This document shows positions 1 through 64,000 of a DNA stretch of 64,000 bases, piece after piece. The translations under genes were made by a program, and so were the position numbers. A model generated the notes under the pieces. The model saw only the letters and a list, made by a program, of their open reading frames with translations, made no database searches and was not told the origin of the DNA. The stretch covers positions 3,167,040-3,231,039 of the forward strand of contig SMSO01000035.1 of assembly GCA_004764695.1 (NCBI GenBank), written 5' to 3'. Source of the stretch: Schizochytrium sp. TIO01. Taxonomy: Eukaryota > Sar > Bigyra > Thraustochytrida > Thraustochytriidae. The first letter of the stretch is position 1; every line of letters starts with the position of its first letter.

Positions 1-3000
1 TATTTGACAAATAGGGAACGAGGTCAATGGAAACCTCCAAGGCATGGACGAAGGCGCAGCTCTGCAACCTTTGTCGGTCCTGGAAAGGGCTCAGATCGTA
101 GAAGCAGCAGTCTGCAAGCTGTGGCACGACACTCCCTCAACGCTTCAAATGTATATATTACCAACGCTCAGTCTGGTCGTTCCGGTGACATCGGGAGACG
201 CTCAAGCATACCTTATTATGGAGGCGTTGTCGGACGAGCACGAATGAGTAGTGTTATGGTAACACCAGATGACGAATTGGAGATCAATCAAAATAGCAAT
301 AGTATTTTACGAGAAGAAGTTCTTGCCAAAGTACCCTCTGTTCAGGTTCGGCCACCATTATTGCGACCCCATGACGAGCCTGTAAGGTTTCACTTTACTC
401 TTGCAGATGAGGGAAGTATAGAAAGCGAGCCAGAAACCAACGCAGATGTTTTGTACACTGACTATGTAAAAGTGCATGGATCGCATCGTGCTGCTCTTCA
501 GCAAAAGTTTAGAGACGAAGAAGCCGAAGTTGATCATCAGGCCTGGCTTGTTAGAAAGGAAGAATTTGAAATATATACGAAGAAAGAAGCTGAGCGTGAG
601 AAGGAAAGACGATGGACAAGGGGTCTTCCTCGACAAGCTCGGAATGTCAAAGAAGCTATACATCTAGAGAGGTTCAGAAAACTTGAGCGCCTGGAGTTGC
701 ATATGTCAGAGCGCGATGATGTCGATCAACTTGTGCACCAAGCGCCATATACAAACCGTCTAGATTTGCAAGGAAAGCTAAAAGACAACAACATTGAGCT
801 CTTCGAGGCTTTGATGCAGGATGAGCGAACTCTCCGTGTTATTGAGGCACGTCTAGCTCGGAACTGCCTACGTGAGGTACCAGAAAAACTACACATCCAT
901 CTTCCGTTGCTTCAGGTTCTAGATCTCTCTCAAAATTTGTTGGAAAACCTTCCTGCGGACCTCGAAAAGTTAACCAACCTCCAAGAGCTCAACATTCAGT
1001 ATAATAAATTTGAGGAGGTCCCGCAATGCGTGTACAGCCTGCCTAAGCTGAGTATTTTCATTGCAGGGGGGAATACATTTTTGGATCTTCACTATCGCAT
1101 AGCGCGTGCAAAGACTCTAAAGCGACTATCTTTAGACAACAACAAAATTGTTACCTTACCCTTAGCTTTGTCAGAGCTGACACATTGTGAGTATTTGAAC
1201 CTCAATCATAATAATCTTGAGACCCTGGCTCTTTTCCCGCCCCCTGCTTATACGTCGATGACGGTGGAAGAGCTTCGAGATGATCTTAAAAATTGGAAAC
1301 CGATTGTAGATCCACGGACAGGCGAAAAGGGGTTTATACATCAGCATACCCGTAAAGGTCGTCGATCGTTAACAGCTCTTTATGATGAGGCAATGCTTGA
1401 TCAAGACCCAGAACTTGAGGGTTTTGATGTGAATGGAGAAGATGCAATGGCTCGCTTCATCTCAGGAAATTCGGAACCTTCTAAAAATAGTTCAAGCAAT
1501 ACCGTAAACCAGAAGACCTCACCTCCTGACCCGAGTATTCTTACGAAACTTGATTTGTCAAAGATTGTAGATAAAACTCGCATCAACAAGCGGAGGCTGA
1601 AGCAGCGCCAAGCCCTTGCTCAAGCCAAAAAGCCAGAATGGAAATATTGGATCAATGATGAAAATGGGTCAACGGAATATGGTAATTTAGTGACTAATGA
1701 AGTGATACGCCAAGGTATACCAAGAGTTCTAGATCGTTGGAACACACTCGAGCATTTACGAGAGCTTTTCCTTAATTGCAATCAACTCACTGATCTTCCC
1801 GCTAGCCTTGGTAAACTTCCCAGGCTAGAACGTCTTGAAGCTTCGCAAAATCGTTTAGTCTTTATACCAGAGGAAGTCACATTATTGCCACAGCTTCGAT
1901 TCCTCGTTTTGCGCGAAAATAGACTAGAAGTGTTACCCACTACAATAGGTCGTTTATCCCAGCTAGAGCAGCTCGAGCTTTCTGGAAACTGTATTCGAGA
2001 TATCCCAAGCTCAATGCGCCAATGTATAAACCTTCGAATCTTGAATCTGACTACAAACAACATTGAGGAGTTGAATAGTGGAATTGGTGACCTTCCCAAT
2101 CTAACAGACCTTTCATTAATCGATAACCCTCATTTACGACATCCTTCACCTGATGTTGCTCGGCAGGGAGCTGCCGCAATTCTATGGGATTGTCGCAATC
2201 GAGAAAAACTTCGACTCATTGGACCACCTCCACCTGCTGTTCTTCGCGAAAATGTGGGTGTGTCTGGCGAACATCATGTGGTAGAAGGCTTATATCACAA
2301 GAAGTTATCTGTGATCTTCGAGAGAGCGCGAGTTACTGGCATTCTCAAGCTCCACTTCTTTGGACTGCGTGCGCTACCAGATCAAACGTTCTCACTAACT
2401 AGATTGCGGGAGTTGCGTATTTCAGGGCACGCGACGATCAGGGCTATCCCGAAACACGTGTCTCGTCTTCACAGCCTTCAAGTCTTGAGTTTCCCTGCCA
2501 ATGCACTAGAAAGCCTGCCCGAGACACTAGCATTCTGGAAACCTTTACAAGAACTTACTGAGCTAGACTTTTCTGATAACAGAATAGTCAAGCTCCCGGC
2601 AGCTATTCACGTTTTATCCAAACTAAAGGTAATTAACGTCAATGGAAACCTCATCGAAGAAATTGATGGAAAGGTTTTTTCTGGGGGGCTGGCCAAAAGC
2701 TTGCAGAGAATTCTACTAAACAGCAACCGCATAAGGGAACTTCCTAGCGAAATCAGTGAATTGTCTGAGCTCCAGGATTTACAGCTCACATACAACTGTT
2801 TGAGTGCACTTCCCAAGGAGATTGGATCATTAGAAAAACTGGAAAGGCTATATCTCAGTCGTAATCAAATCCAGAAACTTCCTAGCTCTCTAGGAGATTT
2901 ACCATATCTTCGTTCATTGCAGGTAGCAAGCAACAAATTAACACGTCTCCAACCACGTCTCTGGCGCGGTAAATTGCGATTTAGCTTGGAGATATTGCAC

Positions 3001-5259
3001 ATTCAAATAAATGAGATTTGCGAACTTCCTTCCGAAATGCATGAGCTTCAAGCGCTCAAGCAAATCATTTTCGATGGTAATCCGATTATTTCCCCGCCAC
3101 TTAGTCTCAACGGACGGACATGGGCTGCAACAGAGGTTGTAGAATATTGTGCAGAGCGACATCGGCGTCGAAAGATGATCGTTGCGCTTCTCAGGGAAGC
3201 TGCGGAACGAGATAACCACTTTGATGTAGACCCTTTGAAACTTACGCCTGTGTGCAATGGCGCAGTTATTGATAAACATCAGTATTTAGGTCCCGAGGAG
3301 AAGAAAGAAGTGGACCTTCTATTGGACCACTTTCTTAATGGTAGGTACTACCAAAACTCAAAGTCAGGTTTTGATGTGACGCAACGTGTGTGTGACATTT
3401 TTGAAGCATGCCGTAATGCTAAGCTTCGGATCGTTCTAGATGACTTTGTAAGACTTATTGAGGTCCTTCATCAGAATGGATTGCTATTGAAAGAGGACTT
3501 CTACGCAAAGTCGCGTGTCTCTTTTGGTCGAAACCATGATCCAGTCAGCTGTTATGCATTGCGCCTCTCAGCGTTTTATAGAGAGTCTAGAGAAGAGAGT
3601 GCGTCTGACATTGACAATGATGAAGACGACATAAGTGACTTATCTTCCTTGAGTGAGTCAAGTCTTGGTTTTGGTGATGGTGCAGATGCAGGCGACGAGA
3701 GTGATGATGATGACATTGACGCTGCGTTCGAAGCACCTAACCTGGTTCAAGCTGCAGCAGCGTTGCCACGCCAAGTTCGATTTGTGTTTGAGCATGATCA
3801 GACTTTGCTTGAACTTGCTCTACAGACTTATAGAGGCCCATACGGACAGGTTGCATGGCTGAAGGCGCCGTACAATTTCGAAACCAACAAGCTTGAATAT
3901 CGAGAGTACATTGAGGTTCTTGAAGAGGTTATCCCTAAAGAACATCATCAGGAGCATGGTCTGATAGATTCAGATGTCGAAAGCGATGCATCTTCAATTG
4001 GTTCTAATGCTGCAAACTTTGCTCATGGAGAATTAGAGTCCAAATCCGCAGGACCAGAAACTGCAGTAGCCCGATCGCTTCGTTTCGAGTCTCTGGAACA
4101 TCGAGGAAGCACATTACTGAAAAGTGTGAAAGTACAAGAGAGATTTAGCTCATTGCGCAAATCTATTTCAGCGAACGTTAATCTTGCTTCCGCTCAGCAG
4201 AATCTGGTGCTTGCTCAGCAAAATTTTCAAACCGCAAAAGAAAGTGTGAGAGTCGCTCTAGACGAACAACATCGCTCTTTGAGTCTACTTCCTCCCCGTG
4301 CGATGTTTGAAGCCGCGCGAAAAAAGTTGGCTGTCTTTCTGAAGTTCCGCCCCCGATCGCCCTTTGCCCCGCCTTTACCTATCAAAGTGTACAATTTCCA
4401 GCCTTCCTCAAAGGAAGAGCATGAGGACATTCTCTTGCTGGCTCAGTTCTTGTATACCATTGCAGAATCAAAGCGCCGAGAGGCAGAAGAGATCCTTATT
4501 GCTTTTGCGAAAAGGCGAGCTCAAAAGACCTTTTTGGAATGGTGTGGAAGAAATGATGGAAAAAAACGCCTTAACGCGGTTGCGGTTGACCGTATTGGTC
4601 GTGCATCTGAGGTGTATTCTTTTACGAAGGCCAGCCTTCACGATGCGCGAGATAATCTCTCTGTCGCCGAGGGATCTCTACAAGAAGCTCAAGATCGAGT
4701 TAAAGCTTTTGAATCTGGTGCTCCAGTGCATATGCATCGCATCAAAAATCAGAAAAAGGCGCTCAAGCTTATTGCGGATTCAGAAGGAGAGCTTGAAATG
4801 ATGACAAAGCGAGTAGCAACTTTAGAGAAAAAGCTTCAAGCTGCACAGGCTCGCAAGCGCCTTAAACTCAAGCAAATGGTTAACACTACTCGTGAAGAGG
4901 TGTTGGAAATTGTTTTGCAGAGAGCCACCGTTCTCTGCGTTCATGAGCGGCGAATTCAAGCATTACAACAACGCTGGCGAAGACCATGGGATGGAGAAAA
5001 CGGAAGCGATTTTGAGGTCTGGAAATTGACAAGGAAACGTGCAATGGTGGACCAGGGCATTGAAGATCCTACCGCAATGATCACAGATGAGGACATGGAA
5101 GACCCCCCTCCTGATGATATCATCCATGTCATGTTTGACCCGTATGCCTATGACAGCTTCTTTGAAATGCTTGATCAAGAAGGTAGCTCCAATGAAGAGG
5201 CTGACGAAAATGAAGAAGTTGGACAAGAAGATATCGAAGACATAGCAGATGACCCTTAG
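1..5259 (+). CDS. Giant leucine-rich-repeat protein with C-terminal coiled coil (5' end outside window)
   Basis: The frame is open from the left edge, so the gene probably starts upstream; the first in-frame ATG in the window is at 244. At least 1751 codons are visible. Three blocks of leucine-rich repeats of the LxxLxLxxNxLxxLP type lie at about residues 280-420, 580-715 and 780-1030 (numbered from position 4). A Trp/Lys-rich insert at about 420-580 separates the first two blocks. After an Asp/Glu/Ser-rich stretch (about 1200-1250) comes a long Gln/Lys/Glu-rich predicted coiled coil (about 1383-1633) and a strongly acidic tail. No kinase, GTPase or transmembrane segment is visible. LRR surfaces usually bind proteins, so a scaffold role is reasonable but the function is unknown. 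It converges on the TBC gene. The exact start is undetermined. Confidence 0.88.
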   Translation, partial: YLTNRERGQWKPPRHGRRRSSATFVGPGKGSDRRSSSLQAVARHSLNASNVYITNAQSGRSGDIGRRSSIPYYGGVVGRARMSSVMVTPDDELEINQNSNSILREEVLAKVPSVQVRPPLLRPHDEPVRFHFTLADEGSIESEPETNADVLYTDYVKVHGSHRAALQQKFRDEEAEVDHQAWLVRKEEFEIYTKKEAEREKERRWTRGLPRQARNVKEAIHLERFRKLERLELHMSERDDVDQLVHQAPYTNRLDLQGKLKDNNIELFEALMQDERTLRVIEARLARNCLREVPEKLHIHLPLLQVLDLSQNLLENLPADLEKLTNLQELNIQYNKFEEVPQCVYSLPKLSIFIAGGNTFLDLHYRIARAKTLKRLSLDNNKIVTLPLALSELTHCEYLNLNHNNLETLALFPPPAYTSMTVEELRDDLKNWKPIVDPRTGEKGFIHQHTRKGRRSLTALYDEAMLDQDPELEGFDVNGEDAMARFISGNSEPSKNSSSNTVNQKTSPPDPSILTKLDLSKIVDKTRINKRRLKQRQALAQAKKPEWKYWINDENGSTEYGNLVTNEVIRQGIPRVLDRWNTLEHLRELFLNCNQLTDLPASLGKLPRLERLEASQNRLVFIPEEVTLLPQLRFLVLRENRLEVLPTTIGRLSQLEQLELSGNCIRDIPSSMRQCINLRILNLTTNNIEELNSGIGDLPNLTDLSLIDNPHLRHPSPDVARQGAAAILWDCRNREKLRLIGPPPPAVLRENVGVSGEHHVVEGLYHKKLSVIFERARVTGILKLHFFGLRALPDQTFSLTRLRELRISGHATIRAIPKHVSRLHSLQVLSFPANALESLPETLAFWKPLQELTELDFSDNRIVKLPAAIHVLSKLKVINVNGNLIEEIDGKVFSGGLAKSLQRILLNSNRIRELPSEISELSELQDLQLTYNCLSALPKEIGSLEKLERLYLSRNQIQKLPSSLGDLPYLRSLQVASNKLTRLQPRLWRGKLRFSLEILHIQINEICELPSEMHELQALKQIIFDGNPIISPPLSLNGRTWAATEVVEYCAERHRRRKMIVALLREAAERDNHFDVDPLKLTPVCNGAVIDKHQYLGPEEKKEVDLLLDHFLNGRYYQNSKSGFDVTQRVCDIFEACRNAKLRIVLDDFVRLIEVLHQNGLLLKEDFYAKSRVSFGRNHDPVSCYALRLSAFYRESREESASDIDNDEDDISDLSSLSESSLGFGDGADAGDESDDDDIDAAFEAPNLVQAAAALPRQVRFVFEHDQTLLELALQTYRGPYGQVAWLKAPYNFETNKLEYREYIEVLEEVIPKEHHQEHGLIDSDVESDASSIGSNAANFAHGELESKSAGPETAVARSLRFESLEHRGSTLLKSVKVQERFSSLRKSISANVNLASAQQNLVLAQQNFQTAKESVRVALDEQHRSLSLLPPRAMFEAARKKLAVFLKFRPRSPFAPPLPIKVYNFQPSSKEEHEDILLLAQFLYTIAESKRREAEEILIAFAKRRAQKTFLEWCGRNDGKKRLNAVAVDRIGRASEVYSFTKASLHDARDNLSVAEGSLQEAQDRVKAFESGAPVHMHRIKNQKKALKLIADSEGELEMMTKRVATLEKKLQAAQARKRLKLKQMVNTTREEVLEIVLQRATVLCVHERRIQALQQRWRRPWDGENGSDFEVWKLTRKRAMVDQGIEDPTAMITDEDMEDPPPDDIIHVMFDPYAYDSFFEMLDQEGSSNEEADENEEVGQEDIEDIADDP

Positions 5260-5518
5260 TATTTGTATTATTTTTTCCTTTACATTCAGATTGTAGAAGT
5301 TCGGGGTTGACCAATCCAAGTTAAAGCTTGGGACAGTCATTAGTCTAAAATGGTGCACGCAATGAAGATACAACAGCTACTACCAAAATTGCGCTAGGTT
5401 GTTATGGGAACTCTACCTTTTATAGGTTTTAGATGCAAACGCGCATGGTCCTTTTTTGTTTCTCAAGAACCGTAAAAGAGAACAAGAGCATATATTTTAT
5501 TGTAAGTTACATGAGTCT

Positions 5519-7048
5519 TTACTGGATTTGTGTTGCTTTATTTCTGAATATTGAGCTCCTGTTGATTGATAGTGCGTCGGGCTTGCTCTTGTCGTGTTTA
5601 AAGGAGTGATGTGATATATTACGTATTCCCATGCACGATAGAAAGGGTGATGATTCATGTCTCTTCAGAGGAGGTGCTGGTTCTGAAAATGGTAGTGTTG
5701 AAGATTTGTTTTGACAACCGAGAAGGCAATTCGAAGACACTTTCACCTCCGTTGAGGCGTTATGCCTAATCCTGAATTCCGGATTTACATCATTCGCAGA
5801 CAATGCTGTTTCACATGTGCTTGATCGCTCAAGGTCAAGTTGTTGTCTAGTGGAAGCAAGCCATTCTTGTTCAACTGTAACCTCGCGTGCAAGACGGACT
5901 AGTCTTCGGGGGTTGTTATCTTCCGAAGCACTTTGCAAGAGTGCTTGGACAAACTCCATGCCAGTTGTCTGGTCCAAACTTGTTCGCACTTCAGAAGCGT
6001 AAGGACTATTATCATGGAGTGATAGTGCATTAAACGCCTCCAAAGCAGCCCTATGCTTGGATAAGAGGGGGCCAGAATGTACCTCAACTAAGGCAAATGT
6101 GATTCTGTGTAAGTTGAGAACGAGCGAATCTTTGCGCGGGTTTTGTGCTTTGGAGTCAAACAAGAAATCCCAGATCTCAAGTGTAGTCTCAAGCGGAAGC
6201 GCGTGAGCAAAGATTGGCAACATCCATTGCACCAAGAGATAGCTCATACAGCGGTGTAGCTCTTCTGGGTCCGTGCCAAGATGTTCAGTGATTACAGGCG
6301 CGTAACGTCCAACAACTTCTTCGAAAAGCTCTACTTCGTCAAGAACAGCACGCTGCAAGAAACCCTCTGGGAGACTTTCTGTGAGATCCACTAGGAACCA
6401 AAAGGCATCATCTATTGACATGTGTGCAAGGGCCATTAATGCAATAAAGTTCATACCTTGTGTGTAGCCCACCTCGGGTTTGTAGAAGCAAAGTGTTATC
6501 AATAAGTCTGTAAGGTCTGCTTGACGCCCCTCGCTCTCATAGTGTGCAAAGTCGTCCCCAAATGACCTCGGCACGTCTTTTAAGATCACATCCACCATAT
6601 CCTCGCGTACCGTACCTTTCACTACCTCAACCCGCGTGCAGTCGCGACAAGATCCACATCCGCACTCATGCTGCTGTGTCTCAGACCCGTGCTGTGGATT
6701 ATCGCAATTTTTACCTTCCTCACCCTGAATCTGTGTAGGTTCCGCTTTGACTTGAGCTTTAAGTGTAGGTTCCGCTTTGACTTGAGCTTTAAGGGATTCT
6801 CTATGCACAAAATCCTTCTCTGCAAGTGCCTCAGGCTGTGCATATTCTGTTTTAGAAGAGTCCGCGTTCACACAGTCTATTGCTGCCACATTTTCTACGT
6901 TCTGATCAGCACGTTGTGGTGCGCCATGGCTATGGATCAAGCACAGCTCGCGCAGATCGGCAAAATACTCTGGCGGAGAAGCAGATTCTGCTAGTTTCCT
7001 CCGTGCAGCACCTCCACCTGCGAGCCACCTCTCACCTCGCGAGGTCAT
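5519..7048 (-). CDS. TBC-domain Rab GTPase-activating protein
   Basis: This 509-residue protein should stimulate GTP hydrolysis on a Rab GTPase during membrane trafficking. Both catalytic fingers of the TBC fold are present. The arginine finger IxxDxxR is I155-D158-R161, and the glutamine finger YxQ is Y195-Q197 followed by GM. The core continues to about residue 345 with the helices typical of the family (the QWMLPIF and IWDFLF regions). The expected TBC entry motif (RxxLW) is not evident. Instead, residues 45-140 hold a linker with an exact duplicated 10-residue unit and a small Cys cluster (C129, C131, C134, C137). The C-terminal 150 residues are polar and unrecognised. The start is the ATG at 7048. 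The Rab target cannot be told from sequence. Confidence 0.9.
   Translation of the reverse strand: MTSRGERWLAGGGAARRKLAESASPPEYFADLRELCLIHSHGAPQRADQNVENVAAIDCVNADSSKTEYAQPEALAEKDFVHRESLKAQVKAEPTLKAQVKAEPTQIQGEEGKNCDNPQHGSETQQHECGCGSCRDCTRVEVVKGTVREDMVDVILKDVPRSFGDDFAHYESEGRQADLTDLLITLCFYKPEVGYTQGMNFIALMALAHMSIDDAFWFLVDLTESLPEGFLQRAVLDEVELFEEVVGRYAPVITEHLGTDPEELHRCMSYLLVQWMLPIFAHALPLETTLEIWDFLFDSKAQNPRKDSLVLNLHRITFALVEVHSGPLLSKHRAALEAFNALSLHDNSPYASEVRTSLDQTTGMEFVQALLQSASEDNNPRRLVRLAREVTVEQEWLASTRQQLDLERSSTCETALSANDVNPEFRIRHNASTEVKVSSNCLLGCQNKSSTLPFSEPAPPLKRHESSPFLSCMGIRNISHHSFKHDKSKPDALSINRSSIFRNKATQIQ
6733..6793. repeat. Exact 30-bp tandem duplication inside the TBC gene
   Basis: Two identical 30-bp units in direct tandem (6733-6762 and 6763-6792). 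They encode two copies of a LKAQVKAEPT decapeptide in the linker before the TBC core. Thirty bases keep the frame. The perfect identity indicates a recent duplication. Confidence 0.95.
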
Positions 7049-7904
7049 GAGACGTTCGCAGCTGCGAAGAAGCGAAACTGATTGTGGGTGTTACAACCTT
7101 GAATAGAGAATACGTCATAAATAGTATAAAATGTCACAAATAAAAGTCTCATAGCTTTTTTGGAAAGGGTTTATTCGAGGTTGCGTACTCAGACATGTTT
7201 TCGTGGGGCGACTCAGCTTTGGTCGTGTAGGTTTTGACGTGTTTTGAGCAATCCGATCTCATTACGGGTGACTTATGTGAAATGAAACTATTTTTGCTCA
7301 CAAGAGCTCTTCGAAAACGAAAGAGAAAGAAGAATTGCAATTTCTGCGTTGCAGTTCAGCCTAAGGCTTCAAAGATACTATTTCTGTGAACTGGAAATGT
7401 GATCATGCAGCTCTTCTTTTTAATTTGACAATCTTCAATCTTCGAAATTACTGGTAGGACAAAAGTAAGGGAAACACGTCTCTGTTATCGCTAAGTCTGC
7501 TGTATTCGCTTTGAATGATGCTGATGAATGAAATAATATTAGAATTTGCTGAAAGGGATTAGAAGCGTCGGAAAGAAGGCGGTAATCCTGCACATATGAT
7601 GCGTTGGACTTCAAAAATGATGCTAGAATGTATGGCTCATTTCATGAACATTGTAGATTATCAGGTAGACATGCATAGGAGAGATAGATTATGAGACTTA
7701 ACTGTTGCAAAGGCTAATGACTAAATGAAAGTAAATGGTTTAGATGGTTATACTAGACTATCAACTTGTTCGAATATAGACCTTCTTCAAACATAAATTC
7801 GAACAATGCCAACAACTAGTTAGAAACTGGGTACTAATAGCACTACTTTGATGAAGAGGACCCTATTTCAACCCCCCACCCCCCCGGTGTAGAAATCCTC
7901 CTCG
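7049..7904. other. Intergenic spacer, no gene seen
   Basis: AT-rich spacer between the TBC start and the end of the tandem glutaminase gene. Only short random frames are present. A C-run lies near 7873-7886, just outside the glutaminase stop, in what is probably its 3' untranslated region. Confidence 0.7.
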
Positions 7905-10900
7905 TTACACGGAGGATGTTGGACGCGGAGGATTTGGTGTTGCCGGAAATTTTGCTTGCTCGTCCTGCTGACGCTTATGAACTTGGTGACAAGCAGTCTC
8001 TGTCACTGGCGTAGGAGGACGCCGTGGTACAGCTGTTCGCACACCGGGGCCTTGCTCAGCCTTGACGCTCCTGAGAAACTCGATGACATCATCGTGCATA
8101 TGAGACAATGCGTCATCAAGCGGAGTGTGCCCCCAGCGATCAATGGGATTCATGTTGGCCCCTGCGTTGCACAATATCTTGAGAAAGTGGAGGTTGTTTT
8201 CTGAGGCTGCGAGGTGAGCTGCAGTGCGGCCATCATAATCAGCCGTGTCCAAAGAAACGCCTTCGGATGTACACAGCTTCAAGGCCTTGATGTCTCCACG
8301 AGTAGCTGCCTCCACAAGACGCTGACAGCGACGCTGCAAGTAGAATTCGTTGGAGAAGTCTCTCACATCGAGCTTTTTACTCACGCCTCGAAGAAGACTG
8401 TAGCGATGGATAGTATACTTTTCTTGCATAATCTTGCAAAAGTGAATGCCACGTGCAGAGTTTCCAAGCTTATCGAGACGAGGGGACCATGTGCACATGC
8501 CCATAACATTAGGAATGACAATTAGCAGAGCACCGGCAACACCAGATTTGGCAGGTACACCAATAGAAAATTGGAACTCACCAGCATAATCATACATTCC
8601 AGAGGACGCCATGATTGAAAGACAGTTTCGCACAGTTTCTGCGCGGAAAACGCGTTTCTGGGAAATTGGACAGACACCACCGTTGGCAAGAGTTGCCGCA
8701 ACCACAGAAAGAGTTTCGGCAGTTGCCTCCAGACTGCACATTTGAAAATAAAATTCAAGTACCTCTTCCAAGGCATGTGTTGAATTCACATGCGAGGGGA
8801 ATGCACCCTTCTCCTTCATCAAATAGCCAAGACAGCGATTGCGGTCTGCAGTAAACATCTCGCTGAGAAAGGTCTCGTTGGAGTAGCCAGGGGCTTCACC
8901 GCCAGCCAATTCTTTCCATACTGATGTGACGTAATCAAAGCGGTCCTCACTACTGACTTCGGGGAGAATGAGGGACGCGGTCATAATAGCACCAGCATTG
9001 ATCAGAGGGTTGTGCGGAAGACCGTACTTATTTAAGGTAAGCTCGTTAAAGTTACGACCACTTGGTTCATGAGCGACGTGTCGATGAATTACGCCTTCAC
9101 CAACAAGTTCATGAGCAATACAGTACGAAATGGGCTTCGAGCAACTTTGTACGCAAAAGGGGTCTCGAGCATCTCCATACGAAAATCGCTGGGCATCAAT
9201 AGAGCAAACAGCGATACCAAACTTTTCTGGATCTTGGCGGGCCAATTGCGGAATATAGTCTGCCACTTTACCTTCACGATGTTCTTTGGCTTGCTCAAAC
9301 ATATCAATCATGTCGTTGGAGAACTGCTTGAAATTGCATATCACCGCACGACCCTGAAGTACCTTCTCAATGTATGGGAACTTCTCACAAAAGTACTGCA
9401 AGCGACGTGCTGTCAGCTCACGACCACCTGAAGATTCCGAGCTGTTTTGCCCCTTTCGGTAACTGGAGTCCGTCCCCCCGTTGACTTGTTTTCCATCAGA
9501 CCCGCTGCTGTTGCGTTTGTGTCGAAGCTTCTCAATGGAGTCACCAGAGCTACCCTTTGCGAACTCTCGAGCCAAATCATTGTAACGCTCTTCTGTACCA
9601 ATACCCTGGTGGTGGAGAGCGTTCAATAAGTCGAGCTCAGTTGCCGTACGGCAGTGTTCAACGCCCTTTTCGTCTGTGTAAATCTGTGTGAGTGCCTCAA
9701 GCATACGCTCCATACGCTCTTTGGTTTGAATGTCGCTCTGCATACGTTTTGGAGCTCGTTGACCGTCAAGGCCACGCAGCAAGAGATCTGCAAGGGGACC
9801 ATTCATGTGCGACGCTTCAGAGCCGGCATCTCCATTTTCGCTTCCGCCTAGATTCTCAGTATCGCCATCAATGTCTGAATCAACTGTTTGAATCCGGCCA
9901 TCAACCGCATGAGCAGCAAGATTACTGCCACGCTGCGACATAGCATCGACAAGCATATGATAGGTACGGAGACCGCTCGATAGCTGCGCGCGACTTGGGT
10001 TTCCACCGATTTGCATGTAAGTGCTATTGGAAGTGCCATCTATTGAAGGTGAAGCAGCACTTCCACTCTCACTTACAGAGTTTTTGGGGGAGCGCATGGT
10101 TTTGTGGGCCTCGCTATACTCAGAGGGCGTGAGCTCTTCGGTTGGTGTTGCTTCCGGGGCTGCATTGTTATCATCCTCTCCATCGTCCGTCTTGTGGTCT
10201 TGAATAATATCATCAACATCATCCATGCCCTCATGGTCTGATCCTGAGTCATATGTGCTTCCAAGCGAGTCTACCACAGACAGTTCCGTGCCAGCACCGA
10301 GTTTTTCTAAAACATGATAATCGCGAGATTCATCACAAACAGCATACTCTGGAGGAGATTGAAGAAATTGAACCACATCGTCATGGCCTTCCGCACGAGC
10401 GTCATCGAGAGGAGTATTACCATAACGGTCCTTAGAATTCGGGTTAGATCCAAAGAGGCATAGGAGTTTCACACAATCAAGGTGACCCTCTGAAGCAGCG
10501 ACATGAAGACACGTACGCATATCATAATCTGGGAGATTGACGTCAACACCGCGAGCAAACACTCTACGAAGGTGGTCTGCGTTACCGTTTGCCACACAAT
10601 AAAAGAGCTCATCAGTGAGAAACTCGGCTCCGCGAGCTACGTTTGCAGAACTCGTGGCATCTGTGTTTATACGAGAAGCATGGCTTGTCGTACTTTCTGT
10701 TTTAAACAGACCCCCTCTGATGTCACCGTTGCCTATGTGATTGTTGAGAGGTGGCGGTTGGGCTACACGGTTCTGTTCGGCCTCTTGCTCTGCGGCATCT
10801 GCTTCTTCGTTGGCCAACGCACTATCCCGAAAAATTTCACGATAGACATGCGCATCCTGCACAACAAATGAATCAAACGTGTGTAGGCCAAACCGAGAAA

Positions 10901-12086
10901 CAAACTCATCTGCAAAGGCAAGGCCAAACGTACTAATTTCAGAAGCTGGATTCAGTCGAGGAGAGAAAGTACAGAACCCCCCCAAGTTTGGAATCACCAC
11001 CATGGTGAAGCCCGACAGTGAACTCTTGCAAGGATAGCCAATTGTGAACTGTAAAGAACCACTGTACTCACCCATACCACACGAGCTCATCATGGATAGG
11101 CACATTTGAACATGCTCTGCGCTGAAAACACGGGTGTTCGTCGTTGGGCATACGCCACCTCCAGCAAGTGTAGCAGCAAAAATAGCAAGCTGTTGAGTGC
11201 TGGCCTCAATGCAGCAGTTCATAAAGTAGAAGTCCATTGTGTCCTCCAAATTGGCAGCAGCTTCTCTAGGGAAGCTATTGTGCTCCTTGAGCATATAGGC
11301 GAGACAATAAGCATGATTTGCATGACGGCGTTGAGAGAGGTAATGCGAGTTAGCAAAGTTGATGGAGATGTTGCCTGTTGCGCGTTTCCAAACGGATTTG
11401 ATATAATTGAATCGATCTGCCAAGCGTTCCCTATTTTTAATCAAAGCTGAACTCATGATGAGTCCAGAGTCTACAAAGGGGTTGTAAGGAAGGTTATTGC
11501 TATCTAAAGAAAGATCGCGTACAGATCGACCAGAGGGTTCCCGTCCAATACATTCATGGACACGTTCCATGCCATTGAGCTCTAGAGCTGTGCAATAAAG
11601 AAGAGGCGCGCACATTTCTGTGAGAGTGAATTTTTCTTCGTAATCACCACGGTTCCACTGCTGGCCATGCATGGTACAGAAGGATGCAGCAAGGTGTTCT
11701 GGGTCAACTCGAGCAAGTTTTGGCGTGCGACGGCAAACCTTTCCGGCCTTCCAGCCCTTGGACTTGACTGTACTTTCATAGCACTTGTCAAGCTGGTGTG
11801 AGACGGCCTGGAAATTTGGAATTACCAGAGTACCACTCAGAGCTGCCTCAATAAGGGTGTTATGTTTTGCAAGGCCCATAAGCTCGCCTAAGGTGAGCTC
11901 ATGTTTCTCCAAGCTTGCCAGAAACGTTGTATCTCCACTTAGACGTTCATCTTGAATGCTAAGACCCGTCTGTTGTAGCAGTTCAAGGAACTCTCGCATT
12001 GGGATGTTATGAGCGCCATCGTCCACCAGAGACGAAAGCAGTGCAGTCAACTCTGGGGAGCTAGGCGACGAGCTCAAGCTCATCAT
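7905..12086 (-). CDS. Tandem double glutaminase with ankyrin repeats; first domain is a pseudoenzyme
   Basis: One intronless frame encodes 1393 residues made of two complete KGA-type glutaminase units. Each has an EF-hand-like helical lead (about 1-95 and 790-925), a glutaminase domain (about 95-415 and 920-1245) and ankyrin repeats (about 488-580 and 1250-1340). An acidic, Ser-rich linker (600-765) joins them. Glutaminase converts glutamine to glutamate and ammonia using a Ser-x-x-Lys pair. The second domain keeps Y944, S981, K984, N1030, E1076, N1083, Y1113 and Y1165, equivalent to human GLS Y249, S286, K289, N335, E381, N388, Y414 and Y466. The first domain has R120, E157, A160, D206, Q252, A259, Y287 and G339 at those sites, so only one of eight survives. 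It is therefore predicted to be inactive and possibly regulatory. No clear mitochondrial presequence is seen at the N-terminus. The start is ATG 12086 (a second ATG follows directly). Confidence 0.95.
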   Translation of the reverse strand: MMSLSSSPSSPELTALLSSLVDDGAHNIPMREFLELLQQTGLSIQDERLSGDTTFLASLEKHELTLGELMGLAKHNTLIEAALSGTLVIPNFQAVSHQLDKCYESTVKSKGWKAGKVCRRTPKLARVDPEHLAASFCTMHGQQWNRGDYEEKFTLTEMCAPLLYCTALELNGMERVHECIGREPSGRSVRDLSLDSNNLPYNPFVDSGLIMSSALIKNRERLADRFNYIKSVWKRATGNISINFANSHYLSQRRHANHAYCLAYMLKEHNSFPREAAANLEDTMDFYFMNCCIEASTQQLAIFAATLAGGGVCPTTNTRVFSAEHVQMCLSMMSSCGMGEYSGSLQFTIGYPCKSSLSGFTMVVIPNLGGFCTFSPRLNPASEISTFGLAFADEFVSRFGLHTFDSFVVQDAHVYREIFRDSALANEEADAAEQEAEQNRVAQPPPLNNHIGNGDIRGGLFKTESTTSHASRINTDATSSANVARGAEFLTDELFYCVANGNADHLRRVFARGVDVNLPDYDMRTCLHVAASEGHLDCVKLLCLFGSNPNSKDRYGNTPLDDARAEGHDDVVQFLQSPPEYAVCDESRDYHVLEKLGAGTELSVVDSLGSTYDSGSDHEGMDDVDDIIQDHKTDDGEDDNNAAPEATPTEELTPSEYSEAHKTMRSPKNSVSESGSAASPSIDGTSNSTYMQIGGNPSRAQLSSGLRTYHMLVDAMSQRGSNLAAHAVDGRIQTVDSDIDGDTENLGGSENGDAGSEASHMNGPLADLLLRGLDGQRAPKRMQSDIQTKERMERMLEALTQIYTDEKGVEHCRTATELDLLNALHHQGIGTEERYNDLAREFAKGSSGDSIEKLRHKRNSSGSDGKQVNGGTDSSYRKGQNSSESSGGRELTARRLQYFCEKFPYIEKVLQGRAVICNFKQFSNDMIDMFEQAKEHREGKVADYIPQLARQDPEKFGIAVCSIDAQRFSYGDARDPFCVQSCSKPISYCIAHELVGEGVIHRHVAHEPSGRNFNELTLNKYGLPHNPLINAGAIMTASLILPEVSSEDRFDYVTSVWKELAGGEAPGYSNETFLSEMFTADRNRCLGYLMKEKGAFPSHVNSTHALEEVLEFYFQMCSLEATAETLSVVAATLANGGVCPISQKRVFRAETVRNCLSIMASSGMYDYAGEFQFSIGVPAKSGVAGALLIVIPNVMGMCTWSPRLDKLGNSARGIHFCKIMQEKYTIHRYSLLRGVSKKLDVRDFSNEFYLQRRCQRLVEAATRGDIKALKLCTSEGVSLDTADYDGRTAAHLAASENNLHFLKILCNAGANMNPIDRWGHTPLDDALSHMHDDVIEFLRSVKAEQGPGVRTAVPRRPPTPVTETACHQVHKRQQDEQAKFPATPNPPRPTSSV

Positions 12087-14175
12087 AGATACGTAATATC
12101 CACACTCAGCTCCTAGCTTCGAATTCGATCAATTAATTTTGCCTTCCGTCGCTTGAAGTCGATCTCCGCCAATCCTAAATGTCTGCTCTCTGCTTTAACG
12201 TTGGCACAGTTGTTGCCTTCACTGTGCTTTACTCCTTTTCTAGTGACCAAAAAGGCAGCAACAGATACAGTCAGAAAAGAGTCCCTCCACGTCAGACTAG
12301 GTTAACGTCTTCGGCAGCTCCACCCTCCGTGAAGCGGCGCTACTTCCGTTGCCGGAATTGGGCGGAGTCTTACTGGTGCAACTCCACCGTCGCGAGGTTG
12401 GCCACGGCAGCGCACCAAGGCCTTCTTCAATTCAAGATTTGGATGCGAACTGACAAATCGTTTTTTTCAATGAATGTTGTTGTAAGCAGAACTAGTTATT
12501 GAACCTCAGCTATTCTTTAAAATTAAATTAAATTATATATTTTTTTGCTTCATTTGACAAATATTAAAGGAAATACCTAAAGGGCAAACTATGTTAAAGG
12601 TTATGAGGAGCTTAGAGGTTCCTAGGAGTAGTCACTCATGAAGCATCTTTGATACAGCTGGCGATGCTGAAAGTTGAAGACAAGAGCCATTTCGCATCGT
12701 CTTTTGTAATGATACTTGGCCGTCTATCGAGGCTGAGCGAGGGTCATCGAAGTTCTTTCCATACCTAACTTTGCGTGACGCAGAGCAACAGGTATTTTGG
12801 TCGCGAAGGATGATTGGAAATCACACTGTGATCGATCATCTTCAGTCCTTTCTTTTCAGACACCCGTATCTACAAACTTCGAATTGCAATTTACAATTTC
12901 GCAATCCTCCTCGATGGATGGGAGGCCGCGATCTCAACCCGCCATTGCATCTAGAAGATCTCCAAGACCATCGAGCCACAAGATTCACCTGTGCCACGCC
13001 TCAGTGCGGGCGTATTGATTGATTGATGGATGGACTAATTTATTAAGTTCATTGATCGACTAAATGATTGATTGCGCGAGTCATTCTTTGGCCAATGATT
13101 CTGTGGTGCTCGAGGATCTTGATAATCAACGGCCTTGGCGCCCTTCCAAGCTTTGCTAGCACTGGCTACCATAAACATTAGGACTTTGCTCTCAAATTTC
13201 GGACCGGCGGGATGCCGTGAATATGTATAACCAATAGCGTAGCGGCATTTTCACACCTATGAATAAAATACGTGTATTTTATTTTCTCCGAGTTGCTTCG
13301 TTCAGGTTGAGGATGAGAAGCCACTCGGGCGGCTGGAGATTGACAAGAGCTATCACTTGTCATGGGTTACCAGAGGCATCAATTATAAATGCGTGCGGGC
13401 AGCTACTTAAAAAAGCCATCACTCATGTTATCGTGAGCGGAGACTCGCAATGAACAACACCGATTACAGTTACTACGACCTAGGGTGAGTAGTTGTGTTT
13501 TACAGTTGGTCATGGAAGGAGAATATTGTTAGTAGAGCCCATATTGGTTAGCTTTCAGAGCCAGTTTTCGTGCTGTTGCCCAGGAGCGGCTGTCCTCAGC
13601 AGATGATGGTAGTACCCAATAAGAACACGTCAACGTTTGATCAAGTTTCATGTGTAGAGAAGCTCCGCTGCTGTTACGCCATACTGGAAAGTATTTTTTC
13701 TTTAATTAGAAGAGAAAGGTCTCCTTTTCATCAACTAATCGGCAGAGAATCTAGCAGAGATTACTACTAGTCGTTCAAACTTTTACTTCTTCCTCTACAA
13801 CTGGAATTATTATTTAGTCAGACTCTAGGGAATGTATGCGTTAGCTCCTCTGCCCCCATTCTTCCTTCGAATTAACATGTCATACACCCAATTTCAAAGA
13901 AGAGGAACCACGAGTTCGCGTATGCCTTGAGCAATGTAACACTTTACGTAAACTACGATGCGAATTGCTCATTGTGTTTCAATTTGTTTATTTATTTAAA
14001 GAATCTGGCTACTTCACGAGGCAAAAAGAGTTTTAAGCGGTAATGAAATTAAAAAATCCAAGAGCTGACTAAAGAAAGAGCTACTTATTTATGTACATTG
14101 CATATGCCTACAGATATATATATATAATTTCGAATGGTGGTGGATGGTACAGCTTGAGCGGTTAAGATTGACAAC
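12087..14175. other. Intergenic region, no supported gene
   Basis: About 2.1 kb with no frame that looks coding. It contains AT-rich runs (12520-12550), a short GATT-type repeat at about 13014-13035 and an alternating TA run near 14116. A weak tRNA-like segment on the minus strand (about 12915-12985) was considered and rejected. Confidence 0.6.
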
Positions 14176-14883
14176 CTACTGTGTTAGAAGTGGCTGTTCA
14201 GCGCAAGCTTCAACAAAAACCCAGTCCGCCTTGGCGCCTTCTTTGCGTGTCCAAGCATACGTCGTAGTGCCGGACTCTAGATCATGCGTAAGCGTCAGGC
14301 GTACACGGAATCGTTCATTTGGAGTTTCATGTCCATCTGAGGAGAAGTCTACAACACGAAAGGGTTTAGAAATAGTGATACTCTGAACAGTCTGAGGTAC
14401 CTCTGCGGAAAAGTGTATCTCTGTGCGTTGGCGGCCACCATCAAGAAAATGTGCTTCGTGGTCTTTGCCCTGAATCCATTTTTCCTGGCCCATGACGAAC
14501 CAGGTTACTAGCTCTGATTGAGAGCATAGCTGCAGCACACGCGCTGCTCGAGACCTACTCGGGTCTCGTATCAATAAACGCTCCCACAAGTCCATAAACA
14601 ATAGTGTTGGATGACCCTTCCACGGTTTATCCCCAACAATCATATCCATCCGTGGAACATCGAGTACGAATTGCCGGTAGACCATGTCTACAGAAATCCG
14701 TTCTTGATCTTGCGCTCTATGCGTCTTGGTGACACCAGGAAGACTCCTGCTGCATCTAGATGAGTTATTCTCATCATTCGCGTCAGGACGAACAGTGCAG
14801 TCCCAATCATCATCCTCCAAGCTACCATTTAAAATACGAGCTTCGATTTTCTCCCATCCATCACCAAGTTCCTCGTCCGTCAT
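14176..14883 (-). CDS. Hypothetical protein, 235 residues
   Basis: An ATG-to-TAG frame on the minus strand, isolated in a gene-poor stretch, with protein-like composition throughout. The N-terminus is acidic (residues 1-50). The middle (about 80-140) is rich in Trp, Leu and Phe and looks like a folded helical core. The C-terminal third alternates charged and hydrophobic residues in a pattern suggesting beta strands. No signal peptide, membrane segment or catalytic motif is visible and I do not recognise a family. It is probably a small soluble protein. The absence of a competing long frame on the other strand supports it as real. Confidence 0.65.
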   Translation of the reverse strand: MTDEELGDGWEKIEARILNGSLEDDDWDCTVRPDANDENNSSRCSRSLPGVTKTHRAQDQERISVDMVYRQFVLDVPRMDMIVGDKPWKGHPTLLFMDLWERLLIRDPSRSRAARVLQLCSQSELVTWFVMGQEKWIQGKDHEAHFLDGGRQRTEIHFSAEVPQTVQSITISKPFRVVDFSSDGHETPNERFRVRLTLTHDLESGTTTYAWTRKEGAKADWVFVEACAEQPLLTQ

Positions 14884-15823
14884 AATAAATGAATTTATTA
14901 GCTAGCTCCTCACTGGAATGCCAAACCTGGCAAATTATACGGACGGGCAGACCTTTTACAGTAGCCTATACCTTTCACGTACCAACCTTGGCTGTATCTA
15001 AACCACGTCAGCTCTTGCTGTAAACCCGCCAAAATGGAGTATAGCACCCACTCTGAACGTCGTCTCTGCTTCCTTATTAAAAGGGGATATACGACTGTAA
15101 GCAGGCAGTTCTTCACTCGCCGGGATGTTTCCTCGAATCCCGTCGATCACGCTTCCGCAAGCGTGCTGGTGCTTAAGAAGCTGTCGAAGGTATACTGACA
15201 GGTTCTCACCAATTGTGCCTACTCCTGGTGCAAGCGGTACGATGCAGGCGCCGCCTCTTGCACCGGAAAGGCCAGGCCCGCCCAGAGTTTGTTTGATTGT
15301 CTTTCCTCAAGTCAGACTACTACCCAGTCCATAACTATTTCTGCACAACCCATTTTCACTTCCTCTAAACTTCCTCGGTACCCCCCTAAGGGCCCCTCCT
15401 CCCTCTCCATGTCCCTTCAAGCATGGTATACTCTAGCCCTTGCAAATCTCGTTCTTCAAAGTTCTTCCACCTTCAGATACCATGATATATCATCCTCCGT
15501 GCGCCGGACTGCTCCTTCCCCTCGTTCCCCTCTCGCGCGTCACCAAGTGCGCCCCATTTCATATAGGCCTATTTAACATAGGCCTTTTTATTCGCGAATT
15601 CCTTCCTTCCTTCGTCCATTCATCCATTCCGTCATTCGATTCGTTGCTTCCGCGTCACTGACTGGACTGACCTGCTCCTTCACTCCTTTTACTCATTCCT
15701 TGCCGAGTCCTTTCGCTCCTTCCCGACGCTTTCCCGCCGTCTCGCGAAGCAAAGAAGGGCCGCTCTGAGGAGCGATGGCTCCTTCGTTCTTGGTTTAGCT
15801 GCTTCCGATCCCTGAAGCCTTCG

Positions 15824-15955
15824 ATTCTTTCCTTCTTTCTTTCTTTCTTTCTCTCTTTCTTTCTTTCTCTCTTTCCTTCTTTCTTTCCTTCATTCTTTCC
15901 TTCTTTCTTTCCTTCTTTCTTTCCTTCTTTCTTTCTTACTTTCTTTCCTTCATTT
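15824..15955. repeat. Imperfect CTTT pyrimidine microsatellite
   Basis: About 130 bases almost entirely of C and T on the plus strand. The unit is CTTT with interspersed CTCT, CCTT and CATT variants, which suggests an old array decaying by point change. Confidence 0.95.
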
Positions 15956-16387
15956 CGCCTCAGTCCTTTCTCCCTTCGTGTCCTGGTCCTTCCCCTCCGT
16001 CCCTCTTTTCGGTACCGCCGCGGTACCACTTTTAGCGCGCGCACGCCTCAGCCGCCTTGCACGTCCTAACACGGCTCCTACGGAGACCCGCATTACAGAT
16101 GTTAGAAACGTGCTTGCTCGCTTGCTCACTTGCTTGCTTGCTCTTCATTTGACCTCGACCTCAGCTCCTGGCCCAAGGGCCTCTCAAAGCACGCCCAGGC
16201 AGCGCAGGTCTGGCGCCGACCGGAGCAAACGGCTGTCGATAACGCGGTCCTAAGAATCTGCTGCGAGTTTGATCATTGACAGCAGCCCCTGTTCACGGTG
16301 AGCCGTTGGGAAATAAATGATGACTTTCGGAGCATTGATTGATTGATTCTGTCTCATTATTATTGACCTCATTCGTTACTCGCGAAT

Positions 16388-16422
16388 CCGATTGTGATTC
16401 TGATTGTGATTCTGATTGTGTT
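16388..16422. repeat. 12-base tandem repeat, about 3 copies
   Basis: A short tandem array with a unit close to GATTGTGATTCT, repeated almost exactly in a non-coding stretch. Confidence 0.8.
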
Positions 16423-17319
16423 TGTGGCTGAGATTGTGGTTTACAATGGCCGAGGATTCGAAGAGATCTTGAAAATGCGAAGTTTATCTTTACCTATTGT
16501 GGTTGGTTTGTATGTTTGTATGATTAATTGTGGATTGATGATTGATGATGATGATTGCTTTCTTTATTGTGATGGAATTTCTTTGGAGAAGGTTGACGAA
16601 CTCACGCGGTCGATGGCGATGGCTATGGCTGTGCGTGGTCTCTCTCTGCTGAGGGCTCTGGCGGACGCGAAGAGAGCTCAGGGATCAGAGGGTGCCTCAG
16701 ACATAAGAGAGATGCGTAGGTGGCGCTGGTCCACGGCATCGCAGTAGGTATACATTACATCCCTCCGCATTGCAATACTTTCACCTCATTTCGTTACGAT
16801 TCGTTTCGTTACATTCCATTACATTTCACTTCATTTCATTTCATCGCATTACATGATTAATTCACATCACATTGCATTACACGCACTTCCCCCCTTTCGT
16901 TAGCGCCGGTTACTCATAACTATAGCAGTGCCAGTTTCCTCAAAGTACTTTCCCCTTCGCAGAGTATCGGTGAAATCCATGACGATTCTACGGGTAGGCG
17001 TAGGAGTAGATAGGGGTTTGGTAGGAGTGCGGTGGATATTTTTGATTTTGAGAGGATTTGTAAAAGGATAGAGATGATTGCTTTGGAAAGGATAGGGATA
17101 GGGAGTCTTAGAGGATTGGGTTAGATAGAGGGCTGATAGGAAATATCAAGAACTCGCTTGAAGAGACTTGACAGACAGAAGGAAAGCAGTACCCGAATTG
17201 AGGCTAGATATCATCCGCGTGGAGGACTCTTGCGGAGCAGGTCCTTAGGTCACAGCGAGGCTGTTTGTAGATTGTAGATTGGTTGCTTGGTTACGTGGCT
17301 GAACAACTTGAGGAGGTAA

Positions 17320-18583
17320 TTGAAAATGATGATGCACAGTGGTCTTAAGCAACTTGCCCGGGCTAACGGCCTTGTGGCCCAGGCTCAGGCTCGCAGCCTG
17401 TCGCATGCGGCGCTTGGAGGCCCCACCCTCACGCTCACTGAGGACCAGAAGAGCTTCCAGGAGCTCGCTCGCAAATTTGCCAAGGAAGAGATCGCACCCA
17501 AGGCCGCAGAGCTTGATCGTACCATGGAGTACCCCATGGATCTCTTTAAGCAGGCCCACGAACTCGGTCTCGTCAACACCCATGTTGAGGCTGAGTACGG
17601 TGGCATGGGTCTCGGCTGCCTTGATAACTGCATCATCCAAGAGGAGCTTGCATGGGGCTGCACCGGCGTCATGACCGCCATTGAGGCCAACTCCCTCGCC
17701 TCCATGCCGGTAATCCTCGCCGGTACTGACGCTCAGAAGAAGGAATACCTTGGTCGTCTCATCGCAGAGCCTCTTCAGGCATCCTACGGTGTTACTGAGC
17801 CTGGCGCCGGCAGTGATGTCGCAGGTATTTCTACTACTGCCGTCAAGAAGGGCGACAAGTACATCTTGAACGGGCCAGAAAATGTGGATTACCAACGGAG
17901 GCTTTGCCAACTGGTTCTTCGTGCTCGCCAAGACCGACCCCGCCGCAGGCCCTAAGGGCATGACTGGCTTCATTGTGGACGGTGACTCGCCCGGTATCAC
18001 TCGTGGACGTAAGGAGATCAACATGGGCCAGCGTTGCTCTGATACTCGCGGCATCACCTTTGAGGATGTTGAAGTACCAGTCGAGAACGTCCTTGGTGCT
18101 GAGGGCCAGGGTTTCAAGATTGCCATGGGAGCATTTGACCACACTCGCCCCCCTGTGGCCATTGGCGCTGTGGGTCTTGCCCGCCGCGCCATGGAAGAGG
18201 CCATTGCCTACTCCCAGGAGCGCAAGACCTTCGGCAAGCCCATCGCCACCCACCAGGCAGTAGCATTCAACATTGCCGAGATGGCGATGCAGATCGAGGC
18301 CGCTCGTCTCCTCACGTACAAGTCTGCCATCATTATGGATGAGGGCAAGACTCGCAACACCATGTATGCCTCCATGGCCAAGGCCTTTGCCAGTGAGGTC
18401 GCAAACAAGGTTGCTTCCGACGCTGTACAGGTCTTTGGTGGCAATGGTTTCAACACCGAATACCCGGTGGAGAAGCTCATGCGCGATGCCAAGATCTACA
18501 CCATCTACGAAGGTACCTCGCAGATCCAGCGCCTGATTGTTGCCCGTGAATTGTACAGCGACCCCTCTAAGTTGATGCCTTAA
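17320..18583 (+). CDS. ACADM: Medium-chain acyl-CoA dehydrogenase (frame interrupted by one extra base)
   Basis: A mitochondrial flavoenzyme that carries out the first step of fatty-acid beta-oxidation, passing electrons to ETF. After an Arg/Ala-rich presequence (about residues 1-32) come the acyl-CoA dehydrogenase N-terminal helices, the middle beta domain with the [10 protein letters not shown] flavin motif, and the C-terminal helices. The end contains the [11 protein letters not shown] segment with the catalytic Glu of the MCAD group. The reading frame breaks at GGGCC (17872-17876). Upstream reads ...ILNG, and one base later the family-typical KMWITNGG resumes in the next frame. Removing one base gives a 420-residue protein, the usual MCAD length, so an intron is excluded. 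Codons are strongly C-ending compared with most neighbours, suggesting high expression. Start ATG 17320; ATGs follow at codons 3-5. Confidence 0.9.
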
Positions 18584-19887
18584 ATGGTTCACAAACTCTT
18601 TGTCTTCTTGTCTTCATCCTAATTTTTACCTTATACTATTTTCATGAAATTTAGTAAATCATCATTTTGCTCTTTAATCTCCATGTTGTAGCTCTAAAGT
18701 CCCAGCGCTGCTCTTGTAGATTCTGTGTAAGGCCTTGTATTGTCTTTGCCCATAGCAGGTTTAAAAGTCTCGACACAACAAAAAGGCGATAATTCTTGCA
18801 ATGATAATTAAACGGAAACTTTGCAAGCCATTGTCTAATAGCACTAATGGAATAAGGGCTTTTACTTTTCATTTACAGGAGGTTCAAATTGAAGAGGGAG
18901 GTTAGAATCCGAAAAGCATTGCACTCATTATTTAAAATATTTGTTTTCCTTTTCAGTGGTTGGGATGCTGCTCGATTGCAGTCTACGAAGAAATGCAATC
19001 CAACTCAAGGACAAATGCGTTCTTCCAAAGGACAAGAGGACACACTGGCCATTCAATAGCGAGCCGGTCGGAATCTCAGGTTAATATGCATTCAATGATT
19101 GATGACAGCAATCCATGAAACCTAAAACAATCCAACTTAAGCTGCTGAGGATTTCATATGCAACTGGCTAGATTGAAAAAAGTCATGAGCTCCCAAATTC
19201 AGTTAGACAACAGCTACTATTTTACTAGCATTGGCTTTTCGTTTGGTTTCATTTCAAACTTCAAAAATGCATAGAGATGTAGGATTCTCATACAATCATT
19301 GTCTTAATAAAATAAAAGTATTACTTTTAGAGTCCATTCCAGCCTTCCAATATTTGTGGTCTGAGGCACGTCACACAATCTTTTTCGAGCTAGACCGAGC
19401 TATGCACGCTTCCAATCAACTTTCAACCAAACAAGATGATAGTAGATTTCCAATCGTCTTCAGTGCTTAAAGTTGAGAGGGTCGTTGATCTTGCATTCTA
19501 TCATTTTTCGAGCTTCAAGAACAGAGATTCTTCAGCTCTATTTCATCCACTCGAGCAGGACAATGCAGATAATAAAAGTGTCATGAATGAAATTTGTGTT
19601 GTGATAGCTACGATGTCGACATCTCATGAATTGTGAGTCCTATTTTGTCCCTGTTCATAGAAAAGCTGTCCTGACCCAGTACCTTCTGATTTCTAAATGC
19701 TTGAATACTCGAATTGAATTCGTGATTACGATTCGCCCCGACTGAGGGAGGTATAAATAAAGTGCGATGTCAATTATCTAGATCTAGATGACGCAAAGAC
19801 CGAGATTTTCAGGCTAGGGCCTGTGTTTTATATTTTCACAAAAAATCATTGTTTGTAAGCAGCCAAGCCGGAGGGAGGAATGAACTG

Positions 19888-19927
19888 GAAGATCAATCTC
19901 TCTGGCTGAAGATCAATCTTTCTGGCT
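19888..19927. repeat. 20-base tandem duplication
   Basis: Two adjacent 20-base units (19888-19907 and 19908-19927) differing at one position, in non-coding DNA. Confidence 0.9.
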
Positions 19928-21896
19928 TAAGTTCTATGCCTCACTTGTCGACGCTAAAACGCGGCCGTTTCCACCGACTGCCCAAATTCTCTACCAAGAA
20001 TTGATTGGCCAACTGCAATCCCTAAGCTTGCACGTGGGGCGGGCAAGGCTTCCCGATTCTAGCATTCACAGTAACCGCGCCTAGTCTAGCGAGATGTCAC
20101 GAGCTGTTTAGAATTATTGCGGCGCTCGCACATTACGTTTATTCTTCTTCAAGTTCGAGCGACAAGCTCCCCATGGCAGCGCGTTTCTCTTCGAAACGGC
20201 GTTGCATTTGTCTACCCAGCCAGGTACGACTCTTTGCGCGACATCCGGACGAACTGAGTCAACTTGTGCGCATTCAAAGCCCACTCGTTCCCGTGGGCGT
20301 CGTCTACCTGCAGCATGCGTTTGCAGCGTGTATCGATGGCGCGCTGGACAAAACTGGGCGCACGCGCTCTCATTCTTAGCATACGTATGTCTCATAAATG
20401 CAGAACCTCTCAACATCTAAGCAAACCGTGGTAGCATATATGGTTTGTCTTTACAATTCATTATCGCCATGAGTTTGGTGCTACCAGGAAATCAATCTCG
20501 AGGTCAGGATTTTTGTGTGTATGTATTCTCAATTACAAAACGAGGAAATCTCTGATGGTTGATCACCTTCGTAGAACAAGTCAGCGCAGTGGACCCAACG
20601 AAGTAATTGAGGTGAGGTTCCTCCACCGTGGTGGCGATGTCTCCGCTGGAAGAAGCGGGGCGTCGAGCCAGCCTTGAAAAGGTTCTACGCCTGTGAATAG
20701 ATAGCTTCGTTTGAACAGCGCATGGTTTCTCGACTGTGATAGTTTTTCTTTTCTGGTTTACAATACCTCCTGCCTTCAATTTTAAGTCCCTGGTGCTTTG
20801 GGCTTTTCCGGGCCTTTTTTTAATTTTATTTTTTTAAAATCTTATTTTAATTTTTACTAGGAGTGTTTATTTACAAATAACTTTGAAATTAAATTTTAAA
20901 TATGTTTAAAATAGAAATCTACTGCAAGTGGTAGTCCCGTTGGAAGGGTTGGAAGGGAGACAACAGCGTCGAGTGTTTGGAGCGTCCTGAATCGTGTGTG
21001 CATTGAAAATGGGTTTTGATCTGGACAGCTAGCTATCACACGATGTCGCTGTTTGATACTTTAATGCTTAGAACTTGCATAAGTCTGAGCGACCCAAGGT
21101 GTCTTCATGGCGAATCGTTGTGCACAGGTGTGTAAGACTGGCTGAGCACGACAAATTTGTTTTACAATTAAACATTAGTTCTAGAACAACTGGAGAACAA
21201 CAATAAATTGACTAGCATGCAAAGAGTGGCAAATCTGACCCTTCTTTGGGTTCCTGGCCTTGAACAGGAGCATTCGGTTAACTGAGTGACCTTTTGCATA
21301 AAACGCCTAAATTCTTCCAGGCTAAATTCAAGGGCTATCAGATCTCGTTTTTATTAGGATCTAGAGTTTATGAAATCTGTATAATCAAAGTTCTTGATAT
21401 AGCCCGGTGTTATCTTCTAATCTATGCATGAATTTCGAAGGTGCGAATGCATTGGAAGTTTTCGAATGTGAAGATCTATGCTATCGATTGAAGTCAAGAT
21501 CTAGAAAAAGAAGAAATAGGTTTCCATATGGAATTTTCAGGGTGGAACTTGCCCTCTAAAGTTGCGAAAACTGTCTGCCTCTGAGCTGATGTTGGTTCTC
21601 CATCCAAATGCAGTCATTTTGACTACACCAGCAATGCATTGCCGTTTTATTTTAGCCCCTCGCTCGGCCGTCACGAAAGGTCAGGCTTCCAGGCAAAAAA
21701 GTACTGTAAACACCCGCATCGTACTCAGCTATATGGTCTCACCGTCCGTGGCCATCCCCTGCAAGGACAGTATAATTCAAAGGCGGCCAATTTCAATCTT
21801 CACTCCTACTCCAACTCAGATTCGACTTTGAAGTGGTGGTAAAGTTTTTTAAAAAAATCTTTTAATTAAAGTTATACTGTAGCCGTTTCCAGTTTT

Positions 21897-21922
21897 AAAT
21901 AAATAAATAAATAAATAAATAA
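21897..21922. repeat. AAAT microsatellite
   Basis: A perfect AAAT/AATA array of about six and a half copies in AT-rich intergenic DNA. Confidence 0.95.
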
Positions 21923-23776
21923 GTACAAAATAGTTCAAATTAATAAACGAAATTAAAAAAAGGGCTCGAGCCGAGTTAAAAAATAGAAGGCGTCTCACTT
22001 TGATTTGATAACTTGGACGAAGCTGGAAAACCCAGGAGGCATCATCTAATACTTCATTGTAAATCATAATGAATTTCGCGCCATCGCTTTATTTAGGCTC
22101 AAGTCGTCCTGTCCTCGTGGCTACTCAGTCCCTTGTAGCCATGATTTACTTTAAACACTCCTTTCACCACGATATTACGACATTAACATAGTTATTATTT
22201 TTAATATTTTAAAAAAAGGAAAAAAAAGAGCTTATAGAATCAGTAAGTACCTTCGTCAACTCTGGTTCTGGTAGTCCGGCCCCTTCAACATTACCAGACT
22301 CCGCAAATGCGTGCTCGGCAAAGATTTTGAAACAGATCTTCGTGGGTGTGTAGAATAAGTAAATAAACAATGCATAAAGTTGCGCGTGGATGTAGAAGGT
22401 ATCTACTGCCTCCATCGAGAGCCCAGACTCATGCCAGTCTCTGCGGTTCCTGAAGTCGATATACGGGCGGGCATCTTGGCTTTTCAAAGCGCGGCGATGA
22501 GCGGTGCTTCTTTGCGTCAGTCAGAAAGGCAGTCTCGGCAGCTGTGGGAGAGCTTCCCTACAGTGAGGGCGCGGTCAGACGTTCGGCAGTGTCAGCTTTA
22601 TGCTTTACGTCTCAGGGAATCTACGCAGCTCGTAACAGCAGTTAGTTAACTCATCCTTCGAGTTCCTTTGGCGATATCTCTCGAAAGGTCGCCCCATCTT
22701 CGTTTTGCATCATGTTTTCAATCGAGGCAGCTTGACCTGAGCTCTTCTGGCAGCAGAGTCCATCCATGATGGAGGCCCCGTTCTCATCGGCACCAGCCGC
22801 TGGTTCTTTCTCGCCTTCGCACCCTTTGTGGTGATCGCAGGCGTCCTGCGCTTTGAAAGCTCGCCTCGTTCTCGCTTTCAACCAATCGATCAATCAATCA
22901 AGTTCGAAGGCTTGGGCGAACTCGACCCACAGAACCTGTTCCATACGTTCCACCACTCGTGGCTCCCCATCATATTAACGACTACGCGTTCCAATTCCGA
23001 GGAAGCCACTGAGAACACGGCAGCAGTCACGGCGCCACCATTGTGGCTTGGCACCTTTTGCAACAAAAACACGTAACGAAAGCCCCGTCTCGAGACGCCT
23101 CGACTTGATGCTTCTTGCCTTGAGGTCTGTCTATAGGGCCGCCTCCAATTCGTGCGATGCGCAGGCAAGTTCTAGGAAAAGCACGCCCACAAGGAAACTG
23201 TCGCGGGCCTGAATGCCTGAAACAAGGCCTTGGTTGGTTGGTTGGATGATTGTTACGCGTGAAGATCGTCCTCGTTCATGGTTGGACGACTTTTCACATT
23301 TGCGGCGCAGCGCACGGTCGATGAAACTTGAAATGAGGCCTTGCCACTTGCAGCTGAATGGTTGTGCGCATGGAAACCTGGGGATCTAGAGCCTTCCGCT
23401 TCAAGCAATATCCAAGCATCCAGCAAGATTTGTAATATCCATAATTTATAAACCATCGATCGCTCAGTGAAAGGTCTGTGTACCTGAAATTATGCCTCTA
23501 GAGCTCGCTCGTTCGCTCTATCTTGTTGCTTTCCCCAAAACATCAAACAGGCACCGATTGCCACGACAGCAAACTTTAGCCATTGCGAATTAATCGACTT
23601 GCAGCAAAGAGCGTCAGCAAAGCAAGCTAACTTTCGACGCTTGCATTGTGAAATACGCCGCCGCAATCTTCGCGCAGATGTCTCGAAGGCGCACGCCAGC
23701 TTGAGCGAAATGTAGAATGCACTCTACAATGGTACCATAGTCCACTCATTGGAACGTTTCATTCGCGCCTTTTCAC

Positions 23777-23815
<39 letters not shown>

Positions 23816-23838
23816 CTAACGAACGAACGAACGAACGA
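23777..23838. repeat. AACT array passing into a GAAC array
   Basis: About nine AACT units are followed, after one irregular unit, by about five GAAC units. The second motif differs from the first by one base, so one array seems to have been seeded from the other. Confidence 0.95.
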
Positions 23839-24150
23839 AGTGCCTTCCATCATGGTGATTGATTGCCGTTATCTTGGACATGCGTTCGAGCAGCGCAACG
23901 TGAAAGGTGAATAGGGCCAGTGGCGCTGACGCTTTCGCTGCGCTTGAAGTATCCGGAGGGCTTTTTTTGCCTCGCGACGGTCTCTGCAGTTCCGTGCATG
24001 GAAATGGACACGCACAAGATCGACGTGGTCGCTCTCCGTCACGGCCTTCTCTCACTCTTTCAAGGCGCTCACTTGAGGGTTCAAATGATGTTCAATTTGC
24101 AGAAAACGAAGAAACAAACAAAGTGTACGCCGCAAACCCTCCCTCCCCCT

Positions 24151-24238
24151 CACAGGTGCCCCTGAGCGCCTCCCCACAGCCAAGAGGAACGAGCGCCCGC
24201 TGTGGGTGGAGAACTACCCACAGCCCGCGCCACCTGTG
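24151..24238. other. Nested inverted repeats, possible structured RNA
   Basis: An inner perfect 9-bp stem (24199-24207 with 24216-24224, 8-base loop) lies inside an outer perfect 8-bp stem (24151-24158 with 24231-24238). The segment is GC-rich and has no gene around it. It could be an RNA structure or a cruciform, or chance in GC-rich DNA. Confidence 0.45.
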
Positions 24239-25581
24239 TCTCGAAAGACCCCGTCGCGGCGGCACAGGAGTCGGTTCCTGAGAAAGCATGAGCAAAAACG
24301 CCATTTCACTCTATTTGAGTTGCCGCTTTGGACCTTGGAAACAGCTGTTCCAAACGAACGGCTTCGTCAGCGATGGCAGAGTAGAATAGATTTCTGGAGA
24401 TGCCGTTTCTGGCCCCAGTTTGAACAGTTAATCTTTTAAAATACGTGTATATATATAATGATAAAAGAGCCTTAGTGATGAAGGGAACTCCGAAACTCTA
24501 CATTAGAATGATATAGGGTTGATGAGGGGTCGGTTCATAAATGCATTACAATCAAAAGCTCTCTCGCTCTGATTGAAGGATTGGTTCAGCCCAGAGTAGA
24601 GGCTCTCTATTTGTTTATCTACATCCGAGTCGGCTCACGTCCTGTAAAGGTTCTGTCTGGTTTTCAGAATATAGAAAAATTGATTCTGTTTCTGAAAACT
24701 GTGAAAATTACTTTCAACGATTCACGTGGTCTGGTATTTTCAGAGTGTCCGCTGCAAATTAACGGGGGATCCTGCAAACGAGAATCTCTCGAGCCGCTTG
24801 CTCGAACTCGAAGACGCGCCTTGACTTACTACTGCAAAGCGGTACATCGAACAAGTCTATTCGTTTTCAGTTTGCATTATTCAAATAAAGTTGGTTGTTT
24901 CTTTGTCTTGGGGCTCACTCTTTTGATCTGATCGTCCAACAAACTTTGAAACTTTTAAAACTACTTTTTTTTTTCCTTTTTTTTTTGTAATTAATGTGAA
25001 AGAGTCAAAACCATCATTTTTATGGTTTAAAAGGAATAATATTAAAATCTAAATTGCAAGTACCATGCTTAGATGATTCCGTAACCAAACTTACAGTGAA
25101 TTAACAGAACTGTAAAGTAAGCTGATCTCAAAATTCATCGTCACTCACGCGATTTACAGCCAAGTTATTACAAGGAAATACCACTTTATCAGAAGCTGTG
25201 CGACAGAGCTGACGCATGCGTCTAAGAGGGAGAAAGAGTACGCCTGGGTTTGTCTTTGCCTGCCTCGCCTTTCCTGTCCGAGGGAAGGTGTCTCTTTTTC
25301 CCTGTCTGAATAGAGTTCTGTGCTAACAAACAATTCGAGTTGACGATGAACAATTTACTTTCTACCTTCTTCTTCTTCTTTTTCTTTTTCTTTTTTTTCA
25401 ACTAAATGAAAGAAAAATACTATAGACACAAACAATTGCAGTGAGAAAAAGTTCGAGTTCTTATTCTCTTGCGCTGAGCTGAGTTGCTGCTTCTTCCTAG
25501 GCTCAGAGCACTTGACGAGCGGGGCTGGCGAAGCCGATGACAAGTTCGGGCAAACAAGCAAACCCGAATCGCAAGGAAATC

Positions 25582-25615
25582 CAAACAGCAAACAGCAAAC
25601 AGCAAACAGCAAACA
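25582..25615. repeat. Heptanucleotide AAACAGC repeat in the leader of the secreted-protein gene
   Basis: About four tandem AAACAGC units end roughly 85 bases before the start codon at 25700, so they probably lie in the 5' leader or promoter. Confidence 0.85.
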
Positions 25616-25699
25616 CCAAACCTCAATCTCTCAAGCACTAAGAGCTTGAAGAAGAAGAAGACGAGCAAGACTAGCATTAGAGCAACTTGCTGAAAGAAA

Positions 25700-26794
25700 A
25701 TGAGTAGTTCTAGCACCATGAAATTATCGGCACTCCTCCTTCTGGTGGCATGTCTTGCTTGTGTGCAGCCTTCATACGCCTTGACGACGCTTCACAGCGC
25801 GTGGAGAAGCAAGGGAATCATGGTCCAAGGCCTTGATTCTGGCATGGTCGAGACCATGGTTAACGCCTCAGAAATCTCCTTTGAGCCGGCGACCACATGT
25901 GGTCCCATGTGCGCCTCGTGGACATTCTCCACCAAGGGACTCCCGCTCCCCCTCCAGGGATCTCGTGTTTCCCTTGCCATCAAGCGCTCCTCCACGTACG
26001 TGCGTAAGTGGGCCGAGGTGATGGCCCCGTACTACTATGCGCCTGAGGACCGCCAGTTCTGTGCGATTCCGTCCTCCGACGTGCCTACTCTCGACGAGAT
26101 CCCCGAGAGCAACGCTGGCGCCAACTTCGCCACTACCGGCTGTAGCTCTGACAGCACCTGCCGTGCTATTGCTGCTGGCGGTGGTATCGACTACGTCCTC
26201 TTTGACAACGAGGCCTTTGCCAATGAGACCTGCGCCAAGGACACCATCGACTCTGGTGACTGTGAGATCTGTCAGGAGACCTACTCATGCAGCGAGTACT
26301 TTGGTAACTCCAAGTACACTGGCAAGGATATCATTGACTCTTTTGTCACCCCTTGGTTCGATAACTCTGAATACTCTGCTGATGAGCGTGATGCCAGCAT
26401 CGCTTCCACTATGTGCCTCCTCGATGCCTCCTCCTCCAAGGACTGGACCAAGCTCGAGTCTGCTGCCAAGCAGCTTATTGATACCCTTGTTGACTACAAC
26501 GCCACTGACTCCCCTTACGCGTTCACTGAGGTGACTACCTACATTCCCATTGACGAGAGCGAGTACAAGTCCGCCTCTGAGCAGCTTGAGGAAGCTGTTA
26601 TTGCTGTAATCTACCAGACTGGTGGTGACGAGGGTGATGGCTCTGACTACCAGCTTGCCTATGACCTTGTGCAGAACTACAACAGCCAGGTCAAGTCGAA
26701 GAAGGAAATTGCCCTCTTCAACTGCACTGGTACCTGGGACGCCAGCTCCAACCTCAAGGACGACCTCCCTGCCGGCTGCACTGAGGTCGTCTAA
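25700..26794 (+). CDS. Secreted Cys-rich glycoprotein, unknown function
   Basis: A 364-residue protein with a classical signal peptide: a short polar lead, then KLSALLLLVACLACV and a likely cleavage after SYA near residue 27. The ATG at 25718 would give a tighter signal peptide than the ATG at 25700. The mature part has 12 cysteines, an even number consistent with disulfides, and six of them cluster at about residues 145-200. There are four N-glycosylation sequons (NAS, NET, NAT, NCT). There is no second membrane segment, GPI-type tail or ER-retention signal, so it is probably exported to the surface or medium. Codons are strongly C-ending, like the acyl-CoA dehydrogenase, implying high expression. 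I do not recognise a family. Confidence 0.88.
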   Translation: MSSSSTMKLSALLLLVACLACVQPSYALTTLHSAWRSKGIMVQGLDSGMVETMVNASEISFEPATTCGPMCASWTFSTKGLPLPLQGSRVSLAIKRSSTYVRKWAEVMAPYYYAPEDRQFCAIPSSDVPTLDEIPESNAGANFATTGCSSDSTCRAIAAGGGIDYVLFDNEAFANETCAKDTIDSGDCEICQETYSCSEYFGNSKYTGKDIIDSFVTPWFDNSEYSADERDASIASTMCLLDASSSKDWTKLESAAKQLIDTLVDYNATDSPYAFTEVTTYIPIDESEYKSASEQLEEAVIAVIYQTGGDEGDGSDYQLAYDLVQNYNSQVKSKKEIALFNCTGTWDASSNLKDDLPAGCTEVV

Positions 26795-28542
26795 ATTTCT
26801 AGATGACATTCTGCTTGCTAATGCATGCCTCCATCTTTATCTTCGCGGATTTAGTGCTATCGAACACTCAACAGAGTAGCTAGCGCTGTAATCTTCAATT
26901 AAGTTGATGCGAAAGATTGTGGAGGACCAAGCATTGCAAAACATGACACCCTTCTTTGTCTCAATCACATTCCAAGCTTGACTGACATCACTCCAAGAAA
27001 TGTCTTCTCTTTTTTTTTCGACGTGCATTGCTACGTCTGCTTTTACTCTAATCAGTTCACTCCAGTGCCTCTGCCACAACAATAAAAACCTTTTCTGCCT
27101 GAAAATAACACACTCTACTGTACAACATCTTTCACGCGTGCAGCTCTGACATTCTTTTCTACACCCACTGAAAATACCCTCCTCCCACCAAGCAAAACCT
27201 GGCACTGGTGTAGGCTACTTTCGATGGGCAGCTGCAACATGGTGAAGGATTTGATCCTTGCAAACCCAAGTCAAGCCTAGTGCCCCCAAACAAAAAGCAT
27301 TTTCTTACATTTCTCACTTTCAAATTGGCTAACAGCTCTTGCCTACAACAACTTTCACTTTTAGGTTATAACCCCATTTGATCATTCGTTGTTGCTATCC
27401 CTTTTACATTACTAAACTCAACCTGCATAATAGCGGGGCGCTGGATCACGCCTCTTCAACTTGCTTTTAACCACTCTATATCTAACATGTAATACTCGTT
27501 CTCTCGTTCTCTCATGATGTTCCCCTCATTCCCCAGCTTCTCCAATGAATTTTTCAAATTTCAGAGAACGCATTTTTTTCTATACTTCAATCGTTGTTTT
27601 CCTTTTTCCTTTAAAAAAGATATCAGACTTACCAATAACTGACGCAGGCGCGAGTTTTCGTTGTGCAGTATAGACCCGCGAGTATAAACTAACCTCTGAC
27701 AATGTGTTTTAAGCTTGTTAATCACGCGGGGTTCCGCAACCACAAGAATCAGACTTTATGAAATTGTAAGGAGAATGATGTGGAGACAACAGGGGGTTGA
27801 GAGTCTTGGCTTATTACCACGCTAAGGGTTCATCTTATTCCTGTAGGCTGAGCCTATCGCCTTGTTCAACTACTTTATAAATATCATATGAAAGGTGAAC
27901 AAAGCTTTCGACTTTCTTTACTACAACTACAACTACAACTACAACTACTCCAGTAAAGATTTGAGTGGATACCTGAGACTTACCTTCAGATAAGCTGTAT
28001 CTGCTGCGACAATTTAGCTAGTGATTTAAAACACTACGACGCAGAACAGAGGAATCTGAACAAAAACTCATGAAAATGATCAAACGATTGTGGAAATGGC
28101 ACAATGTCATGAGTAAATGCTGTGGTGGTTAGGTTCGTGATAACTATATTCTCCAAAGTTCTGATTCATCCGTTCTTGAGCCTTTACTTTGCTCACCTTA
28201 CCCAATCAGAATTTTAACCCGCGATTGGGCCTTCTTAGCCCCACGTTGTCATCATAGGAAATGCAAATGTTAAAGGTTAATCTCTGCGCGTTAGCATTGT
28301 TGACTATTCCCTTTGTTCCCCACATATTTTTCCCCTTTCTTCTTCAAGGCAAAACTTGAACGTCCACTCACCACTCCCACTTCGCTAGCTAGCGATACCT
28401 GCTCTCACAGTGTTGTGGTATTCGCACCAGAAATCATCGTGACAAAGTAGGCTTTGAATAGGCGCCCTGTCTTGCATAACCGTCTCAAGTGTCCTGGGTT
28501 GCTTGCAGGGCTTCGTTCGCATATTTGAATCTGGTCTCTGCC
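26795..28542. other. Intergenic spacer
   Basis: About 1.7 kb, AT-rich, with no supported gene. It contains a CTACAA hexanucleotide array (27920-27947). The last few hundred bases precede the RAD54B start and probably hold its promoter. Confidence 0.6.
27920..27947. repeat. CTACAA hexanucleotide array
   Basis: Four to five perfect tandem copies of CTACAA in non-coding DNA. Confidence 0.9.
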
Positions 28543-31522
28543 ATGCCTCGGGTTCCAGGCTTTACTGCGCCTCGCCGCCTTGCGCCTGCTCCCGACGCAG
28601 GCAGCAGTGGAAAAACAAAAGCTGTTACTCCAAACCCTGCATCCGATCCCAAAGGCTCTCCTCCAGCCCCAACAGCCGTTAAGATCAAACCCTCGCTTCG
28701 CAGGCCTCGGCTAACAGTTGGCGGTTCCGCCAACTCCGAAGCGAGGAAAATCGAAAACAACGTCAAAAACAAGGTAGGAAATGCGAAAGTATCTGCCTCC
28801 TCAGAAGAAACCAAGACTAAGGTTATCAGAGAAAATGACAGCTGAGAGCGCGATTGGGAATTCTGAAGTCTCTGGGACACAGAGCAAGCAAGTGTACATG
28901 GTTCTGCACACGAAGCGATCAGCAAAAAAACGCAAAACTTGGGATGATGGAGTGCTAGTGCTGGAGAAGAACAAAGCTGTTTTGTATGAAATGGATGGGA
29001 AAGTCATGGGTCGAAGCTCGTACAAACATAATCATGAAGAAACACTACCTGATGGATGCACTTTGACGGTGGCCAGCAGGGAAATTGAGGTTGGAGCACG
29101 GGCGGAACCATCAGCGTTTGAGTCAGGGAGGCTGTTTCTCAACGGACAGGCGAATGGATTAGCAGCTGGGGGAAGAGCACCGTGGACCCTGTCAGCGGCA
29201 GGATCTGCTGTGGTGCCCGGCAGTAAGCCTTTCAAACGAGTCGTGCTTGGTGCATCGAATGTAAAGGAAGGAACCAAGAAAGCCCCACCTCTGCCACTCC
29301 GAGCACTCCATTCAGAAACATCCCCAAATGCTCTCGTTCTTTTGCACAGTGATCCAGAGCGTGGTGTCGGTGCCACCGTCGTAGACCCCAAACTTAGTAA
29401 GCTTCTTCGTCCTCATCAATGTGAGGGAGTTCAGTTTCTTTTCAACAATGTCTCACAATCAAAGGGAGCTATTCTTGCAGATGAAATGGGTCTTGGTAAG
29501 ACATTACAGTGTATCACGCTTATATGGACAGTTCTTAAACAAGGTCCACGCGGTGCTGAAGGTACACCATGGTGTCAACGTGTTGTGGTGGTTACGCCAA
29601 GCTCTTTAGTGAAGAATTGGGACGCCGAATTCCGAAAATGGCTTGGCCGGGAACGAATCGAACCATACGTGGTTTCAGGCACTGCCAAAGAGGCAGCAGC
29701 TACCATTGCAGAGTTTTCTCGCTCGAAAATCCGCAGGGTTTTGATCGTAAGCTACGAGACTTATCGTAAGCAGGCGAGCGCAATCAACGCTACCTCTGGC
29801 ATCGACCTGGTGATTTGTGATGAAGGACATCGCTTAAAGTCTGCAAGCGGAAACCAAACTATTACAGCTCTCCAAGGCTGCAAGACTAGGCGCCGAATCC
29901 TCTTGACAGGTACCCCTGTTCAAAATGATTTGGCAGAGTTCTATGCGATGGTTGATTTTGTGGCTCCAGGTGCTTTGGGCAGTGATGTGCGATCATTTCA
30001 ACGTATTTTTCAGGCCCCAATAGAGCGAGGTACTGACCGGGGAGCTTCTGCAGATGATCGTGAAATGGCAGCTGCCCGGTCTGAGGAGCTGAAAAACCTA
30101 ACCAGTGGATTTATCCTTCGCCGCACTGCTGCCGTAAACGAAAAATTCTTGCCACCTCGAACAGACGTCAATGTTTTCGTGCGACTTTGCGAAGACCAGG
30201 TCAAGTCTTATAAATCGTATGTTCAGGACCATTTGTATGGAAACTCTGCAGGATCGGGTGGCACAGATGCCCTTAAATTAATTCATTATCTGCGGCAGAT
30301 ATGCACGCATCCAGCTTTGGTGAACCAAGATGAAACAAAGTCCGAGAAACATACCCAGCTCTCAGGAGGAGATCAGTTTTCCAGAACTATTAGTGGAAAA
30401 CTTTGTTTGTTGCAAACATTTTTGCGTCAAATTCGTGCACAAGAGCCTTCAGCTCGTATTGTGCTTGTCTCGAATTCAACTAAAACACTCAATCTAATCG
30501 AGGTTATGCTTCGAAACCTCGCATACGGTTTCCTCCGCCTAGATGGGTCTACAACAGCAAGTGACCGTCAAGGTCTTGTCAATCGTTTCAATGCGCCTTA
30601 TCGAGGGGACCCATTGCAATTAGGTTTTCCATTTGCATTTTTGCTTTCCGCCCGTGCAGGAGGGTGTGGTCTCAATCTCATTGGTGCTAATCGACTGATT
30701 CTCTTGGACTTGGATTGGAATCCAGCAACCGACCAACAAGCTGCTGCTCGTATTTGGCGAGATGGTCAGTCCTCCCCTGTCTTCATCTATCGCTTTATAG
30801 CAACTGGTACGATCGAAGAACGTATTTTCCAACGCCAAGAGGTCAAGCTCTCATCTGCGGAAGGTATTCTCAAAGATGGAAGTGGGACGAAATCCTCGTC
30901 ACGGGCTCTCAAGAATAGTAGTAACAAAGGCGCAAAGTTTTCTCGTGCTGAGCTCAAACAGCTATTTGAGTACAATGCCAATACTGAATGTGACACTTAC
31001 GACCTTATGACAAAGAAGGCTACTGCGGAAGAGTCTAAGCACTTATGGGACGCTTACTCGGGTCCCGAAAGCATTCCCGATTCTGCTATGCGAGTTGCTG
31101 CTGAAAACCTTGGGTGCGAGCTAGTCACGTGGGTGCATGCCCAAGAGCGGAAGACAACGTCATCCTCTGAGAATGAGTTTCCCAATGAAGAAGCTGAAGG
31201 GGAAGATGATGCTAGTCTGAGCAATAATAGTGACTCTGAGGACACATCCGAAAAGCCGTTTAGCAAAAGCAGCATCTCAAAACCTGCAATGGCAACTGTT
31301 TCCTCGTCAAAAATGGCAGCAAAGTATAAAAGCGACGACAACGATAACGATGGTGAATGTGATCCTGCTGATGATGACGAAGAAGAAGATGACGAGGACT
31401 TTTTCAACAGCGCGTTCTGTGATGAAAATGATGAGAGCAAAGCATCATCTTCATCCGAACCTAAGAAGAAACGTCGTATCTTGGAAAGCCCAGATGATGA
31501 CGAATCAGAGTTTGAATTGTAA
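28543..31522 (+). CDS. RAD54B: RAD54B/RDH54-type SNF2 DNA translocase (N-terminal frame change)
   Basis: An ATP-driven double-stranded DNA translocase that works with RAD51/DMC1 in homologous recombination. The N-terminal module (YMVLHTKRSAKKRKTW through SREIEVG, about 28890-29095) matches the region before the helicase in RAD54B rather than RAD54. The SNF2 core follows: motif I ADEMGLGKTLQC (about 29477), motif II DEGH (about 29818), motif III LTGTPVQND, then the C-terminal lobe with ARAGGCGLNLIGA and the QQAAARIWRDGQ arginine motif. The tail is strongly acidic. The long frame opens only at 28778. A preceding frame from ATG 28543 has an RAD54B-like basic, Pro-rich start and runs to 28845. 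They join if one base is skipped between 28778 and 28845 (992 residues) or by a short intron (possible donor 28774). If neither holds, translation starts at ATG 28781 (913 residues). Confidence 0.9.
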
Positions 31523-31941
31523 ACAAGCAAAAAGAAATTATTATACCATGACTTCGTGATAAGGAGGATAATAGGGCATGTGATTTTATTGATAGCATAA
31601 GAAAGATGAAGTAAGATATTATTCTTTTAAAATTGAGTGTATAATTTCAACTGTAAGGCAAAACATGGTCCGCAGCAAGAAGAAAAAAACTTCTTGCTGC
31701 AAAGGTAGGTGTGTAGGTGTAAAAGAAACAATGGGTGAGTCGCATCGCACAGGTGAGTGTGCATACGTAATCAGGTGGGTGTGTAGGGAGGAATGTGTTG
31801 AAGTGTTTGAGAATGATAAAGACGCGTTGTGTGTGCTGATGCAACAGTGTAGTAGTATAAACGTGTGTGAGTATGTAAAGAGACAATTGAATAACATGAT
31901 GTGCGAGAAACGTGGAAGAAGTAATTGCCACAGTGGAGATT
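31523..31941. other. Convergent 3' spacer with a perfect hairpin
   Basis: This gap separates the ends of RAD54B and the coiled-coil gene, so both 3' untranslated regions lie here. At 31672-31700 is an 11-bp perfect stem (GCAGCAAGAAG with its complement) around a loop of seven A residues. It could influence 3' end formation or stability of either transcript; that is inference. Confidence 0.6.
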
Positions 31942-33303
31942 TTACCACAGCATAATGCCAGCAACCATGCACGCCACAGAGGTAACATCAATGCCTGTGC
32001 TTAACATTGATTTCTCCTCGTGTTGTACTTGAGACTCATAGGGATCGACAGTCTCGCCTTCCTTAAGAGCTTCCTCGAGCCGAGATGCCAGTTCACGGTT
32101 GTGCTCCAAAGCGCGCTCAAGGTCATCCATAACGTCGATGTACTTATCCTGGTTGGTGAGTGCATTTTGCTGAGAGGCACGAAGCGCTTTCTCAAGCTGT
32201 TCGACGACAGCGTAACGAACGCGGAGCTCCGCAATGCCAGCGTCACGATCAAGTTCAGGGGACTTGCTTGCGCTAAGGGTGCTGCGAAGCTTCTCAAGTT
32301 CTGCCTTGAGTGCGTCGCGCGCCTCATTAGCTTCGAAAAGCTTGTCTTGGAGGCTTTCAACACAGGCTGTGGCCTGGGCGTCATGTGCGGCGAGTTTAGC
32401 CTTGGTCGCAGCGAGTTCCTGCTCCAGAGAAATCACACGATCTAAAGCAGCTTCCTCGCGGCAGAGTGCAGCCTCGAGAAGGACTTCAGTCTGGCTGGGG
32501 TTGGGTGCGGCGACGGGCTTCTCAGGCACAACCACCGGCACAGGTGCAAGACTTTCGATCTTGTTCTCGAGAAGCTCCTCCACAATTTTAAGCTGCTCGA
32601 TTGTCGCATTGAGTTCGACCTTTATGCGTCTATTCTCTGCAGAGGTGGCTGCCAATTGGCGCTTCAGGTCCGAGTTGAGGGCGCGCGCATCCTCAAGCTC
32701 TGCTGCATCGAGCATAGCGAATCGTGAGTCTTCCTCAATAATTTCACGAAGCTTTCGTTCACGAGCAAGCGCTGACCTGGCCTCATCGCGCTCCCGCACA
32801 GCTTTCTCGGCGACCTCAAGCTTGCTCTGCACATTCTCAAGCTCCTGGCTAAGACGCACGCGCTCTTCCCGCTCGAGCTCAAGTTGGGCTTCTGCCCTTC
32901 GCACGGATCCAATACTCGTGCTTTCAAAACTGATATCAACTTCGCCGTCGGTGTCTTCGTCTTCATCCTCTTCCTCTTCCCTGACTTCCTGAATCCCTGC
33001 AAGTCTCCTGTTATGTCTGCTCAGGAGCGGCGCCTCGTGATAGTCCTTTCCAGGTGTCGTTAAAGTCGTCGAAGGCGTCGTCGTTGGCGAGGATTTAGCC
33101 GCCAGTGCAATCAACGCCTGGGCATCCTGCGCCGCTTTTCGCAGCTGCACACGCTCATCAAACGCCCTTCGTCGTGCAACGGCCAGCGCCGTCACAGTCG
33201 ACGCTACGCACCCAAAGACAGCCGCGGTCTCCATCTTCAGAAGACCGGTGCGCCAAGGACCCACAAAACGAGGACCTCGATTTGGTTTTGATTTCACTTC
33301 CAT
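31942..33303 (-). CDS. Coiled-coil protein with hydrophobic segments at both ends
   Basis: 453 residues. A hydrophobic stretch at about residues 24-43 (METAAVFGCVASTVTALAVA) is followed by an Arg cluster. A Thr/Ser-rich spacer, an acidic patch (about 108-118) and then a long Glu/Leu/Ala/Arg heptad region (about 130-425) make up the body. The last 17 residues are hydrophobic again and resemble a C-terminal tail anchor. The layout suggests a membrane-bound coiled-coil tether, perhaps on the mitochondrion or ER, but no family motif is visible. The basic N-terminal 23 residues could aid mitochondrial targeting. Start ATG 33303; ATG 33234 is the alternative and would begin at the hydrophobic segment. 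Confidence 0.8.
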   Translation of the reverse strand: MEVKSKPNRGPRFVGPWRTGLLKMETAAVFGCVASTVTALAVARRRAFDERVQLRKAAQDAQALIALAAKSSPTTTPSTTLTTPGKDYHEAPLLSRHNRRLAGIQEVREEEEDEDEDTDGEVDISFESTSIGSVRRAEAQLELEREERVRLSQELENVQSKLEVAEKAVRERDEARSALARERKLREIIEEDSRFAMLDAAELEDARALNSDLKRQLAATSAENRRIKVELNATIEQLKIVEELLENKIESLAPVPVVVPEKPVAAPNPSQTEVLLEAALCREEAALDRVISLEQELAATKAKLAAHDAQATACVESLQDKLFEANEARDALKAELEKLRSTLSASKSPELDRDAGIAELRVRYAVVEQLEKALRASQQNALTNQDKYIDVMDDLERALEHNRELASRLEEALKEGETVDPYESQVQHEEKSMLSTGIDVTSVACMVAGIMLW

Positions 33304-35566
33304 TTTTTAGTTGTCATTCATTTCATCTCTCTCTCCCTTTCTCCTCTTCATTATTTTTTTTTTAATCTAATGAAAAGGAAAGAGTAGTTATGTTGCTAAC
33401 TATTACTACCTTTGCACTTTACTTAATTTATTTACCATACCATGTTTTTAAAATAAAAACAAAGAATTTCGCCCTTATTATTCACAGTACTATAACGTCA
33501 CCGTTCATTCATTTGTTCCTTTCATAGTACAAAGAGTAACATCCTAAATTCTTTTACAATACTTTCTTTCCGACATCCTTCAACACATTACTCCTACCGT
33601 AAACGCTATATGAGCGCCTACTGTAAAACCTTTCGCCTACGGCGTCAAGTTGGAGTCCTATCTGAATGGGTAGGTAGGCATAGTAGGGTCTGAAAAGTGT
33701 CGCTTTGGCGGCTTCTTTGCTCCTCTTTCTCTTTTCCCTTTCGATTCTGTGCATTAAAATTGTTAGTTTTACTATAGTATTCGGTATATGGGGCGCTATA
33801 TGCTACCTCTTTCACACCGTCAATCGAATCCTTGTAAACGAGAACCTCGAAAACTTCGAGTTCAAGCTTTTCATGTGAAAACCAGTTCCATTCGGATTTT
33901 TCGATCGTTAGCTTCACTCTGAAAGAGTCCACGAGTCTGAATTGAAGAGCCTATTCCGCTCAGGGAAAGCCAATTGAAATGAGTGTTGATAGGGAAAGGC
34001 GGCGCGGAGCCTTCACTTCGAAGGTGCTAAAATTACTACGCACACGTAGACAAATATAATGTGTATTCGTGGTGACGTTTTCTTTTTCAATGAATTACAA
34101 TTAACGGTGCCAAGCTCAGAGTACGTGAAGAATACAGTTAGTTCTGCTTTCGCATTCGTGAACCTGCGCGAGGTTCATAGAGTTAGAAGAAGAAGGGGAC
34201 ATTTGAGTGGCCTCGAAGGCATTTACACTCCTTCTCAGAAGCTGGTTGACGAAGGGACCAGTTTGGGGGTTGTTCGCGCCATTTAGAGTGCAGAACTCAT
34301 TTTCTAAAGACACACCTCCTTTGATTTTCTTTCTGTATACAGGTGCTCTTTCGATCATTTCTACGGACCAAAACAGCAAATGAATGAATGAATGAATGAA
34401 TGAATGTTGCGTAATGCTCAGAGAGGGGGTTATTGAAGGCATAGTCTAGAAGAAGTTAAATATATTGGTCCTGTATTTGGTTTACACGTTTATACTTGGA
34501 GTAGGTTTTTACCTGGAATACGAAAACCTATCAGGAGTGTGCGCAGATTAACCCCCTGGAATCGAGCAGATGATAGTGGGTCCCAGGACGAGTTATCGCA
34601 AACCTTTGGAAACGTTGGAGCTTATGTTTCGAGGAGCCAATGTTTGCATAAGATCGAACTTGCGGCTCCTTCATTCAACATTTCTCATGCTCTCAAAGTA
34701 ATTTTACATTGGCCAGCCTTCACAGAACATGAGCATGAGAGAAATGATCAATTCAGACCAAGAGAATAAATCGATCAATAAGGTAGTACTATTTCGAAGC
34801 AACAAGAAGGCAAGCAAACCTACAACAGGTAAGAAATTACTTCTAGTATATGCCGGTGCAGTTTCTTTCGGGGTTCATTGAAATATACTGAAAGCGATTC
34901 TTTCGAGGTCCCGAAAAGTACCAAGTTCTAAAAATTGAGTTAAACGGGACAAGGCAAATGCCCAAGACTCTGGAATTAGTCAATAGTTTTTAGTCTCTCA
35001 CCCAAAAGAGAACCCTGGTGACGTTGGGCATCCATACCAATCTTCATAAAATTACCAGTGTTGAGTTGAATATCATGAATTGAACATTTGCACAATCTAA
35101 TTTCAGGTATTGGGCATTGCTTTACCAAAAAACAGTAAAGCCATGATGGGGAAATGATAGTTGGAGCTCCTGATTCCATGAATATCTACTCAGTTCAATG
35201 AACTAGCTAGTGAATCGGCACAGATACCCTGATAAGCTTCGCTTGGGAAATCGCTCTGGTAAAATTTTCCTGAGCACTAATGCATATCTACTTCTCATAT
35301 CAGTATTCAGGTGCAGCGATTTGACTATTTTTGATCAAGATCATCTTCAAACTATGTTGCTCAGTCAGCACTAGTATTCCCCTCATTCCCTATGTAGTAC
35401 CAATCGATTAGATCCTGCAGTACCAAATGTTCCCCTTGTTCTCTGATCGCAGTCGCTTAAAATTCGCGATGTCATTGGAAACCTTCACTTCGATGTAAAT
35501 TCAAACTCCATTCACATCGCACTAACGATCGCGATTGCCCGTAGCAAGACAACCATTTCTCGCAAG
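33304..35566. other. Intergenic region, no gene seen
   Basis: About 2.3 kb between the divergent starts of the coiled-coil gene and the small mitochondrial gene, so promoters for both should lie here. A TGAA microsatellite is at 34380-34408. AT-rich throughout, with only short frames. Confidence 0.6.
34380..34408. repeat. TGAA microsatellite
   Basis: About seven perfect TGAA units in non-coding DNA. Confidence 0.95.
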
Positions 35567-36007
35567 ATGCTCCGCCAAGCCCTCTTCTCGCGCTCTGCGC
35601 CGTGCTCGCGGCGCTTCCTCAGTGTGTCTTCGGGTGGACGCCATCATGCTGTGGAGCGCGAGCTGCTCGATCGCGAGCAGCTGCGTCGGCAGCACAACTC
35701 CCTCTCTGCCCAGGATGCCGACGATAAACCTTTTGCGGAGTCCCTGGATGACTATTTTTCCACTCTTCGCCCCTCTGCTGAAGAGGCTACCCGCGTCAGC
35801 GAGTTCTCTGCCGCTGCAGCACGCCATTTTGAGGGCCGGGAAGGCATGGCAGCTAAGGTTTCGGAAGACTACGCTCTCCTTCTTACAGCTGTTCGGGAGA
35901 AGATTCGCCTTACTGTAGAGTGGAATGACACCGCCAAGCTCACTGAGAAGGAGCGTGTCAAAGCTACTGCTGGCCGCGTTGGTCTCTCTGTGCCAGACAA
36001 GGAGTAA
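35567..36007 (+). CDS. Small predicted mitochondrial protein, 146 residues
   Basis: The N-terminus MLRQALFSRSAPCSRRFLS has regularly spaced Arg with Ser and hydrophobic residues and no acidic residue, which is a typical mitochondrial presequence. The remainder is hydrophilic and helical, with many Glu/Arg pairs and one Phe/Tyr-rich patch around DDYFSTL. There is no membrane segment. Codons are C-ending, as in the acyl-CoA dehydrogenase gene, suggesting good expression. It could be an accessory subunit of a respiratory or ribosomal complex, but I do not recognise it. Confidence 0.75.
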   Translation: MLRQALFSRSAPCSRRFLSVSSGGRHHAVERELLDREQLRRQHNSLSAQDADDKPFAESLDDYFSTLRPSAEEATRVSEFSAAAARHFEGREGMAAKVSEDYALLLTAVREKIRLTVEWNDTAKLTEKERVKATAGRVGLSVPDKE

Positions 36008-36699
36008 TTTTCTCTGACTTTCTGATGCTTTCGTGACGATTTGATGATGCTTTCTTTTAGGAGTCCGATTGAGATCTCTCCTTTCGGAAACACTTCAGTG
36101 GACATCAATATTGTAGGAGGCTTATCATGGGAGTTTGCGGCGTTACTTTGGGCAAGGCGGGGAAGATTGTGGTATTGAGCTGAGATTTTATTCTGTGTGG
36201 CAACTGCAAGCGGTTGAAGGTCTCTTGCCGATGGCAGAGTGGGTTTGCAATTTTCATGGTGAAAGACCAGACCCCGTGGGATCTCCAGGCCATTTTAGCA
36301 AAATGCAGAATAGAGCTTTTGGAGCATGCGTGTGGTGTATTGTGTGCTCCAATCAATAGAGAACTACACTTGATTGGAGCATCGCTTGTACTGCAAGCGA
36401 GACTATGCGCTGTCTGATATAGAGACGTGCTTATTTGTTTGCTAGCCTTATTGGCGAACTAGCTCAGGAGTATATCCCAGGAGGCATGCCTAGTTTAGTC
36501 GGTATATAACTCTTGGCAATTAAGCACACTAAAAATATATATAAACCCAAAAAATATTAAAAAATCAAGTACTATGAAGATAGATTAGCAACTATGGGAC
36601 AAAATCTTGGGCCGCTGTAGCAGACGTAGATATCACCTTTGCAACTCTGTCTCTGTCCTAAATGTGCCAGAATTGAGCAGAATTCCATTAAACATTTGA
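36008..36699. other. Convergent 3' spacer, no gene seen
   Basis: AT-rich spacer between the ends of the small mitochondrial gene and the kinesin gene. Only short frames occur, including a moderately GC region at 36120-36360 without convincing coding character. Confidence 0.6.
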
Positions 36700-39109
36700 T
36701 CATCTGGTAACCTCTTCACGTGCAGATGGGAATGGCGAGGAACTTGCTGGCGCATCAGCGACGCGGGTTCTATTTTTCATACTGCGTAACTTTTGCTTCA
36801 CAAAGGAACTATGCTTACGCGATTTGCCGTCTGGCAGAGGACTTGTGATGGACGGGGCGTTTTCGGCATCCTCGTTGACGTCGGTACTCTCACTGTTGTT
36901 GTTTTCGCTGCCACTACCACCACGCCGCGAGCGGTTTTCCTCGAGGCGATCTAGCTCACGCTGTGCCTTTGCAGCAAGCCACTGCTGAAGCTTCTTGTGC
37001 TTCGCTAGTTCCTTCTGCTTCTCTCGCAGACTAGTTGAAAGACTCTTGGTTTCGCTCTCACTGGTCCCTGATGACGATAAATGAGAGCCAGACTTGCCAC
37101 TTACACTAGACTTTTTCTTTTTCTTACTGCCGTGCTCGGATGAATCTTGTCGGGAGCCTTGATCTTGCTCAATACGATCGCCCATGCCGCGAACACGATA
37201 TGCTACTGGAATGGTCGTACTGGGCCCAGAATCCCGTGGAGTGAGCCCGGCAGCTGCATTACTGGATGCACCACTTAGATATCGCCTGAACTCCACCTGG
37301 AATTCCTGCTCTTCAATTTCAAATGAAAAAAACTTGTCAGCACATTTCTTGAGACTTCCTAACATCGTCTTTAATCGGCGGTTTTCTGCCTTCAGCCCAG
37401 CTGCATCTGCGTTTGCCTCGCTTTTGGCTGCTGCTACTGCCGCCTGGATCTTGCGGGGTGTAACTCCGGCATCTTGGTCACTGCGAAGCTTTTGATTTTC
37501 CTTTTCTAGTTTAGCGATCTTCTCCTTCGCGTCGAACAGGTCTTTTGCCACAGCAAATGAACTCGTACTTGTGCGTCCGCCATCGTCGCGTGGTACAAGA
37601 GCAGTAGTACTAGCACCTGCAGAATCCATCAACGCTAGTGATGTGACTGCTGAAGTCCTGTCAATACTATGTGCATCTTGGAGCTGCAGAACTGAGCCTG
37701 GAGCAGGCGATAAAGATGAACTATATGAAATTCCATGTGCTTGTAAGAGTCCACGCAGGTGTTCAATCTCGGATTCAAGTCGCAAGACAAGCTCTAGGGA
37801 TACCTCGCGAGTTTCGACAACTCTTGCATGCTGCATCACACGCTTAGCGCGGTCGGCAAACTTAAGAGTTGATATAGACTCCTCTACAAAGGTTTCAGCA
37901 GGCGATAATGTTGCAATCACACAAGTACGAGAATTGCCACCCAAAGCATCCTGCAAAATGCGTGTGAGCTTGGAGTCCCGAAACGGGACGTGCGTAGAGT
38001 GTGGATCTGTCAAAGCCGCGATGCAGCGACCGAGTGTATGAAGGCTTGTGTTAATGTTGGTAAGCTCAGAAACATGCCCTTTGTCAAGCTGCTCCATTGT
38101 GCCCCATTTTTCTGAACCGGCCAGATCAACAAGATTAAGCTTTGCACGAATAACCCGGCCACTCTTTTTCTTGCGACGCTCGACGCACATTTGAAAGATT
38201 GAGTGGCTTCGACTGCTCACATCGTTCATTTGAGTTTGGCGACACGCGCGCTGTTCATCACCTTGCTCAAGAAGGGCCATACATTCATGCAAAGATGTAA
38301 CCGCGTACTCACTGAGCCCTACCACATAAATTTCTTTTGTTTCTGTATTTTCGTGAACCTGAAGCGGCCGTTGTCGATTTGGGTCTCTCAGCAAATCGAA
38401 TGGTTGATCATTATAAATTTGCATAAAACTGCAATAAATAGAAACCTCTTCTTCTTCGTCTTCATCACCTTCGCTGCCACTCTGTCGTTGACGTCGCTCT
38501 GCAATTGTTAAGACCTCGCGCACTGCACGAGGAATGACTCCCATGTTTTCTGAAAGTGCCTCTGCACCGTAAATAGACAAATCATCTTCTGGTCCAAACA
38601 TGGTGAATGACTTGCCTGATCCAGTTTGACCATAAGCAAAAATCGTGCTATTAAATCCCTGAACAACCGACTCTGCTGCAAAGCGTACTTTCTCATACAC
38701 CTCCATTTGGGTGCTGTCACTATCAAAAACATGGTCGAAACGAGCGTTGACATTATGCAACTCGGTCTCCACGCGCACCGTCGAACCATCCGCACTAACC
38801 TCTGTCACTGCCTCAGACGCTGCCTCCCGGCCGAGTAAAGGACGAATCTAAGGACCAATTCATCATCAAATAGTTGATACCATACATTAAAGAAATAAAG
38901 TTAAGTTAGAATTCCGAAGCAAAAGACTCGCCGATACGCGTTGAAAACATCTTCCCATAGAGCTCATTATGCCAACTTACTCGAATATATACTTTGATAT
39001 TCTCGCGACAGTCGTTCTGTTGTGACCTGGATTTTCCAGCGCTCTCTCCCGGCTGGTGGATAAGCTCGCCGTCTTCCTTCAGGACCAGAGCTCCGCTGGA
39101 GGACGCCAT
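36700..39109 (-). CDS. N-terminal-motor kinesin, two exons
   Basis: A microtubule motor read as complement(join(36700..38847, 38981..39109)), 758 residues. Exon 1 starts at ATG 39109 and ends ENIKVYIR; exon 2 resumes IRPLLGRE. This rebuilds the standard first beta strand of kinesins (IKVYIRIRPL), so the splice is well supported. In the motor are the P-loop GQTGSGKS (about residues 115-122), switch I NDVSSRSHS, switch II LVDLAGSE and the microtubule-binding loop around HVPFRDSKLTRILQDALGG. The motor ends near residue 370. A coiled coil, a Ser/Lys-rich stretch, a second Lys/Glu coiled coil and a basic tail follow. The subfamily cannot be fixed; the short tail without an FHA, PH or WD domain argues against kinesin-3 and KIF21 types. 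Confidence 0.93.
38848..38980 (-). other. Spliceosomal intron in the kinesin gene (133 nt)
   Basis: On the minus strand the intron starts GTAAGT right after codon CGA and ends TTAG before ATT, phase 0. A CTAAC branch-site-like motif lies at about 38905-38909. It contains in-frame stops, and the flanking codons rebuild a conserved kinesin motif. It is the only intron in the window with this level of support. Confidence 0.92.
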
Positions 39110-40109
39110 GGCGTGAGACTCCTGCTCCTTGAAACTCAGCGAGTTTACAAGGCCAAGGTCAGCAGCCTCTACAGCCACTCAGAATCACAACACCACGCGC
39201 GTGGTTTCGCGCCTGATGAAATCAGTATACTACCATAGTACCTTGCGAACGTTGCTGGTGCGCGCAAGGCTGAGGAAGAAAGCTCTCGATGCAGAAAGCG
39301 CTCTTAATTCCAATGAGGGCAATTCGACGGTGAACCCAACGGCTACTTTTGGAATATGGTGGAAATCTGGGATAGAAAAGTTCAAAAGTCAATAATGATT
39401 AAAGTTTGGGGGCTAATAGAATTTATCTTGCACAGAGGCAATCCAAATTATGAAGGGTTTCTTAGTTGATTCAGAGAAGCTGGGTTTTACTATTACGCAA
39501 AAGAATGAAGCCTCAATTTAAGCCAAATTTATTTTTTTGGAAATGACGATACCACTTTTTGCAGTTACAAATTTGCAGAAGCTTGCTTGCTGATATTTGT
39601 TGTATATCCTCACTGCGACTGATAGGGTAGTGCCTGGTCGTTCTTTGGAAATATTCACCAAGTAAACCCTGGAACCTCCAAGTTTTTCTGCAAGGAGAGT
39701 AAAATGAGAGATATCGCAATACGAAAAGACTATATTACTAGCACTTCTGGTGCTAATCTATTTCTAAAATCAAAGAAACTGGTTTATAAGTTGTGTAGTG
39801 TACCTTTGACTACCATCTATTTTCTTTTATAAAAAGAACTATAAAAGCTCGAGATCTTGTAGGGGCTGAATGAAGAATCCACGGACATTTTAGAAAGATG
39901 GAAAAACAACAACTGTTGTACGTCATACGTTTTGAGTACTTCAGTATCGGCAGAAAAAGAGTTTAAGACGTCCCATGGACTAGCATCATGCCTGCTAAAC
40001 CTTCTGCATCAGTTCACAAGATCGCGCAAAATCTGTTACGAGGCGTGGAATTCAGGAGTAGAAGTATTAAAAGCAATCGACAGGAATGGAAATCCAACAG
40101 CGACTCCAC
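39110..40109. other. Intergenic spacer
   Basis: AT-rich 1-kb gap containing the upstream region of the kinesin gene and the 3' region of the phosphorylase-deaminase gene. Nothing else is supported. Confidence 0.6.
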
Positions 40110-42356
40110 TTATTCGTAGGTGCCATCGTGGTTACGGTCAACTTCAGAGATGATGCCCTGCCACTTCTCCGCAACGCGGCGAAGCTTGCCGGCATCAATG
40201 GTGATCAGCTGACGGTTGCGCATAAGGCACTTACCATCAACCCAAACATCGCTGACCTGGTGGCGGCTGCAAGCATACACAAGGTGAGACACAACGTGGT
40301 AGGTCGGAAGACAAGAGAGGTCCGAAAGGTTGACGGCAATCATATCAGCCTGCTTGCCAACCTCCAGAGATCCAACCTTGTCAGCAATGCCAAGTGCCTT
40401 TGCACCGTTGATGGTGGCCATGCGAAGGGCCTGAGTTGCTGGAACAGCGCAAGGCTCAAGGGCAACGCCCTTTGCAAGGATTGCAGCAAGCTTCATCTCA
40501 GCAAACATGTCAAGGGAGTTGTTCGAGGAGGCTCCGTCAGTACCAATCGCAACGTTGACGCCAGCATCAATGAGTTTTTGCACGGGGCAGAATCCACTGG
40601 CAAGCTTTAGGTTCGAGGTCGGGCAGTGCACGACATGTGCGCCAGCCGCTGCGTACTGCTTGATCTCCTCGTCGTTGAGGTAGACCATGTGCGCCGCGAC
40701 AAACTTGTCGTCCACCACACCAATGTCGAAGAGATTCTTGAGCGGGCGGCACGCCTTGTCACACTGGTGGCAAAAGGAGGAAGTGCGATCTCCGCGCTCG
40801 CTGTCCTCAACCTCTTTGGTGGTCTCGTGCAAATGAATGTGGTATGGCAAATTCTTCTCCCGCGCGAGTTTGTGGGATTTGATAAGGTCCTCCTCAGAGA
40901 CAGAATATGTACTGTGGGGTGCCACAGTAAACTTGAGGCGGTCTGAGCGGCCTTCGTAATCCTCGATCATCTGGCGGCCCTTGTCAAGATAATCTCCGGC
41001 TCCACTGGCGTAATTAGACGGGAACCCAATTACGATGGCGCCTGGAAATCCTCGGATACCGGTCTCATCAATGACCTCAGCGGTAGACTCGGGGAAGAAG
41101 TACATATCCGAGAAACAAGTGACTCCACCACGAATGAACTCAGCAATGGCCAGTCGGGATCCTTCACGAATCATTTCCTTGGATACCGTCCGGACTTCGG
41201 TGGGCCAAATCTTCTCGGTGAGCCACTTGTCAAGTTGAAGGTCGTCAGAGAATCCGCGCATGAAGACCATGGGTGTGTGGGTGTGGGCGTTAATAAGACC
41301 CGGCATAAGCACACAGTCTGGGCATCGGATGACCTTTGTTGCGTCTGAGGAGAAGGATCCGTATTTGATATCTGCGTCATGTGAAGGCAAGATATCAATG
41401 ATCTTGCCATCCTTGATGGCCACAGCGTGGTTGTCAAGGACACGGTTCTCGCCGTCAACAGTCACAACACTCATGGCGTGCACAACCTCATCGCAAGGCT
41501 CCCGAGGAGTCGACGGAGTGGGTGGCACGGACTTCGCAGACTTGGTCTCAAGCTCTTGCTCTCCAAGACGCAGAAGAACGTCCGGGTAGACCTTGAAGTG
41601 GCTGAGCACGAGGTGCACTGCGTTTTCAATCTTGGGCTGGTTCTCGTGCTGCACTGCGAAGAATTCCTCCAGAGTGAGCTGAGGTCCAATACCGTTGGCC
41701 ATGTTATCCACAATTGCAAGCATTGCGTAGGGAATCTCGAGTTCCCTTGCCAGTGTCGCTTCGTGAGCTCCAGTCATTCCAATAACTTCTCCGCATTGAG
41801 ACATAAAACGGATCTCAGCCTTAGTCTCAAAGCGGGGTCCGTTTGAGTTAACATAAACACCTCCGTCCATGACCTTCTCGCCGCCTCTGAAGAGCGCCGT
41901 AAGGATCTCCGATCGAAGAGGTTCGCTGAAACCAGGCACGTTGTGGCCTCGAGCATCATCGAAGGTGCTCATGATGTGCTGCGGACAGAAGAAGTCATCA
42001 GGCATCACCAGAGCGCCCATCCCGATATGGTGCCGCATAGAACCGACAGAGCAAACTGCGACAATGGCCTTGACATTCACCTGTTTCATGGCAGACATGA
42101 TGGCACGAAAGTTGACCAAATGCGGAGGACTGTATGGCTTAGCAATGTCTCCAGCGTGACGCTGCACAAAAACAACCTCAAGGTTCTCACTGAGCTCCTT
42201 GCGGTACATCTTAACTTTTCCAAAACCAGCCTCAGTGTCAACAACAAACTCAGTCATGGTCTCGGGGGCAAACATGGCACTCTTCAAGAGGCCGCTGCCG
42301 CCAATGACGCCCAAGACCACCTTGGACACCCCATCGATGGTAACAGGAGCCGCCAT
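40110..42356 (-). CDS. Fusion of 6-oxopurine (methylthioinosine-type) nucleoside phosphorylase and MTA/SAH deaminase
   Basis: 748 residues in one frame. Residues 1-265 are a PNP/MTA-phosphorylase-family trimeric fold: GVIGGSGL phosphate loop, RH at 66-67, SVGSMRHH, NGPRFETKAE and IGMTGAHE. Glu177 and Asn218 sit where human PNP has Glu201 and Asn243, whereas human MTAP has Ser178 and Asp220. That predicts 6-oxopurine use. The 5' pocket position of MTAP Val233 appears to be Leu229, favouring a hydrophobic methylthio group over the PNP His; this alignment needs a small gap. Residues 290-748 are an amidohydrolase of the MTA/SAH deaminase group, with ligands or catalytic residues H358, H360, H508, E511, H556 and D607. 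The predicted pathway is MTA to methylthioinosine to hypoxanthine plus methylthioribose-1-phosphate. An unusual insert has C529, C532 and C536. Confidence 0.92.
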   Translation of the reverse strand: MAAPVTIDGVSKVVLGVIGGSGLLKSAMFAPETMTEFVVDTEAGFGKVKMYRKELSENLEVVFVQRHAGDIAKPYSPPHLVNFRAIMSAMKQVNVKAIVAVCSVGSMRHHIGMGALVMPDDFFCPQHIMSTFDDARGHNVPGFSEPLRSEILTALFRGGEKVMDGGVYVNSNGPRFETKAEIRFMSQCGEVIGMTGAHEATLARELEIPYAMLAIVDNMANGIGPQLTLEEFFAVQHENQPKIENAVHLVLSHFKVYPDVLLRLGEQELETKSAKSVPPTPSTPREPCDEVVHAMSVVTVDGENRVLDNHAVAIKDGKIIDILPSHDADIKYGSFSSDATKVIRCPDCVLMPGLINAHTHTPMVFMRGFSDDLQLDKWLTEKIWPTEVRTVSKEMIREGSRLAIAEFIRGGVTCFSDMYFFPESTAEVIDETGIRGFPGAIVIGFPSNYASGAGDYLDKGRQMIEDYEGRSDRLKFTVAPHSTYSVSEEDLIKSHKLAREKNLPYHIHLHETTKEVEDSERGDRTSSFCHQCDKACRPLKNLFDIGVVDDKFVAAHMVYLNDEEIKQYAAAGAHVVHCPTSNLKLASGFCPVQKLIDAGVNVAIGTDGASSNNSLDMFAEMKLAAILAKGVALEPCAVPATQALRMATINGAKALGIADKVGSLEVGKQADMIAVNLSDLSCLPTYHVVSHLVYACSRHQVSDVWVDGKCLMRNRQLITIDAGKLRRVAEKWQGIISEVDRNHDGTYE

Positions 42357-44399
42357 GATGACGTCGCGTAGAACAACGACAGTCCAAAAACGGTATCAAC
42401 CGAGTGATTTAGATGTCCTTCAGGACGAAAGCAAAGTCGGTGCCGACGACGGTGGTGATCCACGTCGATCGAAACGAGCAATGCCAATTTGCGAGATCGA
42501 AAACCACCATTTGTGACTAAGGTGATGGCACTACCTACCTACCTGTTAGTAACAGCCAATTACAGCCACTTATTAAACAAACAAATTTATAATAAAGAAA
42601 AGAAAGAAAAGGAAAGAAAAGAAAAAGTAATCCCGCTGCCAAAATCCAAGCTTCGAAAGATCATGCATTCATTCACTTGCACACCATGGTTGTACTCACG
42701 TGCATGCAGGCATGCAAAGAAACGGAATACACCCAACTTGAAGGCCCACTTCTCTCGCAGGAGCAGGCGCTGTCAATTCAAGGAACTTGATCAAAGTAAT
42801 TCAATCCATGAAGCTGCAGCACGTACTAATCAAAAAGAAATATATTACTATGAAAAAAAGGGAAAAGAAGTAAAGTAAAAGGAGGTCAAATCAGAAAAGC
42901 CTTTCTCGAGCAACTTCAAGTCATGTCATCCTCCCGCTTTCCGCAACGCAGCTTCGTTCGCTTATCCGCCTTTCTTCGTCGAACTCGCAATGTCCAAGTA
43001 AGTCGGCGTTGGTTCCAAGGACTCCCTCGAACGAGCTTGAAATACATCTTCGACGTGTGGTAATTGATTATGTTCCTACCTGGCGAGCATCAACGACTGA
43101 ATGCTCAACTAAGCCAATCAAACAACACATGTCAATCGAACAATCAATCATTATAAACCCCAAAATCCGCCGATCAGGTGCTCCAATAAAACAGCCAAAT
43201 CAAAAGAAAGCCGTGCGTTTCAAGAAGGCCATTCTTCGCCAAGAAATATCGTCGCTCTCGAGGAATCCTGAAGAAGATCGACAATCAAAGACCTCGGCGG
43301 TGCCAACTAAGCAGTAGTTTTCAGAGAAGCTTTCCGTGGCTCCTTCCAAAGAGACCCTTCGCTATTCCTTCCCTGAGCATTACCTAATTCCAAGCTCTCC
43401 AACGCCTCCATGGAGACAAAAGAACCCTCCACAATCAGAGCCTTTCTTTGCACGCCGCGGAAACCGCGACGACGGAAACGGCGTCCATAAATCAGGCGGA
43501 AACTGTGCTTTCAAGGCGGTCAATCGATCGATCGATGATTCTTCATGAGCTGATTTTGCAACCAGAGCGAACTAACTCGATTGAACAATCTCGACCTGCA
43601 AAGCACGTATGACACGGGGATCCTGTCTCGTTTAAGCGGTTGTTGAAGCAGTCGATTGTTGATGTTCTCGGGGTCGTTTTCCGCGTCGTTTTCCGCGTCG
43701 TTGTTGGCGCTGGTGTTGGCGTTTTCGTTGATGACGGCGGTGTTGTTCGCGCATACATTGTCTGCAAGTGCTTGCGATGGACTCGAGATTTGGGAATGAA
43801 AGTCGAGTTACTTGCTTGCTTACTTGCTTACACGAGAGCGAGAGCGAGAACGATTGTGGAGGATGCGATGGGGTGGAGGTCCTTCTGTGAAGAGCATCGC
43901 GAAGATGCAGATAAAACAAAGCAAGAACCCGTTCTCGCACGGTCATGCTGGGGCTGGTATGACTGATCGTTTTGCGTTTGGGTAGTTTCTCTGTCGTGTA
44001 CGTATGTGTTTATGTGTCTATGTGTATGTACGTATGTATGTATCTATGTATGTCTTTGTGCAAAGCATTTCAGAAGGCCAGCAACGATGAAATGACTGCA
44101 GCACATGCAAAAGTCATGATCGCTTGCAGTTCGCCATGTACGCCGCTGCTGCGATGGTTGCGAAGAGAAGACCAGCCGTGGCAGGCTCCAGGGACGTTCG
44201 GGGTATTTCTGCCACCAGAACTGGGAAGTTCGAGGCTTTCGCTAAAGCGGTATACGTTTTGTAGGGAGGGAGGACTCAGGCAGGCGATGCCTATTTGGTA
44301 CCAGCAGCATCCTACGCAATTGGATACCAAAAGGGTATCCAAAGCTTCTTTGTGTTCTTTTGGCTGTTTCTTTGTTCTTATGGACGAAGAACAACAAGA
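42357..44399. other. Intergenic region with doubtful short frames
   Basis: About 2 kb between the divergent phosphorylase-deaminase and USB1 genes. A possible small spliced gene at 42923-43317 is discussed in the findings but not called. A GTT/GCGTC-rich repeat lies at 43675-43735 and a TATG-type microsatellite at 43996-44060. Confidence 0.5.
43996..44060. repeat. Degenerate TATG microsatellite
   Basis: TATG/TGTA units with interspersed TGTC variants extend over about 60 bases upstream of the USB1 start. Confidence 0.85.
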
Positions 44400-45309
44400 A
44401 TGGAAAAACAACGCTGCCAGCCCAGAAGAGCAAACTCTACCGCACCCATGGACCAGACGCCGGCCACGAAGGCGCTTGCGGATTCACCGAACACCTGCAA
44501 ACGACCACGGTCAGAATCCCTGGGCGGAGTCGGAGCAACTGCTAGAGCTGATGATCTGAAAGCAAATGGCGATGGTGGGGAAAGCGATGAAGGAACCTGC
44601 GCACCAAGAGCAAAGCGTCTTCTGCCGCACGTCTTAGGAAACTGGGCAACGACGGTGTTCTTGCCTGTAAATATATCTGAGGATGCTGTTGCAGAGGCCG
44701 AGGAAGTCTTGGAGGACGCGAGACCGCTAGCGAAAGGTGAGCGAATTTCGAAACCACATGTGAGCCTCTCGAGAACATTTGCATTACGAGAACATCAAAT
44801 TGAGGGCTTTGTGCGGGCAATTCAAGAGAAATTAGAACCCTTTAGAAAGTTCGAGATCTCTGCGAGATATTTGCGACTTTTCCGGAGCGAAAACCAATCG
44901 AGGATCTTTGCAGCTTTGCTCACGGATAGAGGGTCAGATCGCATTAAAAATATGATTCAAGCAGTTGATGAGGTTGTGGAGAGCTTTCAAGGTCCTCCAT
45001 ACTATGCAAACCCAATACCTCATATATCACTCGTGGCTGCTGTGGAAACGAGCAGCAAAATCATACGTGAAAGCAATTGTAGCAACGCCGAAGAAGGCAA
45101 AAGTGGTGTTATTTCTGAAATGACTGAAAATAAGCAAATCACAGACACACATGGCTTGCAAGCAAATCAAGAGTCCTCAATCGGTGGGAATGAAGACGAT
45201 CTCGCTTGCACTAAAGAAAGGCTACCCGGGCCGCCCCTTTGTAACCTTCGTACGTAACGTCGAGGTGCTGTCTGGCGATAAATACTATTCTTTCATATTA
45301 AAGGAATAG
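44400..45309 (+). CDS. USB1: USB1-type U6 snRNA 3'-5' exoribonuclease (C-terminal tail in another frame)
   Basis: A nuclear 2H-phosphodiesterase that trims the oligo-U tail of U6 snRNA and leaves a protective phosphate end. The family signature LGNWATTVFLPV is followed by the two catalytic HxS motifs, H120-V-S122 and H208-I-S210, in the spacing expected for 2H enzymes. The basic, low-complexity N-terminus (residues 1-75) is typical. The frame carrying both HxS motifs ends at 45257, but the family's final strand (VEVLSGDKYYSFILKE, ending TAG at 45309) lies in the next frame, which is open from 45124. The polar insert between about 45060 and 45200 is where a short intron or a one-base shift must occur. 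With one base removed the product is 302 residues. Confidence 0.88.
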
Positions 45310-45924
45310 TAATCAACTCATAGGATTATGCGAGAATTTGTATTTTCTTATAAATGGCAAAAATCCGTTCCCAATTTCTAAGTATTTCGAAAGCAACGAA
45401 TCGATGAAAGAAATAAAGGTTTTCATGAAAGGGAAAAGAAACAGGTGAAAGTTATGTGTCAAAGTCCAAGACTCAGTGAGACTTCACGACGTAGCAATCG
45501 CATTGCTTTAACTTAAATCTAAGATCTGTATTTATGTTACCTCTTGATGCACAATTGTATATGTATTTTTTTTTATTTTTTTTTTTAAGTGTGAAGCTAG
45601 AGAGCACCAAAGTAGATGGTGTGTATAAACGCTCGTACCAAAAAAATATGAGAACGGATGAACCGCGCGCTGACAGCATAACATGTAAGGTGCACTTGAT
45701 CAGAAGCCAAAGGTAAACTTCGGGTCGATTTCGCTTAGATATACTTCTCGACACGAGGAAAGCGGCAAGGTTCGCCAGTTGTTTACCTTTTCTTTTTAAA
45801 AGCGAAAGCGTAATAACAACAAAAGCAAGTCAGCAAGCTCGCTGATTCCAGCTGGTTCCTTTTGAAGAATACCTGCGCGGGCAGTGAGTTACAAATACCT
45901 GCGCGGGCAAAAAAGTTACAAAGA
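45310..45924. other. Intergenic spacer with a tandem duplication next to the downstream start
   Basis: Short AT-rich gap. A T-rich run is at 45567-45590. Two 26-28-base near-identical tandem units (45869-45922) end two bases before the next ATG and include the sequence around ACCTGCGCGGGCA. They may be part of a duplicated leader or promoter element. Confidence 0.6.
45869..45922. repeat. Tandem 26-28-base duplication at the start of the downstream gene
   Basis: Units at 45869-45894 and 45895-45922 share ATACCTGCGCGGGCA and AGTTACAAA and differ by a short indel between them. The second unit abuts the ATG at 45925. Confidence 0.9.
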
Positions 45925-46821
45925 ATGTCGTTCAAAGGTTCCAAAGGAAAATCAAATCCGCCGATTCTTCGCGCCAAATCGCAGATTGGAGCAAAGTCGA
46001 TGCGAATGAATTTTACAACCTTGGAAAAGGCCATTCCTGATGCACCGGAGCACAAGGAACGGCGCGAAGCTAAACGAGAGGTGAAGCGCATGTCCAAGAA
46101 GGATGTTCTCGGGTTGCGCAAGACTCCATGGGAACAGTCTGTAAATACCACTTCAAAAGCTACAGAGAGGCAAAGCTGTCAGATTCCCAAACATGACCCC
46201 ACTTTATTTCAATATAATTATCGCGCAGAGGTACTCCCAAAGCCCAATATGCAATTTGTTTCCAAACCTGGGGCGCACGATTTTGACCATACAAAACTAT
46301 ACCCAGATTATACACCAGAACGATCAAGTATCCCCCCGGCCTCACGAGCCGGCGAGCTTGATGTACACCCGGATCTTATGAACAAAAAAAATTGGAATTC
46401 GTCCACTTATTTAGATCACAAATCACTTCGAGAAGAAGTTGAAGCCAGAAGTCTCCGTTGCATGCGAAATAGCCGTCAGAAGAATGCAATCATTGTCCGT
46501 GAAGGTTATGTAGGCCCTGTCGAAAGAGAAAAACTTCGTATGGAGCGCTTCCGTGCAGAACGAGAGGCTAAGCGAAACGGAACATGGCAAGAGCCTGCTG
46601 CACCTGCACCTGTCTCAAATAATGTGGATGATGGATATACTGCACCACCTCGTAAATCAAAATCAAGAAAGTATAAGGAGTATTATAACGACGGTGTGTA
46701 TGAGTATTCCAAAATTGCTGATGGTTACGTTTGGTCTTGCTCTATGAATCCTAATCCTGAGTTTAAAGGGTCTTGCTTCAAGATCCGCAACCCAGATGCT
46801 TGGAACTTTGCTAGTCCGTGA
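45925..46821 (+). CDS. Hypothetical basic protein, 298 residues
   Basis: A hydrophilic Lys/Arg-rich protein with no membrane segment or signal peptide. The N-terminal 60 residues are basic. The middle has many Pro, Tyr and Asp residues (the YPDYTPERSS region). The C-terminal end is aromatic and compact: YSKIADGYVWSCSMNPNP, then GSCFKIRNPDAWNF. This layout resembles filament- or axoneme-associated proteins, but I do not recognise a family. The first ATG of the frame is 45925; upstream in-frame codons are non-ATG. It converges with the Kelch-RING gene. Confidence 0.78.
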   Translation: MSFKGSKGKSNPPILRAKSQIGAKSMRMNFTTLEKAIPDAPEHKERREAKREVKRMSKKDVLGLRKTPWEQSVNTTSKATERQSCQIPKHDPTLFQYNYRAEVLPKPNMQFVSKPGAHDFDHTKLYPDYTPERSSIPPASRAGELDVHPDLMNKKNWNSSTYLDHKSLREEVEARSLRCMRNSRQKNAIIVREGYVGPVEREKLRMERFRAEREAKRNGTWQEPAAPAPVSNNVDDGYTAPPRKSKSRKYKEYYNDGVYEYSKIADGYVWSCSMNPNPEFKGSCFKIRNPDAWNFASP

Positions 46822-47272
46822 TATACCTCGACATCACGATAGTTATTCATACACCATGAACTACAATTTCCCTCCGTTTCTATTTCCTAAATACATTTTA
46901 TACTATATACTATCCTTTTCTAACCCTCTTCTTTTCAAACAATAATTCATAGCTTTGGACGCAGCGGTTTGTGATTAAGCTGAAAAGATCATTCAAGGCA
47001 ATCAGTCACCAACCAAGCCGTATTGTTTCGGAAAACTATCCATTATTACCTCATCTCATGCATTTTGAGCCTGGAATGGGTTGATTGAATGATTTTTACA
47101 AAATAGAAAGTATAGTGAAATAATGAAGTGATGTCCTGAAGAGTAAAATATAGACTGAAAGATTTCTAATAAACTTTTTTCTTAAGAAATGACGTGGAAA
47201 ACAAATCCACAAAACACACATTTTAGAGACAAATAAGGATCGAACAATAAACCCTCCACAAGACTTGAACAT
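46822..47272. other. Convergent 3' spacer
   Basis: AT-rich gap holding the 3' regions of two converging genes; nothing else is seen. Confidence 0.6.
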
Positions 47273-49789
47273 TTATAAATCTGGACTTCCTCGCCGAGTG
47301 TTGGTGGGGTTGCTATCTTCAGCTTCAGGAGCTGGACGCGTGATTGCACCGTTGTTTTGGCGTTGCCGACGCTGCCGAAACCAGTCCATCATATTCATGA
47401 CAGGATTGCCCAAAAAGGCACGACTTGCCTGCTGTTCACGGGTAAGCTGGTCGGATCCCTCACCGGCCTGGCGCAAACGATTATTTTCTACCGAGGTGGA
47501 AGTGTCAGAACCAGAAGAACTCATACGGTCTTGACCGTGAGCAAGGGCTCCATTACCTTGCGCTTCGAGATCGAGGGCACCAGCTGCTGTAGCAGTACCT
47601 TCGCCTTCTTCTGGGTTCTCAGCATCATCCTCCACCGGGCGACCCGTAACAACATGACATTTACAGAGAGGGCAGTTACCTTTGCGAAGAAGCCATGGGT
47701 CAATGCATTCATCATGATACCAATGTTTGCAAGGGAGCTCACGCAGGATTTCGTCTTGCTCATAAGGCAGAAGACAGATAGCACACACATCGCCCTCGTC
47801 GTCATTGGCATAGAAACTCTTAGGGTCAAACTGCTTTACGGGTACTGTTGCAGCAGCAGCACTTGCCCCGGTCACTCCAGACTCCACAGTGACTACAACG
47901 TCCCCTTCTTTGGTATCAGCGGCTTGGGATTTTCCATCTTGTTGTGCCACGTTAGAAGTATCGACAAGGGCCTCCCTCTCAGATCCCACACTTTCATTCA
48001 TCGCTTGGCGCGGGTGAAAGTAAGTTTGTTCTTCGACAGGCACCTCTCCGAGGTCCTCATACGAGACATTGCCCTCTTCATCAGTTAGCCGCTTCACATA
48101 CATATGCTTTCCATCCTCATCATACCTAATGAGGGGGAGTGCATCAATAACTTCCTGTGAAACACCAGGGTTCTTACGCATCTCTACCATACCCATTTGG
48201 TTACGGCGGGAGCGATGACGAAACATGATGAATATCGTGATAAGCAAGAATATACAAGCTGCAATGAGAACGTATTGAATAGCCGCAAGACCCATAGACG
48301 AAGTGCTAGCGTTTTCGTAGTCCAGTGCATCAAAAAAGCTGCCCTTCTCAACCATAGTCCAACCATCTAGCTCATACAGAGTTGTGTAGCCTGAAACATT
48401 TCGAATGACAACTAGGTTTGAGCCCCTGTTAATGCCCACAGCGTTCAATTGATCGCCTGGAAACTGCGAAACAAATCCACACCACGCATATGACTTGCGT
48501 CGCTGCGAGCACCCAATCGAATAGGCAAGCGAGGAGGCACTGCTAATCTGTGTGAGCGCGACATAGTCCACCGTGGATCTGGATGCCACACCATCAACCT
48601 CATCATCTCGAACTCCTCCATATGTATAAAAGATTGACGTTGAAGCACGCGCCGCTAGATGCCCAGCACGAGAAATCGCACTTGACTGTGTGACAGTTAC
48701 TGCCCGATCTGTCTGCTCACTGGCTGTTGTCTTGCCTGCTGCTTCGAGAGCAAGTGCAGTGAGGTTGAAGTACACAAGGTCACTTTGAATATACGCCGCT
48801 GTAGGTCGGGAATAACCACCGTGTACGGCCCAAATCTCGTTCGTCATCTTTACGTGCGCGTAATCAAAGCGTGCAGAGAGACCAGATGATGATAAGGTCG
48901 TCCATACGCCGACTGGAGCCTCGTCAGCCGTAGTAGCCGTATCGTTGAGTGACAAACACCAGATTCCACTTTGCACCGCGGCGCTCTCTGAAATACCATT
49001 GGCACCACCGTAAAGGATCATGCGATTGTCGATACCTGTGGCACCAGATTGGTAGCGGCCGTACACAGTATCTCCTTCAAGGTCCACTTCAAAGACGTTG
49101 ACCATGCCATCATTTTCAACTTCCACTGACCATACGCTGGTGTCACTAGCATAGTTTTGACGCGTTTGCGAGTCTGGCACGCCACCGTGAATAAGGAATC
49201 GGCAGGACTCAGGGCGATCTGGGTGTGGGTCGACGTTTGCAATCACAGCACCCCAACGCGCGTCCACGACGCTCGAGGTGGCATTTGACCAGTCCACGAA
49301 TTTGCTGCTTCCAAACTCGTAAATGTACAGGCTATTCTTTGCCAGACCAGAGCTGTCATGGCCGCCAAAGATGACCATAATATCCTGCGAGTCACAATAT
49401 GCCGCGGCAGGGTAAGACAGCGCCTCGGGGGTATCCCCAAGCCTCGCGAGTTGTGACCAGAACTCCACGCCAAGCAGTGAGAACTCCGAGTACAACAGAA
49501 ACAACGCCAACACAATGAGTGCCATCACCACCACCCACATGCATCGGCCTAGTCGTCGTCCTGCCACCATTTGCACAGCATGTTGCATCCGCGCACGTCG
49601 TCTCGCGTGGTTATCCTGAGCCTGTGCATTTGCCTGGATATCCTGGCCCGCGTTGGCATCCTGTGAGTTCTGTTCTGTCTGGAGCGCTTGCCCCTGTAAG
49701 CCCTCCTGCGCCTGCCGCCCTTCTTGGGCCTGGGACTCTTCTTGGGCAGAAGGCGTCTCCGCGCCTGGGGACCTTCTGAAGAGGTTCAT
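47273..49789 (-). CDS. Two-pass membrane RING-H2 ubiquitin ligase with Kelch-like lumenal domain
   Basis: 838 residues. A Gln/Ala-rich N-terminus with a basic patch precedes a first hydrophobic helix (about 82-104). Residues 115-495 have repeated IMVIFGGHD/RLILYGGANG-type Kelch motifs of a beta-propeller. A second hydrophobic helix (about 497-523) is followed by an Arg-rich stop, so the propeller lies between the two helices and should face the lumen or outside while both ends are cytosolic. Residues 668-712 form a RING-H2 finger (CAIC, then CKHWYHDEC, then CPLC), the E2-binding module of E3 ligases. The C-terminus is acidic and Gln-rich. The prediction is a ligase that couples recognition by the propeller to cytosolic ubiquitination. 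Start ATG 49789. Confidence 0.9.
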   Translation of the reverse strand: MNLFRRSPGAETPSAQEESQAQEGRQAQEGLQGQALQTEQNSQDANAGQDIQANAQAQDNHARRRARMQHAVQMVAGRRLGRCMWVVVMALIVLALFLLYSEFSLLGVEFWSQLARLGDTPEALSYPAAAYCDSQDIMVIFGGHDSSGLAKNSLYIYEFGSSKFVDWSNATSSVVDARWGAVIANVDPHPDRPESCRFLIHGGVPDSQTRQNYASDTSVWSVEVENDGMVNVFEVDLEGDTVYGRYQSGATGIDNRMILYGGANGISESAAVQSGIWCLSLNDTATTADEAPVGVWTTLSSSGLSARFDYAHVKMTNEIWAVHGGYSRPTAAYIQSDLVYFNLTALALEAAGKTTASEQTDRAVTVTQSSAISRAGHLAARASTSIFYTYGGVRDDEVDGVASRSTVDYVALTQISSASSLAYSIGCSQRRKSYAWCGFVSQFPGDQLNAVGINRGSNLVVIRNVSGYTTLYELDGWTMVEKGSFFDALDYENASTSSMGLAAIQYVLIAACIFLLITIFIMFRHRSRRNQMGMVEMRKNPGVSQEVIDALPLIRYDEDGKHMYVKRLTDEEGNVSYEDLGEVPVEEQTYFHPRQAMNESVGSEREALVDTSNVAQQDGKSQAADTKEGDVVVTVESGVTGASAAAATVPVKQFDPKSFYANDDEGDVCAICLLPYEQDEILRELPCKHWYHDECIDPWLLRKGNCPLCKCHVVTGRPVEDDAENPEEGEGTATAAGALDLEAQGNGALAHGQDRMSSSGSDTSTSVENNRLRQAGEGSDQLTREQQASRAFLGNPVMNMMDWFRQRRQRQNNGAITRPAPEAEDSNPTNTRRGSPDL

Positions 49790-52700
49790 CAGGGCTTAAG
49801 GAAATTTGCTCGAGGTCCCTTTCCTAGCCAGAAGCCGCGAGAGATGTTGTCTCGCAGACTGATTTGCGCTCAGCTGGACGGCCGGTGGGGAGGACTGCGA
49901 AGAGCGAACGAAAGAGTGAGTGGGAAAGAGTGAGTGAGTGCCAATTTGATTGATCAGATGGAATCAATCAAAGCAACCAATCAATCGAACGATCGATCGA
50001 TCAACGCAGAGGCTCCGGGACCCTGCTCTGCGAGAAAACAGCACCGACGAGCCGCCTCCCTCCGAGGCTTCGAGCCGGCCTCAGCCGCCTCCTGCCTGCG
50101 ATCGACCGCGGCCCGGCACAAGGGCCTTTTCTGGCTTTGGTGTCGTCCTGGGAACCTCTCAAAAACACTCAACAACAAAATTTCGATACTTAAAAAAGGA
50201 AAGTAAGAAAGAAAGAAACTAACATGAATGAAAAAAGTTTTTTCTTTTTTCTTTTTCTTTCTCTTTTTCTTTTTCTTTTTTCCTTGTTGTATAAGAAACA
50301 AGTTATTCCAAGTTTTTTACTTTTTCACAGCAGAAGTGATCACAAGTGATCACACAGAAGAAGGAAAGCAAGCCAAGCAAACCCACCGAAAACACCAAGC
50401 AAGCAAGGCAGCTTCAAACCCTCCGTTGCAAAGGATCGCCACCCCCAACACCCAGATCGTCGTAGTCGAAGAACTTCTTGACCCTCTTGAATCCTCAAGC
50501 TCCTGTTGTTAGTTAGTTAGTCGAAACCTGTTCGTATTACAGAGCTCTAATCCCCGCATAAGTGACTCCTAATCTATCGTGAAGCAAGAGGTTTCCACTT
50601 CTTTCCCAAAGTTTTTGCAAACAAACATCATTGCAATTCAATCAACTCTGTTCGTTCAACTCCAATCAGCTCAGCCCAACTTAAGCTATGGAACCGAATG
50701 GTCTGGTCTCGCCTCGTCCCAGGACGGCGCTGCAGAGGCCTCCACAAGCTGGCACCCAGCTGTGGCTACAGTCTGGCTCAGGCGTGCGCGAGAGCTGGCG
50801 GCGATCGTGACGCATTTATTCATTCATTCATTCATTCATTCATTCATTCATTCTTTTATTGATTGATTCATTTTCATTCATTCATTCACTCATTCTTTTA
50901 TTGATTTATTTGTTTTCATTTATAGCAACCTCAAAGAACAGGATTCACAAATCAACGACAACCAATTGGAGGACCTCTCAATGGACGCAAAGCTCGACCC
51001 GCAAAGCTTGACCCGAGGAGGACTCGGCGCTGCAGCGCCTCAGCACCCGTCAAGAGAAGAGGTTTAGTTTACCAGTCTGCCAGGAGTGAAGGAAGGCTCG
51101 CTTCTCAAGGTTCAGGTTGGCACTGTAGAAGCAGCCTCGAAGTGGCGAACTCTCATGAACGAGTGTACTCTGCAATAACTGAGATTGCACTCTTCGCGAG
51201 CTTGGAAAACGCCAATGCCAACTCCAATGCCAACACCAGTGCTGCCAAACCTCGAGATTCTGAGCAGCCTCGCGCTCGATGAAGAAGCACCAAGCCCAAG
51301 GTGAAGAAGAAGAAGAAGTCACACATTTGTTTGGCGATCGATCGGTGACATGGGCAGTGAATTGACGTGCCAAAAGCAAGCTTATTCAGGAGACAGGGAT
51401 TCGTCCCGAACTCAGGGTTGACTTTGGATTGTTTGCTTGCTTGGTTGCTTGCTTGCTTGGTCTCTTGATGGATTCATGCTCGTGCGAAGCAATCCAATCG
51501 CCCAGGCATCGTTGGCCTTTGCGCACAACCATACATACATACATATACACACATACACACGTGCAACGGTAGACACGAATCAATGCTCGATTCCCGACTG
51601 TGCGAAGGGACGAATTAATTCGTGGATCATCCATCAGCAGCGATAATTTGGGGTTCACGGACACCGGAAATCTTGGTCGTTCGGCAAAGCTTTGTCCTTT
51701 CTGGAGCATGCAAAGCCACAGCTGCATCTGAAGATATGGAGCTGACTGCCAACTTCAATTGTGCACTGGTATCCGGGCCTTCTAAAGATGAAGCTCGCTT
51801 GGCCTGGGCTTGTTTTCCCGGCAGAGTCGCGCCGAAAGCAAACAGTCCTGAGTGAGGGCATCCATGCAGTAGTCCGTGAAGAACTTGAAGACCACTCGAA
51901 GTCATGGCAATCGTTTTGTTGCACCCTAACTAATTTGCTTTATTATTATTGTTATTGTTATTGTTATTATTGTTAATTTCTAACTTTTTATTTAATTGTA
52001 AAATTAATTAAAATTAACTTGAAAATTGAATATATGTGATATAATATGAAGAAGATCATCAATATAACAGGAAACATGAACAGGAAATGCAATTAAACAG
52101 CTTTGGGCCTTTCCAAGTTTATAGCCTATGCAGTACCTACCTTTTGCGTTAAAGGACACACGTGCCTCCTCAGTTCAGAGCTCTTTGCCGGCTGAAGCAG
52201 CGATTAGGAATAATCTAAACATACCCACCTACACAGTAGCACGCATAATGAAGGGTAGAATTGGCACTCCTTTCCGTGAATTAGTCAATTTTGGCATTTT
52301 ACTGATAAATGTTTATACCTAAGTAACAGTTAGGTAAGCTAGCAGTTGACTTTGTTGTGTCTAACCAATTCGCTGGCCTGGCTTTTGATCCATTTCAAGC
52401 TTCGTGTCTCTTTCAGGATCACAAATCGCTGCCAACTGCATGTCGTTTAGACCTGGAGTGCAAATCACTCGGGAGCGGCATTAAAGGCGGCGTGGCTGGC
52501 TTGAGAACCGTGAGTTAGCAGATTCTTTCCATATTATATATTTTTTTGTCTTACTTGTCTTTAGTACTTTTGTAGTTCTCGATATAGGAGTACTCAAGTT
52601 CACAAAAGAACTTTTCTTTCAACTTTTGCAAAATGTTGTGGGGTCTTTTAATGGGCAAAATAAACTTTATTGTGTAGATAACATTGATAAATTCGCGCTG

Positions 52701-54000
52701 TGCTCGGCAATCTTGTTCTCCGCGCGCTCGCAGGCGCTTCAGGCGTTGGGCTTTGCTCATAGCTGGCGCAGACCCTCCCTAAGGCACATTCCCAGCCTCA
52801 ATCGCCCAGGCTAGCCATAAATCCACTCCGTGGTGCGAGATATCGTGCGACTTGAGTCGTTCATTCAGTGAAATAGCATTCAACTTAATTTGCTCTTCGA
52901 CCTAAGCTCTCCTTGCAAGGTTTAGGCAGGCCTGTGTAAATCCCAGGCTTTGCAGGTGCCCGCTCGTACGAGGGAGCTAGTGGGACGGTGCACAGCTTTG
53001 CTACAGACAAAGTCTCTGATTTTGTCAAGTGGACTTTTGAGGTGAGCGAGGGATTTGCGATTCCGTAGCTCGCCTCACGTGCTTTGCCTGTTCACAGTTG
53101 CCACACCGGCGCCGCCAATAGACCTCCTTGAGGCTAACTATCGAGTCCAATCAGGATTTCGACCCCATCAGAAGCCAATTCCTCTGCAAGGCCAAGCTTG
53201 CTTCTTCGCAATTCCTTCGCCACAATCGATATCTCCTGAATCTAGCTAGGACTTCCTCAAACAACCAATATACTTCTGCAAAATATCAAAGCAAATTATT
53301 ATTCCAGGTGGGCCAAAACATTGCATGCTGCGGTGCGTACCTACTCGGCACCTCTGGTTGAGCGCGGGCTGCTGACGTGCGTGCGTGCTGAAGACCACAT
53401 TAAAGATTGCAATCGCCAGGGACTTACAGCCGCCGTAAGTAATAGCAGCTACACGGTGTGCGCAAACGCAGACGAATCTTGCTTGGCACCCTAGAAGGTG
53501 CACGCGCTGCATCTGAGAGACGCGCATCTCCAAAGCGATCCAGTGGCACGTGCATGAAACCAGGTCTGGAAAGGACTTTAAATTGGTTGTCGTCGCAACC
53601 CTAGTTCTGGGGTGGACACAAGAAAGCCCCGAGCGAAGATAGTTAGGACAGGGTGGAGATTGCCGTAAAGAGATTTTTGGCGTCGGTGGGTTTTCTCACC
53701 CTCGGGTAGTTCTTTCGCTCTTGTTTCATGCCAACGTGTGAGGAGAATCTGCTGCGCGAATACTTGAGGAGGTGGAGATAATAGCGACAGAAGTATTAGA
53801 AGTAGGTGTAAAAGAAGTGATAGAATAGATCGGCGGAGTGGAATCAGGACGTCGTGGAATTGAGTGAGTGCTTGTAGGCGTCGGTGTCTACTGTGGAATT
53901 TTAAGGCATAGAGTACAGGTATATTAGTAGACTTCGAGACTCATTAGTGCTGAGGCTAACAGTGCACTTTGCTTGCTCCTAAAAGGTGATCTGAGTGTCA
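49790..54000. other. 4.2-kb gene-poor region
   Basis: Upstream regions of the Kelch-RING and DOCK genes, which diverge. The interval has a pyrimidine tract (50234-50283), CATT arrays (50812-50910), a CATA/CACA tract (51530-51562) and a TTA-rich tract (51940-51975). Many short frames occur on both strands but none looks real. Confidence 0.55.
50812..50910. repeat. CATT microsatellite cluster with GATT and CTTT variants
   Basis: About eight CATT units are followed by TTTTATTGATT and then more CATT units. The same half-sequence recurs at about 50850-50870 and 50895-50910. Confidence 0.92.
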
Positions 54001-57000
54001 ATGAAAATGACCGAGAATGATGAATTACGTGACACCCATTCATCATCACCATCAATAACATCATCATCTTCATCATCTTGGCAAAAACGGGAAGGTAAAG
54101 GTCGAGCAAGGTTTGAATTTGTTGCTAAGGGAAAGTACCAGATTTCTCTTGAGGCTGGTGACTTAGTCAGCGTACAAGAGTTTTCTAGCGGATGGTTTAA
54201 AGGAGTGCAAATGCGGACAGGTCAACGAGGCATATTTCCTGCAGCTTTTATCGAGCTATTTGATGGACAACAGCCTGGGAATAGCGATAGTGACCCCAAA
54301 GATGATGACTTATGTCTTGAGGTGGATAAAGTCCTGCGAGAATGGTCCAGGGAACTTACGACTGCAGATCACCCGACACAATATGAGGCTCTTCAAGACA
54401 AAATTGCTATTTTAGCTGACTGGCGACGCCTTATTACCAATTCATCCTTGCCCAAAGACGTTGCCTTGTTGCTTCGAGCTAGTGTAGTAAATGTTCTGGA
54501 ATCAAACCTTCAAAGTTCAAATCATAAACTAATAGTGCCTCGAAATCGTGATGGCCAAGTGGTCACAACACTTAACACGCCCCTTATTGAGGTTTTTACA
54601 TTACACAAGAACGTCCAGCTCTCCATGGACCGCGAGTATCAACTTCCATCTCGTCTTTCTGATCTTCATAGATTGAAAGATGAAAACCCCCAATCGGCTC
54701 AGATTATTAACCTTTTACGACGCCTTCAACGAATTGAAGAAGGGAAGGACTTAGATGCATCAGCAGTGATTTCAAACGAATCTCATTCTAGCAACGCATC
54801 TCAAATAATCTCACAAGGTGGCGCAATACAGGAAAAGCTCGATTTAAAGCTGCATTCACAATTTTATGACTTGCGTGTCTCAGTCCGCAATGTGGAAATC
54901 TCTACCTCGCAAACCCTTTGCTTTTATTTCTCTCTTTATAACTCGCATACCTACGAACAGCTATCAGAAGATTTTCTCGTTCAGCTTGAAGCCGATAGCG
55001 GTTTGCATGGGTCTCGGCAATCCCGATTTATCCGTATCCCTCGTGAGCTACTGACTACCTCGTTTACGATCGTTTGCAAAATTGTACGGCAGGGACCACT
55101 GCAAACCTCAGGGAGCAGCAGCACGCACTCAAAGAATAAACTAGTATCCCCTATCCCAACTGAACTGGGCAGGCAGCATACTGATGCTTTTCGCCGACCC
55201 TATGCAGTTGCTGTGTGGGGAGGCCCGTGTTTTCTCAACACTTTAGCTTCAGAAAAGCAAGAGGCATTGGAAAGTAAGTGCAACTATATCTGGTTTGCCA
55301 ATAGCCGAGAGGATTTCTTAGAAACCAAGTTGCGAGAGCTGCTACGGCAACTAAATTCCATGGATGTCCAGCGATCAGGCGTAGGCCAGTCAAACAGCAA
55401 CAACAGCCATGTGAGTAGTGGTTTAATCACTCTTCGCTTGCAGCTTGAACAGCATGAGCCGGCTATTCTACATGACCCACAAAGTGTTCTGATGATACAA
55501 ATGGACCCTTTAGTCTCACCGTTGAGTGTGCGCAATGATGTTTACGTTCGCCTATGCCATGGTGTCTTTCAACAAGATCGAAAAAGGTCTGCACGGAACA
55601 TAGAAGTGCGAGTGCATGTTGTCTACAATGATGATGCAACTATTGCCCCTGCCATGATTGGACGCCAGCGTGCAGCACTTGGCTCGACATACCGATCAAC
55701 TATTTATTATCATGAAAACTCACCTCATTTTGAAGAACAACTACTCGTCCGTTTGCCTGCACTGGAGACACCTAAGGCTATACATCTCTTGTTCATATTT
55801 TCTCATGTGTCAACCACTGCTGGAAAATCTCATCCCTTTTCATATAGCTTTTTGCCACTCTATACAAAAAGCGGCGGCATCCTTCCCAACGGAGAAGTTC
55901 AACTGAAGTGTTACAAACCGCTGCCAGGGATGGGGCCTGCAGACACAAAACTTCCTGATACTCGCTACCTGATGCTTCAACCTATCCTTGCAAAAGGTAC
56001 AACACCCACAGCGGAGCCAAATATGAGACCAAAAGAACATTTCACTGTGGAAATTAAGGTGTGCTCATCTGAGGAACCGCAGAATCCTAATCTTGCAGCA
56101 TTCCTGAAACTTTGTCAAGATTCTTGGCTCGGACGAAAGCGCGTGTCCATGGAAGCGCTTCTTAACTTTGCAATCCATGAAATGGATATTAATGAAGCGC
56201 TACAACACATGCGCGGTTTTCTTGATGGAGTCTTTCGCACCATGGATGTCATGGAAGACGACAGTATTGTACAGAGCGCATTCATGGTGCTAGTCTCGTT
56301 TTTGTCTCGGGCGGCAGCTGCCCTGGGACCTACAGATTTTCGGCGGCGGTTCGAACTATATGTAACCCAACATTTCGTCGAACAAAAATTTACGCCCCGT
56401 GTTTATATTGCGTTACTTGGTAACCTTCGCTTGTGGATTGAAACATCCCCATTATTACAAACTGAGACAAGTACCCAGCAGGCTGGAGATTCCACACCCC
56501 AACTTCCTACAGAAAGTGGAGATGAGATTAGTAATGACATTGACCAGCGCGATACTACTCTAGGAAGCTTACGCCAGAGAGCCATGAGCATGGACTCGCA
56601 GGAGAGCGGTTCAGTCTTGCGATGCTTGGCATATTTATGCAGGCTTATTAGTATATCTCGTCGTTGTGCTGAGAAGCAAGAAAAACTTTCTGGCTCCAAG
56701 ATGACAACTTTTCAACAACATTTCCTTGACATTTTCTATTTACTTGATGATATGGCTGCGGCCAAAATCACAACACAAATGTCGTTGGAGTATCAGCGCC
56801 TTGTTCATGGCATTCAGAGAGATGCAATGATCGGTATGGCCCAGGTTATGGAGTTTGGTCTTGTAGATACTGTTGTTGACACCGATACTATGAGTGAGAT
56901 TGCGCGTGGCTTCCTAGATTCTTTGCACCAAGTCTCTGCAAATCTTCGCCTCGATAAATTGACATTTTTGCAAAGTTTGTGTAGTTCACAACTTTTGATG

Positions 57001-59611
57001 GGCCAATGGGAAATCCGTTCAAAGTTGATTGCTTCTGTGATTCGTGCATTGCAAACACATTTACGCGGGACATTGGAAGAGCAGGAGGCCTGTTCACACT
57101 GTATAGTAGCAATGCTAACTATTTTACAGCGTCGAGACCCAATGCTGACAGCTATACAGAGACGAGAGGACGTATGGAATGCTGCACTTCTTCTTCCCGA
57201 AATTTTTCACGCTGCACGAGGCTTTGTCGCAGTTCAATATAGAGAAGCGGAAGCACTTCAGTTTTTTAACCTTGGTCGGCAACGTCGTGATAATCAAGTA
57301 CACAAGCACAATGGAAAGATGAAGCCACTTGTTTCGTCAAGTGCGTCCAAGCAACTGGACCATTTCCAGCAACCGCCGAAGAAGTATGCAAGCTTTTTAC
57401 TGGATCACCTTCCTCCAGAAATTCTTGCGTTAGGAATGCGTTTGATTACAAGCGCATTTTCCCTTGTTCTTGATTTAGATGCACAACAATTGAAGTTCTT
57501 CATGTCGTCTGCGTTAGGAGACACCGGAAATGAGATCACAACAATAAGTGCTGAAGAGTTTATGAGAGATGCGCTAGTGTGTTGCAACGCAATTCTGCAT
57601 CGGAGCTCGCACGAATTTCTCGAATGTTATCCTGACACTTGGTTTCTCATGCATATTGCATCAATTAAATCTGTGTTGACGATACTTGAATGGTTCTCGG
57701 CAAGGCTTACAGCCTTGTGCAAGGATGGTGCGGCCCGTGCGGATTTAAACCGGACGAACTCAAGTTTATGGTTGCTCTTTCTTCATGCGAGCTTTTCTCT
57801 TGCCGTGAGCCCTGTTCTTCGATTCGATACCTTTGATGTGCAAAAAAAACAAATTATAGAGCGAGAGCATTTGCTGGGTTCCCATTCTCGACTCGTAAAG
57901 TTACTCCGTGCCGTCTGGGATGGCGCATTAATTGGGCAGCGATGGCTCATTGGACATCACCTTGGATTTGACATCTTGCAGGTTTGCACCTCCAGTGTTT
58001 CAGAAGAGTTGGTTGTCCTGGGCCGCAAAATGTACTTAGATATGTTGATTGAAGAATTTAAGCATGGTGGGAATATTATCGAGGTTGTCACAACAGTATT
58101 CGTTGACTATGTTTCTCGAACACCTAACTCTGAAGTTTCACAGCGCACCGTTGACCTTTTCAACGTTGCTTTATTAGAGACCGCAAGTCGTGACCTGCAA
58201 CAAAACTCTTTCGTGACTTCCTTTGTAGAAGATATGGCGCATCTCTGCAAGCTTCTGCGCGAGCTCGATAGGCTTCCGCACTCCTCAGTTTTTGAAAGTG
58301 ACCGTGTGGACGCAATTGTGGAGCTACTAAACTACTTGCGTCGGCAAGGACGCCACGAGCAGTTTCCTGGGTCACCTCGAAGAGCTGATTGACATGCACG
58401 AGGAGCTAGGAAACTCTGCTGAGGCTGCAAATGCTCGTCTTTTACAACTTCAAATACCAGGTCAGGACCGCGAATCGGTTCTTTGGAGTGTCGTGGACAT
58501 TTGTGCTCGGGGGCGTATGTGGGAACGTGGAATCACTGTTCTTGATGAGCTGCGAGACATGTTCGAACGAAACTACATGGTCCAGCAGATTCCAAGAGTT
58601 CTCAACCGCCAGGCAGAGTTCTTCACAAAGTTAGTCTCGGAACTCGGTCAGAGGTTCTACCCGAATTACTACCGTGTTGTGTTCGTTGCGCCGAGTCACC
58701 CATCATCGACACCGCTGGAGCGCCATGCAGTTTGGAACCGATCTTTTGTGTATAAAGGAAACGACATGGAGAGTCTTGTTGATTTTTGTGCACGATTAGA
58801 GCTATCTTTTGCAGGTGTCCCTGTGCGATCAGATCGCAATCGCCACGCAGCAGCTACAGATCGATGGATTGAAGTTCAAGCTGTTAAGCCTTGCTCCTGG
58901 TTTGAAAAGGCACTTCTGGAGGATGCACGTTATCCAGAATCTATGCGATCAGCGGTTCATCAAGAGCAAGACCCTGGAAGATTTGCATTACCACCTGCAA
59001 GGATACTGAAACACCAAGCCTACATGTCCGTTTCTAGCGTTACTTACTTGACTTCGTTCCGGCAGAGGGCCGAACGCTCCGGCAATGAGATACTTGATAC
59101 ATGGGCACAAAAGAACATCGCTTTTCTTGATGCGCCTGGATTTCCATGTCTGTCCAGACGACTTTGCGTTACACGGGAAGAGAAATTGCAAGTTGACCCC
59201 CTGCGGCTCGCTGTGCAAACAATCCAAGACAAAAATTGCGAAATTCTTGAGCAATTAACAAACCATGGACATCGCACGGGACGAGATGCACCACAATCCT
59301 TTACAATGCTCTTGAGTGGGGTTATTGATGCTGCGGTCAGCGGTGGTGTGATGAAAAATTATGATCCATTTTTTACTGGTGAGTATTGCAAAACTTATCC
59401 AGAGATTCTTGCAGCCTTTGAATCAGAGGCTGTTGCCGAGTTGTGGATAAACTATCTTCGGGAGCTTGTACAAGACCAGACAAAATTATTAGAAGATGCT
59501 ATCGAGGTTCATGGGCAAGTATGTGCAGAAGCAGTTCTTCCACTGCACGAATTCTTGTGTGGCCGTATGAACGAACTCAAGGCTCTTGTTGGTTCAATGC
59601 TTACGAAGTGA
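54001..59611 (+). CDS. DOCK-family Rho/Rac guanine-nucleotide exchange factor with SH3, DHR1 and DHR2 (one-base frame break)
   Basis: A DOCK-A/B-like architecture of about 1869 residues, close to the 1865 of human DOCK1. An SH3 domain is at residues 31-90 (ARFEFVAKGKYQISLEAGDLV, then SSGWFKG). DHR1, the C2-like phosphoinositide-binding domain, is at about 523-640 (the RNIEVRVHVVYNDD region). The C-terminal DHR2 exchange domain includes HEELGNSAEAA, the RGRMWERGITVLDEL helix and LLSGVIDAAVSGG, whose Val lies in the region of the nucleotide-sensor loop. DHR2 of this type activates Rac or Cdc42 and drives actin remodelling. The frame breaks at about 58363-58371: QF before it and LGHLEELIDMHEELGN after it are continuous only if one base of TTTCC is skipped. 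The first ATG after an upstream in-frame TGA is 54001. Confidence 0.92.
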
Positions 59612-59906
59612 GGGGGAAACAAATACATCTTTTAGAGATTACTGCCATTTCACGCCTTTGCGAACACGTTAGTTTGACAGTAGAAGTAGTGTATAATATA
59701 ATCTGTTATTTTGATTAGTGTGAGAATTTGAAAGCCCCAAATAGGCTTGCACTTGGTAAGGTTGCAAATCTGTTTTATGTGTGTGTTTGGCGTTTCTCAA
59801 GAGCTGATTTTTCCAAATTTAAAATTTCATTTTTATCATTTTTAAAATAAAAATAACAAAATACTATAGCACCAAGAACAGAGAATAAGGATATAAATGC
59901 ATAAGT

Positions 59907-62103
59907 TTAAGATCGATAAAGTGCACGAGACTTAGGTGATGCTGCATTTTGTGTGGAACGCATCGCATTTTGCTCATATGCTTGCGAAGGTTGGAGCAAA
60001 GTTTCCATTGGAGGTACAATTAAGTCTTGTACGACTTGCGAGCCAAGGTACTGATTCAATAATGCCTTAAGCTCAAAGTTCTGTGCTTCAAGGGTTTGCA
60101 CCTCATTAATGCTATCTGCACGGTCCTTAAGAACCTTGATATATTTCTTCATAGCATGCTCGAGAGCTTCCCAAACGCGAATAGATCGATCTGGAACCAG
60201 GTGCGCAAGCCGAGACCAGTATTCAATTTCCTCAAGACGATCACGTTCACGTCTTGCATCAGATGCCTCTTGCTCGGCTTGCATCGTGGTTTCTCGTTTT
60301 GTTTTGCGCTTAACGGGTCCTAAATCAGCTTCAGCTTCATTATTTCGCTGCTCCACATAATTCCTTGCTATTTTGACAACATCATCTTGCTTCACGCGAA
60401 GACCCAAAACTTTTTTCTCTGCATCTGCATTCTCTGCCTGTTCGAGGGCAAAAACGTCATCTTCGTCATCGTCAACGCGCTCAAAGAAGTGCCCTACCAA
60501 ATCACGAATTTCGGACTCAGTCGAAACATTGAGAGCCTTAAGAATAGCATCAGCACGAAGTACAGCAGAGCTTGAGGCGTCAGAGATTGCAGCCTCAGAT
60601 CTTGTTTTAGCATCGATTAGAAAGTCAGCTTCTAAAGCAAGCATCTCGAGCATGAGCTTTACCTTTGCATCAAATACCTTCGATCGCCGGGTTTCACCTG
60701 CACCTGTATCTTCCTCAAGTTCATGCATTTTTGTCTCTGACTTAATTTCTACATCTTCAACCTTTTTAGTCTCCGACGCACCCATCTCAGCCGCCGCGGC
60801 AGCTAGTTTAATCTGTTGGTCGTTAAATGCTCCAGACTGGCAAATAAAGAGCTCTTGCTTAGGCGGAAGCCAACGATGACCAAGCTGCTGCTCTTGAATG
60901 ATCTTGTCCGCAGCTAAAAGGGCATCAAGTTGACCCAAAATTTCTTCCTGGTGCATGAGCCACACCTCGCGATACTTTTTGTTATCAGCAAGCTCAAAGT
61001 GCCTAAATTTACTCTGCAGATCCTTATACTGCTTTGTAATACGGCGATACTCTTCTGTAAGATCCATATTCTCTTGCTTGTACTTGGTGTCGCTGGCGTG
61101 GTACTTACTCATCAGCGTCGATAGAGCATCCTTGAGACGAGCAAGCTTGCGCTTTTGTTGTGCCAACGTCGCTGAGTTCTCCATGTCACGCTCAGTAAGA
61201 ACACGATAATTATACTCTAACTTCTCCGTATTCAGCTGGTAAGTAGCTCTCATCTCTTCTAATTGTTGCTCAAGAACCTGGATATCGGTTTCCAGTTTAA
61301 TTTTGAGCTGATTATAGTCTTCTGCATCGCGAGTACGCAGGGCCTCAAGCTCCTTTTGATAGTTTGCTTCTCTTTCCTGGCGGGCTTCCATATAGTTCAT
61401 TTCCATCTCTCTGCGCTTTTCAAAGAGCGAGTCAATCTCACCTCTGTTTGCTGTAAGTAGTTCCTTACGCTCTTGAGCAAACGCGTCCTCGATGGATTTT
61501 AGCTCCTCCTCGTAGTTGGCCCTTAGCTCTTTGTATTGTGCAGCCATGCGCATGAGAAGTTCCTCAATATCCACACCCTGTTGCTTTCAACGCCTTGACA
61601 TACTCTTCATCTTTGATCTTGAGCTCACGCTGGAACTCTGCAATGAGCTTGTCCTTGCTGTTGATGATTTCTTCGCAGGCTGTGCGTTGTTTTGCCATCT
61701 CAGTCGCAAGCTCCAAAGGCATGTTGTACTCCATGAGTTCTGCCCATCGCATCTCCACGCTGGCATTTTTCTTGCCACTCGTCAAGGCCTCCCCCTGGAG
61801 GTTGTGAAGTCGATGCTGCCGCTTATCTTCTTCTTGCACTCGCCGTTTACTCTCTGTGAAGTCTGCTTCAACTCGAATGCTAGTGATATCACGCAGGGTT
61901 TGTTCTTTCTTCAAGTCAATTTTCTTCAAGGACTCGGCTACTTGCTTTTTGCGCTTACCCGTTTGCTCTTCTTCAGGGTCAATTCTTGCATTCGCATCAC
62001 CCTTTTCGCTTCTTGTGGCATTACGTTTTTCAATGCGCAAGCGGCGAGCTCGGATACGCTCATCCTGATTCGCGGAGTTTGTAGACAGCGATGTATCCTC
62101 CAT
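59907..62103 (-). CDS. DRC1: Dynein regulatory complex subunit 1 (one-base frame break)
   Basis: A coiled-coil scaffold of the nexin-dynein regulatory complex, which controls dynein motors in motile cilia and flagella. Sequence hallmarks run in the order of the family: KDEEYVKALK, DIEELLMRM, DYNQLKIKLETDIQVLEQQLEE, YQLNTEKLEYNYRVL, LMHQEEILGQL, then a C-terminal block with EYWSRL and LRPV-like DRSIRVWEALEHAMKKY and FELKALLNQYL. The frame breaks between ALK and QQGVDIEELL at about 61576-61587 (minus-strand AAAGCAACAGGG). Skipping one base restores 731 residues, near the 740 of human DRC1, with no room for an intron. It converges with the DOCK gene, 295 bases apart. Start ATG 62103. Confidence 0.92.
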
Positions 62104-62543
62104 CCTGATGTAGCTGGAAGACGCGAGATGCGATGCAACGATGTGTTTGCCTTCGCTGAGAAGTCAAGCAGCTTGAAGAAATAGTTGCTTCACTTCTGCA
62201 CAGCTGTCAAGGATAAGAACTCTGCCTTTTTACCACGTTAACTTGGAGCCTTTCCAAGTATACTCTGCGCATGAACGGTTATATCTATCCTCTGAGCTAC
62301 GTGCTCGCAGCGCTAGCTCTGCAAATCGCGACAGCGCGAGAGCTGTGTGTGTGTGTGAGCGGGACTTGTCTGCTTGTCCACTACGATGAGCGGTCCTCTA
62401 GTGGAAGTACATGAACAAGGATAGAAGAAAGAACTTGGTTCACAATAGTGCACAAGTTCTTGCTTGGCCAACGGATACTTTTATTTTTGCCTTTCCTACT
62501 ACATTATTCATTCATTCATTCATTCATTCAATCATTCATTCAT

Positions 62544-62627
<84 letters not shown>

Positions 62628-63134
62628 ATCCTTTTACTGCGATTTTTCTTTCACTAGTACAGACTAACTCTGCTTTTAAGTGCCGCACCATTCACGAACA
62701 TATAGACAGATGAGTGTATTCAAGAGGCTCCTCCCGATATTTTATGTCGGTGTATGATTTTCACAAAACGAGGAAAATAATGTTAGGTTCAGAAAAGGTC
62801 GGCTTACAGCCAAATTTTTAAGTAGTATGAAAAATATTAAAAAAATCATTTTCAAATGGGACTGGTGCAACCCCCGGAAAGTTGAAAGCTTACAGCTTTG
62901 AGGTAGTGGAAAATTTACTTTTAATCTTCAGATCAGCTTCAAACAAATAATAGTAGGTTGGGATAGCTCCGGGTATGCAAGGTAAATCTAAAATCAAAAT
63001 TATGATGCTTTAATGAATGTAAGAGAAAAATGAAAGTAACATGACTCGCTTGAGCAACGTATGAAGCAGCAATAAATTTGCCTGGACAATAAGAGAACTC
63101 CTGGTGTCAAACACATACTAAAGGAGTAGGTATT
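62104..63134. other. Intergenic spacer with a long microsatellite
   Basis: Upstream region of DRC1 and downstream region of the Gln-rich gene. It includes a short GT run (62346-62357) and the compound CATT/TTTC array at 62501-62628. No gene is seen. Confidence 0.6.
62501..62628. repeat. Compound CATT then TTTC microsatellite
   Basis: About ten CATT/TCAT units (one interrupted by AATC) pass directly into about 21 perfect TTTC units. It is the longest perfect array in the window. Confidence 0.97.
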
Positions 63135-63342
63135 TCAACTATCCTTGCGAAAACTCGAGCCCGCTCCGTTGGCATTGCTAGATGACTTCTTGCTAGAATT
63201 TGTTGAAGACGATGCCCACCGGTTGGGAAAAGGCAAGCCAACTCTGCCCTGTTGCAACTGTTGTGTGAACGCTTCAGATGAAAGGGTTGGGGCCTGAAAA
63301 TGCTCCAATGACATGTGCTGCTGGGGCGAGGCGTTCATTCCG

Positions 63343-63374
<32 letters not shown>

Positions 63375-64000
63375 GAGATTTGAAAGAAGGTTCATGGCAT
63401 GCTGCCCATGTTGAAGAGCATTCATCAGATCGCCTGGGAGTGTGAGGCCACTACCAGTACTCTGACGAAGTCCTTGGGATGAGCTATTAGAGCTAAAAAG
63501 ATTCGCAAGTAAAGTTGTTGTTGGATTGCTGCTGTTGCTACTCGAGGGGAAACCCGGTTGTTTGCTGCTCGAGCTTGACGGGGTGTTGCTAGAGCCCAAA
63601 CTTGATGAAGATGGGCTCGCATTTGTTGCATTTGCAAGCTGTTGCTGAAGCTCATGCAGTTGTTGTAGCTGTTGTAACGGGGAAATCTCTGAGCCGTTAG
63701 CGGCTGCAGATAGACTAGCATTGTGAGCGCTTTGCCATGGTGATGCGGAATTCTGTGCGGCACGGTTATCCAATATATTTTGGAACATACTCTGAATGCG
63801 AGCAGTAGGATCATCTGATACAGGTACTGCGGGACTGGGCGATGGGGAATTTGCTCGTCGCTTGTTTTTAGCACCACGCGATTTTTTAGAAGCCGTTGAT
63901 GCGGGCGACTTACTAGAACCTGCTGGACTGAGGGAAGGTATCTGCATGCCTCCGTTTCCAATAATCGAACCAATCGGGAGCGTACTAGCACCCGGGATAC
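63135..64000 (-). CDS. Gln/Ser-rich low-complexity protein (5' end outside window)
   Basis: The frame is open to the right edge, so the N-terminus is missing; an in-frame ATG at 63947 would give 270 residues. The sequence has a basic Lys/Arg/Ser segment (KKSRGAKNKRR, a possible nuclear signal), a short helix SMFQNILDNRA, Leu/Gln repeats, Ser/Asn-rich stretches and a run of ten Gln. The layout resembles transcriptional co-regulators or RNA-granule proteins with disordered regions, but no folded domain can be named. Confidence 0.75.
63342..63374. repeat. Polyglutamine-encoding trinucleotide tract
   Basis: A GTT/GCT trinucleotide run on the plus strand encodes ten consecutive Gln on the minus strand using mixed CAG and CAA codons. 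Confidence 0.9.

Follow-up and report, generated by a model that had tools for sequence, protein, structure and literature searches.

A single intronless gene of the thraustochytrid Schizochytrium sp. TIO01 encodes a protein of 748 amino acid residues in which a phosphorylase is followed by a deaminase, and judging from its sequence this fusion is probably a bifunctional enzyme that deaminates 5′-methylthioadenosine (MTA) and then phosphorolyses the product. Polyamine synthesis yields MTA as a by-product, and MTA inhibits methyltransferases. The textbook eukaryotic route for MTA runs through MTA phosphorylase (MTAP), and the route that deaminates first is rarer. In the proposed mechanism, the C-terminal metal-dependent deaminase would convert MTA to 5′-methylthioinosine (MTI) and ammonia, and the N-terminal phosphorylase would use phosphate to cleave MTI, giving hypoxanthine and 5-methylthioribose-1-phosphate (MTR-1-P). 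Hypoxanthine would then pass to HGPRT, and MTR-1-P to the isomerase MtnA. Phosphorylases of the family that comprises MTAP and methylthioinosine phosphorylase (MTIP) are trimeric and deaminases of the MTA-deaminase type are oligomeric, and the fusion of the two may form a larger assembly. We infer catalysis by both halves, the preference for a 5′-methylthio group, the order of the steps and any benefit of the fusion, for instance a common, local pool of MTI. The MTI pathway itself is already known; what is new here is the fusion, and its eukaryotic host. The original prediction had read the protein as an enzyme leading from MTA through MTI to hypoxanthine, an interpretation that our analysis supports.

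The open reading frame runs uninterrupted from its ATG to its stop codon and requires no intron, and a whole-genome profile search recovered the locus as a 761-codon open frame with a match free of stops. Pfam detects PNP_UDP_1 (E 2.3e-26 for the whole protein) and, in the same frame, Amidohydro_1 at residues 349–709 (E 2.4e-71). Such a two-domain match in one frame is far beyond chance, and the expectation that an MTAP-like half and an MTA/SAH-type deaminase half share one protein is borne out by the presence of both domains in the single 748-residue frame (Table 1). The gene lies on a 4.7-Mb contig of a 64-Mb genome assembled into 37 contigs, and its neighbors in the window, that is, the whole 64,000-nucleotide stretch analyzed, are RabGAP, kinesin, SNF2, kelch-RING and DOCK genes. 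The size and contiguity of the assembly, together with the kinesin, DOCK, SNF2 and RabGAP neighbors, indicate that the host genome is eukaryotic.

Table 1. Features of the fusion gene and of its two halves (positions in the window).
Feature	Positions	Strand	Basis
Phosphorylase-deaminase fusion ORF, 748 aa, intronless	40110..42356	-	ORF reading, Pfam, NCBIfam
Phosphorylase domain PNP_UDP_1, residues 16–248	41613..42311	-	Pfam; nearest solved sequence 3ozb
Residues 249–284, end of phosphorylase and linker, Ser/Pro/Thr-rich near its end (SVPPTPSTPREP)	41505..41612	-	Between domain limits
Deaminase domain, residues 285–738	40143..41504	-	NCBIfam NF006549; best solved relative 4f0r
Glu177 codon, predicted to read the 6-oxopurine base (MTIP and PNP also have E; MTAP has S)	41826..41828	-	Alignment; 80/80 bacterial relatives
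Asn218 codon, predicted to read the 6-oxopurine base (MTIP and PNP also have N; MTAP has D)	41703..41705	-	Alignment; 80/80 relatives
Leu229 codon, position of the PNP His	41670..41672	-	Alignment; Met in 3ozb, Ala in aligned MTAPs
His358-x-His360	41277..41285	-	H in 57/57 rows at both
His481 (APHSTY)	40914..40916	-	H in 57/57 rows
His508 and Glu511 (HLHET)	40824..40835	-	57/57 rows at both
His556	40689..40691	-	57/57 rows
Asp607 (GTDGA)	40536..40538	-	57/57 rows

We compared the base-reading residues of the phosphorylase half with those of 3ozb, which we take to be the MTIP of Pseudomonas aeruginosa; its record title reads methylthioadenosine phosphorylase, and it groups among Pseudomonas sequences in both phosphorylase trees. 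The claim that Glu177 and Asn218 replace the Ser and Asp of MTAP and match the PNP-type pair agrees with the alignment of 3ozb, archaeal MTAPs and PNPs. Around Glu177, the fusion reads GPRFETKAE, 3ozb GPRLETVAE, bovine PNP GPNFETVAE and the host's own PNP (L001) GPTYETGAE, versus GPRFSTRAE in three archaeal MTAPs (1v4n, 2a8y and 1wta) and GPQFSTRAE in the MTAP-like 4glf. Asn218 sits within IVDNMANG, where the fusion has VDN, 3ozb VVN and the PNPs ITN, versus VTD in the MTAPs; the pair is Ser and Asp in all four of the latter structures and Glu and Asn in the fusion and 3ozb. An alignment of the phosphorylase half and 3ozb was also scanned against the genome_contigs collection, and the best 80 of at least 586 relatives were kept, all of them named MTIPs by similarity alone. 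Judged by record titles and tree labels, they are mostly proteobacterial, beta and gamma above all; four are Bacillota, and one, Candidatus Magnetocorallium, is labelled Nitrospirota. Both Glu and Asn are present in 80/80 of these best-ranked relatives; the two peptide patterns used in the scan lie outside the two columns, but because the query itself has Glu/Asn, a ranking by similarity favors sequences with this pair. We rejected the pair as a novelty of the fusion because the bacterial MTIP-like relatives carry it as their usual signature. Specificity of the phosphorylase half for a 6-oxopurine base is well predicted. At position 229, bovine PNP and L001 have a His that presumably contacts the 5′-hydroxyl, versus Leu in the fusion. 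Among the 80 relatives, this position is L, M, F or I in 71 and H in seven, so that a hydrophobic residue there is not strictly diagnostic of MTIP.

The assignment of the other half to the MTA/SAH-type deaminases stands on several lines of evidence. It scores above the NCBIfam cut-off of NF006549 (PRK09045, TRZ/ATZ family hydrolase; 571.4 versus 540 bits), the next model reaching 373 bits, 5′-deoxyadenosine deaminase 334 and PRK15493 246; the 5′-deoxyadenosine and MTA/SAH deaminase models both match under their cut-offs. The MTA/SAH deaminase 4f0r is its best solved relative (421.9 bits), followed by 4dzh (404.1 bits) and by 3lnp, 4dyk and 4gbd at about 350 bits. Of the 89 positions with at least 90% conservation across 57 rows, a few of which are mutually identical, 79 are retained. 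Each of the seven positions examined for metal binding or catalysis (H358, H360, H481, H508, E511, H556 and D607) is kept and is invariant in the 57 rows. Based on the amidohydrolase family, we take His358, His360 and Asp607 to be metal ligands, His508 and Glu511 to be a metal ligand and the general acid/base, and His556 to be the catalytic histidine. Among the 61 rows of a deaminase tree, 58 of them different, the fusion's deaminase is sister to 39 deaminases drawn from the Pseudomonadota scan described below or from proteobacterial MTIP genomes (93% SH-aLRT); its branch is long and its letter make-up unusual, and the tree program flags it and the distant guanine-deaminase outgroup as long branches. 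The deaminase half is ordinary and intact, with MTA deamination itself its predicted reaction.

The phosphorylase half, aligned separately, is more divergent. Its nearest solved sequence is 3ozb at 100.2 bits, versus 50.6 bits for the human-type MTAP 1cb0, and the PNP model TIGR01700 is absent from the best 25 of the 53 models matching the fusion protein. With the NCBIfam models, it scores 146 bits for MTIP (NF006599, cut-off 223) and 168.5 bits for MTAP (TIGR01694, cut-off 274.85; 171.5 bits in the genome search). Given the MTIP score, we regard this half as MTIP-like in its predicted working and do not file it as a member of that family. Automatic annotation would probably label it MTAP. It retains 46 of the 73 columns that show at least 90% conservation across 81 MTIPs (3ozb and the 80 relatives). 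Among the losses are a His at position 74, a Tyr at 83, an Asn at 86, a Gln at 121, a Pro at 198 and the D-x-T-x-x-R loop, all positions common to the MTIPs and the four MTAP-type sequences aligned; some presumably lie in stretches near the phosphate and the 5′ group. No other MTIP or MTAP row has a branch nearly as long (end branch 3.68), and a 36-row tree, whose MTAPs are all non-eukaryotic, rejects neither a placement with MTIPs (p-AU 0.35) nor one with MTAPs (p-AU 0.416). Since the scores fall below the cut-offs and the lost positions are shared by MTIP and MTAP, the 5′-methylthio specificity of this half, and even its activity, are predictions, less certain than its base specificity.

This divergence, with its very long branch, 46 of 73 columns and two missed cut-offs, speaks against the bifunctional reading and opens the way to another one, in which the deaminase half alone acts on MTA and the phosphorylase half either has drifted to a different 6-oxopurine nucleoside (inosine, 5′-deoxyinosine or S-inosylhomocysteine) or serves mainly as an oligomerization scaffold. 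The far better conservation of the deaminase half and the loss of positions common to both phosphorylase types would fit such a drift. On the other hand, the glycine-rich loop, Arg66-His67, the GPR-E-T motif (GPRFET), GMT and Asn218 are all retained, the frame is intact, and the codon usage resembles that of the host's nucleotide-metabolism genes. Furthermore, the sole other purine phosphorylase found in the host genome is a canonical PNP, and human PNP does not cleave MTI (PMC3885546). We consider the drifted phosphorylase unlikely, and the consecutive action of both halves on MTA and MTI the better reading of the protein.

A true MTA phosphorylase with an unusual Glu/Asn pair, joined to a deaminase acting on SAH, adenosine or 5′-deoxyadenosine, is less probable still. 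The MTAP model outscores the MTIP model, the tree permits the MTAP grouping, and the deaminase half also matches the 5′-deoxyadenosine and MTA/SAH deaminase models, under their cut-offs. However, this half stays under both phosphorylase cut-offs, Ser/Asp occurs in each of the four aligned MTAP or MTAP-like sequences as opposed to Glu/Asn in the 80 relatives, and the deaminase fits PRK09045 much better than any of the alternative models.

The codon usage of the fusion correlates poorly with that of its pooled window neighbors (r = 0.55, versus 0.90–0.94 for four neighbors tested likewise). We compared it with 17 other genes of the host genome. Correlations reach 0.87–0.94 for PNP, urease, dihydroorotase, OMPDC-OPRT, two PRPP synthases, PurF, MtnA, ADGF and a RhaD-like aldolase gene (L139), and 0.79 and 0.83 for UPRT and AMP deaminase, the remaining five genes lying at 0.36–0.62. 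The agreement with the host's own nucleotide-metabolism genes makes contamination unlikely, and the simplest reading would be that of a well-expressed metabolic gene. Despite the mismatch with its window neighbors, an artefact of annotation or assembly, be it two separate genes, a contaminant or a pseudogene, is hardly credible in view of the single 748-codon frame without a stop, the megabase contig with eukaryotic neighbors in a 64-Mb genome, and codon usage shared with host genes such as PNP, PurF, OMPDC-OPRT, the PRPP synthases and MtnA, and contamination was rejected on these grounds.

Six-frame searches of the host genome revealed three PNP_UDP_1 genes: the fusion, the canonical inosine/guanosine PNP L001 (TIGR01700, 318 bits) and a eukaryotic uridine phosphorylase (L003; TIGR01719, 267 bits). 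The original prediction had pointed to a separate MTAP gene as something to look for, and none was detected in this genome by the PNP_UDP_1 and MTAP-model searches; the MTAP model matches the fusion and L001 alone, both under the cut-off, and no separate MTIP-like gene was found. An MTA nucleosidase gene should likewise have surfaced in the PNP_UDP_1 search, as we take these enzymes to belong to the same Pfam family. The genome also contains APRT (L011), an HGPRT exon (L016), MtnA (L020, 386.8 bits), AMP deaminase, two adenosine-deaminase-like genes, an ADGF-like gene and guanine deaminase. The HGPRT exon was found as a stretch of 64 residues, which indicates that detection of stretches of about this size can work. 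With APRT present, a pathway that avoids forming adenine is not obviously needed; we rejected the absence of APRT as an explanation for the fusion, and its presence is a point against the bifunctional reading.

Below MtnA, no match to MtnD (PF03079) or MtnC (TIGR01691) was found in the host genome, which was read exon by exon so that short exons can escape; these are soft negatives, because the same models exceeded their cut-offs in just 2 and 1 of 14 control genomes, respectively. MtnB was not found either, the matched parts of two class II aldolase genes being unlike MtnB: L138 scores 28.8 bits versus a cut-off of 137.05, and L139 matches RhaD-type bifunctional aldolase-dehydrogenases. These missing enzymes of classical methionine salvage would point to disposal rather than recycling of MTA. 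In this scheme the fusion would be the only entry point for MTA, with hypoxanthine passing to HGPRT and methylthioribulose-1-phosphate perhaps to a class II aldolase, for which L139 would be one candidate, in a eukaryotic analogue of the DHAP shunt described in bacteria (PMC10986504). We regard this scheme as a possibility, and a rather doubtful one.

The predicted chemistry of the fusion has counterparts in several known systems. The statement that the bacterial methylthioinosine route uses separate enzymes agrees with the description of the P. aeruginosa route in PMC6302742. The fusion shares with this Pseudomonas-type pathway the two enzyme families, the predicted reactions and intermediates, the Glu/Asn pair as in 3ozb and the placement of its deaminase with those of Pseudomonadota, but two proteins are found there, whereas here a single eukaryotic chain carries a much-diverged phosphorylase half. 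The human and archaeal MTAPs are of the same fold family and show sequence kinship to the phosphorylase half (the TIGR01694 match), and those aligned differ by their Ser/Asp pair. Among eukaryotes, the ADA of Plasmodium presumably belongs to another deaminase family than the deaminase of the fusion. The route predicted here, from MTA to MTI and then to hypoxanthine, is used by Plasmodium, but with an ADA and a hexameric PNP that are separate proteins (PMC3885546). There is also precedent for fused steps of MTA recycling in eukaryotes, namely the methionine-salvage enzymes MtnAK, MtnBD and MtnBC of protists and plants (PMC2759508), none of which couples a deaminase to a phosphorylase. No MTA deaminase/phosphorylase fusion was found among the titles and openings of abstracts listed, which draw on few subscription journals.

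If the bifunctional reading is correct, the MTI route arose a second time in eukaryotes, beside Plasmodium and with different enzymes, and a fusion of consecutive steps can carry the second enzyme ahead of the first in its chain. The release of hypoxanthine in place of adenine would alter purine salvage, and the fusion would offer a clean test of local hand-over of MTI.

The view that the two halves make up a consecutive pathway gains further weight from bacteria. Close deaminases (38–49% identical, E < 1e-70) are encoded as separate open reading frames in 27 of 30 MTIP-bearing genomes, mostly named isolates, examined from the 80; the three genomes without a close deaminase are an observation against the bifunctional reading. 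Within the stored flanks (up to 4 kb per side), a deaminase is present at 4 of the 80 MTIP loci, all four in Bacillota. We also scanned Pseudomonadota and Bacillota for fusions, scoring up to two candidates per genome. No fused gene was found in 398 Pseudomonadota genomes, 84 of which have a deaminase match at E ≤ 1e-60; all matches listed begin at query residue 253 or later. Five stretches of viral contigs matched a pattern, and none of them is a relative. Among 398 Bacillota genomes, 291 gave a match, and among the matches listed three (L167, L168 and L169) span both halves. These are tandem gene pairs in which a Glu/Asn-type phosphorylase (260, 265 and 271 residues, respectively) precedes a deaminase (431, 434 and 440 residues) in the same order as in the fusion and in one frame, the two genes being 12, 3 and 3 nucleotides apart. 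With no fused gene among the matches listed from these two phyla, a bacterial origin of the fusion itself was set aside. This gene order, together with the co-occurrence in 27 of 30 genomes, backs the consecutive pathway and indicates that the phosphorylase and deaminase activities belong together. Unlike the fusion, each pair is split by one stop codon, and the tandem deaminases do not group with that of the fusion. Descent from a Bacillota tandem is not supported by the deaminase tree, which does not place the three beside the fusion, and the eukaryotic fusion looks independent, having perhaps arisen after transfer of proteobacterial genes. The Bacillota tandems nevertheless show what a step preceding such a fusion looks like.

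In three Bacillota genomes, the phosphorylase gene adjoins the deaminase gene in the same frame, with one stop codon between them. At four Bacillota loci found among the bacterial MTIP relatives (L069, L076, L093 and L104), the deaminase gene lies approximately 1.1-1.8 kb downstream of the phosphorylase gene, a spacing that leaves room for an intervening gene.

Tandem phosphorylase and deaminase genes in bacterial loci
Locus	Coordinates	Feature	Taxon
L167	1471-3561	tandem phosphorylase + deaminase genes	Bacillota
L168	1477-3582	tandem phosphorylase + deaminase genes	Bacillota
L169	1528-3669	tandem phosphorylase + deaminase genes	Bacillota

A search of the whole Schizochytrium genome recovered MtnA, the MTR-1-P isomerase, and found no gene for MtnB, MtnC or MtnD. 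Methionine salvage downstream of methylthioribulose-1-phosphate thus seems to be either absent or substituted in this organism. Another gene of the same genome (L139:1321-3534) has a codon usage similar to that of the phosphorylase-deaminase fusion (r = 0.92). In its N-terminal part, L139 is similar to the bifunctional aldolase/short-chain dehydrogenases of RhaD type (PRK08324 family) known from bacteria.

Similar codon usage is also seen between the fusion and an ADGF-like adenosine deaminase gene (L025:1420-2907; r = 0.91), whose TIGR01431 score of 259 bits falls below the cut-off of 315, whereas L024 and L026, both ADA-like but shorter than L025, differ from the fusion in this respect (r = 0.36 and 0.45, respectively). 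The genome also carries a PurF gene (L017) and an OMP decarboxylase-OPRT fusion (L012:1360-2892) in which the decarboxylase is N-terminal to OPRT, and this decarboxylase-first order is known from stramenopiles, kinetoplastids and cyanobacteria. Taken together with PurF, the order tentatively suggests a stramenopile affiliation. Within the window itself, a 1393-aa ORF (7905-12086, minus strand) encodes ankyrin repeats and, C-terminal to them, a glutaminase domain matched in two stretches.
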